NCBI GenBank assembly: GCA_021770065.1
Contig: JAETRR010000010.1
Location: 1 to 64,000, forward strand
Source of the DNA: Lachnoclostridium sp.
GTDB taxonomy: Bacteria; Bacillota; Clostridia; Lachnospirales; Lachnospiraceae
Direction: 5' to 3'
DNA length: 64,000 nt
The notes beneath the pieces are model-generated. The model was given only the letters and a program-made list of their open reading frames with translations. It searched no databases and had not been told where the DNA came from. Of the stretch, positions 1-64,000 are shown piece by piece. Within the stretch, counting starts at the first letter, position 1, and each line of letters starts with the position of its first letter. The position numbers and the translations under genes were made by a program.

Positions 1-1
1 A

Positions 2-75
2 CGGAGTATGGCGTAGCTTGGTAGCGCGCTCGGCTGGGGGCCGAGAGGTCGCAGGTTCAAATCCTGTTACTCCGA
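2..75 (+). tRNA. tRNA-Pro (anticodon GGG); 3' end is the prophage attachment site
   Basis: Cloverleaf: acceptor CGGAGTA/TACTCCG, anticodon arm CTCGG-CTGGGGG-CCGAG, T arm GCAGG-TTCAAAT-CCTGT. Confidence 0.95.
55..75. repeat. attL core (21 bp GTTCAAATCCTGTTACTCCGA)
   Basis: Exact direct repeat with 46533..46553, flanking integrase on the left and endolysin on the right. Confidence 0.93.
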
Positions 76-85
76 CTAGCAAATT

Positions 86-139
86 ATAGCCGAGATTCAG
101 AGATTTTTCAATAAAATCAATGGATTTCGGCTATTTTTT
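86..139 (+). terminator. Rho-independent terminator downstream of tRNA-Pro, supplied by the prophage left end
   Basis: ATAGCCGA ... TCGGCTAT followed by a T run. Confidence 0.7.
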
Positions 140-218
140 CATTTTCAAATATAAGCTTAAATTATTCTACATAAATGTAAATTATATCATTTTTTGTCAC
201 GAATTTGTCACGAAACAG

Positions 219-1214
219 CTAAGTAAATAGGGCATTGCGAAGCTTGTCTGAAGCATCCCTTTTAGCCTGTTCCTCCCTCTCCATCATAGAGTGCCTATAT
301 ACGGATTTCATAACATGATCCGTTTCCCATCCTCCCATGCGCAGGATATCCGCTTCGGGCACCCCGAGAGCCGACATCTCGCTTGCGAAGTAATGGCGCA
401 GCTTGTGGAGAGAAAACTCCGGCATCCCGAGCTTGGCCTCCAGGCGTTTAAGGTGCTGCGCAATGGAGTTTGGGGCTCCTTTGTACACATATCCCTGTTC
501 TCTTATCTTATCGGCCAGCTCCTGCGGTATCACAATATCTCTGGTGCTTTCCGTGGTCTTAGTGGTTTTAATTACCCATTTCTTGTCCGCATTTAGGACC
601 AGCGCCTTATTGATATGCACCACATCCCCATCCACATCCGAGGCAGTAAGGGCGCAGATCTCCGACCGCCTCATACCGTAGCAGGCGAGAGTAATAGGAA
701 TCTCGAACTCCGTACCCCTTACCGATTCCAGTATCCTTTTTACGTCCTCCCTGGACGGCGTGTACGGCTCATGCTTGACCTTTTGTGGCAGCTTGGTATA
801 AATCTTCATTTCCGGCCTGTAAGCCCCCAAAACGGCGCTTACGAAGCCGTGATAATTACGCACGGTCTTAGGGGACTTGTCCTTGGAAAACTCGTTTACC
901 AGGCGGTTAATGTCAATCTGTTCAATATCGGTCAGAGTGAGCTTTTTAAACCATTCCGGAAGCCGGTTCCCTATCTCTATGTATTCCTTTACTGTTCTTG
1001 GCGATAACACGTTCTTTTTCATGTCCACATATCCGGCTGCAGCTTCCCCGAAAGTCATGGGTTTTCGGTTTTCCTTTACCTCCTCCAGTTTCTTAGCCAT
1101 GGCAAGCAGAGCGTCTTTCTGCGTGGGTTTCCGGTCAAACGTGACCGTGTATGTTTTCCCTTTATACATTTTCCTTATCCGGTAGGCTCCGGACGGGAGC
1201 GGTTCGATCTTCAT
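219..1214 (-). CDS. int: Phage tyrosine recombinase/integrase
   Basis: C-terminal ALTA..., LHKLRHYFAS, GGWETDHVMKSVYRH motifs; SD AAGGAGG before MKIEPLPSG; adjacent to attL. Confidence 0.93.
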   Translation of the reverse strand: MKIEPLPSGAYRIRKMYKGKTYTVTFDRKPTQKDALLAMAKKLEEVKENRKPMTFGEAAAGYVDMKKNVLSPRTVKEYIEIGNRLPEWFKKLTLTDIEQIDINRLVNEFSKDKSPKTVRNYHGFVSAVLGAYRPEMKIYTKLPQKVKHEPYTPSREDVKRILESVRGTEFEIPITLACYGMRRSEICALTASDVDGDVVHINKALVLNADKKWVIKTTKTTESTRDIVIPQELADKIREQGYVYKGAPNSIAQHLKRLEAKLGMPEFSLHKLRHYFASEMSALGVPEADILRMGGWETDHVMKSVYRHSMMEREEQAKRDASDKLRNALFT

Positions 1215-1345
1215 GATACCATCCTCCTTTTTGGGTATAAAAATAACAGCCCGTAAACCGTCTGGGATTCCAAACGTTTTACTTGCAAGCTGTCCCCGAA
1301 GATGGTACAATATTTGTGTTGTAGGTATCACCTTCGGGTATATCT

Positions 1346-1384
1346 AAAGCCGTTCAGTGCTCCAACACTGGGCGGTTTTATTTT
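1346..1384. terminator. Bidirectional terminator-like hairpin
   Basis: AAAGCCGTTCAGTGCTCCAACACTGGGCGGTTTTATTTT: stem CAGTG/CACTG plus CCG/CGG, T-rich on + strand and AAAGCC on the other side. Confidence 0.65.
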
Positions 1385-1440
1385 GTGTCCAGAAATTCTT
1401 TTACGCCTCATGCTATAATAATAAAAAGTGCAGGAGGTAA

Positions 1441-1602
1441 ATGATGAAAAATGCTACTCCTTTAAATCAGATGAAAGATGCTTTAAAAGAAGCTTTGCAA
1501 TCTCCCGTTCATCAATCTCAAAAACCCCTTGTGATTGTAATAAATCAAGAAGAAATCGAGAAGTTAGCTTCATTGATAAGGAAAGACAGTTCCAAATCAT
1601 AA
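1441..1602 (+). CDS. Small hypothetical protein (MMKNATPLNQMKDALKEALQSPVHQSQKPLVIVINQEEIEKLASLIRKDSSKS)
   Basis: CAGGAGGTAA SD, TATAAT at 1414-1419, coherent composition; antisense to 1454..1732. Confidence 0.5.
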   Translation: MMKNATPLNQMKDALKEALQSPVHQSQKPLVIVINQEEIEKLASLIRKDSSKS

Positions 1603-1732
1603 TGGAATAGATCTTGCTTTCTTCCATTGAATCATTCGTACCGGAAAATAAACTTTCCATTATTTCATCCTGGTTATTTTTAATAATATCATCAATCATT
1701 TTATCCAGGGCTTTTATAGTTAATTTTTCCAT
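1454..1732 (-). CDS. Hypothetical protein
   Basis: ORF in the - strand lysogeny operon; starts MEKLTIKALDKMIDDIIKN. Confidence 0.45.
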   Translation of the reverse strand: MEKLTIKALDKMIDDIIKNNQDEIMESLFSGTNDSMEESKIYSIMIWNCLSLSMKLTSRFLLDLLQSQGVFEIDEREIAKLLLKHLSSDLKE

Positions 1733-1878
1733 AAACTTCCCTTTCCTCTTCCGTCCCTTTCCCCCGCTCCGGTTTTTCACTTTAAGAAATGCTTATAGTT
1801 AAAATTATGCTTTCCATAACCATTCTTTTCTTCCTACTGATCTCTTAGTGGGGAGATAGGAGGGAGAAAAAAAGAGTT

Positions 1879-2397
1879 TTAATAAAAATATTGCATAGAA
1901 TCATTAATCATATTCATAGCTTCATTCATTCGATTCATATAAATTGTAAATACAACATAAGCCCTAAAAGCATCTATAATAATTACAGCGAGTGTAAAAA
2001 TTAACTTTCTTTTCACTGTCCTTTTTCCGGTGCACCATATTAATATAATTCCTATAAGTGGAAAAAATAAAGTTATAATTAAAATAAATATGTTTCTACT
2101 GTAAAATGGCATATCTTCTACATCTGTTTTTACGATATCTATTTCAGGAAACTTATTTGACAGTATGTTAATAATTTTCTTTATATCTTGGTTTTGCTTT
2201 TGCCCAAATTCAAATCTGTCGTATTTATTGTATTCGTTATGAAAATCAATGTAACCTCCTTCGAAACCAGAACGATAGCAATACTCTATTTTTGTGACTT
2301 CTTCGTAAGGAATTATTTTTAAGTTATACATCCAATCTTTAATGATAACTTTAGTAGAGCGAAAGTCTATTGTAGAAGAGTTAGCTGTTATTTTCAT
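1879..2397 (-). CDS. Hypothetical membrane protein (soluble N-terminus plus C-terminal TM segments), co-oriented with the repressor
   Basis: ORF; hydrophobic NIFILIITLFFPLIGIILIW and KLIFTLAVIIIDAFRAYVVF. Confidence 0.7.
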   Translation of the reverse strand: MKITANSSTIDFRSTKVIIKDWMYNLKIIPYEEVTKIEYCYRSGFEGGYIDFHNEYNKYDRFEFGQKQNQDIKKIINILSNKFPEIDIVKTDVEDMPFYSRNIFILIITLFFPLIGIILIWCTGKRTVKRKLIFTLAVIIIDAFRAYVVFTIYMNRMNEAMNMINDSMQYFY

Positions 2398-2421
2398 CTT
2401 TTATCCCCCCGTGAAATTCTA

Positions 2422-3045
2422 CTATCTTACATCACTCTGAAAAGCGACGGCCTTTCCTAAAATGTGTACTTCATTCAGTTCTTCATTTTGAAAAATCAGA
2501 TCCTCATAAGCAGGATTTTCAGCCTTAAGGATCAATAAAGCTTTTTCCTTATAGTAGAACAATCTCTTAAGTGTAGCTTCACTTTCATTATTTACTACAA
2601 CGGCGGCAATCTCTCCGTTGTCCACCATTTCTTGCTTTCTAATAAAAACAATGTCCCCGTCTAATATTCTTGCCCCAACCATGCTGTCACCAGAGGCTTT
2701 CAAACAAAAATCTGCTTTTATGTCTGTACCCGCCATGACGTAGCTCTCCCTGTCCTCGTTAGTGTATTTTGGTTTACCACAAGCGATATTCCCAAGTATA
2801 GGAAATCTTTTTAATTCTATGGGATAAATATTTGATAATATTGGGGGTTCTTTCTCTTTTCCTGTCATTATGTAGTCTACAGAGACACCAAAATACTTAG
2901 CAATTTTATTTGCTAACTTTAAATTACAATCAGTATTTCTATTTTTCCATGTACTAATTGTAGATGCATTAACTCCTGTTTCTTTACAAAAACGATAAGT
3001 AGTAATTCCTCGTTCTATGCAAAGTTTTTCAAAAATCTCGTACAT
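2422..3045 (-). CDS. CI/LexA-like repressor: XRE HTH plus S24 peptidase domain
   Basis: N-terminal HTH YRFCKETGVNASTISTWKNR; C-terminal ASGDSMVGARILDGDIVFIRKQ (S24 Ser motif) and AVVVNNESEATLKRL (Lys). Confidence 0.92.
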   Translation of the reverse strand: MYEIFEKLCIERGITTYRFCKETGVNASTISTWKNRNTDCNLKLANKIAKYFGVSVDYIMTGKEKEPPILSNIYPIELKRFPILGNIACGKPKYTNEDRESYVMAGTDIKADFCLKASGDSMVGARILDGDIVFIRKQEMVDNGEIAAVVVNNESEATLKRLFYYKEKALLILKAENPAYEDLIFQNEELNEVHILGKAVAFQSDVR

Positions 3046-3066
3046 TCATTCGCTCCTATAAATAAT

Positions 3067-3184
3067 TCGCAAAAACGAAATAAACATATTGACAAGACCG
3101 AAACACAGTGTTATAGTATAACTATAGTTCGGTTATGCAATATATAAATGGGTTTCAAAAATGAAATATCGCAAAAGTGAAATA
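3067..3184. promoter_or_regulatory. Early promoter/operator region
   Basis: TTGACA (3089-3094) - 17 nt - TATAGT (3112-3117); near-repeats TCGCAAAAACGAAATA (3067) and TCGCAAAAGTGAAATA (3169). Confidence 0.65.
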
Positions 3185-3260
3185 TTTCGTCTGGTAAACA
3201 AAGTATATCACTAAACCGAAGTAAACGCAAGTATTATTTTGAAAGGAGGGGAATAAATCT

Positions 3261-3521
3261 ACGAAAAAGAGAGTTGATAATCATTATTATGAGCTTTTAG
3301 TAATTCTTAATGAAAACGGAACAAAGATGGAGCCGCAGGAGTTAAGAGCATTGCATAAAGAAATGGTAAAGTATGGGCGGTTTATGGGCGTTCCATTTAT
3401 GTACCGATACCCAGACTTCCCATTATATGTGCAAACAGTGACGCTATTGATTCTAATAGTTCCTTCAGTACTGGATTGGTGTATACGTCATATCCTCCAA
3501 ATAGTGCGATTATGGAAATGA
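3261..3521 (+). CDS. Small early protein whose optimally spaced start codon reads ACG
   Basis: AAGGAGGGG then AATAAATCT then ACG AAA AAG AGA...; first in-frame ATG is only at 3327. Confidence 0.35.
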   Translation, partial: TKKRVDNHYYELLVILNENGTKMEPQELRALHKEMVKYGRFMGVPFMYRYPDFPLYVQTVTLLILIVPSVLDWCIRHILQIVRLWK

Positions 3522-3762
3522 TGGTTGGTATTACAAATTTCCAGAATGAGCGAGAACGGTATCTTAAATACATTTTACCATTATCACTGATACGACATCT
3601 ATTTTTAAAGTGGGGTGACAATTCAACTAGGCCGTATCTCCTTAAGAATTTCCGATTGTCATTAAGGGTGCGATCATAATTTATTCCTAATAATTTTACT
3701 TTTATAAGTATTAAATATTCTGGAAATGAAAGCAATAAATCCTTATATGTTAGTTTGCTCAT
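3397..3762 (-). CDS. Hypothetical membrane protein, counter-oriented in the early region
   Basis: SD CAGGAG before MSKLTYKDLLLSFPEYLILIKVKLLG...; hydrophobic FWKFVIPTIISIIALFGG. Confidence 0.7.
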   Translation of the reverse strand: MSKLTYKDLLLSFPEYLILIKVKLLGINYDRTLNDNRKFLRRYGLVELSPHFKNRCRISDNGKMYLRYRSRSFWKFVIPTIISIIALFGGYDVYTNPVLKELLESIASLFAHIMGSLGIGT

Positions 3763-3835
3763 AATTTTCTCCTGTTTATTATTAATTACAGTATATAGGA
3801 GAACCAAACAAAACACAAGGAAAGGAAGTGAGAAA

Positions 3836-4018
3836 TTGTCAAAAATGTACACTTGCGAAGAAATCGCAGAGCGTTATGGAGTAAAAGTTATTACAGTTTG
3901 GGACTGGATTCGAAAGAAGAAATTACCGGCTCTTAAGATTGGAAAGGAGTACCGGATTCGGGAAGAAGATATAAAAGCGTTTGAGGATTCTCGGTTGACA
4001 ACCAGTGTTTCGCAATAA
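3836..4018 (+). CDS. Excisionase-family (MerR-like) DNA-binding protein
   Basis: MYTCEEIAERYGVKVITVWDWIRKKKLPALKIGKEYRIREEDIKAFE; TTG start 3836 or ATG 3845. Confidence 0.85.
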   Translation: MSKMYTCEEIAERYGVKVITVWDWIRKKKLPALKIGKEYRIREEDIKAFEDSRLTTSVSQ

Positions 4019-4040
4019 TGCGACTAAAGGAGGTGAGAAG

Positions 4041-4282
4041 GTGGAAGAAAAAAGATATTCGTTCCTCACGAACTGAAAACCATTGAAATTGATGTGGAAA
4101 AAAAGATTTTCCGTGTGAATGGTGAGGACTTCGGGAAAAGATGCACCGAATTTTCTATCGAGTGCAATGCAGGCGAAAAAGATTTTTTTAAGATTGAAAT
4201 GAGGATCGGAACAACCATAAGATTTTTATCTTATAACCGGGACGGTGAAAAGACAGGCGAAAAGATTTTTGAAAAAAAGTAA
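4041..4282 (+). pseudogene. Small early protein with a frame break at an A6 tract
   Basis: GTG GAA GAA AAA AGA TAT TCG... reaches TGA at 4074; the -1 frame gives KKIFVPHELKTIEIDVEKKIFRVNGEDFGKRC...; A7 would restore a single ORF. Confidence 0.55.
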
Positions 4283-4296
4283 GTAGGTGATGAACT

Positions 4297-4596
4297 ATGC
4301 CGAGAACACCACTCACAATGGAACAAAGACGGGAATACAAGCTCTTGGACTTTAAGATATGGGTACATGGCCAGATGAAAGCCAATCACCTGTATCAAAA
4401 GGACATTGCAAATGTGCTTGGAGTTAGCCAAGTAAGGGTGTCCCAAATGCTAAAAGTCCCAGACAAGAAGAAAAAGTCCCAAAAAGAAAATGAGGCCGGC
4501 ATAAATCCAGATCCGTTTACCCTGGGCCAAGTAATAACTTTATGCGAGTTGTTTGGGGTAGATCCGGAGGAACGGAAACGGCTGCTGACACTGTAA
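4297..4596 (+). CDS. HTH (XRE-like) early regulator
   Basis: KANHLYQKDIANVLGVSQVRVSQMLK. Confidence 0.8.
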   Translation: MPRTPLTMEQRREYKLLDFKIWVHGQMKANHLYQKDIANVLGVSQVRVSQMLKVPDKKKKSQKENEAGINPDPFTLGQVITLCELFGVDPEERKRLLTL

Positions 4597-4608
4597 GGAG
4601 GTGATGCG

Positions 4609-4734
4609 TTGTATATTCCGGAATTTGTTGTCGGAATGCTGGCCGGGTCAGTCATAACCATGTTGGTAATCATTGTACTGGCACTGCGGTCCGGCAAAAA
4701 GGATAAGGAGGCGCAGGATGGCGATTCTGACTGA
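4609..4734 (+). CDS. Small single-TM phage protein (41 aa)
   Basis: SD AAGGAGGTGATGCG, TTG start; LYIPEFVVGMLAGSVITMLVIIVLALRSGKKDKEAQDGDSD. Confidence 0.55.
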   Translation: MYIPEFVVGMLAGSVITMLVIIVLALRSGKKDKEAQDGDSD

Positions 4735-4870
4735 ATCAGAAAAGCTTAAGCTTAAGAACATGGAGATTTGCCTTTTGGATGAATCCAAGGGAGCGGACAA
4801 GGCAAAGGCCAAGGAAGCACTTATTAGGCTTGACACTCTCTATGAGATTAAAAGACAACTGAATCTTTAG
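4718..4870 (+). CDS. Hypothetical small protein
   Basis: SD AAGGAGGC; MAILTESEKLKLKNMEICLLDESKGADKAKAKEALIRLDTLYEIKRQLNL. Confidence 0.65.
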   Translation: MAILTESEKLKLKNMEICLLDESKGADKAKAKEALIRLDTLYEIKRQLNL

Positions 4871-4884
4871 AAAGGAGGGAAGGA

Positions 4885-5004
4885 GTGAGAAAACTTAGAA
4901 GACTTGTAGCCAAGGCACACATGAGAAAGGCCGGTATTCATAAGCCTTTCAAGAAGTACAAAGACGGTAGTTTCTTCTCCAATCATTGGAGAGAGTACCT
5001 GTAA
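4885..5004 (+). CDS. Small basic phage protein (39 aa)
   Basis: SD AAAGGAGGGAAGGA; VRKLRRLVAKAHMRKAGIHKPFKKYKDGSFFSNHWREYL. Confidence 0.55.
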   Translation: MRKLRRLVAKAHMRKAGIHKPFKKYKDGSFFSNHWREYL

Positions 5005-5150
5005 AAAGATTTGCCCCGGCAGTACTGGCATACTCCGAGGCGTGGCAACCAACTAACCGGGAGCTGATTGCAGGAATATAATACCATTTTCCTGCAAAAA
5101 AAGCAATAGAAAATCGAATATTTGTTCGAGAATTTTTTTTGGAGGAAATT

Positions 5151-5486
5151 ATGGACAAAGATAACGAATTAACAATGCCGGAAAATCCGTCATGGAGCCA
5201 GATGATATCCTTAGTCTCTGAATTAATGGCAGAGAACAAGGAACTTAAGAACAGCTGGAGATTAGAAGTTGTCCAGCAGGCAAAGAAAAGCGTCAAGTAT
5301 TGGTTTATTGCTTTTCTTCTGACGCTCTTAGCCTTAGTAGGAACCAATATCTATTGGATAGCCGTGAATAACAGTTATGAGTATGTCTACCAGGACGGTG
5401 AAGGCCAGAATAATTACAACAATAATGTTGATGGAGACGTACATAATGTCACAACTGATCAAGCGGAAGAAGAACGGCAAAAGTAA
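5151..5486 (+). CDS. Hypothetical single-TM protein
   Basis: SD TGGAGGAAATT; MDKDNELTMPENPSWSQMISLV..., TM WFIAFLLTLLALVGTNIYWIAV. Confidence 0.7.
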   Translation: MDKDNELTMPENPSWSQMISLVSELMAENKELKNSWRLEVVQQAKKSVKYWFIAFLLTLLALVGTNIYWIAVNNSYEYVYQDGEGQNNYNNNVDGDVHNVTTDQAEEERQK

Positions 5487-5516
5487 GGGAACCAAGAGAA
5501 AGAAAAGGAGATAACT

Positions 5517-5627
5517 ATGGATACGGCTAAGAAAGTATTAACTCTATTCTTCCAGCTCCTTGCTGTTGGGTGTGCATTCTTAACACCATATATCGCAGCT
5601 TGGCTGTTTATGTATCTCTGTGAATAG
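5517..5627 (+). CDS. Small TM protein (36 aa)
   Basis: SD AAAGGAGATAACT; MDTAKKVLTLFFQLLAVGCAFLTPYIAAWLFMYLCE. Confidence 0.5.
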   Translation: MDTAKKVLTLFFQLLAVGCAFLTPYIAAWLFMYLCE

Positions 5628-5641
5628 GAAGGAGGTGTGTC

Positions 5642-5851
5642 ATGGGAAAGGAAGATTTTCTCCTTAAGCTTGCCCGTGAGGAACTCACAGACGAACAGAT
5701 CCGCAGGGAGTTTAACAAACACTACGGTGTGAACCGTCTGGAGCAAGCCAAATGGGATTTGCAGGCCAGAACCCCGTGTTGTATGACAACAGCACTGTTA
5801 GCCTGTCAGAAGCTTATGGACATAACAAAAGCCCCATGCTTGGGAGCGTAA
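5642..5851 (+). CDS. Hypothetical protein
   Basis: SD GGAAGGAGGTGTGTC; MGKEDFLLKLAREELTDEQIRREFNKHYG. Confidence 0.6.
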   Translation: MGKEDFLLKLAREELTDEQIRREFNKHYGVNRLEQAKWDLQARTPCCMTTALLACQKLMDITKAPCLGA

Positions 5852-5905
5852 AGGGGCTTTGATAAACAATCAATTATATTATAGCAGGTTTGGAGGTAAA
5901 TGTAA

Positions 5906-6876
5906 ATGGAAGAGATTAAGAAAGAATCTGGAGAAGTCAGAGGATATAAGGTATTCAATCCGGATTGGACATGCAGAGGGTTCCAGTACGAAGTCGGGAA
6001 AACTTTTGAGGAAGATATCGATCCGTCCTGTTGTGACCGCGGATTCCACTTCTGCACCAATGCAGTAGATTGCTTCAGATACTATGACTTTAATCCCAAA
6101 AACAAAGTGGCAGAAGTGGTCGCTTTGGGGAAAGTGGATTGTTCAGAGGGTGGTACAAAGTGTTGTACCAATAAGATTCTGATTGTGCGTGAAATTCTTT
6201 GGAAGGAAGTACTTAAAATCGCAAATATAGGGAAAGATTGCACAGGATATGGTAACACCGGGGACTGTAACACCGGGAACTGTAACACCGGGAACCGTAA
6301 CACCGGGAACCGTAACACCGGGAACTGTAACACCGGGGACTGTAACACCGGGAACTGGAACACCGGGGACTGGAACACCGGGAACCGTAACACCGGGAAC
6401 CGTAACACCGGGAACTGTAACACCGGGAACTGTAACACCGGGTACCGTAACACCGGGGACTGGAACACCGGGGACCGTAACACCGGGGACTGTAACACCG
6501 GGGACTGGAACACCGGGAACTGTAACACCGGATGCTTTATGACAGAGGAACAGAAGATATCTTTTTTAATAAAGCCTCGGATTGGACCTACACTGATTGG
6601 TTGGAAAGCGATGCCAGACATATCCTCAACCAAATTCCGAAAAATGTTGTTGAATGGATTTGCTCGGGTGATATGACGGATGAAGAAAAAGAGGAACATC
6701 CGGAGTATGAAACTACCGGAGGATATCTGAAAATTTTGGATGAATCGGAATGTGCACAGATATGGTGGGATGGGCTGAATGAACGTAAACGCAACATTAT
6801 TATCAGTATACCTAATTTTGATCTGGACATTTTTGAGAAATGTACGGGTATTAAAATCAGCAAGGAGGATAGCTAA
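5906..6876 (+). CDS. Pentapeptide-repeat (NTG[DN]x) protein in two frames; the C-terminal half (from ~6532) is reached by a -1 shift
   Basis: 5906 frame carries the repeat and ends at 6676; coherent C-terminus FFNKASDWTYTDWLESDARHILNQIPKNVVEWICSGDMTDEEKEEHPEYETTGGYLKILDE is in the -1 frame; junction is T TTT TTA at 6562-6568. Confidence 0.65.
6250..6537 (+). repeat. 15-bp coding tandem repeat (AACACCGGGRACYGK-type), about 19 units
   Basis: Visible periodicity; translates as NTG[DN][CRW]. Confidence 0.95.
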
Positions 6877-7118
6877 TGGAAGAAAATAAAATCATGGTAT
6901 ATATTCCGCTCGAACTTTTTTTAACTATGCATGCAAGAGCGGAACAGATCGAAGTCATTAAGCGTCTGGCAAATGAAAAGAAATATATGTCTCTGGATGA
7001 ACTGATGGCGATTATCGCAGCAGATCCGATCGAAAGAAAAGCGGACGGAGAGCCGGAACGCAGTTTTGAAGAAATGTTTGATGATGTTCCCGGCATGGAG
7101 GAAATGACATGTACTTAG
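6876..7118 (+). CDS. Hypothetical protein
   Basis: SD AAGGAGGATAGCTA; MEENKIMVYIPLELFLTMHARAEQIEVIKRL. Confidence 0.65.
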   Translation: MEENKIMVYIPLELFLTMHARAEQIEVIKRLANEKKYMSLDELMAIIAADPIERKADGEPERSFEEMFDDVPGMEEMTCT

Positions 7119-7255
7119 AGGATGATTTACAGGGAATTGATCATAAAAGCAGATTAAAAAGACAGATGGAAGCCTATGAGGAGGCAGAAAGAGAGGGAAA
7201 TAATGGAAAGCATACAGGCAGTAATAACACAGGAGAGTGCAGTAGTATCTTGTAA
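7109..7255 (+). CDS. Hypothetical small protein
   Basis: SD GGAGGAAATGAC; overlaps both neighbours. Confidence 0.35.
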   Translation: MYLEDDLQGIDHKSRLKRQMEAYEEAEREGNNGKHTGSNNTGECSSIL

Positions 7256-8123
7256 TTTTGAACAGGTGAAAGCAGCCATACAGGAAAGGCTGGCACGGTA
7301 TGACGGCGCAGAGTTTACAGAGGAATCCAAGGTATTTGCAAAAAAAGAGGTAGCAAGCCTCCGGGCGGAGAAAAAGACATTCCAGGACAACCTCAGGTCT
7401 GAAAAGAAAAAGTACATGGAGCCCTGGGACGATTTCGAGGCGCAGGCGAAAGAGCTTATTGCCATGTACGATAAGCCGATTGATTTGATCAACGGGCAGG
7501 TGCAGGCATTCGAGGAAAAGCGCATCCAGGAGAAAAAGGATCTTATTTCGCAGCTTTATGAGGAACTGGTACCTTTTTATTTGAGAGATCATCTCCCCCT
7601 TAGCCGTATTTACAACCCCAAATGGGAAAATGCCACCATGTCCAGGAAAAAGATCAGTGAAGAGCTGTCCAACTTATGCGAAAGCACAATAAAAGACATT
7701 GATACTATTTCGGAGATGAATTCCGAGGCTGTTGAAAAGGCTCTTGAAATGTATAAGCGTGATTTAAGTCTTTCCAATGCAGTTACATATATTAATAACT
7801 ATGAGCGCCAGAAGCAGGAAATACTGGAACGCAGGCGCAGGGAGGATGAAGAGCGTATACGCCGGGAAGAGCGTGAAAAGATTCTGGCAGAACAGAGGGC
7901 GCAGGCAGAGAAAGAAGCGGCGCTTAAAAAGGCCGAAGAGGAAAAGGCTGTAGCAGTGGAACGGGCGAAGGAAGAGGCAGCGCAGGAGGTTATTGAAAGC
8001 CTTACGCCGGAGGATATCGGAGGAACTGAAACATATACATATAAGATTGCTCTCTCTGCTGATGCAAAGGACAAGCTCGAAATGTATATGGACAGCATTG
8101 GAATCGAATGGGAGCTGATTTGA
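7203..8123 (+). CDS. DUF1351-like coiled-coil phage protein
   Basis: Alternating charged helix, position just before ERF gene; family recalled, not searched. Confidence 0.75.
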   Translation: MESIQAVITQESAVVSCNFEQVKAAIQERLARYDGAEFTEESKVFAKKEVASLRAEKKTFQDNLRSEKKKYMEPWDDFEAQAKELIAMYDKPIDLINGQVQAFEEKRIQEKKDLISQLYEELVPFYLRDHLPLSRIYNPKWENATMSRKKISEELSNLCESTIKDIDTISEMNSEAVEKALEMYKRDLSLSNAVTYINNYERQKQEILERRRREDEERIRREEREKILAEQRAQAEKEAALKKAEEEKAVAVERAKEEAAQEVIESLTPEDIGGTETYTYKIALSADAKDKLEMYMDSIGIEWELI

Positions 8124-8824
8124 TGGAAGATAAGACGCCTAAAATCTATGCTGCGATATGCGGTGTGATGGAGGATATCGGGGCAGTCGGCAAGAACGAT
8201 GTAAATAAACAGCAGGGGTTTAAATACCGTGGAATTGATGCGGTTATGAATGCCCTTAATCCGGCAATGGTTAAGCATAAAATCTTCTGCACCCCGGAGG
8301 TAATGGAACAGAACAGAGAGGAACGGAAAACTGTAAAAGGCAATACAGTCATTTATTCTGTCTGCCGTATACGTTACCGATTTTTTACCACAGATGGATC
8401 CAGTGTTGAGACGATTGTAGTTGGTGAGGCTATGGATAGCGGAGATAAGGCCACGAATAAAGCTATGTCTGTAGCGTTTAAGTATGCCTGTTTCCAGGTG
8501 TTCTGCATACCGACGGAGGAACTTATGGACGATCCGGATAAAGATACACCGGAGGAGACCACTGGTAAAACTTCGGATAAGACAAATAAACAGCCGGAAC
8601 AGTTCATCAGCGAAAAGCAGGCTGAATGCATAAGAAAAGAAATGGAACGCACCGGAACCACCATAAAGAAAGTCCTGGATGCCGTCGGAAAAAAGGTAAT
8701 CATGGAATTGACTGTACAGGATTACAAGAAAATTATGGATAAGTTCAAACGAACTCCGGACAAAACTCCGCAGAATCCGCCTCCGGAAGGAGATCCGTAT
8801 TATGAGGGGCTTCCGTTTAATTGA
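8123..8824 (+). CDS. erf: ERF-family single-strand annealing protein
   Basis: GFKYRGIDAVMNALNPAMVKH..., VVGEAMDSGDKATNKAMSVAFKYACFQVF. Confidence 0.88.
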   Translation: MEDKTPKIYAAICGVMEDIGAVGKNDVNKQQGFKYRGIDAVMNALNPAMVKHKIFCTPEVMEQNREERKTVKGNTVIYSVCRIRYRFFTTDGSSVETIVVGEAMDSGDKATNKAMSVAFKYACFQVFCIPTEELMDDPDKDTPEETTGKTSDKTNKQPEQFISEKQAECIRKEMERTGTTIKKVLDAVGKKVIMELTVQDYKKIMDKFKRTPDKTPQNPPPEGDPYYEGLPFN

Positions 8825-8835
8825 GGTGATGCCGG

Positions 8836-9402
8836 ATGATATGCAGAGGTATTTTAAAAAATTTAAGCCTTGACTGGATTACCAGAAAGCCGGAAGTGAC
8901 CCTGCAGCTCGAAGCACGGGCAGAGGACATCGAGAAGCTTAAGGATAAGCCTCTGTCCGTGGAAATTAAGCAGTACCGGAAGAAAAGATCTCTGGATGCC
9001 AATGCTTATTACTGGGTTATGGTTGGAAAATTGGCAGATAAAGTAGGACAATCTTCCCCGTATATCCATAATAAGATGCTAAGGAGATGTAAATATATAG
9101 AGATAATTGACAATCAAGGTGTTTATATTGTCCTTCCGGATACAGATGAAGCACAGGAAATTATTGATAACTCAGAGACATATCATCTTTCCCCTACAAC
9201 CGAAGTAAAACCGGGTAAAGATGGAAAAATGTACCGGACTTATATGATGCTACGTGGATCAAGTACTTTTAACACACAGGAGATGTCGAGGCTGATTGAT
9301 GAACTTGTTTTAGAGTGCAAAGAAAACGACATAGAAACTCTGCCCCCAGATGAATTAGAAAGGATGATGCAAGCCTATGGCAAAAAGCATATTGCAAAGT
9401 GA
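8836..9402 (+). CDS. NinB-like/recombination-associated phage protein
   Basis: VEIKQYRKKRSLDANAYYWVMVGKLADK. Confidence 0.6.
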   Translation: MICRGILKNLSLDWITRKPEVTLQLEARAEDIEKLKDKPLSVEIKQYRKKRSLDANAYYWVMVGKLADKVGQSSPYIHNKMLRRCKYIEIIDNQGVYIVLPDTDEAQEIIDNSETYHLSPTTEVKPGKDGKMYRTYMMLRGSSTFNTQEMSRLIDELVLECKENDIETLPPDELERMMQAYGKKHIAK

Positions 9403-9676
9403 CCGCACTTATTGCTTTATCTGTGGCCGTAATGGAAACGGAGATCCACTGGAGGAGCACCATTGTTTCTCCGGAAATCCGAGCCGTAAGCTTTCAGAGC
9501 AAGATGGGCTTAAGGTTTATATCTGTGGCAACCGCTGCCACCGTAACGGCCCTAAATCAGTGCATAGATGCCAAAAGACAGCAAACGCATTACATAAGTT
9601 AGCACAGATGGCCTGGGAAGCGAAATACGGTACCAGGAAGCAGTTTATGGAACGGTACGGGAAGAATTATTTATAG
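9377..9676 (+). CDS. HNH-like Cys/His protein
   Basis: CFICGRNGNGDPLEEHHCF...VYICGNRCHRNG. Confidence 0.6.
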   Translation: MAKSILQSDRTYCFICGRNGNGDPLEEHHCFSGNPSRKLSEQDGLKVYICGNRCHRNGPKSVHRCQKTANALHKLAQMAWEAKYGTRKQFMERYGKNYL

Positions 9677-9799
9677 TTTACCTCATGGCGAATAATCTAT
9701 CACAAAAGTAAGCCATTTTCCGCGATTGACTACCGGCCCCGTTGTGGGGCCGGGGAAAGGAGGCTGGTATCTTGAATCCATATACAGGAGGTATCAGAG

Positions 9800-10639
9800 A
9801 TGCCTAACCGGATCATAAAAGAATCCATTTGCAGAAGCGATTCCATAGATTCCCTTTCATGGTTCGAGGAGGTTTTATTTTACAGGCTGATTGTGGTATG
9901 TGATGATTACGGGCGTTTTGACGGGAGACCAGCAATCATCAAGGGGGCATGTTTCCCTTTGAAAGAAGATATTACGAAAAAACATATATCTGCGGCGATC
10001 GAAAAGTTATCGACTGTAGGCTTGGTCAGAGGATATGAAGTCCAGGGAAGATCGTACCTGCAGCTGACTACATGGAACTGCCATCAACAGATACGTGCAA
10101 AAAAAAGTAAATATCCAGCTCCCGATAATATTAAGAATCAAAGTCCTGGTGGGTCAGACACTGGATTCTGTAACCAAAATAATCAAACATGCAATCATTT
10201 GATATCATCTGATATCAAATGTCCCCGTAATCGAGAATCGATATACGAGAATCGAGAATCGTATTCGAGAAACGGAGACGCGCGCGCGATAGAACACGCA
10301 GCGCATTTTGAGGAATTTTTGTCTGCATACCCAAAAGACAGTAACCGCCACTTGACCGAACAGGAGTATGCTTCTTTGCTGCTTACGGGAGGAATTTCAG
10401 AGGAAGAGCTTGTTTCTTGTGCTAAAAATTATGCTGAGGAATGCAGGATTCTTGGAGCACAGGAGAGGTTTATCAAATCAGCGCATAATTTCTTGAAAGA
10501 TTTCATTTTTGAGAAATATCTTCCAGGGAAGTATGTGAAACCAAGGCAGAAAGAAGAGAAACCGGCAAGTAAATTCCACAATTTCCAGGAGCGCAGTTAC
10601 GATATGCAAGAACTGGAAAAGGCATTGATTAACAGGTGA
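9800..10639 (+). CDS. Phage replication initiator / replisome organizer N-terminal domain protein
   Basis: RIIKESICRSDSIDSLSWFEEVLFYRLIVVCDDYGRFDGRPAIIKGACFPLK. Confidence 0.8.
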   Translation: MPNRIIKESICRSDSIDSLSWFEEVLFYRLIVVCDDYGRFDGRPAIIKGACFPLKEDITKKHISAAIEKLSTVGLVRGYEVQGRSYLQLTTWNCHQQIRAKKSKYPAPDNIKNQSPGGSDTGFCNQNNQTCNHLISSDIKCPRNRESIYENRESYSRNGDARAIEHAAHFEEFLSAYPKDSNRHLTEQEYASLLLTGGISEEELVSCAKNYAEECRILGAQERFIKSAHNFLKDFIFEKYLPGKYVKPRQKEEKPASKFHNFQERSYDMQELEKALINR

Positions 10640-10643
10640 GGAC

Positions 10644-10772
10644 ATGAAGGAATCAATTGATTACGGCAAGTTAATCTCCCTCCATAACGCCGGATGGTCA
10701 GGGGACAAAATAGCCGAGGAGCCGGGGACTTGCGAAATTGAGGATAAAGAATATGACAATTGGATTAATTGA
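10644..10772 (+). CDS. Small phage protein (42 aa)
   Basis: MKESIDYGKLISLHNAGWSGDKIAEEPGTCEIEDKEYDNWIN; overlaps next gene start. Confidence 0.55.
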   Translation: MKESIDYGKLISLHNAGWSGDKIAEEPGTCEIEDKEYDNWIN

Positions 10773-11658
10773 TGTTGATGGCCACAATTTTCCCTCTTTG
10801 CCACTTATGAAAATATCGGAATGGCATAAACAGCAAGGGGATGAAGTGGGGTGGTATGATCCACTGACTGCCTGGAAAAACCCACCAGATCGGGTGTATA
10901 TGAGTAAAGTATTTACATTCACACCAGATTACCCACATCCAGTAATTGCTGCAGAAGTTATAAAAGGTGGGACGGGCTACAACTACCCAAATGGAAAGCC
11001 GGATCTACCGCCGGAAATAGAACACATTTACCCTGATTATAGTTTGTATCCGGAATTATGTAAAAATGCGGCATACGGATTTTTAACAAGAGGATGTCCA
11101 AGAGGCTGTGATTTTTGCATAGTAGGGAGCAAGGAGGGTAAGAAAAGCCGGAAAGTTGCCGATTTGTCGGAGTTTTGGCGAGAGCAAAAAAATATAGTGT
11201 TACTTGATCCAAACTTTTTTGCTTGTAGGGAATGGAAAGACTTAGCGCATCAGCTTATAAACAGCGGAGCTTGGGTGGATTTTTCGCAGGGGTGCGATAT
11301 CCGCATAATGAGCGAGGAAAAAATAAATTATCTATTGCGGATGAAAATTAAGCAGATACATTTTGCATGGGACAGATATGATGACAAAAAGGTTATTCTC
11401 CCAAAATTTAAGGAGTTTAAACGTATGACAGAGTGGGATCACAGAAAGATGGGAGTGTATATACTAACAAATTTTGATACATCTATTGAACAGGATTTAG
11501 AAAGAATCTATACCATGCGTGATTTGGGGTACAGTCCTTATGTGATGATTTATAACAAGCAGGATGTGCCTAAAGGCCATAATCTGCGCCGGATGCAGAG
11601 ATGGGTTAATTCCAGAGTGGCTTTTAGGGCATGTGAAAGGTTTGAGGATTTTAAGTAA
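10753..11658 (+). CDS. Radical SAM protein
   Basis: RGCPRGCDFCIVGS cluster motif; N-terminal IGLIDVDGHNFPSLPLMKISEWHK. Confidence 0.88.
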   Translation: MTIGLIDVDGHNFPSLPLMKISEWHKQQGDEVGWYDPLTAWKNPPDRVYMSKVFTFTPDYPHPVIAAEVIKGGTGYNYPNGKPDLPPEIEHIYPDYSLYPELCKNAAYGFLTRGCPRGCDFCIVGSKEGKKSRKVADLSEFWREQKNIVLLDPNFFACREWKDLAHQLINSGAWVDFSQGCDIRIMSEEKINYLLRMKIKQIHFAWDRYDDKKVILPKFKEFKRMTEWDHRKMGVYILTNFDTSIEQDLERIYTMRDLGYSPYVMIYNKQDVPKGHNLRRMQRWVNSRVAFRACERFEDFK

Positions 11659-11709
11659 AGAAAGGAGCCGCCTCCGGCCGGGGCAACGCTATAGCAGGCT
11701 CTGAAAGAA

Positions 11710-12555
11710 ATGAAAATATTATCATGTGGAGCTGGACAGCAAAGTACGGCACTGGCATTAATGAGCTGTGACAATGTAATAAATCCAGGGAAATTTCCAC
11801 TTGTCCCGGTTTATGATGCAATTTTGTTTTGTGATTTGGGTGGAGAAAGGGAGTGGGTATATCGGCAGGTGGATTTTTTGAAAAATCAATGTACAAAGGT
11901 CGGAATACCGTTTTACATACTCCAGGACAAGAACTTGAAAGAAGATTACATGAAAAATTATGGCAGGAGCCGAGTAGTGACAATCCCTTTTTGGAGCATA
12001 GATGAAAACGGCAAAAAGGGGAAAATGACAAGGCACTGTACGATTGATTACAAAATAATTCAGATGCAGAATTTTGTAAGGTGGAATCTGCTGGGCTATA
12101 GAAAAGGGCAGAGAACAAAGCCAGAGGACATACAAGCCCATGAGATGCATATAGGCTTTACGTCGGAGGAGCAGCAGCGCATATTTGACAGCAAACACAA
12201 ACTGTTTGTGAACAAATTCCCGATGGTAGAAATGGGACTGGTTAGGGTCGACAATTACGCTTATGTGAAAGAACGCTGGGGAATGGAGACACGTGGAAGT
12301 GCCTGTTTGTTCTGTCCTTTTCATACGAATTATTTTTTCCATGAGTGCAAACAAAGCTGCAGGGCTGATTATCAGACAGTGCTTGAATTTGATGAAATGC
12401 TGGAGAACGGGATTCCGGATTCCAGAATCGGAGTGCCAAACAGCAAAGTGTATATCAGCCGTAGCCGGAAGAGGATTAAAGATTTGACGGAATCTGAGTG
12501 TAGAGATAAAGAAACCTTTTGCTATAGAGAGCAGCAGATCTGGAACGGATTTTAA
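11710..12555 (+). CDS. PAPS-reductase-like PP-loop protein
   Basis: N-terminal LSCGAGQQSTALALM PP-loop; C-terminal GSACLFCPFHTNYFFHECK Cys cluster. Confidence 0.85.
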   Translation: MKILSCGAGQQSTALALMSCDNVINPGKFPLVPVYDAILFCDLGGEREWVYRQVDFLKNQCTKVGIPFYILQDKNLKEDYMKNYGRSRVVTIPFWSIDENGKKGKMTRHCTIDYKIIQMQNFVRWNLLGYRKGQRTKPEDIQAHEMHIGFTSEEQQRIFDSKHKLFVNKFPMVEMGLVRVDNYAYVKERWGMETRGSACLFCPFHTNYFFHECKQSCRADYQTVLEFDEMLENGIPDSRIGVPNSKVYISRSRKRIKDLTESECRDKETFCYREQQIWNGF

Positions 12556-12560
12556 GGAGA

Positions 12561-13211
12561 ATGGATGATATGAGCAAAATAAGACCAATATTATTTAACA
12601 CAGATATGGTCCAGGCGATACTGGACGGTAGGAAGACAGTTACAAGGCGAGTTTTAAAGCTCCCGAATTACTGCCCACACTGCATGATAATGCATATGGA
12701 TTTTGAATACGATAAACCAGCAAAGAATTTGTATTGCACAAGATGCGGAGAACTTTTGTACAAAGGGGAGATGCCGTCACACTACCAGCCTGGGGACATC
12801 TTGTATGTTCGGGAGACATGGTATAAAGATATAAACAGATATATGTATCGTGCAAATTATGCCAACAATGAAAAGTTTTATCGGAACGGAAAGGAAATTG
12901 AGATAAAGTGGCGTCTGCCCATCCACATGCCGAAAGAAGCCGCCCGGATCTGGCTTAAGGTTACAGATGTGAGGGTGGAGCGGCTGCAGGATATGAAGTT
13001 GGACGATTTTCTGCCAGAAGGATTAACTGTGCGTCCGGAGGCATTTAACGATCCCGAGAACGTATGCCTGCAGTGCAGAAGAGAATTTATCACAATATGG
13101 AATCCCACCATTAAAAAATCAGACCTTGACCGTTACGGATGGGAAGCTAACCCGCGGGTATGGGTGATAGAGTTTGAGCGGTGTGAGAAGCCGGATGGGT
13201 GGCCAGGATGA
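12561..13211 (+). CDS. ASCH/PUA-like phage protein with zinc-ribbon insertion
   Basis: RPILFNTDMVQAILDGRKTVTRR..., CPHC...CTRC, YQPGDILYVRETW. Confidence 0.75.
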   Translation: MDDMSKIRPILFNTDMVQAILDGRKTVTRRVLKLPNYCPHCMIMHMDFEYDKPAKNLYCTRCGELLYKGEMPSHYQPGDILYVRETWYKDINRYMYRANYANNEKFYRNGKEIEIKWRLPIHMPKEAARIWLKVTDVRVERLQDMKLDDFLPEGLTVRPEAFNDPENVCLQCRREFITIWNPTIKKSDLDRYGWEANPRVWVIEFERCEKPDGWPG

Positions 13212-13483
13212 CGGAAAGCGATAAATACACCGAAACAGATCGCCTTGTCTGCTATAAGCATGTAGATGGCGGAACAGAATTGAGTATGATTTTTAATAAG
13301 GATACCAAAACGGTGGATATTGATCTAACAATGTTCCACCGGAATGATGAACCTACACTGGAACCTATGGCCGAAGATGTAAAATATTCCGCAGCCTACG
13401 GTCATTTGCAAAGGGAGATAACTTGCTTGGGGTTGGAAGACATTGAATTTTTGTATAAAAAGAGCCTGGAATTATTTGGGTGA
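13208..13483 (+). CDS. Hypothetical protein
   Basis: ORF MTESDKYTETDRLVCYKHVDGGTELSMIFN. Confidence 0.6.
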   Translation: MTESDKYTETDRLVCYKHVDGGTELSMIFNKDTKTVDIDLTMFHRNDEPTLEPMAEDVKYSAAYGHLQREITCLGLEDIEFLYKKSLELFG

Positions 13484-13506
13484 TATGAGGGATGAAAGGA
13501 GGAGAA

Positions 13507-13677
13507 ATGCCGAAATTTAAAGTGGAAATCGTAGAAACATATAGGAGATGCGTAGTAGTAGAAGCTCCGGATGAAGACGCAGCTTATCAGAACATTGATA
13601 AAAAAATAGAGGAAGGCAGCATTGACCTGCCGTGCGACGGAGAGGGTTATGAGTATGGAAGAGAGCTGTTTGCTTAG
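13507..13677 (+). CDS. DpnD/PcfM-like small protein
   Basis: SD AAAGGAGGAGAA; MPKFKVEIVETYRRCVVVEAPDEDAAYQNID. Confidence 0.65.
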   Translation: MPKFKVEIVETYRRCVVVEAPDEDAAYQNIDKKIEEGSIDLPCDGEGYEYGRELFA

Positions 13678-13703
13678 AAAATTAGGGTTTAGGAGGGAAG
13701 GAC

Positions 13704-13871
13704 ATGGATTTTATGGAGCAATGCGATGACTGCTTGTGCGGCAAATGCCTTGAAAATGGAAATGAATACCCGGATGGTTGCTGCTATGCATGCTGTGAGG
13801 ATTCGGATGCATGCTGTCCAATAAGCCAGTGTCCATTTGGGTGGTATCACGATATTCATTTTAAGATTTAG
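13704..13871 (+). CDS. Cysteine-rich small protein (55 aa, 11 Cys)
   Basis: SD TAGGAGGGAAGGAC; MDFMEQCDDCLCGKCLENGNEYPDGCCYACCEDSDACCPISQCPFGWYHDIHFKI. Confidence 0.65.
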   Translation: MDFMEQCDDCLCGKCLENGNEYPDGCCYACCEDSDACCPISQCPFGWYHDIHFKI

Positions 13872-13874
13872 GAG

Positions 13875-14318
13875 GTGAAAAAGGTGGATCTAGTACCAAT
13901 ATCTTTAAAAGAGGCAAATGCTTTTGTTGAGTTGCACCATAGACACCACAAGCCAGTAACAGGCCATAAATTTAGCGTAGCGGCAGCCGTGAACGGAGAA
14001 GTTGTCGGGGTTGCAATTGTTGGAAGGCCAGTAAGCAGATACCTTGACGACGGTTGGACACTTGAAGTAAATCGTCTTTGCACAGATGGCACAAAAAACG
14101 CGTGTAGTTTTTTGTATGCTGCCTGCTGGCGATGTGCTAAAAATATGGGCTATAAGAAGCTGATTACATATATTCTGGATACAGAAAATGGGGCAAGCTT
14201 AAAAGCAAGCGGATGGAAATGCATTGGGAAAGCTGGTGGAAAACGTTGGACAGGGGTACGAAGGCCGGAGGTTGATCTATATCCAGCACAAATGAAAATT
14301 AGGTTTGAAATAAGTTAG
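13875..14318 (+). CDS. GNAT-like acetyltransferase (XF1762-type)
   Basis: VPISLKEANAFVELHHRHHKPVTGHKFSVA...GVAIVGRPVSRYLDDGWTLEVNRLCTDGTKNACSFLYAAC. Confidence 0.75.
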   Translation: MKKVDLVPISLKEANAFVELHHRHHKPVTGHKFSVAAAVNGEVVGVAIVGRPVSRYLDDGWTLEVNRLCTDGTKNACSFLYAACWRCAKNMGYKKLITYILDTENGASLKASGWKCIGKAGGKRWTGVRRPEVDLYPAQMKIRFEIS

Positions 14319-14333
14319 GAGTTAGGTGAGCAA

Positions 14334-14525
14334 ATGGAGGACAGTAGGATGACAATTAAAAATGTAAAAAACAAAACTGTTAATATCACAGACAGCCAGA
14401 ATGTAACAATTAATTTAACCGATTGTAGTTGTGTTACGGTTAATCTGACTGACAGTAAAAAATTTACGGTGAATTTGACGGATAGTAAAGGCTACACAAT
14501 CAATACTATGGATGTTAAATCTTAG
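14334..14525 (+). CDS. Decapeptide-repeat small protein, possible beta-solenoid
   Basis: VNITDSQN VTINLTDCSC VTVNLTDSKK FTVNLTDSKG YTINTMDVKS. Confidence 0.6.
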   Translation: MEDSRMTIKNVKNKTVNITDSQNVTINLTDCSCVTVNLTDSKKFTVNLTDSKGYTINTMDVKS

Positions 14526-14556
14526 GGTATAGGGGGATTGTGGAGGGAAAGGGAAT

Positions 14557-14964
14557 ATGGAAAGATTAACGATTCCAGGAGAAAATTTAGAAGATTTAGA
14601 CAGTAGAAAATTGCCAAAATATGGTGTTCTGTATTGGAAATTAAATAAATATGAGGACTTAGAGGAACAAGGGAAACTGCTGAAACTGCCTTGCGCGGTG
14701 GGGGATGATGTTTGGTATATTTCGGAAAGAGTAGAAAAGCAAGGGAGAAAAAAGGTTGAAATTTCGTTTGTTGACCATGGAGTTGTTGATAATATTACTC
14801 TTGGGCACATGATGATTCCTCAAATTACTGTGTGCAATGGCGAAAATGTATGGACAACATTTGACAGTGTGGAAGATTTCGGAAAGACCGTTTTCCCCAC
14901 CAGAGAAGAAGCCGAAGCCACATTGAAAGAATTGGAAGAAGGTAAGGGAAATGAGACTGATTGA
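14557..14964 (+). CDS. Hypothetical phage protein
   Basis: ORF; MERLTIPGENLEDLDSRKLPKYGVLYWKLNKYEDLEEQGKLLKLPCAVGDDVWYI. Confidence 0.75.
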   Translation: MERLTIPGENLEDLDSRKLPKYGVLYWKLNKYEDLEEQGKLLKLPCAVGDDVWYISERVEKQGRKKVEISFVDHGVVDNITLGHMMIPQITVCNGENVWTTFDSVEDFGKTVFPTREEAEATLKELEEGKGNETD

Positions 14965-15211
14965 CGCAGATTGGTTGCAGGAAAAGTTTGCAAAAGAACC
15001 TATGGAAAACAGGACATATTTGAGGGCTAATGAAATTGTTGCTGAAGCGCCTACCGCCTATGACGTGGACAAGGTGGTGGAGCGGCTGGAGCGAGATAGC
15101 CAAAATATAGAGATTATATACCCAACAGACCAGGGGTATGACTATGAAGACGCTGTTGGAATTGACATCAATAAGGCAAAAGAAATCGTAAAATCCGGCG
15201 GTATTGAATGA
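14951..15211 (+). CDS. Hypothetical phage protein
   Basis: MRLIDADWLQEKFAKE...AEAPTAYDVDKVVERLE. Confidence 0.7.
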   Translation: MRLIDADWLQEKFAKEPMENRTYLRANEIVAEAPTAYDVDKVVERLERDSQNIEIIYPTDQGYDYEDAVGIDINKAKEIVKSGGIE

Positions 15212-15298
15212 ATCGGTAAAAAAATAAACAGACAATCTTAAGAAAGGAGGCCGGAGCCGCTGGCCAGCGTAAAGGATATCCTGGCTCCTTTCGGAATT

Positions 15299-17116
15299 AT
15301 GATAAATGGGGAATTGATAGTGGACAACTTCGCTGGTGGCGGAGGTGCCAGCACCGGAATAGAAATGGCAACCGGATATAGTGTGGACATAGCCATCAAC
15401 CATGACCCGGAAGCCATCCGGATGCATAAAACCAACCATCCAGATACAAAGCATTATTGTGAGAGTGTCTGGGATATAGATCCTGTTGAGGTATGCGGCG
15501 GCCATCCCGTAGCCTTAGCATGGTTTTCGCCGGACTGCAAGCATTTTAGCAAGGCAAAGGGCGGAAAGCCCAAGGATAAGAATGTCCGGGGCCTTGCATG
15601 GGTGGCCTTACGGTGGGCGGCATTAGTTAGACCAAGGGTGATTATGCTGGAAAACGTGGAGGAATTTAAGACCTGGGGGCCGCTGAACAGGGCGCACAGG
15701 CCGATAAAGGCAAAACAGGGAGATACATACCGGAAGTTTATTCAGCAACTTAATGATCTGGGGTACGAGGTGCAGACACGGGAATTGGTGGCGGCTGACT
15801 ATGGAGCTCCCACTATGCGCAAGAGATTTTTCTTAATTGCCAGATGCGACGGAAAGCCGGTTATCTGGCCGAAACCGACACATGGCCCTAAGGACAGTGA
15901 AAAAGTCAATGCCGGCTTGTTAAAACCGTACATAGGTGCATATACCCAGATAGATTTTAGTAAGCCCTGTCCCAGTATCTTTGATAGCAGACAGGACATC
16001 TGGGAGAAATACGGCATCCGGGCTCAGAGACCTCTTGCCGAAAAGACCATGAAGCGGATTGCCAGAGGGCTGCAGAAATTTGTTTTGGAGAATCCGGAGC
16101 CTTTTCTGATTCAGATTAATCACGGTGGAGGGGATGACAGGCGGTTAAAGGACTTAAAGGAGCCTATGCCGACCATGACAGGCAAGAATGGTTTTGGAAT
16201 GGTCCAGCCATATATAACAATGATTGGCCAGACGGGATTTACACAGGACAGAAGTAAAGACATAAGAGAGCCGCTGACTACGATAGTCAGTAAAAATGAG
16301 CATTGTTTGATAGAGCCTATCCTGTCTCCATATATCATGTGCAACAATGCAAATAATGTCGGTGGAGACATTAAAGACGGACTTCCCACAATCACTACAG
16401 GAAACCGAAATTTTCTTATGGCTCCAATGCTAATCCAATATCATTCCGAAACAGCAAGTGGAGAGGTAAGAGGACAAAAACTGGAAGATCCGATTATGAC
16501 CGTGGACGGCTCAAACCGCTACGGCCTGGCGACAGCTTTTATCCAGAAATATTTTGATGGCGGTTATAAGGGATCCGGGGCAGATTTGGAAAGCCCCCTT
16601 CCAACAGTTACGGCAGTAGATCATAACAGTATCTGTGCGGCACATCTGATCCAGATGAATAATCATTGTTATGGCCGTGATATTGCAGAGCCCATTCCGT
16701 CCATAACAGCAGGAGGCGGTCACTTTGGAGAAGTTAGGGCTTTTCTGATTAAATACTACGGGCAGGGAACAGGGCAGGATGTAAGGGAGCCATTGGACAC
16801 GGTGCCAACACATGACAGATTCGGCCTTGTGACCATCCAGGGCATTGATTATGCCATAGTGGATATCGGCCTGCGGATGCTGGAGCCGAAGGAACTGTAT
16901 GGATGCCAGGGTTTCCCGGATGATTACATCATTGATCATGATTATGCCGGAAAATCGTATCCGAGAGCCGAACAGGTCAAGCGCTGCGGCAATGCTGTGT
17001 GTCCACCCATTCCGGCCGCTCTGGTAAGGGCGAACCTGCCAGAGCTGTGCGTGGCGAAGCGTACCGGAAACATCCGAATATCAGCCGAGGAATCGGGACA
17101 GTTAAAATTTGCATAA
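15299..17116 (+). CDS. DNA (cytosine-5) methyltransferase with repeated target-recognition region
   Basis: DNFAGGGGASTGIEMATG, SPDCKHFSKAKGG (catalytic Cys motif variant), LENVEEF, RCGNAVCPPIPAALV. Confidence 0.9.
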   Translation: MINGELIVDNFAGGGGASTGIEMATGYSVDIAINHDPEAIRMHKTNHPDTKHYCESVWDIDPVEVCGGHPVALAWFSPDCKHFSKAKGGKPKDKNVRGLAWVALRWAALVRPRVIMLENVEEFKTWGPLNRAHRPIKAKQGDTYRKFIQQLNDLGYEVQTRELVAADYGAPTMRKRFFLIARCDGKPVIWPKPTHGPKDSEKVNAGLLKPYIGAYTQIDFSKPCPSIFDSRQDIWEKYGIRAQRPLAEKTMKRIARGLQKFVLENPEPFLIQINHGGGDDRRLKDLKEPMPTMTGKNGFGMVQPYITMIGQTGFTQDRSKDIREPLTTIVSKNEHCLIEPILSPYIMCNNANNVGGDIKDGLPTITTGNRNFLMAPMLIQYHSETASGEVRGQKLEDPIMTVDGSNRYGLATAFIQKYFDGGYKGSGADLESPLPTVTAVDHNSICAAHLIQMNNHCYGRDIAEPIPSITAGGGHFGEVRAFLIKYYGQGTGQDVREPLDTVPTHDRFGLVTIQGIDYAIVDIGLRMLEPKELYGCQGFPDDYIIDHDYAGKSYPRAEQVKRCGNAVCPPIPAALVRANLPELCVAKRTGNIRISAEESGQLKFA

Positions 17117-17129
17117 GGGGAGGCCAGAC

Positions 17130-17333
17130 ATGAGCAGAGAAATATTACACAGAGCCAAACGTACGGACACCGGCGAATGGATAGAGGGCTATTACGTCAA
17201 GCTTAAGCTGACCGGAACGTCCTATATCCTCCCCGGTGATGCGGAAGTGGAGCCGTGTAAAAAGGGTGTGCTGCTATTTAAAAAGTATGAGGTAGACCCA
17301 GAGAGTTTGGAGCTATTGGAGAAAGAGGGGTAA
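17130..17333 (+). CDS. YopX-like protein
   Basis: MSREILHRAKRTDTGEWIEGYYVKL. Confidence 0.6.
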   Translation: MSREILHRAKRTDTGEWIEGYYVKLKLTGTSYILPGDAEVEPCKKGVLLFKKYEVDPESLELLEKEG

Positions 17334-17335
17334 GG

Positions 17336-17785
17336 ATGGAAAGAGAGATTTTATTTAGAGCAAAGCATATCCATGCGATACCAGAGCTTAAACATTTTGG
17401 CGGAAGATGGGTTTATGGGTATTTGAGTGATGAAAACCACATCAATTCACCGGAATTAGAGGGGGAATTTTTGGTAGACCCAAAAACCATCTGCCAGTAC
17501 ACCGGATTGACTGATAAGAACGGAGGGAAGATTTTTGAGGGGGATATCATTTCTTTTTCTCATAGCAGAATAAAGAAAGAGGAGGACGAACTGAGTTTTA
17601 TGCCGGAGTATGAAGAATACAATAGGAACTATGCGGTTGAGTTTGTTAATACATATTACACATACGGATTGAGGGCGAGAAATAAAACAATTCATTTTAA
17701 ATTATCGCAATCGACCATAAACACACACAACGCAAAAGTTATCGGTAATATTTTTGACAATCTGGAATTATTAAGGGGAGCATAG
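17336..17785 (+). CDS. YopX family protein
   Basis: REILFRAKH..GGRWVYGYL...VDPKTICQYTGLTDKNGGKIFEGDII. Confidence 0.8.
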   Translation: MEREILFRAKHIHAIPELKHFGGRWVYGYLSDENHINSPELEGEFLVDPKTICQYTGLTDKNGGKIFEGDIISFSHSRIKKEEDELSFMPEYEEYNRNYAVEFVNTYYTYGLRARNKTIHFKLSQSTINTHNAKVIGNIFDNLELLRGA

Positions 17786-17839
17786 TCTCCCCAATATTTG
17801 AAACTTTGAAAGAACATACATTCTAAACGAGGTGATATA

Positions 17840-18139
17840 TTGAGAACACGCCAAAAGAGCTATAGAGATTACGGGATAGGAGAGGAAGAAAAGAAAAAGG
17901 TATTTCAATTCTGTCAGAATCCCTCCGAATCAGACAGAAAAATAATCATGGACGCCATTGAGCATGTCAACCCCCAGATAGCGGAACACTTATACATATC
18001 CCTCACAGAGAGAAAGTCTTATCAAGAAATGTTTAAGAAATCTTACATCCCCATACCGGAAAAGGATTTCTACGGGTATCGGCGTAAGGCCATGTGGGCC
18101 ATATATGACATGATGCGGCTGTGTGGCATGGTGAAATGA
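17840..18139 (+). CDS. Hypothetical phage protein (possible late regulator)
   Basis: MRTRQKSYRDYGIGEEEKKKVFQFCQNPSESDRKIIMDAIEHVNPQIAEHLYISL, upstream of terminase. Confidence 0.6.
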   Translation: MRTRQKSYRDYGIGEEEKKKVFQFCQNPSESDRKIIMDAIEHVNPQIAEHLYISLTERKSYQEMFKKSYIPIPEKDFYGYRRKAMWAIYDMMRLCGMVK

Positions 18140-18235
18140 GACCAGAGATTTTTGTGTTGGGGATGATAAAATATAGATAGGAAAAAGCATTTTGTTATAC
18201 ATACTACGGGGTGAATATTATATGTCGGTGATGGG

Positions 18236-19786
18236 ATGGCAAACGAGAAAAATTTAATACCAAATTCTGAGCGAACTCCGAATGAACTCCGAGAAATTAC
18301 AAAAAAAGGAGGGATTGCATCGGGCCAAAGTCGCCGCCAGAAAAAGAGCATGAAGCAACTCGCAAAAGCCATAGCAGATACCCCGGCAAACGCCAGCAGT
18401 AAAAAGAAATTGTCCCGTATGGGAATAGATGAAGAAGATGCCACAAACAACGCCCGTATTGTTGCCGCTGTTTTTGATAAGGCCGTAAAAGGAAATATGA
18501 TGGCTGTGGAAAAGTGGGAGGAGCTCACAGAATCCATAACCTCAGATGAAAAGCCTTATGAGTTGCCAGCAAGGGTAATTGGTAAAGCGTTTGTAGACAT
18601 TAATCGAGAGATAAAACCCAATATTGAGTATGTATTTGAGGGCGGCCGTGGTGGGTTGAAATCTTCTTTTATCTCTTTAAAAATCATTGAGATAATGAAG
18701 AACAACCCGACAATGCACGCTTGCATTACCCGGCAGGTGGCCGGTACGCTGAAAGATTCTGTATACGCTCAAATGCGGTGGGCGATCAACGAACTGGGGT
18801 TATCGGATGAATTTGAGTGTAAGGTCAGCCCTCTTGAGATCAAATATAAAAAGACAGGTCAGATTATATATTTCCGGGGTCTGGATGATGAAACGAAGCT
18901 TAAATCCATTAAGCCACCTTTTGGCTATATCGGAATCCTCTGGAAAGAGGAAAAGGACCAGATGAAAGGGGATGCGCAGGAGCGTTCTGTTAATCAATCG
19001 GTGCTACGTGGCGGTAATGAATCCTATGATTTTTCATCTTACAATCCCCCAAAGAGCAAAAGCAACTGGGTAAATAAAATCAAGCTGCAGCCGAATCCCA
19101 GGCGTGTGATACATCATTCACACTACAAGGACGCTCCACCGAAATGGTTAGGCGAAAAGTTTATTAACGATGCCGAACATCTAAAAGAAGTAAATCCGGA
19201 AGCCTATGAGCATGAGTATGACGGAGTAGCGAACGGCGATGGAGGGAATGTCTTTGAATATCTGAAACTGCGTACAATTACTGATGAAGAAATCAGCCAC
19301 ATGGACAGAATATATCAAGGTGTGGACTGGGGTTGGTATCCGGATGCATACGCTTTTATCCGGGCATATTATGACAGCACGAACGAAATTATATATTTGA
19401 TAGATGAAAACTACGTGCATAAGACCAGCAACGAGTTGACAGCGGAATGGATAAAGGAACATGGATATGATGATTATGTTATTACATGTGACAGCAACGA
19501 AAACAAGTCTGTTACCGATTATTGCGACAGAGGCCTAAAAGCCAGAGCTGCAATAAAAGGACCCGGAAGCGTAGAATATGGTTTTAAATGGCTGCAACGG
19601 AGAACGATTGTCATAGACCAGAACCGCACGCCAAACGCTTACGAAGAATTTACTCAATATGAGTATGACAGAGACAAAGATGGGAATGTGATAAGCGGAT
19701 ACCCAGAGGGGCAAGACGATCATACAATAGCAGCTTTAAGATATGCGTTTGAATCGTTATTTAACAGGAGGGGAAATAGCGCATGA
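18236..19786 (+). CDS. terL: Terminase large subunit with N-terminal small-subunit-like extension
   Basis: N-terminal KKGGIASGQSRRQKKSMKQLAKAIADTP; EGGRGGLKSS Walker-like; C-terminal CDSNENKSVTDYCDRGL and DDHTIAALRYA. Confidence 0.88.
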   Translation: MANEKNLIPNSERTPNELREITKKGGIASGQSRRQKKSMKQLAKAIADTPANASSKKKLSRMGIDEEDATNNARIVAAVFDKAVKGNMMAVEKWEELTESITSDEKPYELPARVIGKAFVDINREIKPNIEYVFEGGRGGLKSSFISLKIIEIMKNNPTMHACITRQVAGTLKDSVYAQMRWAINELGLSDEFECKVSPLEIKYKKTGQIIYFRGLDDETKLKSIKPPFGYIGILWKEEKDQMKGDAQERSVNQSVLRGGNESYDFSSYNPPKSKSNWVNKIKLQPNPRRVIHHSHYKDAPPKWLGEKFINDAEHLKEVNPEAYEHEYDGVANGDGGNVFEYLKLRTITDEEISHMDRIYQGVDWGWYPDAYAFIRAYYDSTNEIIYLIDENYVHKTSNELTAEWIKEHGYDDYVITCDSNENKSVTDYCDRGLKARAAIKGPGSVEYGFKWLQRRTIVIDQNRTPNAYEEFTQYEYDRDKDGNVISGYPEGQDDHTIAALRYAFESLFNRRGNSA

Positions 19787-19887
19787 TGAAATTATATTTT
19801 TCATTAAAGGTATTTGGAACAATATTCGGGCTTGTAGTCATGTGGATCGGAATTATATTGATGATATGGAATTTAAGGAAAAAGTGA
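19783..19887 (+). CDS. Small TM protein (34 aa)
   Basis: SD AGGAGGGGAAAT; MMKLYFSLKVFGTIFGLVVMWIGIILMIWNLRKK. Confidence 0.5.
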   Translation: MMKLYFSLKVFGTIFGLVVMWIGIILMIWNLRKK

Positions 19888-19891
19888 TTAA

Positions 19892-21334
19892 ATGGGACTT
19901 ATATCAACAGCAAAAAGGTGGATAGGGATGATATTTAAAAAACAGGCACAGGAAGATTTTAAAATTGAGCCGGTATCCTCCCCAGAAATGGACGCACTAA
20001 TTGATCGGTGCGGAAGAATATACCGGGGACAGCCAGACTGGGTGATGGACCCGGACGATCACATAAAGACAATTAACTTTGCAAAGTCAATCTGTTCTGA
20101 GACTGCGAGACTGACCGTACTTGCAATCGGTATTAAAATATCTGGCAGTGCAAGGGCTACCTGGATGCAGAAACAGGTGGATAAAGTGTATTTTAATATA
20201 CGTAAATGGGTAGAGTATGGCTGTGCTTATGGTACGGTTATCATAAAGCCTAACGGTAACAGCTTCGACGTATTCACCCCTGCAGAGTTTATAATTGTTG
20301 ATTATGATAATTTGGGTATCAACGGGATAATATTTAAGGATTCGTACACGGATAATGGCAAATATTATACACGCCTGGAATACCACAGATTCGAGGAACG
20401 CAAGGATGAAAACGGCAATGTAATTCGCCCATACATAATCACCAACAAAGCCTATGTCTCTAAATCCTCGCAGAGCATAGGAGACCCCATTTCCCTCTCT
20501 ATGACGAAGTGGGCTGACCTATTAGAAGATACCGGGGAGATATTAAAAGCCAATGGAGAAAGCCTTGACGGCCCTATGTTCGGTATATTCTGCACACCGG
20601 AGGCAAACAACATTGACATCAACACTCCGCTGGGACTTCCTATCTTTTCGGGAGCTATAGAGGAATTTTTGGATCTGGATGTGGCGTATAGCAGAAACTC
20701 CGGAGAGATATTTGACAGTGAAAGAATCGTGTTGGCTGATGATCGGTTGATGTATGAGAGTGGTACACCGGTAAAGAAGCTTGCGAACGGCGTCAAGAAT
20801 ACAGTTGTTAAGATTGCCCGGTATGTCAAGAACGTGTTTGGAAGCGGACCGGAGGACTTTTACCAGGAAATCAATCCGACTTTAAATACGGAGGAACGAA
20901 TAAAGGGGATAAACTTCTATCTTTCTCAAATCGGTTATAAGTGCGGATACTCAAATGGGTATTTTGTATTTGACGAAAAAACCGGAATGGTCACGGCAAC
21001 ACAGGTTGAATCAGACGACCGCCGTACAATACAGTTGATTAAGGATATCCGGGACAAGTTGGAATCATGCTTTGATGATGCATTGTATGCACTGTCCGTA
21101 TATGCAGACCTTTATAACTTATCCCCAGCAGGCCCTTACGAGGTTGTGTACGACTTTGGAGATATTACATATAACCGGGAAGAAGACCGGATGCGGTGGT
21201 GGAATTATGTGGTGCAGGGCAAGGTTCCGGCGTGGCAATACTTTGTGAAATTCGAGGGCATGACGGAAGATGATGCAAAAGCTATGGTGGAAGAAGCGGA
21301 GCCGAAAGAAGAAAAGTTTTTCGAGGAGGAATAA
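19892..21334 (+). CDS. Phage portal protein
   Basis: Size, position after TerL, YRGQPDWVM...TARLTVLAIGIKISGSARATWMQKQ. Confidence 0.82.
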   Translation: MGLISTAKRWIGMIFKKQAQEDFKIEPVSSPEMDALIDRCGRIYRGQPDWVMDPDDHIKTINFAKSICSETARLTVLAIGIKISGSARATWMQKQVDKVYFNIRKWVEYGCAYGTVIIKPNGNSFDVFTPAEFIIVDYDNLGINGIIFKDSYTDNGKYYTRLEYHRFEERKDENGNVIRPYIITNKAYVSKSSQSIGDPISLSMTKWADLLEDTGEILKANGESLDGPMFGIFCTPEANNIDINTPLGLPIFSGAIEEFLDLDVAYSRNSGEIFDSERIVLADDRLMYESGTPVKKLANGVKNTVVKIARYVKNVFGSGPEDFYQEINPTLNTEERIKGINFYLSQIGYKCGYSNGYFVFDEKTGMVTATQVESDDRRTIQLIKDIRDKLESCFDDALYALSVYADLYNLSPAGPYEVVYDFGDITYNREEDRMRWWNYVVQGKVPAWQYFVKFEGMTEDDAKAMVEEAEPKEEKFFEEE

Positions 21335-21336
21335 GG

Positions 21337-21693
21337 GTGGTAATTAGTTTTGAGAAAAAAGACAGAAAAATAATTGAATCTAAAGGAATTACAATTATTG
21401 AATTTAAGCGCATACTTTACAACACAGAAAAAACTATAGAGGACACTCGGCAAGTGTTGAAAGAAATTACAGACAAAATAACAAAAGCATGGAATGTATT
21501 TGTTGAAAATTTCCTTGAAGCTGTGGACAACGTAAAGCTGATGATTAATCAGATAAGAGAAGCATATCACTACCCAACCTCACGAAGATACCGCATTGTT
21601 AAGATATTCGGCAAATACACAGGTACAGATATTCGATTTAATTGGAGAATGACCTTTAAAATCAAAAGATGGATCGCAAGGAGCTGTTGCTAA
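21337..21693 (+). CDS. Hypothetical protein
   Basis: ORF between portal and minor capsid genes. Confidence 0.6.
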   Translation: MVISFEKKDRKIIESKGITIIEFKRILYNTEKTIEDTRQVLKEITDKITKAWNVFVENFLEAVDNVKLMINQIREAYHYPTSRRYRIVKIFGKYTGTDIRFNWRMTFKIKRWIARSCC

Positions 21694-22916
21694 TGCTGAC
21701 ACCAAAAGAACTCCTTGACATTACAGACGGCTCCACAGAAATATCCTCCCAGCTCCACGCATACATCCTGCAAGAAATCATAGACCGCATGATGCTGCGC
21801 CTTGGCCGTGGAGTAGACTACCTCTTTACCAGCTCCGACAAGTGGCGTATTCAGCTCATGCAGGATGCAGGATATCTTTTCGAGGACATTACAGCGGAGC
21901 TGGCTAAATACACACGCTTGCAGGAAAAAGAGATTCGGGACGCTATGCAGGAAGCAGGAATAAAATCTACTTCCTGGGATAACAAAATATATGAATCGGC
22001 CGGCCTTTCCCCGGTTCCTTTGCACCAATCTCCACCGCTTATCCACCTCATGGAACGTAATTACCGGGCGACACTGGGAGAGTGGAAGAATTACACCAGG
22101 ACAACCGCAAACGAGGCACAGAAGCTTTTTATTAATGAGTGTGACTTTGCCTACCATAAGGTCACTACGGGGGCCGTATCGTACACACAGGCGGTCAAGG
22201 AGGCTATTAATAACATAGCATCTAACGGTGTAACATTCGTATCTTACCGCAGTAAGAATACCGGAGATATACGCAGAGATACCATAGAGACGGCCGTTGC
22301 AAGGGCAGTGAGAACCGGAGTAGCACAGGCAACCTCACAGATTACTCTTAAAACCATGGAGGAAATGAAGTGGGAAGTTGTTCTTGTATCTGCGCATGTG
22401 GGCGCCCGTAATATCGGGGGAATACCGGAAAACCATGAGCTGTGGCAAGGTAAATTCTACAGTCTCCCTCAGTATGGACATCGGTTCCCAGACTTCTACT
22501 ACTCTACCGGATACGGGGATATATTGGGGCTGTGCGGCGTGAATTGCCGTCATTCCTTTGGGCCCGGGGACGGCGTGAACAACCCATTTGATAAGATTGA
22601 CACAGAGGAAAACAATCGTGTCTACAAACTGGAACAGCGGCAGCGGACGCTAGAGAACAGGATACGGAAAACTAAACTTGATGTGCTGACACGGCAAAGA
22701 GCCGTGGAGAAGATACAGGATTCCCAGCTTAAGGAGGAGGAGCAAAAGGTTCTTGACCGTAAATCCTATCTGCTTAAAAGGCAGAATGAGGGATACCGGG
22801 AATTTTGTAGGGCGCATGATTTGCGGACACAGTCCGAGAGAATACAGATTGCACAGTGGAGCCGTAAGGAAGCATCTAAGGCGGTAGCGGCGGCTCGGAG
22901 GTATGAAAATAAATGA
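21669..22916 (+). CDS. Phage minor capsid / head morphogenesis protein
   Basis: LVSAHVGARNIGGIPENHELWQGKFYSL...CGVNCRHSFGPGDG. Confidence 0.82.
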   Translation: MDRKELLLMLTPKELLDITDGSTEISSQLHAYILQEIIDRMMLRLGRGVDYLFTSSDKWRIQLMQDAGYLFEDITAELAKYTRLQEKEIRDAMQEAGIKSTSWDNKIYESAGLSPVPLHQSPPLIHLMERNYRATLGEWKNYTRTTANEAQKLFINECDFAYHKVTTGAVSYTQAVKEAINNIASNGVTFVSYRSKNTGDIRRDTIETAVARAVRTGVAQATSQITLKTMEEMKWEVVLVSAHVGARNIGGIPENHELWQGKFYSLPQYGHRFPDFYYSTGYGDILGLCGVNCRHSFGPGDGVNNPFDKIDTEENNRVYKLEQRQRTLENRIRKTKLDVLTRQRAVEKIQDSQLKEEEQKVLDRKSYLLKRQNEGYREFCRAHDLRTQSERIQIAQWSRKEASKAVAAARRYENK

Positions 22917-23101
22917 AAACATTAGTTATATTTGATGAGAATACAAGAGACGTTATTGCATGTGTTCCGGAAAATGGGGATTCTATATTGAAAAAAGGCG
23001 TTGGAATAGCTTTATATGACGGAACAGAACCGATTTTTTTAGAAACAGAAAACGGTATAAAGCTTCAGAAAAATGGATTTATAATTAATCTAAGTGATTA
23101 G
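22913..23101 (+). CDS. Hypothetical protein
   Basis: ORF, 4-bp overlap with upstream gene. Confidence 0.55.
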   Translation: MKTLVIFDENTRDVIACVPENGDSILKKGVGIALYDGTEPIFLETENGIKLQKNGFIINLSD

Positions 23102-23111
23102 GGAGAAAGCT

Positions 23112-23411
23112 ATGGGTTTTTCAGAATTTGCTCAATATTTTTTAGAAATCTGCGGAGGAATCACATTGCTCGGCGGCACCGCCAAAGTAATCTATAGCGC
23201 CTTAAAGCCAGGTCTCTCCCTCAAAAGGCGTGTGGAGGTCTTGGAGGAACACGACCGCCGGGACTATGACGCACTGAAAGGCATTGCGGATCGTGACGCT
23301 CTGATTCTGGAGGCGCTTATCACGATGTTGGACAGCCAGATAACCGGAAACAATACTGAGCAATTAAAAAAAACGAGGGAAAAGCTGATTGCACATCTGG
23401 CACAGAATTAG
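23112..23411 (+). CDS. Hypothetical protein with N-terminal TM segment
   Basis: MGFSEFAQYFLEICGGITLLGGTAKVIYSALKPGLSLKRRVEVLEEHDRRDYDALKGIADR. Confidence 0.6.
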   Translation: MGFSEFAQYFLEICGGITLLGGTAKVIYSALKPGLSLKRRVEVLEEHDRRDYDALKGIADRDALILEALITMLDSQITGNNTEQLKKTREKLIAHLAQN

Positions 23412-23422
23412 GGAGTGTACTC

Positions 23423-23623
23423 TTGAAGATATGCGGATTTACGGAGTTTGAACTAAATTATTTTCGAAAGTATTGCAACTTTACACATACAGAAAGGGAA
23501 CTGTTTGAACTGCGTTGCAAGGACACTTCGCTTGAAGCGTGTGCCGAAGCTATGAATGTCAGTGTGTCCACGGTGAAGCGGCTGAGTAGACGGGTGAATA
23601 GTAAGATTATACGGGTGATATAG
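23423..23623 (+). CDS. HTH (sigma-70 region 4-like) protein
   Basis: TERELFELRCKDTSLEACAEAMNVSVSTVKRLSRRVNSKI. Confidence 0.65.
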   Translation: MKICGFTEFELNYFRKYCNFTHTERELFELRCKDTSLEACAEAMNVSVSTVKRLSRRVNSKIIRVI

Positions 23624-23640
23624 AGGGAAGGAGGATAAGT

Positions 23641-23754
23641 ATGGGTAAGTTAGGAAAATGGATCGGTGTTTCTATTGCTACATGTATGGCATTATATGTA
23701 ACAAAAGAACCATCTTGTCTTTTAGTTCTTTTAATTGCAGCACTTTTTGATTGA
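23641..23754 (+). CDS. Small hydrophobic protein (37 aa)
   Basis: SD GAAGGAGGATAAGT; MGKLGKWIGVSIATCMALYVTKEPSCLLVLLIAALFD. Confidence 0.5.
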   Translation: MGKLGKWIGVSIATCMALYVTKEPSCLLVLLIAALFD

Positions 23755-23782
23755 TACTTAATAAAATTATAAGGGTGATTTA

Positions 23783-24400
23783 ATGTATAGGCAATGCAAA
23801 AATTATGAAAATCTCCAAAAACGAATGTTTGACGGCGTGGGAGAATACAACATACCACAAATAGAACTTACACACTATGATCCGTGTGAATTTATCGGAT
23901 TTAATTATGCCAAGTCAGAAAAGAACCGAAACGAAAAAGGCGTGCATTTCTTCATAGACGATTACCAGTTTAACCGCCTGTGGAATGACATTGACCACTA
24001 TGTGGACATGCTATCACAGTTTAAACACGTCATGTCACCGGATTTTTCTACATATACTGACTTTCCGAAAGCTATACAGATATACAACCACTACCGCAAG
24101 CACTGGGTAGGCGCATATCTGCAGGAGAATGGAGTGAATGTGATACCGACAATCTCATGGAGCACGCCGGACAGCTTTGAATGGTGTTTTGACGGTGAGC
24201 CGGTGGGCGGTGTTGTGGCGATATCTTCCGTTGGTGCGGCAAACAGCAAAGCAAAGAAAAAGTTGTTTTTGTCCGGATACAATGAAATGCTTGCAAGGCT
24301 GTCCCCAGAAGTTATATTATTTATGGGTAAGGTGCCGGAGGAATGCGAGGGAAATATTTTACATATTGATGCTTTCTATGATAAATTCAAGGAGGAATAG
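23783..24400 (+). CDS. DUF4417-like protein
   Basis: VIPTISWSTPDSFEWCFDGEPVGGVVAISSVGA. Confidence 0.75.
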   Translation: MYRQCKNYENLQKRMFDGVGEYNIPQIELTHYDPCEFIGFNYAKSEKNRNEKGVHFFIDDYQFNRLWNDIDHYVDMLSQFKHVMSPDFSTYTDFPKAIQIYNHYRKHWVGAYLQENGVNVIPTISWSTPDSFEWCFDGEPVGGVVAISSVGAANSKAKKKLFLSGYNEMLARLSPEVILFMGKVPEECEGNILHIDAFYDKFKEE

Positions 24401-24402
24401 TA

Positions 24403-24753
24403 ATGGGAGGACGTGCGGGAACAAGCGGATTTAATAAGAAAAAAGAGAAATCAGATGGTACGTGGAATTTAAGTGGATCTGAAAAGCAAATTTCATACGC
24501 AAAAGATATTATTAAAAATGCGGAAAGCACCATGAAAGAGTACTTGAAACAAAATTCCGGTCATCCAATGGAACAGCAGGTAAAGGATATGATAGGAAAA
24601 ATCTCTGCAAACATGAGAAATTCTTATGCTGGAGACATTATAGAGGATTTTTCTTCTGTCCCTAAAACCGGAAGCGCAGAAGAACGGTTTAGAAAACTGC
24701 TTACACTTATAGGAACTGCGCAGAAAATAAAGGGAAGAAATTATAGAAAATAG
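24403..24753 (+). CDS. Hypothetical protein
   Basis: SD AAGGAGGAATAGTA; NLSGSEKQISYAKDIIKNAES. Confidence 0.65.
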   Translation: MGGRAGTSGFNKKKEKSDGTWNLSGSEKQISYAKDIIKNAESTMKEYLKQNSGHPMEQQVKDMIGKISANMRNSYAGDIIEDFSSVPKTGSAEERFRKLLTLIGTAQKIKGRNYRK

Positions 24754-24775
24754 CGCCTTAAAAGACGATCTTAGC

Positions 24776-24952
24776 TTATTGATCGTCTTTTTCTATCATT
24801 GCATTCATTTTTTCAATTATCAGCTTTTCTTTCAGCTTGTCCGGACTTCTCCGGCCACAATCCCAGCTTTTTACAGTATTGATAGATATACCAAACATAT
24901 CTGCAAACTGCTGCTGTGTCAGCCCGGCTTTTTCCCGATATTCTCTTATCAT
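24776..24952 (-). CDS. XRE-family HTH protein, last gene of a - strand cassette
   Basis: MIREYREKAGLTQQQFADMFGISINTVKSWDCGRRSP. Confidence 0.85.
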   Translation of the reverse strand: MIREYREKAGLTQQQFADMFGISINTVKSWDCGRRSPDKLKEKLIIEKMNAMIEKDDQ

Positions 24953-25085
24953 ATGATTTCCTTTTCCTTGACTTAACAAAATACGTATGTTATCTTTGTA
25001 ATGTCAGCGCAAGCTGTGGATTGAAATAGTTACTTTATTGGTAATCCGTAGAAAAGCAGGAATCATATTTCCTGTTTTTCTCATT

Positions 25086-25418
25086 TTAACGAAAAACATG
25101 TCTTTTCCAGTTATTATCATCATGCTTATTCTGGATCTTGCGGATTGTCTCATATCCGTACCATTTATCATTAAAATAACACTGACCATAATCTCCACAG
25201 CCATTTTCAATATCCATCTGCAAATCCGAAATTTTTCCAAGATCCGAGAAATCAGACTGCTTAAGAAACTCTTTCCTAATCCTAACCTTATCCTCCTTAG
25301 CATCGCTCCAAACACTCAAGAACTCAATCTGATAAAAATCCTTTAATTCATAAATTACATATCCCGTCTGATTATCAACGTCAAGTTTTCCGACAAAGCT
25401 TCTGTAAATTTCTTTCAT
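25086..25418 (-). CDS. Hypothetical protein (moron cassette)
   Basis: SD CAGGAGGCACAAA; MKEIYRSFVGKLDVDNQTGYVIYELKDFYQIEFLSV. Confidence 0.7.
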   Translation of the reverse strand: MKEIYRSFVGKLDVDNQTGYVIYELKDFYQIEFLSVWSDAKEDKVRIRKEFLKQSDFSDLGKISDLQMDIENGCGDYGQCYFNDKWYGYETIRKIQNKHDDNNWKRHVFR

Positions 25419-25435
25419 TTTGTGCCTCCTGTATC

Positions 25436-25705
25436 TTATCTTTTTCTTAATTCTGCTTTTAATTCGGATTTATCAATATACTGCCAATCAACTTCATCTT
25501 CATACATCCATCCGTTATTTCCATGTCCGCCAATCTGGTATGCGTGACCATCTGCCAGTAAATCATCAAGGTCTGTATATCCGCACTCAAGAAGCTTTTC
25601 TATAATTTCCTCATCACTTACATACGCCATTTCAAAAGCATCCTTACTGAATACATCTTCCAGCCATTTTTCAAAAGCTTCTTTATTTGCAAATTGTTTC
25701 TTCAT
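25436..25705 (-). CDS. Hypothetical protein (moron cassette, first gene)
   Basis: SD GGGAGGGATACAAA; MKKQFANKEAFEKWLEDVFSKDAFEMAYVSDEEIIEKLLECGYTDLDDLL. Confidence 0.75.
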   Translation of the reverse strand: MKKQFANKEAFEKWLEDVFSKDAFEMAYVSDEEIIEKLLECGYTDLDDLLADGHAYQIGGHGNNGWMYEDEVDWQYIDKSELKAELRKR

Positions 25706-25739
25706 TTTGTATCCCTCCCGTGATTTATCTTATAATGTT

Positions 25740-25769
25740 ATTATAGTGTACATTGTACACTTTTGTCAA
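25740..25769 (-). promoter_or_regulatory. Consensus sigma-70 promoter with palindrome in the spacer
   Basis: - strand TTGACA (25764-25769), 18-nt spacer containing GTGTACAATGTACAC (25746-25760), TATAAT (25740-25745). Confidence 0.88.
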
Positions 25770-25866
25770 GTGCTTTTTTGATACTTTTTTAAAACTTTTA
25801 CGGACTGTCAGCTTTTTATTTTTTATGCGACAATTTACCCATAGAAACGAACGGAGGACATACTAA

Positions 25867-26370
25867 ATGTCATTTTTTAACAATCCGGCATTGAGCCAGC
25901 AAATGGCACAGCTCGACCAAGAGTATGCGCAGAGGAAAGCCAATCTCATGCAGAGCTTTTACAGTCAGCAACAGGGCGGAAACTGGAATCAGCAGAGCAC
26001 GAATGCACAGGAAAAGACGCAACCCGTATCGACCTCGGCACAAAATGTTAATTGGATTCAAGTGAATGGACTGCAAGGGGCGAAAGAGCATCAAGTTCCG
26101 GCAAATTCTACTCACTGGTTAATGGACAGCACAGAAGATGCTTTTTATGTAAAAGCTTCTGATGAATTTGGAGTAACGAAGTCATTTAAGGGATATAGAT
26201 TCGCTGAAATCCCACAACAGGAGTTGTCCGGGGTTCCCGAACAGGTGGATATGTCTAAATACGTCAGCAAAGAGGAATTTGACGAATTAAAGGCCATGCT
26301 TGAACAGGTAGCCGGCACACAGCAAAGACGCACTCAAAAGAGCAATAAGGAAGGTGTAGAAAATGGCTAA
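25867..26370 (+). CDS. Hypothetical virion-region protein
   Basis: MSFFNNPALSQQMAQLDQEYAQRKANLMQSFYSQQQGG. Confidence 0.7.
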   Translation: MSFFNNPALSQQMAQLDQEYAQRKANLMQSFYSQQQGGNWNQQSTNAQEKTQPVSTSAQNVNWIQVNGLQGAKEHQVPANSTHWLMDSTEDAFYVKASDEFGVTKSFKGYRFAEIPQQELSGVPEQVDMSKYVSKEEFDELKAMLEQVAGTQQRRTQKSNKEGVENG

Positions 26371-26653
26371 TTCTTTAATGGGAATTATGGGTGGAGCACC
26401 ATCTGCAAATCCATCTGTAAATCCCAATATGGATGCAATCAGACAGGCGGCACAGTCGGCCAAAAGAATGATGGGTATGCTGCAGGCCGTAAAAAACCCT
26501 CAACAGGCTCTTATGATGGCGGCACAGCAGAACCCACAGCTTAATGTGGTCATGCAGATGTGCCAAGGCAGGAATCCACAGGAAGTGTTTTATGAAGAAT
26601 GTAAAAAGAGTGGAGTAAACCCAGATGAAGTAATGAACCTCTTAAGAGGCTAA
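26363..26653 (+). CDS. Hypothetical protein
   Basis: MANSLMGIMGGAPSANPSVNPNMDAIRQAAQSAKRMMGMLQAVKNPQQALMM. Confidence 0.65.
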   Translation: MANSLMGIMGGAPSANPSVNPNMDAIRQAAQSAKRMMGMLQAVKNPQQALMMAAQQNPQLNVVMQMCQGRNPQEVFYEECKKSGVNPDEVMNLLRG

Positions 26654-26732
26654 CACCACCATAAAGGTGTTAAGAATAAATCGACATGAAATGTCGTCAG
26701 CCCGTGAAGTGACGGGCAGAAAGGAGTACGGT

Positions 26733-27341
26733 ATGACAGAAGGAGTATCTTTGGCTGACATTGCGGCGGTTACTGACAGAAATAACGGCTGGGGAAATGG
26801 TATGTGGGGTATGGAGTGGCTGTTTGCGTTGCTTTTGCTCCCCTCTATTACTAATGGTGGTTTCTTCGGTGCAAATGGCCGTGGACAGGCGGTGACGGAA
26901 GCAGGGTTGTGTAATGCTATGAACTTCAATAATTTGGAGAACGCTGTTGGCAGACTTGGCGATCAGGTTGGCACAGTTAATACCAACCTTGGAAATGCTG
27001 TCTGCAATCTGGGTTATGAGACGCTGCGGAACTTCAACAGCCTTGAAGCGCTTATTTCCCAGTGCTGCTGCAACATCCAGAAAGAAATTCTGGAAAGCCG
27101 TTACCAGGCGGCGCAGAACACAAGCGCAATCATCCAGGCGCAGGAGCATGGCACACAGAAGATTCTCGATTGGCTGTGCAACAAAGAGAACCAGAATCTG
27201 CGTGATGAGAACATGAGAAATTACATTAATTCCATGTTCTGCGGTGTTCCGAGATTTCAGCCGGGCACGGTATACGGGAGCATTCCTGTAAATCCGTTTT
27301 TTGGTAGCGGCTGCGGCTGCTGCGGAAACGGCAATATCTAA
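26733..27341 (+). CDS. Hypothetical structural-region protein
   Basis: SD AAAGGAGTACGGT; MTEGVSLADIAAVTDRNNGWGNGMWGMEWLFALLLLPS...GCGCCGNGNI. Confidence 0.7.
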   Translation: MTEGVSLADIAAVTDRNNGWGNGMWGMEWLFALLLLPSITNGGFFGANGRGQAVTEAGLCNAMNFNNLENAVGRLGDQVGTVNTNLGNAVCNLGYETLRNFNSLEALISQCCCNIQKEILESRYQAAQNTSAIIQAQEHGTQKILDWLCNKENQNLRDENMRNYINSMFCGVPRFQPGTVYGSIPVNPFFGSGCGCCGNGNI

Positions 27342-27431
27342 TTGGTCGCACTGACCGGGGAGAAAGGCGGGGTGACTGAAAAATCGGTTGCCCCGTCTTT
27401 AATTAAACATGAATTAAAGGAGGAAAATATC

Positions 27432-27851
27432 ATGGCAAAAGCGGCAATATACACAGTAAACCAGGGAGCACAGGCATTACAGATCGGGAGCGTGATTTCC
27501 CTTGGATCTATCATTCGGCGCTTCGGGTGCAAATGTAATAATGCATTAGATTTGAATGGTAACGGAATTACAATTAACGAACCGGGCTATTATGATGTTG
27601 ACGCATCTATTACAGCCACAGCAGCGGCTGCCGGAACGGTAACGGCAACTCTGCTTCGTGACGGCGTGGCAGTTCCCGGGGCAGTAGCTTCTGCAACTGC
27701 AACTGCAGCGGCGGCAGGCACGGTTGCACTTCCGATTACCGCACTTGTCCGGAAGGATTGTGGTTGCTCCGGCGGCTCTACCCTTACACTCGTTCTGGGC
27801 GGCACAGCGGCGACTATCAACAATGTGGCACTCAAAGTCATTAAGTTGTAA
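27432..27851 (+). CDS. Beta-sandwich (C1q/BclA C-terminal-like) decoration or fibre-type protein
   Basis: ITINEPGYYDVDASITATAAAAGTVTATLLRDGVAVPGA. Confidence 0.65.
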   Translation: MAKAAIYTVNQGAQALQIGSVISLGSIIRRFGCKCNNALDLNGNGITINEPGYYDVDASITATAAAAGTVTATLLRDGVAVPGAVASATATAAAAGTVALPITALVRKDCGCSGGSTLTLVLGGTAATINNVALKVIKL

Positions 27852-28096
27852 TGGACGGCAGACAATTTGACGCTCTTGACATGCTCGGCGTGATGTCGTT
27901 TCTTTTAGGCGTAGAAAACCTCATGGAGAATCGCCAGCAGAGCGCCCAGAATGACGTAGGAGCGGCAAACGATAAACAAGCGTCTTATTTACTGTCCGAG
28001 ATAGGAAAACGACTTGACAGGCAGGATAGGACGCTTGAATCCATACTGAAAAAGTTGGAACGATTGGAAGGGAGGGTAAACGGTGATACAGTTTAA
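27851..28096 (+). CDS. Hypothetical protein
   Basis: ORF; C-terminal coiled coil IGKRLDRQDRTLESILKKLERLEGRV. Confidence 0.6.
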   Translation: MDGRQFDALDMLGVMSFLLGVENLMENRQQSAQNDVGAANDKQASYLLSEIGKRLDRQDRTLESILKKLERLEGRVNGDTV

Positions 28097-28679
28097 AAGC
28101 AATATGGACGTTTCCACTGTGGAAGAAATCTTTGCACAGATTAAAAACAGGCAAATAGCCGCCCTCATGTTTCACGGACAAATGGCAGACTACTTTGACT
28201 TCCTTAGTCTGCACGGATATAAACGCCTGCACGAGTACCAGTATTTTGCCGAATCAGCGGAGTTTCGGCACATAAGCCGGTATTACATCAACCACCACGG
28301 AAAACTCTTGCCAGAGGGATTTGAGGGCGAAATAAACCCCATTCCGGCGGCATGGCTGACCGCTAACCGCATGAACGTTGGAAAGTCCACCAAACAGAAA
28401 GCGGTGGAGGACGGCTTTAATATGTACCGTGAGTGGGAGAGTGGTACAAAGGCGGCCTATGAACGTTATGCGGTGAAGCTCCAGGAGTTAGGAAATGAAG
28501 CGGATGCTCTGTTTGTGGACTGCCTTGTAAAAGATGTGGATCACGAGCTGAAGCGCCTCGACCGGATTATCCTTGACTTAATTTCTGCCGGGTACGATAT
28601 GGTGTATATCGTGGAATCCCAGAAGGCGATACATGATAAGTACAAAAAGAAATTGAGGGAGGTTGATCTGAATGCATAA
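28083..28679 (+). CDS. Hypothetical helical, ferritin-like-looking protein
   Basis: IAALMFHGQMADYFDFLSLHGYKRLHEYQYFAESAEFRH; VKDVDHELKRLDRIILDLISAGYD. Confidence 0.65.
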   Translation: MIQFKSNMDVSTVEEIFAQIKNRQIAALMFHGQMADYFDFLSLHGYKRLHEYQYFAESAEFRHISRYYINHHGKLLPEGFEGEINPIPAAWLTANRMNVGKSTKQKAVEDGFNMYREWESGTKAAYERYAVKLQELGNEADALFVDCLVKDVDHELKRLDRIILDLISAGYDMVYIVESQKAIHDKYKKKLREVDLNA

Positions 28680-29100
28680 ATTGATACAGAAAATGAAAGA
28701 AGAACTTGCTGTCCAGATGAAAAATGCAGAGGAAAAGATTACAAATGGAAACCTCGACAATATTTTCAAGATGACGGTTGTCATTAGAAATCTTGAATGC
28801 ATGGAAAAAGGCAAGTGGGAGCCTGCGGCAGAAATGGCAGAAGCGGCGGAGAGTGTTATTGCAAAGTATTCCAACGGCCGATACGACCACAACATAGACG
28901 CTTTGTACGATACCTATATTGAGGCAAAGAAAAAATATAAGGAAGTGGGCGACCAGGGACACCGGGATAAGCTGATGGAATGCGAGGGCCGGCTGATGGT
29001 TGAGGTCTATGATATGATATCGTCCATGATTTTGGATTCTGATTTTAAAGAGGAACGGGACGATATTATGAAGCATATACGGAGACTGGCTGATGCGTAA
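28672..29100 (+). CDS. Hypothetical protein
   Basis: ORF, 8-bp overlap with upstream gene. Confidence 0.65.
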   Translation: MHKLIQKMKEELAVQMKNAEEKITNGNLDNIFKMTVVIRNLECMEKGKWEPAAEMAEAAESVIAKYSNGRYDHNIDALYDTYIEAKKKYKEVGDQGHRDKLMECEGRLMVEVYDMISSMILDSDFKEERDDIMKHIRRLADA

Positions 29101-29479
29101 AAGGAGCGGCAGTAATGCCGTTCTTTTTATGTAAATGAGACCAGAAATTTTTATTACAACCATGATAAAATTAAGATGTGGATAAATCCATAGACTTCCA
29201 TATTTTTATCCTGTACCTCCTTCCTGCACGCACGCCCTTAAAAGAAACTGTATTTATACAGGAGGATGAAAAGCGGATGCAATTTCCGGCGTGCGTGTTA
29301 TGCACTTGTGGTTATGCTGCCTATATTATAGGTGGCGCAGGTGTATTTGCAGAGCGCCGCTGCTGATGTTGGCGTGGCTGATTTTCCCAACAGAGAATAA
29401 CAATGCCGGTAAGGAAAAAGAAAAAACCAACCGGAATAGCAAAAGGTGGACTGTATGGCGCGCAGAAATTCCACCTAAT

Positions 29480-29554
29480 GGAATGTAGTTCAACGGTAGA
29501 ACGGGCGTACACATGAACTGGCGCGTTGTTGGTGGTTCGAATCCATCCATTCCG
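29480..29554 (+). other. tRNA-like element with non-canonical anticodon arm
   Basis: GGAATG/CATTCC acceptor, D arm GTTC-AACGGTA-GAAC, T arm GGTGG-TTCGAAT-CCATC; 27 nt between D and T arms do not form a standard anticodon arm. Confidence 0.5.
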
Positions 29555-29632
29555 TTTACCCCGGCAGTGGTCCATCTGCCTAAATCCATACCTGCGGCGG
29601 CAGGTCAATAAACACGACCAGGAGGATAAAAC

Positions 29633-30265
29633 ATGCAGAAACTTATTGAAACCTTGAAATCATTTGGAATTGAGATTCCGGCAGACAAGCAGGCTGATGT
29701 GAAAAAGGCTTTGTCAGAACATTATAAGAACATTGCCGAACACAATAAGGCAGTTTCCAAGCTGGAGACTGACCGTGACACCTGGAAAGAAAAGGCCGAG
29801 ACCGCAGAGGAAACATTGAAAAGTTTTGATGGAATCGACCCAGCGCAGGTCCAGACGGAGCTTGCCACATGGAAGAAAAAGGCTGAGGAAGCCGAGAAAG
29901 AATATAACCGAAAAATCGCAGAGCGTGATTTTGAGGACGCCATTACGGCTGCAATTAAAGAAGCGAATGGAAAAAACACAAAGGCAATCCGTGCGCTTCT
30001 GGACATTGAATCTCTGATGAAATCCAAGAATCAGAATGAGGATGTGAAAAAGGCCCTTGACGCTTTGAAAGAAGCAGAAGACAGCAGTTTCCTTTTTGTG
30101 GATAAGGCACAGCTGCAGGCTGAACAGAATGCGGCGAGATTTGCACCGCCGTTTACGAAGGCGAGAGGGCCGCAGACACCGCCGCCGGGAAAGAAATACA
30201 GCATGTCGGAGCTTATGAAGATGAAGAATGAAAATCCGGGGCTTGACATCACGCAGTACATGTAA
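29633..30265 (+). CDS. Phage scaffolding protein (GP20-like)
   Basis: MQKLIETLKSFGIEIPADKQADVKKALSEHYKN..., coiled coil, directly before MCP. Confidence 0.82.
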   Translation: MQKLIETLKSFGIEIPADKQADVKKALSEHYKNIAEHNKAVSKLETDRDTWKEKAETAEETLKSFDGIDPAQVQTELATWKKKAEEAEKEYNRKIAERDFEDAITAAIKEANGKNTKAIRALLDIESLMKSKNQNEDVKKALDALKEAEDSSFLFVDKAQLQAEQNAARFAPPFTKARGPQTPPPGKKYSMSELMKMKNENPGLDITQYM

Positions 30266-30273
30266 CAGAAGAA

Positions 30274-30344
30274 ACCGACCACGCATTAGGAGTGTGGCCG
30301 CTAACCTAAATCCCTTAATAGTTATGGGTAGAAAGGATATTTTT
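30274..30344 (+). promoter_or_regulatory. Repeated structured leader, copy 1 (upstream of major capsid gene)
   Basis: ACCGACCACGCATTAGGAGTGTGGCCGCTAACCTAAATCCCTTAATAGTTATGGGTAGAAAGGATATTTTT; near-identical to 33835..33908. Confidence 0.8.
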
Positions 30345-31418
30345 ATGGCTTTATTTGACACAAAAAACTTTAACGGCGAAGTGTTCGGGGCCTATGTAGA
30401 CAAGGTCCCTAACCTCAACCGGAATGAACTCTTGAAGTCTGGTGCAATTGTGGAGAAATCACAGTACGCTTCCATGCTCCCGGACCAGACCGGAGGAAAT
30501 TATATTACGATCCCTATTAAGGCGAGAATCGGCGGAACGCCTGAGAATTATGATGGCTCCACAGATATCACGGCAGATTCCAGAGATACGTTTACACACG
30601 GGAGAGTTGTTGTTGGGCGTGCACATGGATGGACGGAGAAAGACTTTTCCACGGACATTACAGGAGAAGATTTCATGGCAGCCGCCGGAGAGGTAGCCGA
30701 GTATTGGGACGACATTGATCAGAAAACCCTTTTATCTACATTGAAAGGGATCTTTTCCATGACCGGGACCGCTAATCTGGAATTTGTAAACGGTCATACC
30801 TATGATGTTTCCAGTGAAGCTGATAGCAATAAGTTTAATGAGACTACTCTTAACAATGCTATCCAGAAAGCCCTTGGAGACAATAAGTCAAAGTTTTCTC
30901 TTGCAATCATGCATTCCCAGATTGCGACAAACCTGGAGAACCTTAAGCTGTTAGCGTACATGAAGGGCACGGACGCAGATGGTATTGAAAGAGATCTGAC
31001 ACTTGCCACTTTGAACGGGAGGACAGTGCTTGTTGACGACAACATGCCTACCGAGCTTGTGACTGTGCCTGAAAGCGCAGAAGGTAAGGGTGATGGTTAT
31101 ACATACACCAAATATACAACCTATGTATTAGGTGCCGGGGCGATTGAGTATACGGATTGCGGTGCAAAGGTTCCTTATGAAATGGGAAGAAACCCGTCAA
31201 AGAATGGCGGAGAGGATACCTTGTATAGCCGCCAGAGAAAGATTTTCTCCCCTTACGGTATTTCCTTTAAGCAGCCCTCTTTCATATCCCCTACAGATTC
31301 ACAGCTTGAAGTCGGAACTAACTGGAGCCTGGCAAACAATAACGCATCGGCGACCAAGGATCAGAAGTATTTCCCGGTCAAGGCCATTCCGATTGCAAGA
31401 ATCATCACAAGGGGCTAA
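30345..31418 (+). CDS. Major capsid protein
   Basis: MALFDTKNFNGEVFGAYVDKVPNLNRNELLKSGAIVE...; position after scaffold. Confidence 0.85.
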   Translation: MALFDTKNFNGEVFGAYVDKVPNLNRNELLKSGAIVEKSQYASMLPDQTGGNYITIPIKARIGGTPENYDGSTDITADSRDTFTHGRVVVGRAHGWTEKDFSTDITGEDFMAAAGEVAEYWDDIDQKTLLSTLKGIFSMTGTANLEFVNGHTYDVSSEADSNKFNETTLNNAIQKALGDNKSKFSLAIMHSQIATNLENLKLLAYMKGTDADGIERDLTLATLNGRTVLVDDNMPTELVTVPESAEGKGDGYTYTKYTTYVLGAGAIEYTDCGAKVPYEMGRNPSKNGGEDTLYSRQRKIFSPYGISFKQPSFISPTDSQLEVGTNWSLANNNASATKDQKYFPVKAIPIARIITRG

Positions 31419-31420
31419 TC

Positions 31421-31918
31421 ATGGCGTACACAGATTACACCTTTTACAAAGATCGGTACTTCGGGACTATCATCCCGGAGGCCGATTTCCCCCGTCTCGC
31501 CGAGCGCGCCAGTGACTTCATCGACACCATAACCTTTGACCGGTTAGCGGACGGTCTACCCTCAAACGAGCGTGCCTCTGTCAAGGTGAAGAAAGCCGTG
31601 TGTGCGGTGGCGGATGCGCAATATCAAATTGAGCTGGCCGAAAAGCAGGCTCTTAGTGCGGCACAGGGTACATCAACCACATCGGGAGTTGCGGCCGGGA
31701 CAACGGGCGTGATTACCAGCAAATCATCCGGATCTGAATCCATTTCCTTTGCCTCTCCGTCTGAACTGGCTGGGAGCGCAAAGGAGTGGTCAGCTATTTA
31801 CACGGCGGCCGGGAATGCAAAGGAAACCAATAAGCTGTTGACGGAAACGGCAATTCCGTATCTGTCCGGCGTTAAGGATGATAAGGGGGAATGTCTGCTA
31901 TATGCAGGAATAAGATGA
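31421..31918 (+). CDS. Head-tail connector protein
   Basis: MAYTDYTFYKDRYFGTIIPEADFPRLAERASDFIDTITFDRL. Confidence 0.72.
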   Translation: MAYTDYTFYKDRYFGTIIPEADFPRLAERASDFIDTITFDRLADGLPSNERASVKVKKAVCAVADAQYQIELAEKQALSAAQGTSTTSGVAAGTTGVITSKSSGSESISFASPSELAGSAKEWSAIYTAAGNAKETNKLLTETAIPYLSGVKDDKGECLLYAGIR

Positions 31919-32070
31919 AGATTCCAAATATTATCAAAAGATTATTCTGTAAACACAGCAAAACAGCCTATCTGCGCTCATATCTTGACGACCACCCAAA
32001 CGGCGGATATATCACCCGTCATATCTGGAAGTGTAAGGAGTGCGGAAAGGAGATTATAGGAGGTAAATAA
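31915..32070 (+). CDS. Small zinc-ribbon-like protein (51 aa)
   Basis: MKIPNIIKRLFCKHSKTAYLRSYLDDHPNGGYITRHIWKCKECGKEIIGGK. Confidence 0.55.
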   Translation: MKIPNIIKRLFCKHSKTAYLRSYLDDHPNGGYITRHIWKCKECGKEIIGGK

Positions 32071-32328
32071 ATGGATTTTGGAATTACAGGCATTGCGGCA
32101 ATCACTGTTATTTGCTTTTTGATTGCGCAGGGTGTAAAAGCTACATCTATTGACAACAAATGGATTCCTGTTATCTGCGGCATGATTGGCGGTGCTTTGG
32201 GAATCGCAGGAATGTATGTCATGCCCGAATATCCGGCAAATGATGTTATCACGGCGGCGGCCGTTGGAATTGTGTCTGGATTTGCGGCAACCGGCGTACA
32301 CCAGGCCTATAAACAGATTAAGCAGTAA
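32071..32328 (+). CDS. Phage holin-like protein
   Basis: MDFGITGIAAITVICFLIAQGVKAT...WIPVICGMIGGALGIAGMYVMP...AAAVGIVSGFAATGVHQAYKQI. Confidence 0.8.
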   Translation: MDFGITGIAAITVICFLIAQGVKATSIDNKWIPVICGMIGGALGIAGMYVMPEYPANDVITAAAVGIVSGFAATGVHQAYKQIKQ

Positions 32329-32346
32329 ATTAATGGGGGATATCAC

Positions 32347-32841
32347 ATGTATGAGGCAACCGTGACCGTATTCAACAAATACAAATCAAAAACCGCCTTT
32401 ATGTGGTATCCCCATGTCTTAACCGGTGTAAACGTGGTAGCGGATAAGGGCCAGATGCTTAAGCAGTACGGGCCGGACAATAAAGACAATGCGGAGCTTC
32501 ATGTGGCGTACATGGAAATGGACGGGAAAAAGGTTATTATTGACGGAATGACCGGGGATCCGATTCTTAATACTTTGGGAGAGCCGATTTCCTGGCTTAA
32601 GCCGGAGGACTGGAAAAAGCAGGTCAATGATCTTCTGGCTGACACCATTACATTTAATACCGGAGACTTTTTCTGGATCGGCGAATGGGACGGCGGCCCG
32701 GTGAATGATGAAGATTATTTCATTGGCCGGAACGAGGGCTTTTACTCTTACATGAACAGCGAACATGATTTCGTGTATCTGGTATCCGGTATCAGCCTTC
32801 CATATACTTTGATTCCGTATTTTCCGATATTGGGGGAGTGA
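32347..32841 (+). CDS. Head-closure-region protein (DUF6751-like)
   Basis: MYEATVTVFNKYKSKTAFMWYPHVLTGVNVVADKGQML; family recalled. Confidence 0.65.
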   Translation: MYEATVTVFNKYKSKTAFMWYPHVLTGVNVVADKGQMLKQYGPDNKDNAELHVAYMEMDGKKVIIDGMTGDPILNTLGEPISWLKPEDWKKQVNDLLADTITFNTGDFFWIGEWDGGPVNDEDYFIGRNEGFYSYMNSEHDFVYLVSGISLPYTLIPYFPILGE

Positions 32842-32843
32842 TT

Positions 32844-33323
32844 ATGGCAAAGACAGTACATTTTAAAAGCTTCTCCATTGTCCAAGGTGACATCAAGATA
32901 AATCTGAACCTTGACCGGTTCAGTAAGCAGTTCCAAAAGGCACAGTATGAGCTTGACGGAAACGTTATGAACAGCATGGTTCCGTTCATGCCGCATAATA
33001 CCGGATTATTTATTGATGTGACCAGGGCGGCGAGTGCGGCTATACAAGGTTCTGGAAAGGTATATGCTGCTTACGGACCGGAGAAAGACGAAGAAGGCCG
33101 AGGCGGATATGGTAGGTTTCTTTACGAAGGAAAAGTCATGGTTGACGAAGAAACCGGATCTCCATGGGCTAAGAAGTCTCATAAGAAAATAGTCACGGAT
33201 CGCCCTTTGCGGTATACAAGGACCCACAATCCGCAGGTCACATCACACTGGTTTGATGCCGCTAAGAAAAAAGACTTGGACAAGTGGGTGAAACAGGCTA
33301 AGAAAACGGCAGGAGGTGGTTAA
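32844..33323 (+). CDS. Minor capsid / head-tail joining protein
   Basis: MNSMVPFMPHNTGLFIDVTRA...YGRFLYEGKVMVDEETGSPWA...ITSHWFDAAKKKDL-type region. Confidence 0.72.
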   Translation: MAKTVHFKSFSIVQGDIKINLNLDRFSKQFQKAQYELDGNVMNSMVPFMPHNTGLFIDVTRAASAAIQGSGKVYAAYGPEKDEEGRGGYGRFLYEGKVMVDEETGSPWAKKSHKKIVTDRPLRYTRTHNPQVTSHWFDAAKKKDLDKWVKQAKKTAGGG

Positions 33324-33821
33324 TTGCAAAAGGAAGAACCAAAGCCGATTGGCGAGGATGTCGGAGGATTCGAGGAAATCACGCAGGCGGTAAGAGTGCT
33401 GCTGAATCAATTTCCGGGGCTTTCCGAAGATGAAGAAGTGAATTTTGAGACATTCGAGGACGGAAACAATCTAATCTTCTCGAACGACAGCGGAGCCTTG
33501 GTATACAACGAGAAAGAGGACGTTACCGGCGGCGTGTCGCAGGAATGCCGTTACCCGTTCTATCTGGTATACCGCAGAACCCTCACCACCGAGCGTGGAA
33601 AGCTGATAGCTTATCAGTTTCTTGACACCTTCGGGAAATGGCTCTGCAAGGAGCCTACTGTCTACGAACACACAAAACCCCCGGCGGAATATCCAAAGCT
33701 TTCCGGCGGCCGGAAGATAACACGCATCCGGCGCAACCTTATTTACGGGCAGGATCCGGCAGAGGACGGGACGCAGGACTGGGTATTGCCGGTGATTGTG
33801 GAATATACGAACGAATTTTAA
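33324..33821 (+). CDS. Minor tail/head-tail protein
   Basis: ORF in conserved position before major tail protein. Confidence 0.65.
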   Translation: MQKEEPKPIGEDVGGFEEITQAVRVLLNQFPGLSEDEEVNFETFEDGNNLIFSNDSGALVYNEKEDVTGGVSQECRYPFYLVYRRTLTTERGKLIAYQFLDTFGKWLCKEPTVYEHTKPPAEYPKLSGGRKITRIRRNLIYGQDPAEDGTQDWVLPVIVEYTNEF

Positions 33822-33834
33822 CAACTGTAAACAC

Positions 33835-33908
33835 ACCGACCACGCAAGCAGAGCGTGGCCGCTAACCTAAAATCCCTTTTAAAAGTTATGGGTAGAAAGG
33901 ATATTTTT
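33835..33908 (+). promoter_or_regulatory. Repeated structured leader, copy 2 (upstream of major tail gene)
   Basis: ACCGACCACGCAAGCAGAGCGTGGCCGCTAACCTAAAATCCCTTTTAAAAGTTATGGGTAGAAAGGATATTTTT. Confidence 0.8.
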
Positions 33909-34451
33909 ATGCCTCAATGGACTTACGCCGAAGGAGATGCCAAAAGAAAGGACTTTATGACCTTTTGGATCACCGACGGAAAAACGGACACAATTTCAAA
34001 AAGCAATCTTGCCATTATCGGCAAAGGAATCGAGGATATGCCTATTTCCTCCAATGCGGAGACCGAAGAAAGCCAGGATGTACTCGGAAACAACAATTTC
34101 GAGATTACCGGCTACGCCAAGAGCATGACCGTAGAACCGATGAAAGTATCCGGAGAAGATAAGTATTCCCAGCACCTTGATGATCTCTTTGAGCGTGATG
34201 CAACGCTTTCAGAACTCCACAATCAGTATTTATGCGTTAAGCGGTATAAGACCGATTCAAGCGGAAAAGCCCGTGCCTGGGTGCAGGAGGGCGTAGTAGA
34301 GCCTGGAGACTTCGCAACCGGGTTGAACGGGGTTGCAACGGCTCACACGGTACATTATGTGGGTTCTAAGACCTTTGGTGTCGTAGATCTGGATACATTG
34401 GAATTTACACCGGATGGAGCTGCAGCCGCATCACTGGATGATTTGTTGTAA
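33909..34451 (+). CDS. Major tail protein
   Basis: MPQWTYAEGDAKRKDFMTFWITDGKTDTISKSNLAIIGKGIED; position before tail chaperones and tape measure. Confidence 0.75.
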   Translation: MPQWTYAEGDAKRKDFMTFWITDGKTDTISKSNLAIIGKGIEDMPISSNAETEESQDVLGNNNFEITGYAKSMTVEPMKVSGEDKYSQHLDDLFERDATLSELHNQYLCVKRYKTDSSGKARAWVQEGVVEPGDFATGLNGVATAHTVHYVGSKTFGVVDLDTLEFTPDGAAAASLDDLL

Positions 34452-34460
34452 GGAGGACGC

Positions 34461-34931
34461 ATGGATCACACAATTATAAGCATCGAAAGCCCGGTAAAGT
34501 ATTACGACTTTAAGGATCAGCACGGAGATATCCTGTCAACACTTCGGTTCGTTCCGTCTGATATAGACATTTTTGACCGGGCAAAGGAAGTATACAATCA
34601 GATTTCCGCCATGGAAAAAGAATTGTCTGAAATCCATAACCAGGAAATGTCTGAAGATGCCGTGTTGGAAATCAAAAATAAATACGCTAAGGAAGTCAAA
34701 GAGTCTCTTGACAAGCTCTTTCATTCCGACACATCCGGCTTTTTTGAAATCGCCGGACCATTCACCCCAATGGAAAACGGGCAGGTTTGGGTAATGGTGC
34801 TTGTTGAAAAGGCGGTTGAAATCATTCGGGAGGTTATGCCTAAGAACATACAAAAAGTAGAACAGGAATCCAACAAGTATCTGGAAAAGTACAAGGCCGC
34901 ACCCGGTAAGTACCCCTTTCCTACGGCATGA
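34461..34931 (+). CDS. Tail assembly chaperone-like protein
   Basis: Position upstream of Gp15-like gene and tape measure. Confidence 0.65.
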   Translation: MDHTIISIESPVKYYDFKDQHGDILSTLRFVPSDIDIFDRAKEVYNQISAMEKELSEIHNQEMSEDAVLEIKNKYAKEVKESLDKLFHSDTSGFFEIAGPFTPMENGQVWVMVLVEKAVEIIREVMPKNIQKVEQESNKYLEKYKAAPGKYPFPTA

Positions 34932-35494
34932 TTTTATATAATCTTCCGAAGTCTTTGAATGTTGGTGGAATTGATTATGAAATAAGAGAGGATTACAGGG
35001 CGGCCCTGGACATCCTCTCTGCCTTTAATGATGATGATTTGACCGACAGCCAGAAGATACAAACAGCTATAGAGATTCTTTATTATCCGGCCGTTCCGCC
35101 GGAGGAACATCTTGAAGAAGCTTATGAAAAGGCCCTGTGGTATTTGGACTGCGGAATTGAACCGGATGATACGCCAAAACCCCGAACAATGGACTGGGAA
35201 AAGGACGCTCCTATTATTTTCCCACAGGTGAATAAAGTAGCCGGATTTGACGTTAGAAAACCCGTGCTTATCCACTGGTGGACGTTCTACGGGTGGTTTA
35301 TGGAGATTGAGGACGGGCTGTTTTCACAGGTGCTTGCTATCCGGCAAAAGTTATCAAAAGGAAAGAAGCTGGAACCATGGGAACGGGAGTTTTTAAACAG
35401 CAATATGAAGCTGTGTGAGCTGAAGCAGACGGAAAAATCCGTAAGCGATTCGGCAGAGGATGATTTTAATTACTTTTTTGAGTTGTTGAAGTGA
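34928..35494 (+). CDS. Gp15-like tail protein
   Basis: SLNVGGIDYEIREDYRAALDILSAFNDDDLTDSQKIQTAIEILY. Confidence 0.75.
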   Translation: MILYNLPKSLNVGGIDYEIREDYRAALDILSAFNDDDLTDSQKIQTAIEILYYPAVPPEEHLEEAYEKALWYLDCGIEPDDTPKPRTMDWEKDAPIIFPQVNKVAGFDVRKPVLIHWWTFYGWFMEIEDGLFSQVLAIRQKLSKGKKLEPWEREFLNSNMKLCELKQTEKSVSDSAEDDFNYFFELLK

Positions 35495-35504
35495 GGCGGG
35501 GTAA

Positions 35505-38042
35505 GTGAACGGACCGGACGGAAGTGTAATAATTGATACAAGTTTTGATACAAGCGGCGTGGATACGGGGGTCAAGGAAATCCAAAATACCCTCACTTTG
35601 TTAAAAAATTCTTTTTCCTTGATTCCTAAAACAATTAAAAATATTCCCAATATTATCAGTCATACCTTTGAACAGATCCCTAAATCGGTCAATAAGGTGT
35701 CTCCCAGTTTAAACAAATTGCAAGATGAAATTGATCGGTATGCGGAAGCTTTATATTATGCAGAACGTGCAGGATACGGACTTGGTGACGCACCCTATGA
35801 TAAAGCTTATGCAGGACTTCAAAAAGCTAAAGAGAGCGCTGACAATTACAGAAATACTTTGCTGAATGTTCAAAAGATTATCACGGGTCCGGGAAATGTA
35901 TTCTCAAAGATTTCGGCTTTATGGAGGGGAGTAAAAAAACAGACATTAGGAGTTGATAACGCTCAAAAAAAGGCGAATAAGAGCGGAAAGGATCTAAATA
36001 AAACAATCAAGAATACGGAAAGAACATCAAGAGGAGCAAGTAGGGGTATTGGAAGGATGCTTGCCACATCCTTGCTTTTCAGCACAGTATTTAGGACCAT
36101 ATCTCTTGTCACAAACGGGATGAAAGAAGGAATCCAGAATCTGGCGCAGTATTCCAATGACACAAACAAAGCGCTTTCTCGTTTGATGTCTGCCATGACC
36201 AGACTTAAAAATTCCTTTGCCGCCGCCTTTGCCCCATTGGTTCAATTTGTGGAACCTGCACTGACAAGATTTATCAACCACTTATCCAAAGCCGTTACAT
36301 ACCTTGGAAAATTGTTTGCCGCCCTTACCGGAAAAGAATACTTTGAACAGGCGATAGAAGTCCAACAAGATTATGCGGAATCATTGGATAAAACAAAAGA
36401 TTCTGCGAAGAAAACCCAAAAACAACTTGCGGCATTTGATGAACTTAGTGTTTTAGACTTTGGAAAAGACGAAGATGAAACCGATAAGTCCGAATTAAAG
36501 CCGGAGGACATGTTTCAGACGGTGCAGATAGAATCCAATATCAAAGCGGCCGCACAGAGAATCAAAGCGATTCTGGCCGGATTGTTCGGCCCCCTTAAGC
36601 AGTCCTGGGACGAAAACGGCCCCTACGTACTGGATTCATTAAAGTATACCGCATCTTCCATTAAACAACTCGCATCGGACATGGGCTCTTCCTTTATGCA
36701 GGTGTGGAATGCTGAAAACTATGGAAAAAAGATAACGGATGATCTGCTTATCACATTTGGAAATCTGGTTCGCACAGTTGGAAACCTTGTAGTACAGTTT
36801 GACAAAGCTTGGGTGTCTGGTGAGACTGGAACCAATATTTTAAGGCATATCGGGGACTTGATACTGGAAATTACCGGATTTTTCCGTGAAGCGTCTGAAA
36901 GCATTATGAATTGGTCAGAAACAATAAACTTTTCTCCGCTTTTAGTAGCTTTTGACGGAATCTTAGTTGCATTAAGGCCAATTGTAAATGATGTAGGGTC
37001 TCTTCTTTTATGGCTCTTAAATAATGTGTTACTTCCTATCTCTAAGTGGGGAATTGAACAGGCCATACCAAGTGTGTTTAATCTTATTTCGGCGGCACTG
37101 AAAGCATTGAAAAGTGTCGTTGAGGCATTGAAGCCAACAGCCATGTGGCTTTGGGAATCATTTTTGAAACCGTTAGGAGAATGGACAGGCGATCTTATTA
37201 TTGCGGCATTTAAAAAGCTTGTGGAATGGCTGAATAAGTTTTCTGATTGGGTAGGAAATAATCAAGAAAAAGTAAAGTATATTACAATCTTAATTATTTC
37301 ATTTTTTGCCGCTTGGAAAATTACAAAGCTAATTTCAGAAATCTCGTTGATGATTACCGCTATAACTACATTAGCTGGAATCTTATCAATGTTTGGAATT
37401 AGTTTAACCTCTATTATTGCAAAATTGGCATTAGGAGCACTGCAATTTATGGCTTTAACGGCTGCAATTACGGGTGTTATTGCGGTGATAGCTATACTTG
37501 CAACAAATTGGAGTAAGATGTCTCCCTCTGAAAAAATTATATCAAGTATCCTTGCGGCCGCGGCGGCTGTAGGAGTTTTAGCCGTTGCTTTAGGCGCAGT
37601 AAAAGGAGCGGCAGGAGCGGCTATCGTGGCGGCAGCATTGGCCGCAGGAATAGCAGCGGCAACGATAGCGATTAATGCAGGAAAAAGACAGGTTGCAGCT
37701 TATCAATCGGCCGGAGGTTCTTCTCGTTCCGTCTACCCCACTTCCGCTTATTCCGCAGTACCCTACCGGATGCCACGCCTTGCAACCGGAACCGTAGTAC
37801 CGCCAAGGGCCGGGGAGTTTGCGGCCATCCTTGGAGACAACAAGAGAGAAACGGAGGTTGTTTCTCCGCTGTCTACCATGAAACAGGCATTGAAGGAAGC
37901 TTTGTTTGAAAGCGGAATGAACGGAAATGGAAATATTGAGATTAAGTTTACCGGGGACTTGGCACAGCTTGCACGTATCCTCCGCCCACAGATTGAAATG
38001 GAGGGCCGCCGTGTGGGTGTCTCCATGGTAGAGGGAGGCTGA
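35505..38042 (+). CDS. Tail tape measure protein
   Basis: 845 aa, coiled coil plus long hydrophobic stretches; GTG start. Confidence 0.85.
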   Translation: MNGPDGSVIIDTSFDTSGVDTGVKEIQNTLTLLKNSFSLIPKTIKNIPNIISHTFEQIPKSVNKVSPSLNKLQDEIDRYAEALYYAERAGYGLGDAPYDKAYAGLQKAKESADNYRNTLLNVQKIITGPGNVFSKISALWRGVKKQTLGVDNAQKKANKSGKDLNKTIKNTERTSRGASRGIGRMLATSLLFSTVFRTISLVTNGMKEGIQNLAQYSNDTNKALSRLMSAMTRLKNSFAAAFAPLVQFVEPALTRFINHLSKAVTYLGKLFAALTGKEYFEQAIEVQQDYAESLDKTKDSAKKTQKQLAAFDELSVLDFGKDEDETDKSELKPEDMFQTVQIESNIKAAAQRIKAILAGLFGPLKQSWDENGPYVLDSLKYTASSIKQLASDMGSSFMQVWNAENYGKKITDDLLITFGNLVRTVGNLVVQFDKAWVSGETGTNILRHIGDLILEITGFFREASESIMNWSETINFSPLLVAFDGILVALRPIVNDVGSLLLWLLNNVLLPISKWGIEQAIPSVFNLISAALKALKSVVEALKPTAMWLWESFLKPLGEWTGDLIIAAFKKLVEWLNKFSDWVGNNQEKVKYITILIISFFAAWKITKLISEISLMITAITTLAGILSMFGISLTSIIAKLALGALQFMALTAAITGVIAVIAILATNWSKMSPSEKIISSILAAAAAVGVLAVALGAVKGAAGAAIVAAALAAGIAAATIAINAGKRQVAAYQSAGGSSRSVYPTSAYSAVPYRMPRLATGTVVPPRAGEFAAILGDNKRETEVVSPLSTMKQALKEALFESGMNGNGNIEIKFTGDLAQLARILRPQIEMEGRRVGVSMVEGG

Positions 38043-38044
38043 CC

Positions 38045-38428
38045 ATGATTAAGGTAGACGGAAAAGATTATGATGTGATTGTCACAGATGTAAGTCTTGA
38101 CACAGAATTTATTTATAAGTATGCGGAGCGTAATGAAGATTATGATTTGCTTTATGAACTGGGGGCCGTGTTTTTCAACCAGTCGATAACCTTTGGAACC
38201 GGGAAAAGCGGAACGGATTTCTCCCGGTTGTGGGATCTTCTGTCCAGTCGGTCAAAGATAGATTCTGGTACCGGGCACAATGTAGAGATCTGGACACCGA
38301 TTGGAAAGCTAACCTTTCTCATGTACCCTAATTCCGTAACAGTAAAGATGATAAGGGAAAAGGGAAATGACACATGGTGGACTGGTATGAACGTGAAATT
38401 TATTGCTGTGAAGCCTGCGAGGAAGTAA
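38045..38428 (+). CDS. Distal-tail-region protein (DUF6711-like)
   Basis: Position between tape measure and tail-tip protein. Confidence 0.65.
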   Translation: MIKVDGKDYDVIVTDVSLDTEFIYKYAERNEDYDLLYELGAVFFNQSITFGTGKSGTDFSRLWDLLSSRSKIDSGTGHNVEIWTPIGKLTFLMYPNSVTVKMIREKGNDTWWTGMNVKFIAVKPARK

Positions 38429-40162
38429 ATGAGAACACAATGTGAGATTGTAAATGAACTGATTGACGTGGGCGCAAAAGGCGATAGTTCCCCAAGCGTC
38501 ACACACAATCAGTCATTTGCAGACATTTTACTATTAAAAGAGGATAATGCAGACAGAGCGCCCACAATGACGATGGAGTGGAATTATTCTATTTTGGATG
38601 GGACTATGGGACACTTGCCGGATAACCTTGAAAGTGCACAATATCCATATTTTTCTGATTCCGTGTCAGATGAAAACGGGGACTTTGAAACACCTCCGGT
38701 TCTGGAAGTAGAATTTGAAGAAAACCATTCAAGCGCCGGACTTTCCGTTCTATTTGACGGTGCATATCCGGAAGAAATAAAGGTTACTTGGTATGGACTG
38801 GATAATAAAATTATTTCAGAAGTGACCTTTTATCCGGAGGATAAGTATGCAGTTCTTAATAATAATGTAGAGAATTATCGAAAAATCAGAATAGAATTTG
38901 TTTCTACAAAGATTCCTTTCCGGTTTTTAAAAATCCTTAACATTGATTATGGTATTAAATTGAACTGGACAGGCGAGAGCATTATAAAGGCTACCATCAC
39001 AGAGGAATTAGATCCTATCAGTTCGGAGCTGTCCATCAATACGCTTGATCATACCATTTACAGTGCTGACAAATCTTTTAATATTTTGAATCCCCAGGGG
39101 ATTTATAAATTCTTTCAGCCAAAACAGAAAATCATTGTCCGAGAAAAGATTGATGATGAGCTTGTGGAAATGGGAACCTTTTATCTGGACACCCAAAGCA
39201 GCTTAAGCGAAACACAGATTTCTTTTCACGCTATAGACGCTCTCGGCATCTTGGACAAGTCGCAGTTTAAAAAGGGGAAAATATATGAGGATGTATTGGC
39301 CGGTGATATCATAGCAGAAATTATGGATTCGGCCGGCTGGGAAGATTATACCGTAAGCAGCGAGATAGCAAGTGTGCGAATGAGCGGACATATCCCGATT
39401 TGCTCCCATAGACAGGCACTGCAGCAAGTAGTATTTGCGCTTCGCGCGGTGGCTGATTGCAGCCGAAGTGATAAAATAAAAATTTACCGTCAATCAAGGA
39501 ATGTAACTTATAGGGTAAAAAGAGACCGAATTTTTATAGGTGGAAACATCCAGGTAAAGAATTATATATCGGATGTGGAAATTACCACCCACCACTATGA
39601 GCTTAAGAATGAAGAAACCAAAATTTTTGATGGAACCTTGCAGGAAGGGTTGAATGAAATTACATTTTCACAACCTTCGGTTATTTCTTCTTTAAGCGCA
39701 GGAACGGTTATTGAAAGCGGAGTGAATTATGCGGTAATACAAATGCAGTCACAAGGGAGCTGCATAGTCATGGGTAAGCAATACGAAGATCGTACATCTA
39801 CCTATGTTGCATCAGATCCTTATATTCCTGCAGGAGAGACACGAAAGAGCATCCAAGTGCCTTCTGCGACTATGGTCACAAAGGATAATGTTTATCTCTT
39901 GGCGGAAAGTCTTTTCAATTATTATAGCCTAAGGAAACAGGCAAATAAAAAGATTCTTCTGAATAATGAAAAGGTTGGTGAATGGATCGACATCCAGAGC
40001 CAGCAAGGAATGTATGTAAACGGTGGAATTGAAAAACAGGTAATTGATTTAACTGGAGGCTTTCTGTCCGAATTATCCATAATTGGGTACAACACAGTGG
40101 ATGCATACTTATATTATACTGGTAAAGAGATACATACCGGAGAAGAAATAGGGGTGATTTGA
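38429..40162 (+). CDS. Tail-tip / receptor-binding assembly protein
   Basis: 577 aa, position, tail hub-like region. Confidence 0.7.
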   Translation: MRTQCEIVNELIDVGAKGDSSPSVTHNQSFADILLLKEDNADRAPTMTMEWNYSILDGTMGHLPDNLESAQYPYFSDSVSDENGDFETPPVLEVEFEENHSSAGLSVLFDGAYPEEIKVTWYGLDNKIISEVTFYPEDKYAVLNNNVENYRKIRIEFVSTKIPFRFLKILNIDYGIKLNWTGESIIKATITEELDPISSELSINTLDHTIYSADKSFNILNPQGIYKFFQPKQKIIVREKIDDELVEMGTFYLDTQSSLSETQISFHAIDALGILDKSQFKKGKIYEDVLAGDIIAEIMDSAGWEDYTVSSEIASVRMSGHIPICSHRQALQQVVFALRAVADCSRSDKIKIYRQSRNVTYRVKRDRIFIGGNIQVKNYISDVEITTHHYELKNEETKIFDGTLQEGLNEITFSQPSVISSLSAGTVIESGVNYAVIQMQSQGSCIVMGKQYEDRTSTYVASDPYIPAGETRKSIQVPSATMVTKDNVYLLAESLFNYYSLRKQANKKILLNNEKVGEWIDIQSQQGMYVNGGIEKQVIDLTGGFLSELSIIGYNTVDAYLYYTGKEIHTGEEIGVI

Positions 40163-40977
40163 TGGCTTTTGAAGTAAAAGAATGGACTGACCGACAGGTA
40201 CAGTATCCCGGCAGGCGGAAACTAATTCAGACCATTATTGAAAATGTATATGACATTGAGCGTGCGGAAGGAACCGTGTCAGAACCCGGAAATGCTTTTG
40301 ATGCGGCTAACATGAATGATTTGGAAGCAAGAATCAAGGCGGCATTTGAATCTATCCGGGATACAGATATTTTCGTAGTGGATAAAAATAACCATTTTAC
40401 GGCTGAAAAATTGGACAGGGTACTTGACGAACTTTTTATGTTTGCCTCTAATGGTAAAAAGCTTATCGCTGAAGCTGTTGGAGGCAGTGCAAGTAGTTCT
40501 TTTCGGGATTTAGCCAATATTATTAATAATGGTAAAAAGAGTATAGCAAACGCAGTAGGACAGACGAAAGCCGGAACGCTTAAAGGCACAGAGAACTTTT
40601 CTCAAATTGCTGACTTTATTTCGAAAAATAAATGCAGTTTTTCTGTAGATGGAAGCCAATATTTAGTTGGTGAAGCATTTCCTGGAAACAATAAACTTTG
40701 GGAAAGAAGAATTAACTTTAATTTTGGGTTTACTCCGAACAGGATTGCAACAGTTGGACCTGAAATAACATTTGGTAATAGTGGTAATGGCTTTTATTCT
40801 AATTTTGGAGGAGGAGATACCAACTATTCATCTCAAGTAGATCCAGGAAAATATAAAATTGGAATTAAGGATTTAACATCTAAAGGCTTTACTATATGGT
40901 ATAAAAACGGGAATCCTTCCACGGATATGATTTTACAATCCGGAACAATCTATTTCACTGCTTACAGGGTGCCATAA
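40162..40977 (+). CDS. Tail-tip adhesin-type protein, family 1
   Basis: MAFEVKEWTDRQVQYPGRRKLIQTIIENVYDIERAEG; N-terminus shared with 41446..43038. Confidence 0.7.
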   Translation: MAFEVKEWTDRQVQYPGRRKLIQTIIENVYDIERAEGTVSEPGNAFDAANMNDLEARIKAAFESIRDTDIFVVDKNNHFTAEKLDRVLDELFMFASNGKKLIAEAVGGSASSSFRDLANIINNGKKSIANAVGQTKAGTLKGTENFSQIADFISKNKCSFSVDGSQYLVGEAFPGNNKLWERRINFNFGFTPNRIATVGPEITFGNSGNGFYSNFGGGDTNYSSQVDPGKYKIGIKDLTSKGFTIWYKNGNPSTDMILQSGTIYFTAYRVP

Positions 40978-41444
40978 TGATATTTATATACGATCGAAAT
41001 CTATTAGACATTACAACCGCAAAAGAAATTATATCCAAAATCCAGAGCACAGGTTTTTCTTCCCTTTCGGATTACGAAAAAGAACAGTGGGCCAATGGAT
41101 TCAAAGGAACCTTGAACTATACCGATATGAACCGTATTGAAGGTAATATTTCCGAGATTTCTCAAATGTTGGGTATTGAAGTTTCAAATCCAAAGATTGA
41201 TTGGGATATGGAATCCATACCTACACAATCAGACTTTGAAAGGATTCGGAATAACACGCAGTTAATACGGGAAAATTGCGGTTTTCAAAATATGCCTTAT
41301 GTCCCGGAACTTCCGTTGAACCGTTATGACAAAATTAACGATATAGAAAAGATATTGTTTTATGTTTATACCATATATTCACCGGAGATTCCACAGTATT
41401 ACATTGATGAAATTTACATCGATGAAGAAATAGGAGATATATAA
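40977..41444 (+). CDS. Tail-tip-region hypothetical protein
   Basis: ORF; MIFIYDRNLLDITTAKEIISKIQSTGFSSLSDYEKEQW. Confidence 0.65.
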   Translation: MIFIYDRNLLDITTAKEIISKIQSTGFSSLSDYEKEQWANGFKGTLNYTDMNRIEGNISEISQMLGIEVSNPKIDWDMESIPTQSDFERIRNNTQLIRENCGFQNMPYVPELPLNRYDKINDIEKILFYVYTIYSPEIPQYYIDEIYIDEEIGDI

Positions 41445-41445
41445 T

Positions 41446-43038
41446 ATGGCTTTCCAGAAAAAAGAATGGCTTAGACGAATTGTAGAGTTTCCGGGGAGAA
41501 GAAAAATCACTCCCTCCGGGATAGAAAATGTATATAATATTGAGCGTGCAGAGGGGGATGTATTACAGGCTGGGGATGGATTTACAAAGGAGAATATGGA
41601 TGATTTGGAAGAAAGAATTGCAGCAGAATTTAAAGTCACACAGTCCCTCGCGCCAACGGAAATTATACCTGCAAATTCAGACTTGGATGATTACGTTGAA
41701 CATGGATGCTATCGTGTCAGAAATAGTAGTGATGCAGGCACAATTGGGCACTCCCCAGTCACAAATCAAGGGTATATGTTAAGCGTATACAGTATATACG
41801 GACCTGATATTCATGTGGCAACTACGCAGGTTGTTCAACTTTATCGTTGGCATACTTATTCCAGGTATCGTTATGGCAATAATCCTTGGTCAGACTGGGA
41901 ATATAAGGAAGCCCCCATGACTGGCGCAACCGCAAGCGCGGCCGGAAAAGCAGGATTGGTTCCGGCTCCCCCGAAAGGCGCACAGGGAAAGGTTTTGAAA
42001 GGTAATGCGACTTGGGGAGATGCTGAAATTGCGTACCGCGGAGCTTATGCGGACTTCCCGGCAACAGGAAATCCAAATCTGTTATACATAGATGACACTG
42101 TAGATCCGCATCTTATGTACACCTGGAATTCCAGTACCTCGAAATACGTTCTCACCGGCGGCGCAGGCGGAGCGGACGGCTCCAGTATTGACATACCCAT
42201 AACATTACCTGCGTCCGGCTGGACAGGTACCGCTGCCCCCTACTCCCAGACCGTAACCGTCCCACAGATACGGGAGAGCATGACACCCCTGCTGTTTTTT
42301 TCGGGCACAGGCGATGCCGCCCAATATGCCTACAGTCTTATCACCGGCTATGAGGCCGGATATGCGCAGATGACATTTTCTGCGGCTGACAAGCCGCAAG
42401 TGGACATCCCGATTACTCTTAAAGGTATCCCGGCGCAGCAGCTGGAGTTTGCCGATAATACGGTTGTGGTGGTTGTGCCAGCGGATGGCTTTGCGCTAAA
42501 CGAGGATGTAGGACGTTATGAGCAGACTATTACCGTCGAGGGTATGACACCCGGCATGGGCGGTATGTTTGATATTGTTAGATCCGGCCCTGTGTTGAGT
42601 GTAGAGGAATCCAAGATTGTATCCAATATTACGGACATTATACGGTTGGAGGATGCAATCAAAATCGTATGTCTGGAGCCGCCAGAACAGCAGTATATGC
42701 TTGCTTTGTATGGGACGTTTACCCAGGCTACCGAGGGGACTACTCTGCTTGCAGGGATGCAGGGGTGGTTTGATAAGGTGGAGGAGCTGGAGGCAGGCAA
42801 ACTATTTTATATTGACCACAAGATAGTAACAAAGGCAGATTCCGGCTCCGCCCCCTGGAGTGCGTATGGAACTAAAAGTATTGCCGTTGCTTCGGCTACG
42901 CCTGTTTCGGCACAAATAATCGGAGCATCAAATTTTTATGGTTCCGTGACGCTTAATGCTAATTCTGGCGCAGTGTATGTTTATGGAGCAATCGCAGGAG
43001 AGTATACAATCAGAGTTTTGTATGCTCATACAAGTTAA
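41446..43038 (+). CDS. Tail-fibre/adhesin-type protein, family 1
   Basis: MAFQKKEWLRRIVEFPGRRKITPSGIENVYNIERAEGDV; pyocin-knob-like YRVRNSSDAGTIGHSP...QLYRWHTYSRYRYGNNPWSDW. Confidence 0.78.
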   Translation: MAFQKKEWLRRIVEFPGRRKITPSGIENVYNIERAEGDVLQAGDGFTKENMDDLEERIAAEFKVTQSLAPTEIIPANSDLDDYVEHGCYRVRNSSDAGTIGHSPVTNQGYMLSVYSIYGPDIHVATTQVVQLYRWHTYSRYRYGNNPWSDWEYKEAPMTGATASAAGKAGLVPAPPKGAQGKVLKGNATWGDAEIAYRGAYADFPATGNPNLLYIDDTVDPHLMYTWNSSTSKYVLTGGAGGADGSSIDIPITLPASGWTGTAAPYSQTVTVPQIRESMTPLLFFSGTGDAAQYAYSLITGYEAGYAQMTFSAADKPQVDIPITLKGIPAQQLEFADNTVVVVVPADGFALNEDVGRYEQTITVEGMTPGMGGMFDIVRSGPVLSVEESKIVSNITDIIRLEDAIKIVCLEPPEQQYMLALYGTFTQATEGTTLLAGMQGWFDKVEELEAGKLFYIDHKIVTKADSGSAPWSAYGTKSIAVASATPVSAQIIGASNFYGSVTLNANSGAVYVYGAIAGEYTIRVLYAHTS

Positions 43039-43058
43039 ATAATTTAGGAGGCGATGAT

Positions 43059-43442
43059 ATGTCAAACATAGCAAGCCCGGGCAGCGGTGGGTTGGAATTA
43101 ATGCAGAGAATTGAAGTATTAGAAAAAATCATGGAATATGAAGAATTCCAAGTAACCGTCTCAAGTGCAAACGAAAATGTTATGACGGCTAAAGGGTACA
43201 AGAAAAATGGAGTTGTTGTTATTGATATAGGATTAAAAGCAGGTGCTTATGCACTTATGAATTTTGGAATACCGGAGAAATACGGATCGAAAAGTAAAAT
43301 AGAGGGAAGTTTTACACCCATTGGCACAGGATCCGATGCCGGTAAGTGCGCTGGCGTGCAAATAGATGGTACATCTGGGTTTGTGTGGATTACCAGTGCT
43401 TTAACAGCAACATGCCATGCAAGTATTGTTTATCCGATTTAA
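43059..43442 (+). CDS. Fibre-array gene A (family 2 N-terminus)
   Basis: MSNIASPGSGGLELMQRIEVLEKIME. Confidence 0.65.
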   Translation: MSNIASPGSGGLELMQRIEVLEKIMEYEEFQVTVSSANENVMTAKGYKKNGVVVIDIGLKAGAYALMNFGIPEKYGSKSKIEGSFTPIGTGSDAGKCAGVQIDGTSGFVWITSALTATCHASIVYPI

Positions 43443-43456
43443 AAAGGAGGCAAATC

Positions 43457-43855
43457 ATGCAATATATAGGAAATGTATTGGGGGGGGGTAATTCCTCCAG
43501 CCTTGCACTATTACAGAGGATTGAAGAATTAGAGAAAAGAAATAAAGAACTGAAAACACAAGTCAATCAAATCGTTGGTAGATTTGGCACAATTGATTGC
43601 TCCACGGTATCAAGCATTATACACAATACAACTTTTGCTGCTGCGCTTGCCACGGCCAGGACAAAGTCACTTATAGGGTTTACGGCGTATTACTCAATTA
43701 GTGATGCCCCGGCTAATATCCCTACTGGATTTTTAATATATCTCCGCAATAACACGCTCGGAACTCAAACAGCATTATTGGCACTTTACTCCAACAAGAT
43801 GGCAATTGGCATGATGGCAAGCGATGGAAAAATTACCTGGAAGGATATAACTTGA
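43457..43855 (+). CDS. Fibre-array gene B (family 2), in frame through G9
   Basis: MQYIGNVLGGGNSSSLALLQRIEELEKRNKE; G9 at 43480-43488. Confidence 0.72.
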   Translation: MQYIGNVLGGGNSSSLALLQRIEELEKRNKELKTQVNQIVGRFGTIDCSTVSSIIHNTTFAAALATARTKSLIGFTAYYSISDAPANIPTGFLIYLRNNTLGTQTALLALYSNKMAIGMMASDGKITWKDIT

Positions 43856-43869
43856 AAAGGAGAATAGAT

Positions 43870-44267
43870 ATGAATAATTTGATTGGGGGGGGGCAGCTGC
43901 CCTTGCACTTTTACAAGGGATTGAAGAATCAGAAGAAAAGCTTACTGTCTATGGAGGAAATTTCCCGGGCGTGAATCTTGTAGGAGGAGAATATAAGGAA
44001 ATTGCGCAAATAGAAGTACCGCCCGGTACATATTTGCTGATTGGCTCAAGCCAATTAAATGTATCCGTAGATAGTACATTTGTTTTGAGTTTAGATAACA
44101 GCGTAGCAATAAGGTTTTCCGGTTTAGGCGGCGGAGGTGCAAGTGCATCTATTGTTAAAAAAACAGATACAAATAAAATTTTCCGCATGTCGATGTATAA
44201 ATCATCAAATATAAGTACGCCAGTCCAAAATGCCGGAACCTATTTTCAAGCCATCAAAATAAAATAA
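43870..44267 (+). pseudogene. Fibre-array gene C (family 2), out of frame at G9 (phase-OFF?)
   Basis: MNNLIGGG then TGA at 43972; G10 gives MNNLIGGGAAALALLQGIEESEEKLTVYGGNFPGVNLVGGEYKEIAQ... to 44267. Confidence 0.75.
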
Positions 44268-44278
44268 GGAGGCAAACC

Positions 44279-44770
44279 ATGATAAACCCAAAAACAGGCA
44301 CAACCTGGGCACCGGATATACGCCCGGAAGCGATAGAAGAATTTGACGAAGAAACATCAGACGGAGCAATTGCACAATACAAGGCAGTTGACAATCACCC
44401 GTTCCTTAACAAAGTATTGGATAAGATGGCGTTTTTTAGGACACACGCTGGAGCTGTCTGGTACAATCTGCTTGATCGGAAAACCCTGCTTGCGAAGCTT
44501 AATGAGATGGATGCGGAGATAGGAAAAAGAAAAACGCTTAAATACGTTATAACGGAATCTGCCAATCTTACTATTGGAGCGACAAGATACGCTATATTTC
44601 CAGCAGACAAAATACCGGGGACGAGAAATTACTTGTTTGCAACCATTATGACATGGGGATCATCAAATACGGTATTTTCCGTCGCTGGGCGTGACAGGAC
44701 TTTTTGGATAATAGGGGATCCGGATAAAATCGTGAATGGTATACAACTTAGGCTCTGGTATGCGGAATGA
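44279..44770 (+). CDS. Fibre-array gene D (family 3 N-terminus)
   Basis: PDIRPEAIEEFDEETSDGAIAQYKAVDNHPFLNKVLDKMAFFRTHAGAVWYN. Confidence 0.7.
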   Translation: MINPKTGTTWAPDIRPEAIEEFDEETSDGAIAQYKAVDNHPFLNKVLDKMAFFRTHAGAVWYNLLDRKTLLAKLNEMDAEIGKRKTLKYVITESANLTIGATRYAIFPADKIPGTRNYLFATIMTWGSSNTVFSVAGRDRTFWIIGDPDKIVNGIQLRLWYAE

Positions 44771-44791
44771 TATATGAATGGAGGAAAAGCA

Positions 44792-45339
44792 ATGGAAAAC
44801 GTAAAAATAGAAGAAAACCGCTTGGTACCAGATATAAGGCCGGAAAATATTGAAACAATAACTGAGACCTATACCCCGTCCGGGGGGGTGAACAGACAGC
44901 AGCATATAAAATCCTAAATGTCCACCCAATCATAAACGGGATTTTGGACAAGCTGGCCTTTTTCCGTACTCATGCGGCGGCGGTGTGGTACAACAAACTC
45001 GGCAATGTTACCCTTAAACAAAAATTAGATGCGATGGACGAAATAAGTGGAACTAAAGTAGGCATGATAAACACATCCAAAGTTTTAAAAGCACGTACTT
45101 TCACAAATGCAACATCCACATATTCTGCCACGCAAAACTGTTGGGTACAATTGGCGATCAAAGCAGGGGGCGGCACAGGCGGAAATGCTACCATAAACGA
45201 TGTTCAAGTTGCTTCTTTTTACACGGAAGGTAGTTATACAGAATTTGTGAGTTGCTATCCACTGAAAAAAGGAGATGTTTTAAAGGTTACAGGGAATTCA
45301 ACTTATCAAGCCAGTTATGTGGTTTATGGTTCACATTGA
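44792..45339 (+). pseudogene. Fibre-array gene E (family 3), out of frame at G7 (phase-OFF?)
   Basis: ATG 44792, TAA 44915; G8 gives ...TYTPSGGGEQTAAYKILNVHPIINGILDKLAFFRTHAAAVWYNKLG... to 45339. Confidence 0.78.
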
Positions 45340-45460
45340 TAAAAAGAGGTGCGTATTATTTGCAAGGCTCTTTTGTGTTTTGACTGTTAAGGAGGTGAGG
45401 AAAATAGGTTAAATAAACTATATAGTAACCCGTCAAATTTGTAAGAAAGAGGAAATTAAT

Positions 45461-46462
45461 ATGAGCAAAAAAGTATTATATGAGGGACCCGATCTATCTT
45501 ATCACAATGGGAATGTTGATATTAAGAGGATTCGTGATGCAGGATATAAAAGAGTAGGATTGCGGGCCGGATACGGCAAGAATAATGTAGATCAGAAGTA
45601 CGTTACCAATGCATTGGCCTGTTTTAATCTGGGTGTGGCTGTCCTGTTATATTGGTTTAGCTATGCTTATACAACGGCAATGGCGGCGGCAGAGGCCGGT
45701 TATGCGGTAGCACAGGCAAAAAAATACTGGAAAAAATGCCCGATTGCCTTTGACTTTGAGTATGACAGCGTAATCTACGCCCGGAAAAATGGTGTTGTAA
45801 TTACTAAAAAGCTTTGTACAGATATGGCCATAGCATTTTTAAAGGCAGTCAAAGATTCCGGTTATATACCGGTCATTTATACAAACAAGGATTACCTTAA
45901 AAATTATTTCGATATGTCGAGGATTACTGCAGAGCTTGGAACTGTATATGTCTGGTATGCCCGGTATACGTCCTCGCTTTCTTCCGGCGAGTTAGAGGAT
46001 GTTGACATCTGGCAGTATACATCCTCGGGCAGAATCCCGGGAGTTACCAGTAAGGTGGATCTCAATAAGTTTTATACGGATTTTGGGGGGCAGATCCCGG
46101 CAGAGCAAAAGCCGGCTTGTAATATCAATATCCTTAATTTCCAACGTGCAGCCAATAAAGACGGTTATCGGGATGCGGATGGGAAAAAGCTTGTAGAGGA
46201 TGGCATTGATGGGACAAAGACGCAGTATGTCCGGAAGCAGATATTCCTTAAGGCCAAGCTTTTACTCTGGGTAGGCTCCACTGGCGAGCTTGTAAAATGG
46301 CATCAGCGGCGTTGTAATGAAATTCTGGGGCATAACCAGACAGTCGATGGCAGATATGGAAAGACATCCAAGAGTGAAACCATAGAGCTGCAGAAAGAAC
46401 TGGGGCTTGCGATTGATGGCGTAGCCGGGTATAATACTTTACAAGCAGAGTTTTATAATTAA
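45461..46462 (+). CDS. Endolysin: GH25 lysozyme with C-terminal peptidoglycan-binding-like region
   Basis: GPDLSYHNGNVDIKRIRDAGYKRVGLRAGYG...PIAFDFEYD...VDIWQYTSSGRIPGV; C-term GIDGTKTQ, VDGRYGKTSKSETIELQKELGL. Confidence 0.9.
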   Translation: MSKKVLYEGPDLSYHNGNVDIKRIRDAGYKRVGLRAGYGKNNVDQKYVTNALACFNLGVAVLLYWFSYAYTTAMAAAEAGYAVAQAKKYWKKCPIAFDFEYDSVIYARKNGVVITKKLCTDMAIAFLKAVKDSGYIPVIYTNKDYLKNYFDMSRITAELGTVYVWYARYTSSLSSGELEDVDIWQYTSSGRIPGVTSKVDLNKFYTDFGGQIPAEQKPACNINILNFQRAANKDGYRDADGKKLVEDGIDGTKTQYVRKQIFLKAKLLLWVGSTGELVKWHQRRCNEILGHNQTVDGRYGKTSKSETIELQKELGLAIDGVAGYNTLQAEFYN

Positions 46463-46532
46463 TTTGTCACAGATTTTGTCATAAAAGCAGAAACTTCCTG
46501 TATTTATAGGGTTTATTGCACTTAAAAATCTA

Positions 46533-46553
46533 GTTCAAATCCTGTTACTCCGA
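46533..46553. repeat. attR core (21 bp)
   Basis: Identical to 55..75. Confidence 0.93.
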
Positions 46554-46586
46554 TTTTTAACAAAATCAGATAAAACATATTACTAC

Positions 46587-46662
46587 AGGAGTTGAAAGCT
46601 GCGGATATGCAGTAAGGTGTTAAGTGTAAGGACACCGGGAAAGAAAGTTCAACTTCTTTTTG
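46587..46662 (+). ncRNA. Candidate multibranched RNA with closing stem and U-rich tail
   Basis: AGGAGTTGAA/TTCAACTTCT closing stem (one G-U), inner hairpins CTGC-GGATAT-GCAG and GGTGT..ACACC, then TTTTTG. Confidence 0.5.
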
Positions 46663-46819
46663 TTATAACTATTTCTTGACAATTCGCAGATTGCTGCGGA
46701 ATCTATTTCGTCATGTTTCCCAAGCATATTACCACTTTTGTCTTTGAAAATCAATAAGAAGTAAGTATGGACGAATATAAATCATAAATGATAATTGCAG
46801 AAACAAGCAAAAGAATTTA

Positions 46820-46848
46820 TTGACAAAGCCGTCTATAACTGCTATATT
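46820..46848 (+). promoter_or_regulatory. Sigma-70-type promoter of glnA
   Basis: TTGACA - 17 nt - TATATT. Confidence 0.75.
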
Positions 46849-46861
46849 TTGAAACAGAGCA

Positions 46862-46897
46862 AAGGCGTTCAACATAGGAGGAGAACGCCTTTTTTTA
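46862..46897 (+). terminator. Promoter-proximal terminator-like hairpin in glnA leader
   Basis: AGGCGTTC-AACATAGGAGGA-GAACGCCT-TTTTTT. Confidence 0.75.
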
Positions 46898-46919
46898 CAT
46901 CATGGAAAGGAGAGAAGGC

Positions 46920-48266
46920 ATGAGCCACTTTACAAAAAAGGATATCTTAAGACTGGTGGAAGAGGAGGATGTGGAGTTTATCCGCCTGCAGTTTACGGAT
47001 TTGTACGGGAATCTGAAAAATGCGGCCATCACGGTGAGCCAGCTGGAGCGGGTGCTGGATAACAATTATGTATTTGACGGCTCTTGCGTGGACGGGTTTG
47101 TGGATGATAATGACACGGATATGTTTCTATGCCCGGATTTGGACACCTTTGTGATTTTCCCATGGAGGCCTCAGCAGGGAAAGGTTGCCCGTCTCATCTG
47201 CGATATTAAGCGGCCCGACGGGACGCCCTACGAGAGCGATCCCCGGTATATTTTAAAGAAGGTTCTGGAAGAGGCAGAGAGCATGGGCTACCAGTTTGAC
47301 GTGGGCCCGGAATGCGAGTTTTTCCTTTTCCACACAGACGACAACGGGGAGCCTACGACCTTCAGCCATGAACGGGCAGGCTACTGTGATATGAGTCCGA
47401 TTGATCTGGGAGAAAATGCAAGGCGCGACATGGTTATGACTCTGGAGGAAATGGATTTTGAGGTGGAGTCTTCTTTCCATGAGGTGGCTTCTGCCCAGCA
47501 TGAGATTGATTTCCGCTATGATGAGGCTCTTTTGACGGCGGATCACATTATGACCTTTAAGCTGGCGGTAAAGGCCATTGCACGGCGGTTCGGCCTTCAC
47601 GCTACCTTTATGCCGAAGCCTAAAACAGAGGAAAACGGTTCCGGCATGCATACGAATATGTCTCTGTCCCGGGATGGGAGGAATATTTTCCAGGATTCCG
47701 CGGATCCCAACGGCCTGAGCAGGGAAGCGTATTATTTTATCGGCGGTATCCTGAGGCACGCCAGAGGAATCACGGCCATCACGAATCCTCTGGTGAATTC
47801 CTACAAGCGGCTGTTTCCGGCACAGCAGGCATCAGGCTATATGGCACCGGGTTATGTGGCCTGGTCAGCGGTGAACCGGGCCCAGCTTATCCGAATACCG
47901 GCTCAGAGAGGAGAAAATGTGAGGATTGAGCTTCGAAGCCCCGATCCCTCCTGCAATCCCTATCTGGCACTGGCAGTGTGCCTGGCCGCCGGCCTGGAGG
48001 GAATAAGGGAACAGATTCTTCCGCCGGATCCGGTGGACAAAAGCAGCCGCAGAATGACGGATGAGGAGCGTAAGGCGAGGGGGATCGCGACGCTTCCGCG
48101 GAATCTCTGGGAAGCCTTAAATGCTATGGAAGAGGATGCTTTGGTGACAAAGGTTTTGGGAGAGAAAGTCAGCCGCAGCTATTGTGAGGCAAAGCGCAGA
48201 GAGTGGGAAGAATACTGTACACAGGTATCTGCCTGGGAGCTTGATACCTATCTTTATCGGATCTAG
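46920..48266 (+). CDS. glnA: Glutamine synthetase type I
   Basis: DLYGNLKNAAI, GSGMHTNMS, NSYKRLFP..., RIPAQRGENVRIELRSPDPSCNPYLALA. Confidence 0.95.
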   Translation: MSHFTKKDILRLVEEEDVEFIRLQFTDLYGNLKNAAITVSQLERVLDNNYVFDGSCVDGFVDDNDTDMFLCPDLDTFVIFPWRPQQGKVARLICDIKRPDGTPYESDPRYILKKVLEEAESMGYQFDVGPECEFFLFHTDDNGEPTTFSHERAGYCDMSPIDLGENARRDMVMTLEEMDFEVESSFHEVASAQHEIDFRYDEALLTADHIMTFKLAVKAIARRFGLHATFMPKPKTEENGSGMHTNMSLSRDGRNIFQDSADPNGLSREAYYFIGGILRHARGITAITNPLVNSYKRLFPAQQASGYMAPGYVAWSAVNRAQLIRIPAQRGENVRIELRSPDPSCNPYLALAVCLAAGLEGIREQILPPDPVDKSSRRMTDEERKARGIATLPRNLWEALNAMEEDALVTKVLGEKVSRSYCEAKRREWEEYCTQVSAWELDTYLYRI

Positions 48267-48392
48267 TATAGCTTTTGATAAAAAAACGAGCCAATTGCGC
48301 GGAATGTTTTTCGAGACGCTGTATTTGATAGTGCTGCGAAGTATTTTGCAGCTTTGGGACTTCTTGGGAAAGGCACTGTAGGGGGGATGTAC

Positions 48393-48941
48393 ATGACAAA
48401 TATTATTGTATTATTTCCGAAGGCGGAAGATGCCGGAAATGTACGCAGCCTCCTGGTGCGACACGGGTTTTCGGTATCTGCGGTCTGTACAACAGGGGCT
48501 CAGGCACTGACACAGGCCAATATTTTAGGCGACGGAATCCTGGTTTGCGGTTATAAATATCCGGATATGATTTATTCGGAGCTGCGTGCCTCCCTGCCCT
48601 CTCATTTTGAGATGATTCTGGTTGCCTCCCAGCGAGTCCTGAGTGAATGCGGAGATCCGGATCTCATGTGCATAGCTATGCCGATCAAGGTACGTGATCT
48701 GTTAAATACCCTGGATCTCATGGCAGAGCAGATAGCCCGTCGGAAAAAACGGCTGCGGCAGAAGCCGAAGGTGCGCTCGGAGGAGGAGAAAAAGATACTC
48801 CTTGAGGCAAAAAGCCTTTTGATGGAGCGGAACCATATGAGCGAGGAGGAAGCCCACCGTTATATCCAGAAATGCAGCATGGACAGCGGAACGAATCTGG
48901 TAGAAACGGCACAAATGGTATTGAGCCTTATGAATTTTTGA
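48393..48941 (+). CDS. ANTAR-domain response regulator
   Basis: Receiver-like N-terminus; C-terminal EEEKKILLEAKSLLMERNHMSEEEAHRYIQKCSMDSGTNLVETAQMVL. Confidence 0.85.
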   Translation: MTNIIVLFPKAEDAGNVRSLLVRHGFSVSAVCTTGAQALTQANILGDGILVCGYKYPDMIYSELRASLPSHFEMILVASQRVLSECGDPDLMCIAMPIKVRDLLNTLDLMAEQIARRKKRLRQKPKVRSEEEKKILLEAKSLLMERNHMSEEEAHRYIQKCSMDSGTNLVETAQMVLSLMNF

Positions 48942-48952
48942 TAGCGGCTTTA

Positions 48953-49038
48953 CCCTTTCGAATGAAAGTTTCTCTCAATACCAGTGTGTCGAAGCGGCTT
49001 TACCCTTTAGTGCCGTCGCGCAGCGACTTTAAATAGGA
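48953..49038 (+). repeat. Dispersed intergenic element, copy 1
   Basis: CCCTTTCGAATGAAAGTTTCTCTCA...TTTAGTGCCGTCGCGCAGCGACTTTAAATAGGAG. Confidence 0.75.
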
Positions 49039-49046
49039 GATTTAAG

Positions 49047-49910
49047 ATGAAGTTTACGAAAATGCATGGAATCGGCAACGATTACGTTTATGTGGACTGT
49101 ACCAGGGAGCCCTTAAAGAATCCCGGGGAAACGGCCCGTCTGGTAAGTGACCGGCACAAGGGCATCGGAGGGGACGGTCTGATTCTGATTCAGCCTTCCG
49201 GGGAAGCCGACTTTGAGATGGCTATGTACAATGCGGACGGCTCCTACGGAAAAATGTGCGGCAACGGAATCCGCTGTGTGGCCAAATATGTATACGATCA
49301 CGGCTTGACAGACAAGACGGATCTGCGGATTATTTCCGGAGGCGCTGTCAAATATCTCAAACTGACCGTAGAGAACGGCAGAGTGTCACAGGTGCGGGTA
49401 AATATGGGAGAGCCTGTTTTAGTCCCGTCCCTTATTCCCGTGAAGGGAGAAGGAGAGCGGCTTGTGGCCGAACCGATCACGATTGACGGGCAGAACTATG
49501 AAATGACCTGTGTTTCCATGGGCAATCCCCACGCGGTTGTGTTTTTAGAGGATGTAATGAACCTGAAGCTGGAAGAGCTGGGGCCGAAATTTGAGACACA
49601 TGAGCGCTTTCCGGATCGGGTGAACACGGAATTTGTACGTGTCATTGACAGAGAAACCCTTGAAATGCGTGTGTGGGAACGTGGATCAGGGGAAACTATG
49701 GCCTGCGGAACGGGAGCCTGCGCCGTGGCGGTAGCCGCGGCATTGAACGGCTTTTCCGGACGGAGTGTCACCGTCCGTCTTCTGGGAGGAGATCTGCAGA
49801 TTGACTGGAGCGGGGAAGACAACTGTGTATATATGACAGGTCCGGCAGCCGAGGTATTTCAGGGAGAGATTGACCTGGAAATGCTGCGCCCTTGCGACCA
49901 TACCCGTTAG
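49047..49910 (+). CDS. dapF: Diaminopimelate epimerase
   Basis: MKFTKMHGIGNDYVYVD, NADGSYGKMCGNGIRCVAKY, ETMACGTGACAVAVAA. Confidence 0.96.
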   Translation: MKFTKMHGIGNDYVYVDCTREPLKNPGETARLVSDRHKGIGGDGLILIQPSGEADFEMAMYNADGSYGKMCGNGIRCVAKYVYDHGLTDKTDLRIISGGAVKYLKLTVENGRVSQVRVNMGEPVLVPSLIPVKGEGERLVAEPITIDGQNYEMTCVSMGNPHAVVFLEDVMNLKLEELGPKFETHERFPDRVNTEFVRVIDRETLEMRVWERGSGETMACGTGACAVAVAAALNGFSGRSVTVRLLGGDLQIDWSGEDNCVYMTGPAAEVFQGEIDLEMLRPCDHTR

Positions 49911-49930
49911 TGCCATTGCGCAGCAATTTT
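49900..49930 (+). repeat. Dispersed intergenic element, partial copy 3 (hairpin part)
   Basis: CGTTAGTGCCATTGCGCAGCAATTTT. Confidence 0.6.
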
Positions 49931-49957
49931 ACGGAACCGGAATAAGGAGGACATATC

Positions 49958-51172
49958 ATGTACAAGATAAATGACAACTATTTAAAACTGCCGGGCAGTT
50001 ATCTTTTTTCCACTATCGGCAGGAAGGTGGCAGCTTACTCGGCAGAGCACCCGGAAAAGAATATCATTCGCCTGGGAATCGGAGACGTGACACAGCCGCT
50101 GGCTCCGGCTATTATAGACGCTATGCACAAGGCAGTAGATGAAATGGGCCGCGCAGAGACGTTTCGCGGCTATGCTCCGGATCTGGGCTATGAGTTTCTG
50201 CGAAATGCCATTTCTGAAGGAGACTATCAGTCCAGGGGAGCGGATATCAAAGCAGACGAAATCTTTGTGAGCGACGGTGCAAAGTGCGATTCCGGCAACA
50301 TTCAGGAGATTTTTAGTCTGGACAACAGGATTGCCGTCTGCGATCCGGTGTATCCTGTTTATGTGGATACCAATGCCATGGCAGGCAGAACAGGAACCTA
50401 TGATCCGAAAACGGAGATGTGGAGTGATGTGATCTACATGCCCTGTCTGAAGGAAAACGGCTTTGCTCCGGAGCTTCCAAAAGAGACACCGGATATGATT
50501 TACCTGTGCTTTCCCAACAATCCCACCGGTTCCGCTGTCACAAAGGATCAGCTTCAGACCTGGGTGGATTACGCCAATCGGGTCGGAGCGGTGATTATCT
50601 ATGATGCCGCTTATGAGGCTTACATTTCTGAGGAAAATGTACCTCATACTATCTATGAGTGTGAGGGAGCCAGAACCTGTGCCATTGAGCTGAAAAGCTT
50701 TTCCAAAAATGCAGGTTTTACCGGAGTGCGTCTGGGCTATACGGTGATTCCCAGAGACTTGAAATGCGGTGACGTATCGCTGCATGCGCTGTGGGCAAGA
50801 CGCCACGGAACGAAATACAACGGAGCGCCCTATATCATTCAACGGGCAGGTGAAGCAGTCTATTCCGAAGAAGGAAAGATCCAGCTAAAAGAACAGGTGG
50901 CCTATTATATGAAAAATGCCAGAACTATCTGTGAAGGGTTAAAGGAAGCAGGCTATACGGTTTTCGGAGGCGTGAATGCTCCTTATATCTGGTTAAAGAC
51001 CCCGGATAAAATGACCTCCTGGGAATTCTTTGATTATCTGCTTGGGGCTGCCGGAGTTGTAGGAACGCCCGGATCGGGCTTTGGCCCAAGCGGAGAAGGA
51101 TACTTCCGGCTGACTGCTTTTGGCTCCTATGAGAATACTCTGGCAGCCCTGGAGCGGATAAAACAGATTTAG
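49958..51172 (+). CDS. dapL: LL-diaminopimelate aminotransferase
   Basis: RLGIGDVTQPLAPAIIDAMHKAVDEMG, FCFPNNPTGSA-like region, ELKSFSKNAGFTGVRLGYTVIP. Confidence 0.95.
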   Translation: MYKINDNYLKLPGSYLFSTIGRKVAAYSAEHPEKNIIRLGIGDVTQPLAPAIIDAMHKAVDEMGRAETFRGYAPDLGYEFLRNAISEGDYQSRGADIKADEIFVSDGAKCDSGNIQEIFSLDNRIAVCDPVYPVYVDTNAMAGRTGTYDPKTEMWSDVIYMPCLKENGFAPELPKETPDMIYLCFPNNPTGSAVTKDQLQTWVDYANRVGAVIIYDAAYEAYISEENVPHTIYECEGARTCAIELKSFSKNAGFTGVRLGYTVIPRDLKCGDVSLHALWARRHGTKYNGAPYIIQRAGEAVYSEEGKIQLKEQVAYYMKNARTICEGLKEAGYTVFGGVNAPYIWLKTPDKMTSWEFFDYLLGAAGVVGTPGSGFGPSGEGYFRLTAFGSYENTLAALERIKQI

Positions 51173-51260
51173 AAAATAGTATTGAATCTGAGAGAGATAT
51201 GGCTTTATAGGTAATTTTCCAATTCGAACAAGAGCAGAAACATTTTAGGTATGAGGGGTG

Positions 51261-51306
51261 TCATGGAATGAGACGGAAAGGTCATTCCATGGCATTTTCT
51301 TTTTGT
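51261..51306 (+). terminator. Rho-independent terminator
   Basis: TCATGGAATGA-GACGGAAAGG-TCATTCCATGGCATTTTCTTTTT. Confidence 0.82.
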
Positions 51307-51338
51307 GAAGAAGCATGAAGTTTTCCCATAGAAAAACA

Positions 51339-51367
51339 TTTACATTGAAATCAGATTTGACTATAAT
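51339..51367 (+). promoter_or_regulatory. Promoter of the FtsA-like gene
   Basis: TTTACA - 17 nt - TATAAT. Confidence 0.75.
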
Positions 51368-51428
51368 GGTTTGTAGAAAGGCTGTGAGGGCAGAAATAAT
51401 TCCGCCCCAATGACGCAGGAGGGAAAGC

Positions 51429-53603
51429 ATGGCGGCAGTACAGGTAAAAAAGGCACAGATTCAGGCAGAACAGACCATTTTCGCGCTGGATATCGGAACC
51501 CGGAGCATTATCGGAATGGTGGGAACCGTAGAGAATGAAAAGGTCCGGATCATCGCTATTGAAAAGGAAGAACATACGGAGCGGGCAATGATCGACGGAC
51601 AGATCGAGAATATAGATAAGGTGGCGGCCCTGGCCGGAAAAGTGAAGCAGAGGCTTGAGAGCAAGCTTCATTTTAAGCTGGAGCGCGTATGTGTGGCGGC
51701 AGCAGGAAGAGCCCTTCGTACTAAACGGGCGGAATTTGAGATGGAGGTTTCAGGGACGGAGCTTATTGATGACGAGGTGATCAGCCGCCTGGAGGCAGGA
51801 GCCATCAGTAAGGCGGAGGAAGCCTTCGACGCGGAAAACCGGGCTATGGAGGACGGCCGCCGTTTCTATCTGGTTGGATATACGGTATGTCAGTACTATC
51901 TGGACAAATATATGATTTCCAGTCTGAAGGATCACAGGGGAAAGAATGTGAAGGTGGATCTCATAGCCACCTTTCTGCCAAGCGAGGTAGTGGAAAGCCT
52001 CTATACCACTATGAACAAGATCGGACTGGAGGTAGCCAGCATCACTCTGGAGCCTATTGCGGCCATCAATGCGGCTATTCCGGCCAATCTGCGGCTTTTG
52101 AATCTGGTGATGGTGGATATCGGCGCCGGGACTTCCGATATTGCGGCCTGTACGGACGGAAGCGTGACCGGCTATACTATGGCAACTGTGGCGGGTGATG
52201 AGGTGACGGAGACTCTGATGAAGGAGTATCTGGTGGATTTCCAGATGGCGGAGTCCATGAAAGCCCAGGCGGATCAGGAAGAGGAAATCACTTTTACGGA
52301 TATTTTGGGCTTTGAGCAGACCATTTCCAGAGAGGAGCTTTTGGAGTGCATTCAGGATACCTCGGATCTCCTTTGCCGTGAGATTGCGGAGAAGATTCTG
52401 GAGATCAACGGCAATCCCCCCTCGGCGCTGTTTCTGGCAGGAGGCGGCAGTAAGCTTACGGGGCTTAAGGAGGGACTGACGGCGGCTTTGCAGATGGATG
52501 CCAAGCGTGTAGCCATTGCAGGCAATAATTTCCGGACCAGTGCATTTTCCGATGAATATGATCTCAACAATCCGGAGTATGCCACGCCTCTTGGAATTGT
52601 GGTTTCTTCGGGGCTGAATCTCATCAATGCCAGCTTCCGGGTGATCTTGAACGGCAGACCGGCAAATCTGTTCCGAAACGGCAGCTTTACGGCTCTCAAT
52701 CTTCTGATGATGAATGGCTATAGCTTTCTGGATATAATGGGGCGCAGCGGCGCCAACCTGGTTGTAACGGTGAACGGAAAGCGGAAGGTATTCTATGGTA
52801 CTCCGGTGGAGCCGGCAGCTCTGTTTATCAATAAGAAAGAGGGGCGGCTGTCTGAGATTATACAGGCAGGGGACGAGATTGACTTTACACCGGCTGTTTC
52901 CGGCGTGTCGGCCAGGGCGAGTCTTGGAGATATTGACGGGGCGGCGGATGCTGTGGAGCTGACCCTCAACGGAATGCCTGCGGATCTGGAAACGCAGCTG
53001 AAAATGGGTGATGTGATAGTGATGAGGCGGCCGGGAGAGGAGGCAGAGCCGGAGGAAGCGGCAGAACCGGAGGAAACGGAAGAAACGGCAGAAACGGATG
53101 CTGCGCTTGAGCCGAGGGAGGAGATACCTGAGCCGAGGGAAGAGATGCCTGTTCCGGAGAAGACACCTGGGCCGGAGAGGGCGGTGATGCCGCAGATGGA
53201 ACCGGAGCCGGAAAAGGTAATTGTTCCGAAGGCAGCAGTGCCGGAAGCGGAAAAGTCAGATATACCGGATCAAGAAGAAGCGCCCAAACCGGTTCTGAAT
53301 CCCGGAGGAAATTTTGCACAGCGTTCTGTTTTGGAAGCGGCCTCCTCCCTGTCCCGGGCCGTGAAGGGGGAAAAGATGCCTGCACAGCCGCCGGAGATGC
53401 ATTTTCATCTGAATGGTCTGCCCATCACGCTGCCGAGAAAAGCGGACGGGGCGCCTTATTTTCTCATGGATATGATTCAGTATTCCGGAATTGATCTGAA
53501 GCAGCCCAAGGGGCGGATTGTTCTTACGGTCAATGGGATCCAGGGTCTGTTCCAGCAGGAACTGAAGGATGGAGACAATATTCGGATTGAAGAAGAGCTG
53601 TAG
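51429..53603 (+). CDS. FtsA-like actin-fold ATPase with long Glu/Pro-rich linker and C-terminal domain
   Basis: TIFALDIGTRSIIGMVG, VMVDIGAGTSDIAACTDG, LFLAGGGSKLTGL. Confidence 0.85.
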   Translation: MAAVQVKKAQIQAEQTIFALDIGTRSIIGMVGTVENEKVRIIAIEKEEHTERAMIDGQIENIDKVAALAGKVKQRLESKLHFKLERVCVAAAGRALRTKRAEFEMEVSGTELIDDEVISRLEAGAISKAEEAFDAENRAMEDGRRFYLVGYTVCQYYLDKYMISSLKDHRGKNVKVDLIATFLPSEVVESLYTTMNKIGLEVASITLEPIAAINAAIPANLRLLNLVMVDIGAGTSDIAACTDGSVTGYTMATVAGDEVTETLMKEYLVDFQMAESMKAQADQEEEITFTDILGFEQTISREELLECIQDTSDLLCREIAEKILEINGNPPSALFLAGGGSKLTGLKEGLTAALQMDAKRVAIAGNNFRTSAFSDEYDLNNPEYATPLGIVVSSGLNLINASFRVILNGRPANLFRNGSFTALNLLMMNGYSFLDIMGRSGANLVVTVNGKRKVFYGTPVEPAALFINKKEGRLSEIIQAGDEIDFTPAVSGVSARASLGDIDGAADAVELTLNGMPADLETQLKMGDVIVMRRPGEEAEPEEAAEPEETEETAETDAALEPREEIPEPREEMPVPEKTPGPERAVMPQMEPEPEKVIVPKAAVPEAEKSDIPDQEEAPKPVLNPGGNFAQRSVLEAASSLSRAVKGEKMPAQPPEMHFHLNGLPITLPRKADGAPYFLMDMIQYSGIDLKQPKGRIVLTVNGIQGLFQQELKDGDNIRIEEEL

Positions 53604-53692
53604 CCGTTTTCTTACCAAGGCTGCCGGGCGTGAGCGAAGTAATGGTAAATGGGAATGCAGATATGCTCTGTGACAGAGAAAGAAGATAATTT

Positions 53693-54487
53693 ATGAAGAT
53701 TGCGGATATCCACGTACATGTATTTCCGGATAAGCTGGCAAAAAAGGCGGCTCAATCCATCGGAGAATTTTATGATAAAGATACTTATACAATAGCGAGT
53801 ACGGATTGTTTGAGCAAAGAATTGGAGGAGGCAGGCATCAGCCGGTGTGTAATCAGCAATTCGGCTACTTCACCAAAGCAGGTTCACAACATCAATACTT
53901 TTTTGGCACAAGCGGCCCGTGAACATCCGGGGTATATTGGATTTGGCTCCCTTTATCCGGGAATGGAGGGATATGAGGAGGAGCTGGATCGAATGCAGGA
54001 ACTGGGGCTCCGGGGGCTTAAGATTCACCCGGATTTTCAGAAAGTTCCCATAGACGCTTCCTGTGGAATAGATATGTATCGCTCGATAGCCAGGAGAGGG
54101 CTTCCCGTATTGTTCCATATGGGAGATGACCGCTATGACTATTCTTCTCCTAAGCGTTTGACGAATCTTCTTAGAAAGGTACCGGATTTAAAGGTGATTG
54201 CCGCCCATTTTGGGGGGTGGACAATCTGGGAGCAGTCTTTTCATCATCCCCAGCCGGAGAATGTACTTTACGATACTTCCAGCACAATTCCGCTGGTATC
54301 ACGGGAATTGGTATACCGGATGTTTGATCGCTTTGGGCCGGAACGATTTCTTTTTGGATCTGATTTCCCCATGTGGAAGCCAAAAGATGCGCTGGAACAG
54401 CTTTTGAGTTTTGACTTGGGGCAGGATGTGATGGAGAAGATCTTGTGTGGGAATTTTTGTAAGCTATTAGGAGAGGATATTCTCTGA
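53693..54487 (+). CDS. Amidohydrolase family metal-dependent hydrolase
   Basis: MKIADIHVHVFPDKL, GLKIHPDFQ, RFLFGSDFPMWKP. Confidence 0.85.
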   Translation: MKIADIHVHVFPDKLAKKAAQSIGEFYDKDTYTIASTDCLSKELEEAGISRCVISNSATSPKQVHNINTFLAQAAREHPGYIGFGSLYPGMEGYEEELDRMQELGLRGLKIHPDFQKVPIDASCGIDMYRSIARRGLPVLFHMGDDRYDYSSPKRLTNLLRKVPDLKVIAAHFGGWTIWEQSFHHPQPENVLYDTSSTIPLVSRELVYRMFDRFGPERFLFGSDFPMWKPKDALEQLLSFDLGQDVMEKILCGNFCKLLGEDIL

Positions 54488-54525
54488 TAAAGTATGTACA
54501 ATGAGTAAAATAAGGCGGTGATTGC

Positions 54526-55112
54526 ATGACCATAGAAGAAATTCTTGTAGGGGAATCCTAAAATGTTGAATTCAAGGTAGATTTACCAGACAAAAGTTTA
54601 AAATATATGAAATCTGTGGTTGCTTTCGCCAATGGAATAGGCTGGAGATCACTTCTCCGGGTAAGATTCCTATGGGACAAACATTGGAGCGTATGAAAGA
54701 AGGATATTCTCAGATTCGCAATGAAGCGCTTGCTTATGCGTTCTCATATATGAACTTGATTGAACATTGGGGCAGCGGCATTCCTCGTATTATTAGTAAA
54801 GTAAAAGCTGCCGGGTTACAGGAGCCAGAGTTCATTGGCGGAGAGGTGGATTTGAGAATTAATATTTATCGAGGTCAGGTTCGGGACAATGACCACAAAA
54901 ATGATCTTAATAAATCGAAAGCGAACCTTGAAACTCAATTAATTGAGCTCATAATTCGAAATCCAGAAATGACACACAAAATGTTAAGTGAGGAGCTTTC
55001 TGTTTCCGCTGCGACTATCAAACGTGCGCTTACAAAATTGCGGCAAGAGGGCAAGGTTATTCGTAAGGGGTCTAATCGTAAGGGCAAATGGATTTTTACC
55101 GATAAAAAATAA
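54526..55112 (+). pseudogene. Degenerate AlbA_2 / ATP-binding HTH protein
   Basis: MTIEEILVGES-stop-NVEFKVDLPDKSLKYMKSVVAFANG, then LEITSPGKIPMGQTLERMKEGYSQIRNEALA... with the central part missing. Confidence 0.75.
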
Positions 55113-55458
55113 CACAGAATAAAAGAGAGCCGATAATGCTGCAGCATTAGAACGCTCTTTTTACGTGGCATCTTTTATATAAAGCTATTCTGCTTTTCTC
55201 ATTAGAAAATAATAATTGATTCCGGAGCGGAACAGCCTACTGCGTCCGGACCACCCCATCCTGTGTACTAAGCAGCAAATGACTGTGTTCCAGATAAGTA
55301 TTCATCTGTTCCATCTATTTCTCCCAGATAAATATTATTCCATCCGGCTCTCGCTGTGTGTGCGCCCTCGGAATAGAGGATTTCTCCGGCTTCGTTCTTA
55401 AACAACATAATTCCGCTGTCTCCGTCCCCGATATTTCCTGTATAGATTTCTGCCGACT

Positions 55459-56178
55459 CTATACCGGCACCGTCATTTGTTCCTGAGACTGTGCCTGTCC
55501 CTGTGGGTTCTCTTGTCCGGCATCCTGCTTTATAAGTTCACACTCTATTCCGGTGCCGAATTTTTTCAGGAAAGCTTCCGCTTCCTCCGTAGACATATTG
55601 ACCCAAATCTGATAATATTCCGGTACTATCTCCAGAATCTCCACGGAGCTTAAAAGTTCTTTATCCTGTGCCCGGCCGTTCCCATCTGTTCCCAGGCGGT
55701 AAATATTCAGCAGATCTCCGGTCTGTACATCCGGCGCCATTCCCATAGGTACGGTAAAGCGGTACCGGTTTTCCCCCATAAATTGCAGGGCAAAAGGCCC
55801 CCGTCCCATAACCTCTATTTTCTCAGCTTTATGGGAAAATCGGGCAGGATAGGTTTCCATGACGAAGATTTCTTCCCCTTCGTCCGCATAAGTAACAACG
55901 CCGTAAAAAGCATTTTCCTCATTGCCGGAATTGGTTTCATCCGACGGATAAGCAAGAAATTGTATGGCAAGGATGACAGAGGCAATGACAGCAGCAATAA
56001 TCAGAATCCGGGCGGGTTTCCGGTAGCGAAGGACGTTTTTAATCCGCTGTTTTGTGTCAACCTCTCCAAAGGCAAGTGGAATTCCTTTTATGATACGGCG
56101 GCCGGAAGCAATGGGGGCATGCTCCCAGATTAAATCTGCAAAGTTTTGTTCCATTTCTCCCAGTTTATAGAGTTGCAT
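55459..56178 (-). CDS. Membrane protein that looks like a BlaI N-terminus joined to a BlaR1-like C-terminal part
   Basis: MQLYKLGEMEQNFADLIWEHAPIASG | IPLAFGEVDTKQRIKNVLRYRKPARILIIAAVIASVILAIQFLAYPSDE. Confidence 0.6.
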   Translation of the reverse strand: MQLYKLGEMEQNFADLIWEHAPIASGRRIIKGIPLAFGEVDTKQRIKNVLRYRKPARILIIAAVIASVILAIQFLAYPSDETNSGNEENAFYGVVTYADEGEEIFVMETYPARFSHKAEKIEVMGRGPFALQFMGENRYRFTVPMGMAPDVQTGDLLNIYRLGTDGNGRAQDKELLSSVEILEIVPEYYQIWVNMSTEEAEAFLKKFGTGIECELIKQDAGQENPQGQAQSQEQMTVPV

Positions 56179-56432
56179 TTTTATCCTCCTGATGATAGGC
56201 GATCCTCCGCCGGTAAGCTTTTGATATGTAAGCCGCTGCAATTTGTCTAACAGTATTAGACAAGACTGTCAACCGGAAAAACAGGCCGGCAGCTACTTTT
56301 AAAATATTAGTACTTGACAATACATAGTAGTAGGTGTAATCTAATAGCAGAAACTAATAATGAGAAATATGGAACCGGAATTTTTAAACAGTATTTCTTG
56401 AACGGCATCCGGAACCGGAATGGAGAGGGTAC

Positions 56433-56756
56433 ATGAATCCGCAATTTAAAAAAGGGGTATTGGAGCTGATTGTTCTGGAATCCGTGCGCAAAAAGGACAT
56501 GTACGGATATGAACTGGTGGAGGAGGTCTCACGGGTGATTGATGTGAATGAGGGGACGATCTATCCGCTGCTGAAGCGATTAACCAATGAACATTATTTT
56601 GAAACCTACCTGCGGGAGTCTTCCGAGGGACCGCCAAGGAAATATTACCACCTTACTGCGGCCGGAATTCTTTATCGGGATTCTCTGGAGGCGGAGTGGG
56701 AAGAATTTCAGACAAGGGTCTGCCGATTTTTGAAGGAGGGAAAGGAACATGAATAA
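56433..56756 (+). CDS. PadR family transcriptional regulator
   Basis: KKGVLELIVLESVRKKDMYGYELVEEVS...GTIYPLLKRL...PPRKYYHLTAAG. Confidence 0.92.
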   Translation: MNPQFKKGVLELIVLESVRKKDMYGYELVEEVSRVIDVNEGTIYPLLKRLTNEHYFETYLRESSEGPPRKYYHLTAAGILYRDSLEAEWEEFQTRVCRFLKEGKEHE

Positions 56757-57732
56757 AGAGACATTTTTGGAAGAGCTGCGGGAACACCTCCGGATTCTGG
56801 AGGATCAGGAGCAGGAGGATATTCTGGAAGAATATGCCCAGCATATAGATATGAAACTTCAAAAGGGTTTGAGTGAGGAGGAGGCTATTCGTGACTTTGG
56901 ACCAATGAAGGAGCTGGCGGCGGAGATTCTGGAAGCCTATCATGTAAAACCGGAATTTGATAAGAAGAAACCATCTGCTGTCCGGATGCCGGAGCTAAAG
57001 GGAATCAAGATCGCAGACGGCAAAAAGGCTTTCCGAAAGGCCGGCGGTTTTCTGAAAGCCAAGTGCATGGCATGCGTCCGGGGAATCGGCAGAGCATTCC
57101 GATGGTTTGGCGGGAAATGCCGGGTGGCCGCAGCTTGGATTACAAAACCGTTTTCTAAGGAAAAAGCTTTGAAAGAGACAGGAGACGAATTTATGTATGG
57201 AGAGACAGTGACGCTTCAAGCTCAAGAAAGATTTTTAAACCAGGGCCATGAACAGGCTGCTGCCGGGCAAACGGGGAGCAGTCAGGAAAAGGCTTGGACA
57301 GAAACTGGCATAGAGATGAGACAAAAGCCGAAAAGGAGTGTTCTAGCCGCTGTTTTTCATGGAATCAAAGTGACATGGGATCTGTTTGCCGCTTTTTGTA
57401 TCTGGTGGCTGCGCTTGTTCTGGAATCTGGCCTGGCTGTTTATGGCAGCGTTCTTTGGATTTTTTACCATGCTTATGCTGATGGGACTGGGCGCAGGAGT
57501 GGTTTTGCTTCCCCAGGGATATCCCGTAGCAGGAATCCTGCTTATCTGCCTGGGGGGAATGCTCTGCTTTGGTGCTTTATCCTGCGGTTCATTCAGCTTG
57601 CTGATACGGAAGAACAAGGAGAAACCGGAAGAAATAAGCGAAGAAAAGGCGGCAGTATCACTTAGTGAAGAAATAGAAGCTATAGAAGAAAAGATAAATT
57701 CAGAAGAAGAAACTATGACTGAGAATGTTTGA
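56749..57732 (+). CDS. DUF1700 membrane protein
   Basis: MNKETFLEELREHLRILEDQEQEDILEEYAQHIDMKLQKGLSEEEAIRDFG; PadR neighbour. Confidence 0.85.
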   Translation: MNKETFLEELREHLRILEDQEQEDILEEYAQHIDMKLQKGLSEEEAIRDFGPMKELAAEILEAYHVKPEFDKKKPSAVRMPELKGIKIADGKKAFRKAGGFLKAKCMACVRGIGRAFRWFGGKCRVAAAWITKPFSKEKALKETGDEFMYGETVTLQAQERFLNQGHEQAAAGQTGSSQEKAWTETGIEMRQKPKRSVLAAVFHGIKVTWDLFAAFCIWWLRLFWNLAWLFMAAFFGFFTMLMLMGLGAGVVLLPQGYPVAGILLICLGGMLCFGALSCGSFSLLIRKNKEKPEEISEEKAAVSLSEEIEAIEEKINSEEETMTENV

Positions 57733-57802
57733 CTGCGTACCGGAAATATTTTCTGCTGGACAGTAAAGTCGGGGAGGCGCACGAGAGGAACTTTCATGAG
57801 TG

Positions 57803-57888
57803 CCCTTTCGAATGAAAGTTTCTCTCATTACTTGTGTGCCGAAGTGACTTTACTCTTTAGTGCTATCGCGCAGCGATTTTGAATAGGA
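57803..57888 (+). repeat. Dispersed intergenic element, copy 2
   Basis: CCCTTTCGAATGAAAGTTTCTCTCA...TTTAGTGCTATCGCGCAGCGATTTTGAATAGGAGG. Confidence 0.75.
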
Positions 57889-57896
57889 GGCAATGA

Positions 57897-58406
57897 ATGA
57901 AAAAGTATCATACAATTTTAATTGGAATATTTGCTGCCGGCGTTCTGATGACCGGAATCGGTGCAGGCGTGGCGTTTACGGAATTTTCTGCTTTAACCTA
58001 TGGGGGAAAGGAGTTCATAGGAGAGACCGAGATGCGGACGGAGGTCTTTGACGTGGAGTATGAACCGACGGAAGAAAGGCAGTTTATTGGCGGCTGGTAT
58101 GACTGGGAGCAGACGGACGTTTTGACGGATGCAAGTGTTCCGGAAGATACGGTTCGCTTTCAGGTGACCTACAATGAGAAGCAGATTGTACCCCACGCTT
58201 ATTGGGCAGAGGATGAGGGAACGATTTATCTGCATCAGCGCTGGATTGGGGAGGAGGATGATATGGAACTGATAATGGAAGCCAAAGATATATTTTTGAA
58301 AAATCTGAAAGAGGGCAGGCTTGTATCCTTTGACACCAAAGGTATGGAGGAAGTTACGATCTGGGTCAATCCGGCCAATGAAAATGACGTGCGCCTGGTA
58401 TGGTAG
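57897..58406 (+). CDS. Hypothetical secreted/membrane-anchored protein of the PadR-DUF1700 locus
   Basis: MKKYHTILIGIFAAGVLMTGIGAGVAFTEFSALTYGG. Confidence 0.75.
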   Translation: MKKYHTILIGIFAAGVLMTGIGAGVAFTEFSALTYGGKEFIGETEMRTEVFDVEYEPTEERQFIGGWYDWEQTDVLTDASVPEDTVRFQVTYNEKQIVPHAYWAEDEGTIYLHQRWIGEEDDMELIMEAKDIFLKNLKEGRLVSFDTKGMEEVTIWVNPANENDVRLVW

Positions 58407-58513
58407 GGATTGAACGGAACCTTTGATTGTAAGAAATCCGTAAGAAATACCACGATCCTTTTGTAAGAAATGTTTCCTATCATAAATACAGGCTTGAAGG
58501 AAGGAGAACGACG

Positions 58514-59224
58514 ATGAACGAATGTGTGCTGGTGGTGGATGATGACAGAGAGATCGTAAAGGCCATTGGGCTGCTTCTGGAAAAGGAGGGCTACCAGGTG
58601 CTGAAAGCCTATGACGGAATGGAGGCCCTTAAGATTGTGGCGGAGCATCCGGTAAGGCTTATCATTATGGATGTGATGATGCCGAAATTGGACGGCCTGT
58701 CCGCAGTCATGAAGATCCGGGAGCGGAAGAATCTTCCCATTATTGTCCTCAGCGCCAAGAGCGAGGATACGGACAAGGTTCTGGGGCTTTCCATGGGAGC
58801 GGATGATTATGTGTCCAAGCCCTTTAATCCTCAGGAACTGGCGGCACGGGTGAAAAGCCATCTCAGGCGGTACACGTCCCTCGGCGATATCCACGCACAG
58901 CAGCAGGCAGACGTGATACACAACGGCCGTCTCTGCTACCGGATGGAGGAGCGCATGCTCTATGCGGACGGTGAGCCTGTGAAGCTTACCGCTACAGAGA
59001 CCAGGATTGTGGAACTGCTGATGCGGAACCGCGGGCGGATTTTCCCGGCGGAAGAGATTTATCAGAGAGTCTGGGAGGAAGAAGCCTTTGCTCCGGAAAA
59101 TACGGTAATGGTTCACATCCGGCGCATCCGGGAAAAGATTGAACTCAATCCTAAGGAGCCAGAATATTTAAAGGTGGTGTGGGGAATTGGATACAAAATG
59201 GAGAAAGTTGAGAATCATTGTTAG
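58514..59224 (+). CDS. OmpR-family response regulator
   Basis: VLVVDDDREI, IIMDVMMPKLDG, VSKPFNPQEL, winged-helix VRRIREKIE-like C-terminus. Confidence 0.94.
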   Translation: MNECVLVVDDDREIVKAIGLLLEKEGYQVLKAYDGMEALKIVAEHPVRLIIMDVMMPKLDGLSAVMKIRERKNLPIIVLSAKSEDTDKVLGLSMGADDYVSKPFNPQELAARVKSHLRRYTSLGDIHAQQQADVIHNGRLCYRMEERMLYADGEPVKLTATETRIVELLMRNRGRIFPAEEIYQRVWEEEAFAPENTVMVHIRRIREKIELNPKEPEYLKVVWGIGYKMEKVENHC

Positions 59225-61625
59225 TTTTACGGTATTTTTTGTGGGTATGACTTTGCTGCTTGCAAATTTTCTGTCTATGGTCAGTCTTATCGGCAGCAAT
59301 CCGGACAGACTGAAAAGCCGCATAGGAGCGGATTACCAGGAGCAATCGGATTTCCGCCAGTATATGTCCAGCCGTCTGGAAGAGCTTCTTGGGGTGGCAA
59401 CCGGCGGCAAGGGCTGGAATAATTATGGGGTGGTCTACAGCGATGACGGCATCACCTATTATTATGACAGATATTATGACGGATATTATGGCGATGAATG
59501 GCGGTGGTATTCATGGGCGGAAGCAACTGAGGCTCAGGAGGTTGAGCGTGCATTTGACGAGGAGTTAAGTGTCGAGGTTGTGGAAGGGGAAGCCGATATC
59601 TCGAAAGAAGAATGGGATGAGATACAGAGAGAGTACGGCATACCGGATGATACTTTGGATGCCATACGAGGAGGAGAGTACGGCACAAAGAGGAATGTGA
59701 TCGGAGATCAGAAAGAGGCCCTGGAAGCTTATATGAAAGAGTATGCCAGGGATAAGAATCTCCGCTATGCAGTCATTTACCAGGGGAAGCTTCTTTATAC
59801 TAATATGGAGCAGCTGGAGCCTAAGGTTGGAGAGGAATTGCAAAATCCGGATTTCCAGGGGTATCTTCCGGCGGAGGAGGAATACAATTTCTGCATGTGG
59901 TTTAATGAAAAAGGCGACGGCAAGGTCCGCATCAGCAAGGATGGGGAGGATTTGGATGTCTATGGGGACGGCGTGTATACGGAGGACAGCCTCTGGTATG
60001 TTCCCGGCTATACGAATTTCAGTGTGGATGAATCTACGAAGGATGCCGTGATTTTTATAGCGGCGGCAAAGCATCCGAAGCTTTATATTACCGGCAACTA
60101 TTCTGAGTCGGGAACCGTTTCCAACTGGGGAGGGCTATATCAAATGCAGCAGCGCCAGACATACCGCCGCGAAAGGTATCTGGCAGTCAAATGGAAGCTT
60201 GGCATAGCCCTCTTTCTGCTGTTTCTGGCAGTTCTGCTTCGGAAAGACAAGCGGCAGGCAGATAAGGCGATTGGAAGATTTCTGGGACATATCTGGCTGG
60301 AGCCTAAGTGTCTGCTGTTTGCGGGAATTCCGCTTGTGTTTTTGTTTACGGGCGGAAAAGACCTTCTTCAGGAGCTTATCTGGATCTATGAGGACGGCTG
60401 GTACATGGGCGCAGAGGAACTGGGTTTCTATGTGGGCCGGCTTATGACCGGAAGTTCGTTTTTGACAGCGGCTTTCTGGATGGTTTATCTGGGTGTGCTG
60501 GATCTGCGGATCAATAAGGGCAACCGGAAGTCTCTTTTGGGGCCGGTGATTGGAAGCATGCGGACGAAAGAACTGAAGCTTTCCGTTCAGAAGCGGATGG
60601 TGGAGCGGAATAGCCGGGTGTTTGTTTTTGCGGTTCTGTTCGGGGTGTTTTTTACCTTCCTTGTCTACCTTACCTGCTCTCATTTTTATTGGGATCCGCT
60701 GAGAATGGTGCTGCTGATATTTACGGTGCTTTGGGGCATTTGTCTAATTGTGGCCGGTGTCTGGAATCTGCGTAAGAATAAGGAGCTGGCCCGGGATCTG
60801 GGTGCTTTGTCAGATCAGATTGGGGCCATTCGGGAAGGAAATTTAACGGAGCGCCTTATTTTGCCGGAGGATGCGGATCTGCAAAGTGCTGCCGAGAATC
60901 TCAATGAGATTCAGCAGGGTATGGAGACGGCTCTCCGGGAACAGACAAAGAGTGAACGCATGAAAGTGGAATTGGTGGCCAATGTGTCCCATGATATTAA
61001 GACACCGCTGACTTCCATTGTAAGCTATGTGGAGCTTCTCAAACAGGAGGAGGATCTGCCGGAGCATGTGAAAGAGTATGTTCAGATTCTCGGAGAAAAG
61101 TCGGAGCGGCTTCGGACTATGGTGCAGGATGTGTTTGAGGTGAGTAAGGCAGCCTCCAATCAGCTTCCGGTGAACCTGGAACGGCTTGATCTGGGAAAGC
61201 TTCTCAGGCAGACCCTGGCGGATATGAATGTGCAGATTATGGAGAGCGGCCTGGCTGTGAGAACCAGGATTCCGGAGGCACCGGTGATGATCATGGCCGA
61301 CGGGCAGAGGCTTTACCGCGTGTTCCAGAATTTGATTCAGAATGCTTTGAAATATTCCCTGAGTGGGTCACGGGTTTTCCTGACACTTACGGACGATGGG
61401 AGTGTGGCTGTGGCGAATATTAAGAATACTTCCGGTGTGGAACTGGATGATAATGTGGATTTCACAGAGCGGTTTGTCCGGGGGGACGAGAGCCGGACGG
61501 ACGGCGGAAGCGGACTGGGACTGTCCATTGCCAGAAGCTTTACGGAGGCCTGCGGTGGTACCTTTAAGGTGGAGCTGAATGCGGATCTGTTTACGGTGAC
61601 GGTGGAGTTTCCGAAGATTTCTTAG
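59187..61625 (+). CDS. Sensor histidine kinase (HAMP-like, HisKA, HATPase)
   Basis: VELVANVSHDIKTPLTSIVSYVELL; VFQNLIQNALKYS; DGGSGLGLSIARSFTEACGGTF. Confidence 0.94.
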   Translation: MDTKWRKLRIIVSFTVFFVGMTLLLANFLSMVSLIGSNPDRLKSRIGADYQEQSDFRQYMSSRLEELLGVATGGKGWNNYGVVYSDDGITYYYDRYYDGYYGDEWRWYSWAEATEAQEVERAFDEELSVEVVEGEADISKEEWDEIQREYGIPDDTLDAIRGGEYGTKRNVIGDQKEALEAYMKEYARDKNLRYAVIYQGKLLYTNMEQLEPKVGEELQNPDFQGYLPAEEEYNFCMWFNEKGDGKVRISKDGEDLDVYGDGVYTEDSLWYVPGYTNFSVDESTKDAVIFIAAAKHPKLYITGNYSESGTVSNWGGLYQMQQRQTYRRERYLAVKWKLGIALFLLFLAVLLRKDKRQADKAIGRFLGHIWLEPKCLLFAGIPLVFLFTGGKDLLQELIWIYEDGWYMGAEELGFYVGRLMTGSSFLTAAFWMVYLGVLDLRINKGNRKSLLGPVIGSMRTKELKLSVQKRMVERNSRVFVFAVLFGVFFTFLVYLTCSHFYWDPLRMVLLIFTVLWGICLIVAGVWNLRKNKELARDLGALSDQIGAIREGNLTERLILPEDADLQSAAENLNEIQQGMETALREQTKSERMKVELVANVSHDIKTPLTSIVSYVELLKQEEDLPEHVKEYVQILGEKSERLRTMVQDVFEVSKAASNQLPVNLERLDLGKLLRQTLADMNVQIMESGLAVRTRIPEAPVMIMADGQRLYRVFQNLIQNALKYSLSGSRVFLTLTDDGSVAVANIKNTSGVELDDNVDFTERFVRGDESRTDGGSGLGLSIARSFTEACGGTFKVELNADLFTVTVEFPKIS

Positions 61626-61717
61626 ACCACTTTGAGCTTTCTGCATAAATTATAGAGAAAACAATGTTTTCGGGGCTGTCGGAAAGTAAGGCAGCCCCGC
61701 TGAAAAGGAAATGGAAA

Positions 61718-62758
61718 ATGGAAGAGATTTTGCTGGAGTGGGCACGGGCCATACATAGGGAGAATCCGGTTGTGGATGCCCATTTTGATCTGGCGGCGGA
61801 GGTGTATAACCGGAGGCTGCATGGGGAACGGAATGTGGTGGAAAGGCATTATCTTCAGCACTTTTGGGAAGCCGGGCTGAATGTCTGTGTTTCTTCGGTC
61901 TTTGTTCCTTCTAAGGATCTGCCGGAGAAAGGGCTTCATACGGCAATCGCGCAGATTGAAGCTTTGCGTGAGGATCTGGAGCCGATTCGCAGTGAGGTTG
62001 GGATTGTGACCGGCCGGGAGGAATTGGAACAGGCTTTGGGCAGGGGGAGGATTGGGATTCTCTTGTCGCTGGAGGGGCTTGACCCTATTGGGACGGATCT
62101 TTATCTCCTGCGCGCTTTTTATGATCTGGGAGTGCGTGGCGCCGGACTTACCTGGAGCCGTCCCAATGCTTTTGCCAGAGGGTGCTGCCCGGCAGGAGAG
62201 ATGAAAGAGATCTCTGGCGGGCTTACGGATCTTGGCCGGGAGGCCGTGGCGAAGATGGAAGCCCTGGGGATGTATCTGGATGTGAGTCATTTGAATAATG
62301 ATGGGTTTGGGGATGTGCTGGAGTGTGCTGCAAGGCCTTTTGCTGCCAGCCACTCGGATGCCTGGACTGTGCATGCCGATTATCGGAATCTGAGGGATGA
62401 TCAGATTGAGGCTTTGGCAGCTCGGGGCGGTGTGATTGGGCTGAATGCCTGCGGAACCATTGCCGGGGCGGCGCCTTATCCCAGAGAGGCGGCTCTTGAG
62501 TGCCTTTGCCGGCATGTGGAACATCTTGTGCGTGTGGCCGGGGAGGAGCATGTGGGCTTTGGATTTGATCTGTGTAACGGGCTTTCGGCTTCAATGCCCA
62601 GGCTTTCTTTTGAGACTGAGGAAGATGATCTGCTGCTTCATCATGGGGAGATGCCTCTGCTCAGTGCGGCGCTTCTGGAACGAGGGATGACGGAGGATAC
62701 GCTTATCGGCTTGATTGGGGGGAATTTTCTGCGGTATTTTCGGAATGTGCTTTCGTAA
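61718..62758 (+). CDS. Membrane dipeptidase (renal dipeptidase family)
   Basis: VVDAHFDLAAE, LSLEGLDPIG, YLDVSHLN, ASHSDAW, HVGFGFDL. Confidence 0.88.
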   Translation: MEEILLEWARAIHRENPVVDAHFDLAAEVYNRRLHGERNVVERHYLQHFWEAGLNVCVSSVFVPSKDLPEKGLHTAIAQIEALREDLEPIRSEVGIVTGREELEQALGRGRIGILLSLEGLDPIGTDLYLLRAFYDLGVRGAGLTWSRPNAFARGCCPAGEMKEISGGLTDLGREAVAKMEALGMYLDVSHLNNDGFGDVLECAARPFAASHSDAWTVHADYRNLRDDQIEALAARGGVIGLNACGTIAGAAPYPREAALECLCRHVEHLVRVAGEEHVGFGFDLCNGLSASMPRLSFETEEDDLLLHHGEMPLLSAALLERGMTEDTLIGLIGGNFLRYFRNVLS

Positions 62759-62766
62759 ATAATTAT

Positions 62767-63540
62767 TTATAAAAGCGAGAGGAAATATCGGAGCAGTGCC
62801 GCCCCGTTACCCAAGCGGATGTCGGCATATTCGAAGCACATCCGCTCGGGGTGCCATTGTACGCCTATGACGGGCAGGCTTTTGTGGAACATGGCTTCTA
62901 TAACAAAGTCATGGCTGTACTGTGCTACCAGAAGCCCGTCACCGACGTATCCGACACCCTGGTGATGGGCGCTGTTTGTGACGGGAGCACTTCCGTAAAG
63001 CCGTTCGGGGAAGGTTCCGGACGCGGCCTTTGTGGGATGGATTTTATCACCGTTTTCACGGACTAAGGGTACTCCCCCGGGCATGTTTTTAGGAAGACGG
63101 CAGCCTTCATGCGGCATGGCATATGCATGGACAAGCTGCGAATGCTCCGGCAGATCCTGGATGATGGTTCCGCCGAAATGGACATTTATGATCTGTAAGC
63201 CTTTACAGATGCCCAGGACGGGTCTGCCTGCCTGTATGAAGGCATCCAGGGTTCGAAGCTGAAAGCAGTCCAACTGCGCATCAATATCACAGGAGCCTTC
63301 GTTTTCGGCTCCGAAGAGGGCCGGGGCAATATCACCGCCTCCGGGGAGGACAAGGCCGTCGTAATCGTAAGGACAGCAGGACAGCCCGGGCAGAGAGAAA
63401 AAGGGAGCCGCCTGCCCCGGAACGGCCGCGCCCCCAAAGGCCCTGGGCGGAAGCGTGTCAAAGGAAGCGCCCAGCTTTTGGAAAGCATTTTGATAATTGA
63501 CAGTGGAATCGGCATATCCGGCAATCAAAATTTTTTTCAT
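62767..63540 (-). CDS. Class I glutamine amidotransferase-like peptidase C26
   Basis: GLVLPGGGDIAPALFG, GICKGLQIINVHFGGTIIQDL, NSAHHQGV, VIGVQWHPE. Confidence 0.92.
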   Translation of the reverse strand: MKKILIAGYADSTVNYQNAFQKLGASFDTLPPRAFGGAAVPGQAAPFFSLPGLSCCPYDYDGLVLPGGGDIAPALFGAENEGSCDIDAQLDCFQLRTLDAFIQAGRPVLGICKGLQIINVHFGGTIIQDLPEHSQLVHAYAMPHEGCRLPKNMPGGVPLVRENGDKIHPTKAASGTFPERLYGSAPVTNSAHHQGVGYVGDGLLVAQYSHDFVIEAMFHKSLPVIGVQWHPERMCFEYADIRLGNGAALLRYFLSLL

Positions 63541-63815
63541 AGGAAATTCTCCTTATGTAGTCTGCCTGCGGGAATAAAACAGGGTTTAATAAAATATATG
63601 AAAAAAATGAAGAAAAAGACGAGCTTTCTTCGTTATATTAATGTAATAGATTAGGCAGAGAGAAAAGAAACGGAAAAGGAAATAAAGAAATAAAAAAATA
63701 AAACTTAAGATTTTATGAATTCTATTGATCTTACGGTTGAATGTGTTACTGTATTATTCAAGTAATACATAGGAACAACCTGTGGAAACTGCAATGAAAT
63801 CAAAGGGGGAGCTGC

Positions 63816-64000
63816 ATGAGCGCACTGGTAGAGGTAAGGGACATCTGCAAGGTCTACAATCCCGGAGAAAATGAAGTACGGGCACTGGACCATGTGAGCC
63901 TTACGATTAACAAAGGAGAGTTTGTTGCAATTATCGGCCAGTCCGGTTCCGGTAAATCTACACTGATGAATATGCTGGGCTGTCTGGATGTTCCGACTTC
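63816..64000 (+). CDS. ABC transporter ATP-binding protein (truncated by window end)
   Basis: [58 protein letters not shown]. Confidence 0.92.

Follow-up and report, generated by a model that had tools for sequence, protein, structure and literature searches.

The window (the whole 64,000-nt stretch of DNA that was analysed), contig C71 of a 4.14 Mb genome, contains a prophage. Two nearly identical leaders within it end directly at the start codons of a capsid and a tail gene, and a third, diverged copy lies further upstream. Each leader consists of two hairpins, P1 and P2, followed by a Shine-Dalgarno (SD) sequence. The features are:

26680..26732, + strand: third, diverged leader copy (covariance-model match to 26735); P1 CGACAT-GAA-ATGTCG, P2 GCCCGT-GAAGTG-ACGGGC, SD AGAAAGGAG
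26733..27341, + strand: uncharacterised, Gly/Cys-rich gene of the phrog_16490 family (phrog_16490, E 2.6e-11)
30274..30344, + strand: leader copy 1 (P1-P2-SD), 5' of the major capsid gene; 69.1 bits (model R3), 85.6 bits (R2)
30276..30300, + strand: P1 hairpin of copy 1, CGaCCACGC-ATTAGGA-GTGTGGcCG, with a conserved A.C wobble; covariation in alignments A4 and A6
30301..30332, + strand: P2 hairpin of copy 1, CU-(A bulge)-ACCUA ... UGGGU-AG; conserved 3' part of the loop AAUAGUUA
30331..30338, + strand: SD of copy 1, AGAAAGGA; an SD is seen in nearly all copies of the family
30345..31418, + strand: major capsid protein (MCP) gene (phrog_247 major head protein, E 1.5e-86)
33835..33908, + strand: leader copy 2 (P1-P2-SD), 5' of the major tail (tube) protein gene; 69.2 bits (R3)
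33837..33861, + strand: P1 hairpin of copy 2, CGaCCACGC-AAGCAGA-GCGTGGcCG
33862..33896, + strand: P2 hairpin of copy 2, CU-(A)-ACCUA ... UGGGU-AG
33909..34451, + strand: major tail (tube) protein (MTP) gene (phrog_3099, E 2.7e-34), next after the tail-completion gene

Copy 1 is intergenic, beginning 8 nt past the stop codon of the scaffold gene, with its ATG at 30345-30347; copy 2 begins 13 nt past the stop codon of the tail-completion gene, with its ATG at 33909-33911. The two align over 80 columns, start codon included, with 87.5% identity (blastn E ~1e-21), and are the only strong copies in the 4.14 Mb genome. The 27-nt 3' part of the leader occurs at just two sites in the window even with 3 mismatches allowed, and at none in 100 shuffles. 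The near-identical pair ending at two ATGs that was described in the initial annotation is thereby reproduced, and the phrog_247 and phrog_3099 matches agree with its naming of the downstream products as the major capsid and major tail proteins; the phrog_3099 family profile also hits a phage tail tube of solved structure (PDB 11ok, E 2.6e-6). The hairpin pointed out there, a CCACGC stem with differing loops, is present as described and belongs to P1, but is longer than noted, its stem continuing over the conserved A.C wobble to CGACCACGC in copy 1 and GTGTGGCCG in copy 2. The second helix, P2, which leads into the SD, had been overlooked, as had the weaker third copy.

The third copy is both shorter and lower in score (R3: 22.3 bits, E 3.1e-5; R2: 21.8 bits, E 0.0037; covariance-model E-values are rough). 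Its minimum-energy fold contains both hairpins (z -2.3). The predicted fold of the phrog_16490 protein, with long helices at a pLDDT of 50, is uninformative. By folding energy copies 1 and 2 taken alone are unremarkable (z -0.5 and -1.4, minimum-energy folding); since single-copy folding energy is not informative, the case for an RNA fold rests on comparative covariation.

With the leader alone as query, free of its coding sequence, BLAST against phage records gave matches in phages from the human gut and in Dulem virus 35. BLAST with diverged leaders as queries gave no match, as members of the family are too diverged from one another for this method. A first, stricter pattern also gave no matches against viral sequences. 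Further pattern scans yielded 24 stretches of viral sequence and 9 contigs from genomes, chiefly of Lachnospiraceae, Blautia, and other Clostridia (a prophage of Blautia sp. MSJ-19 has a single copy, L070); a looser pattern at least 111 viral stretches; and covariance models built from the pattern matches 121 further matches. Many of the contigs carrying leaders are fragments. More than 100 copies were obtained from these sequence-only searches, nearly all in phages or prophages of Clostridia, and the 44 whole phage records scanned have between one and five copies each. Leader-positive genomes number seven of 299 in the family, five of 392 in the class, and two of 399 in the phylum, with the window's own genome included in each count; this sporadic presence among bacterial species is as expected of prophages. 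The check for recurrence in gut phages that was proposed initially thus gave an abundant return. The accompanying check against Rfam uncovered no known family at the leaders: Rfam 15 had no family match over any leader copy, whether in a cmscan of the window, a permissive scan of 30200-34000, or 16 diverged loci, and the permissive scan gave only a weak, unrelated match at 31732.

The consensus of the family is AC-P1-P2-AAAGGA-N4-8-ATG, with P1 and P2 abutting without a gap. P1 has the form CGRC(N5), a loop of about 5–10 nt ending in GA, and (N5)GYCG, while P2 runs from CU through a single bulged base, ACC, and two variable pairs to a loop that closes with AANARUUA, and returns through the variable partners, GGU, and AG. 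ACCG, CGCU.ACC, and GGYAGAAAGG owe part of their invariance to the search patterns, which fixed portions of the sequence but left free the interior of P1, the inner two pairs of P2, and both loops. In alignment A6 (110 aligned copies, 109 distinct), 96.3% of pair cells are standard, compared to 77% when shuffled and at most 54% when slid, and the covariation score is 0.499, compared to 0.142 shuffled (0/500) and at most 0.070 slid. Alignment A4 was gathered mainly by patterns containing no part of P1; here six of the nine P1 pairs have changes on both sides, with a covariation score of 0.336 (0.108 shuffled). Helices preserved by compensatory base changes, the mark of a structured cis-acting 5' leader RNA, are thus found in independent sequences. 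At the third P1 pair, 37 copies have A.C and 52 have G.U (linkage odds ratio 23, p 1e-11); as both are wobbles of similar shape, the distortion itself seems to be kept. Those bases of the P2 loop that were not set by the pattern are nearly invariant (A64 100%, U67 98%, A68 94%), and the P1 loop has its GA in about 80% of copies.

The position is as regular as the fold. All 127 distinct copies with a readable downstream ORF have an ATG 6–10 nt past AGAAAGG, that is, they occupy the fixed site directly upstream of a start codon that is characteristic of a leader, and their arrangement of 5' stem-loop and then strong SD is the one found in leaders of the aprE/STAB-SD type. The conservation of structure and position among relatives, whose lack would have counted against the original proposal, is therefore seen in both respects, as heavy compensatory change and as a fixed distance to the ATG. 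For the bases of the SD, the median probability of being unpaired is 0.67, compared to 0.43 in a small, unmatched set of 16 leaderless capsid homologues. A 16S sequence was not found in the window's own genome or in a Blautia genome. An SD-sequestering switch was considered and rejected, as the alternative CCU:AGG pairing occurs in the window copies but is not general.

By annotation of cluster representatives of the downstream proteins, the 127 copies precede about 37 capsid, 42 tail-tube, and 45 phrog_16490 genes, and three others (a tape measure, an endolysin, and one unidentified gene). Extra copies in whole phage records likewise precede tape-measure and endolysin genes. The commonest single family is phrog_16490. 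The capsid targets belong to phrog_247, 544, 10, 371, 422, and 1328, plus one Foldseek-identified MCP group (E 4e-13), and the tail-tube targets to phrog_3099, 158, 88, and relatives. About 20 records hold a capsid and tail twin like that of the window; at least six pairings of a capsid family with a tail family are represented, and the spacing is usually 2.5–4.5 kb (examples are L004, L009, L010, L056, L060, L112, L120, L135, L156, and genome G103). Concerted evolution of the twins within a phage was rejected, as P1 of the capsid and tail copies differs, by eye, in most phages. With phrog_16490 the commonest target, and some copies at tape-measure and endolysin genes, the original restriction of the leader to MCP and MTP was too narrow; since the third copy precedes the window's own phrog_16490 gene, the window phage fits the general pattern of capsid, tail tube, and phrog_16490.

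The leader and the genes behind it are separable. Capsid homologues 64–76% identical to that of the window have an ordinary SD without a leader, while other phages with a phrog_544 capsid, unrelated to the window's, do carry one, so the leader travels, or comes and goes, separately from the gene behind it; nor is it essential, since those close homologues manage with an ordinary SD. No convincing leader was found in Lactococcus TP901-1, one Bacillus phage, and one Streptococcus phage, all with phrog_544-type capsids. In L119, L134, and L082 there are two or three leaders in tandem, of which the upstream ones have lost SD and start codon and kept both helices, with stems that are different yet complementary. 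The copies before tape-measure genes (L175, L223) keep P1-P2 with a weak SD. Together these two cases indicate that the P1-P2 fold is selected on its own, and the tape-measure copies also that carrying the module does not simply signal high expression.

It is thus well supported that the P1-P2-SD leader is an RNA family of phages of Clostridia. What it does is less certain. No promoter enrichment was found upstream of the copies, which therefore look operon-internal; this, together with the position, the fused SD, and covariation at the RNA level, points to translation and/or mRNA stability. The reading preferred here, to which slightly more belief than doubt attaches, is that the leader is a movable cis-acting 5' element securing the translation and/or stability of virion mRNAs in late operons. 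The mechanism that we infer is that P1 and P2 would form within the polycistronic late mRNA, directly before the SD of virion genes, where the hairpins would set up a defined start site, open to ribosomes and shielded from upstream structure and decay. Genes bearing the leader would be translated far more than their operon neighbours, the module's own SD and tandem copies would adjust the level, and a host factor (ribosome or RNase) would probably be used, rather than a phage-specific ligand. In Bacillus, a 5' stem-loop with a strong SD stabilises mRNAs even without translation (review PMC3997798). The initial annotation had suggested a shared cis-acting RNA of virion genes, and the recurrence, the compensatory change, the fixed distance to the ATG, and the roughly 20 twins all support this strongly; the autoregulation that it also entertained fares worse, as the products are unrelated. 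An autoregulatory leader would have one product family per RNA family, whereas here the products spread over at least six PHROGs of MCPs, several of MTPs, and phrog_16490, and with the same RNA before unrelated protein families feedback by a capsid or tail product is unlikely. The strong conservation of the P2 loop (AANARUUA) and the retention of the wobble suggest that the leader is bound by a specific partner, which the translation and stability reading leaves unnamed.

Some of the same evidence would fit a role in processing, in which a host RNase cuts the late transcript just upstream of P1, and P1-P2 with its bound ribosome caps the resulting shorter mRNAs. The flank upstream of P1 is A/U-rich and open; the SD-less upstream tandem copies keep both hairpins with compensatory changes, as the tape-measure copies keep the fold despite their weak SD; and the principle is known in Firmicutes (PMC3997798). 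The flank has an A/U bias only, however, with no conserved cleavage motif, and the predictions overlap those of the translation and stability reading; cleavage is considered unlikely, though a serious candidate. An RNA-level late regulon, in which one host or phage factor would recognise P1-P2 on all virion genes with a leader and switch or scale their translation jointly, unrelated phages having converged on or traded one control module for capsid, tail tube, and the phrog_16490 protein, is rated as rather doubtful, slightly below cleavage. About as doubtful is the regulated translational operator on which such a late regulon would rest, at which a trans-acting host or phage factor would bind P1-P2 (loop AANARUUA, bulge, and wobble) and toggle the virion genes together. 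Its best hints are the near-invariance of P2 loop bases outside the fixed pattern and the retention of the third P1 pair as A.C or G.U; the frequent GA of the P1 loop, the presence of one fold before functionally linked genes in one to five copies per phage record, and the alternative fold of the window copies, which pairs the AGG of the SD with CCU, would also be in keeping with it. This SD-blocking fold is not general, however, no common factor gene was identified, and the leader is gained and lost between close relatives.

A transcription element, whether a late promoter inside the operon or an RNA for processive antitermination such as the put of phage HK022, seems very improbable. Two short hairpins in several copies per phage do have a superficial likeness to put, but there is no sigma-70-like promoter enrichment upstream, the fixed 6–10 nt to the ATG and the fused SD favour translation, and what is conserved is RNA pairing and not DNA sequence. 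Copies 1 and 2 are more alike than most pairs of copies, as might result from a functionless recent local duplication or from shared intergenic filler; this is contradicted by the more than 100 diverged copies, which show compensatory changes and occur in phages whose capsid genes are unrelated, and it is given next to no credence.

Phages need capsid and tail-tube subunits in large excess over the products of neighbouring genes in the same operon, and how the phages of the dominant gut Clostridia achieve this is, to our knowledge, largely unstudied. One portable RNA fold across unrelated phage structural modules offers a concrete, testable handle on virion stoichiometry. The leader could also serve as a sequence marker for major virion genes with unrecognisable proteins, flagging phrog_16490 as a candidate, and possibly as an expression part for hard-to-engineer Clostridia. 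A 2017 survey is said to include 224 motifs, and a 2023 survey reportedly deals with structured RNAs in viruses and phages; the leader may be an unnamed table entry in these. It is absent from the main text of two large surveys (PMC8040213, PMC2864571).

Among described systems, the stabilising leaders of Firmicutes (aprE, ermC, cryIIIA STAB-SD) share with it one or more cis-acting 5' hairpins and a strong SD in a fusable module (PMC3997798), but these are individual elements at transcript 5' ends, whereas the phage leader is a conserved two-hairpin family, apparently operon-internal and present in many unrelated phages. Ribosomal-protein leaders (L20, L10, and S15 type) are also structured RNAs that immediately precede the start codons of genes for abundant structural proteins. 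They are bound by the protein they encode, whereas the phage leader has no Rfam leader match and its downstream proteins are unrelated to each other, so that an encoded product is unlikely to be its common ligand. The T4 gene 32 leader and the coat-protein operator of RNA phages are mRNA structures at the start site that control an abundant phage protein, both repressed by their own gene product; these are single-gene elements, while the phage leader is one family across several virion genes. The put RNA of HK022 is likewise a small phage RNA of two hairpins that acts in cis and is repeated within the genome; it acts on RNA polymerase in early transcripts, whereas the leader described here belongs to late genes, with whose SD and ATG it is fused.

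The gene most frequently found downstream of the leader is that of phrog_16490, which follows it at L144, L158 and about 43 further loci from other phage records and genomes, as well as in the window. The protein is Gly-rich, with a hydrophobic N-terminus, long predicted helices and a Cys-rich tail, and is a candidate for an abundant virion protein. This gene and the other features considered here are as follows (window coordinates unless stated).

26733-27341, phrog_16490 gene, window member
L015 5993-6104, leader variant before the capsid gene of Dulem virus 35
29227-29297, + strand, RAGATH-21 RNA (RF03097), 81 bits
29479-29555, + strand, tRNA
55-75 and 46533-46553, identical 21-nt repeats of a tRNA 3' end
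6185-6589, 15-nt tandem repeat array
48953-49039 and 57803-57889, near-identical 87-nt repeat pair

In the Dulem virus 35 variant, an insert of about 50 nt with an additional hairpin separates P2 from the Shine-Dalgarno (SD) sequence. The RAGATH-21 RNA and the tRNA lie within the prophage structural region, closely 5' of the scaffold and capsid genes, and the 21-nt repeats are probably the prophage attachment-site repeats. The tandem array, with a 150-nt unit in 18 overlapping registers, is overlapped by ORFs of both strands.

The 87-nt pair is a dispersed host repeat, with 32 copies in the window's own genome and 5-38 per species in seven further species of the same genus; it was not found beyond the genus among 40 relatives searched. 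Each member of the pair ends shortly before an ATG, in one case that of a DAP-epimerase gene and in the other that of a gene without assigned function.

At L041-L046, where the tail-tube homologues have about 70% identity to the window protein, the gene is preceded (5' of local position 5001) by a terminator-like hairpin, TAGAGCCA...TGGCTCTATTTTTAT, which differs from the leader and is followed by an SD and then GTG.
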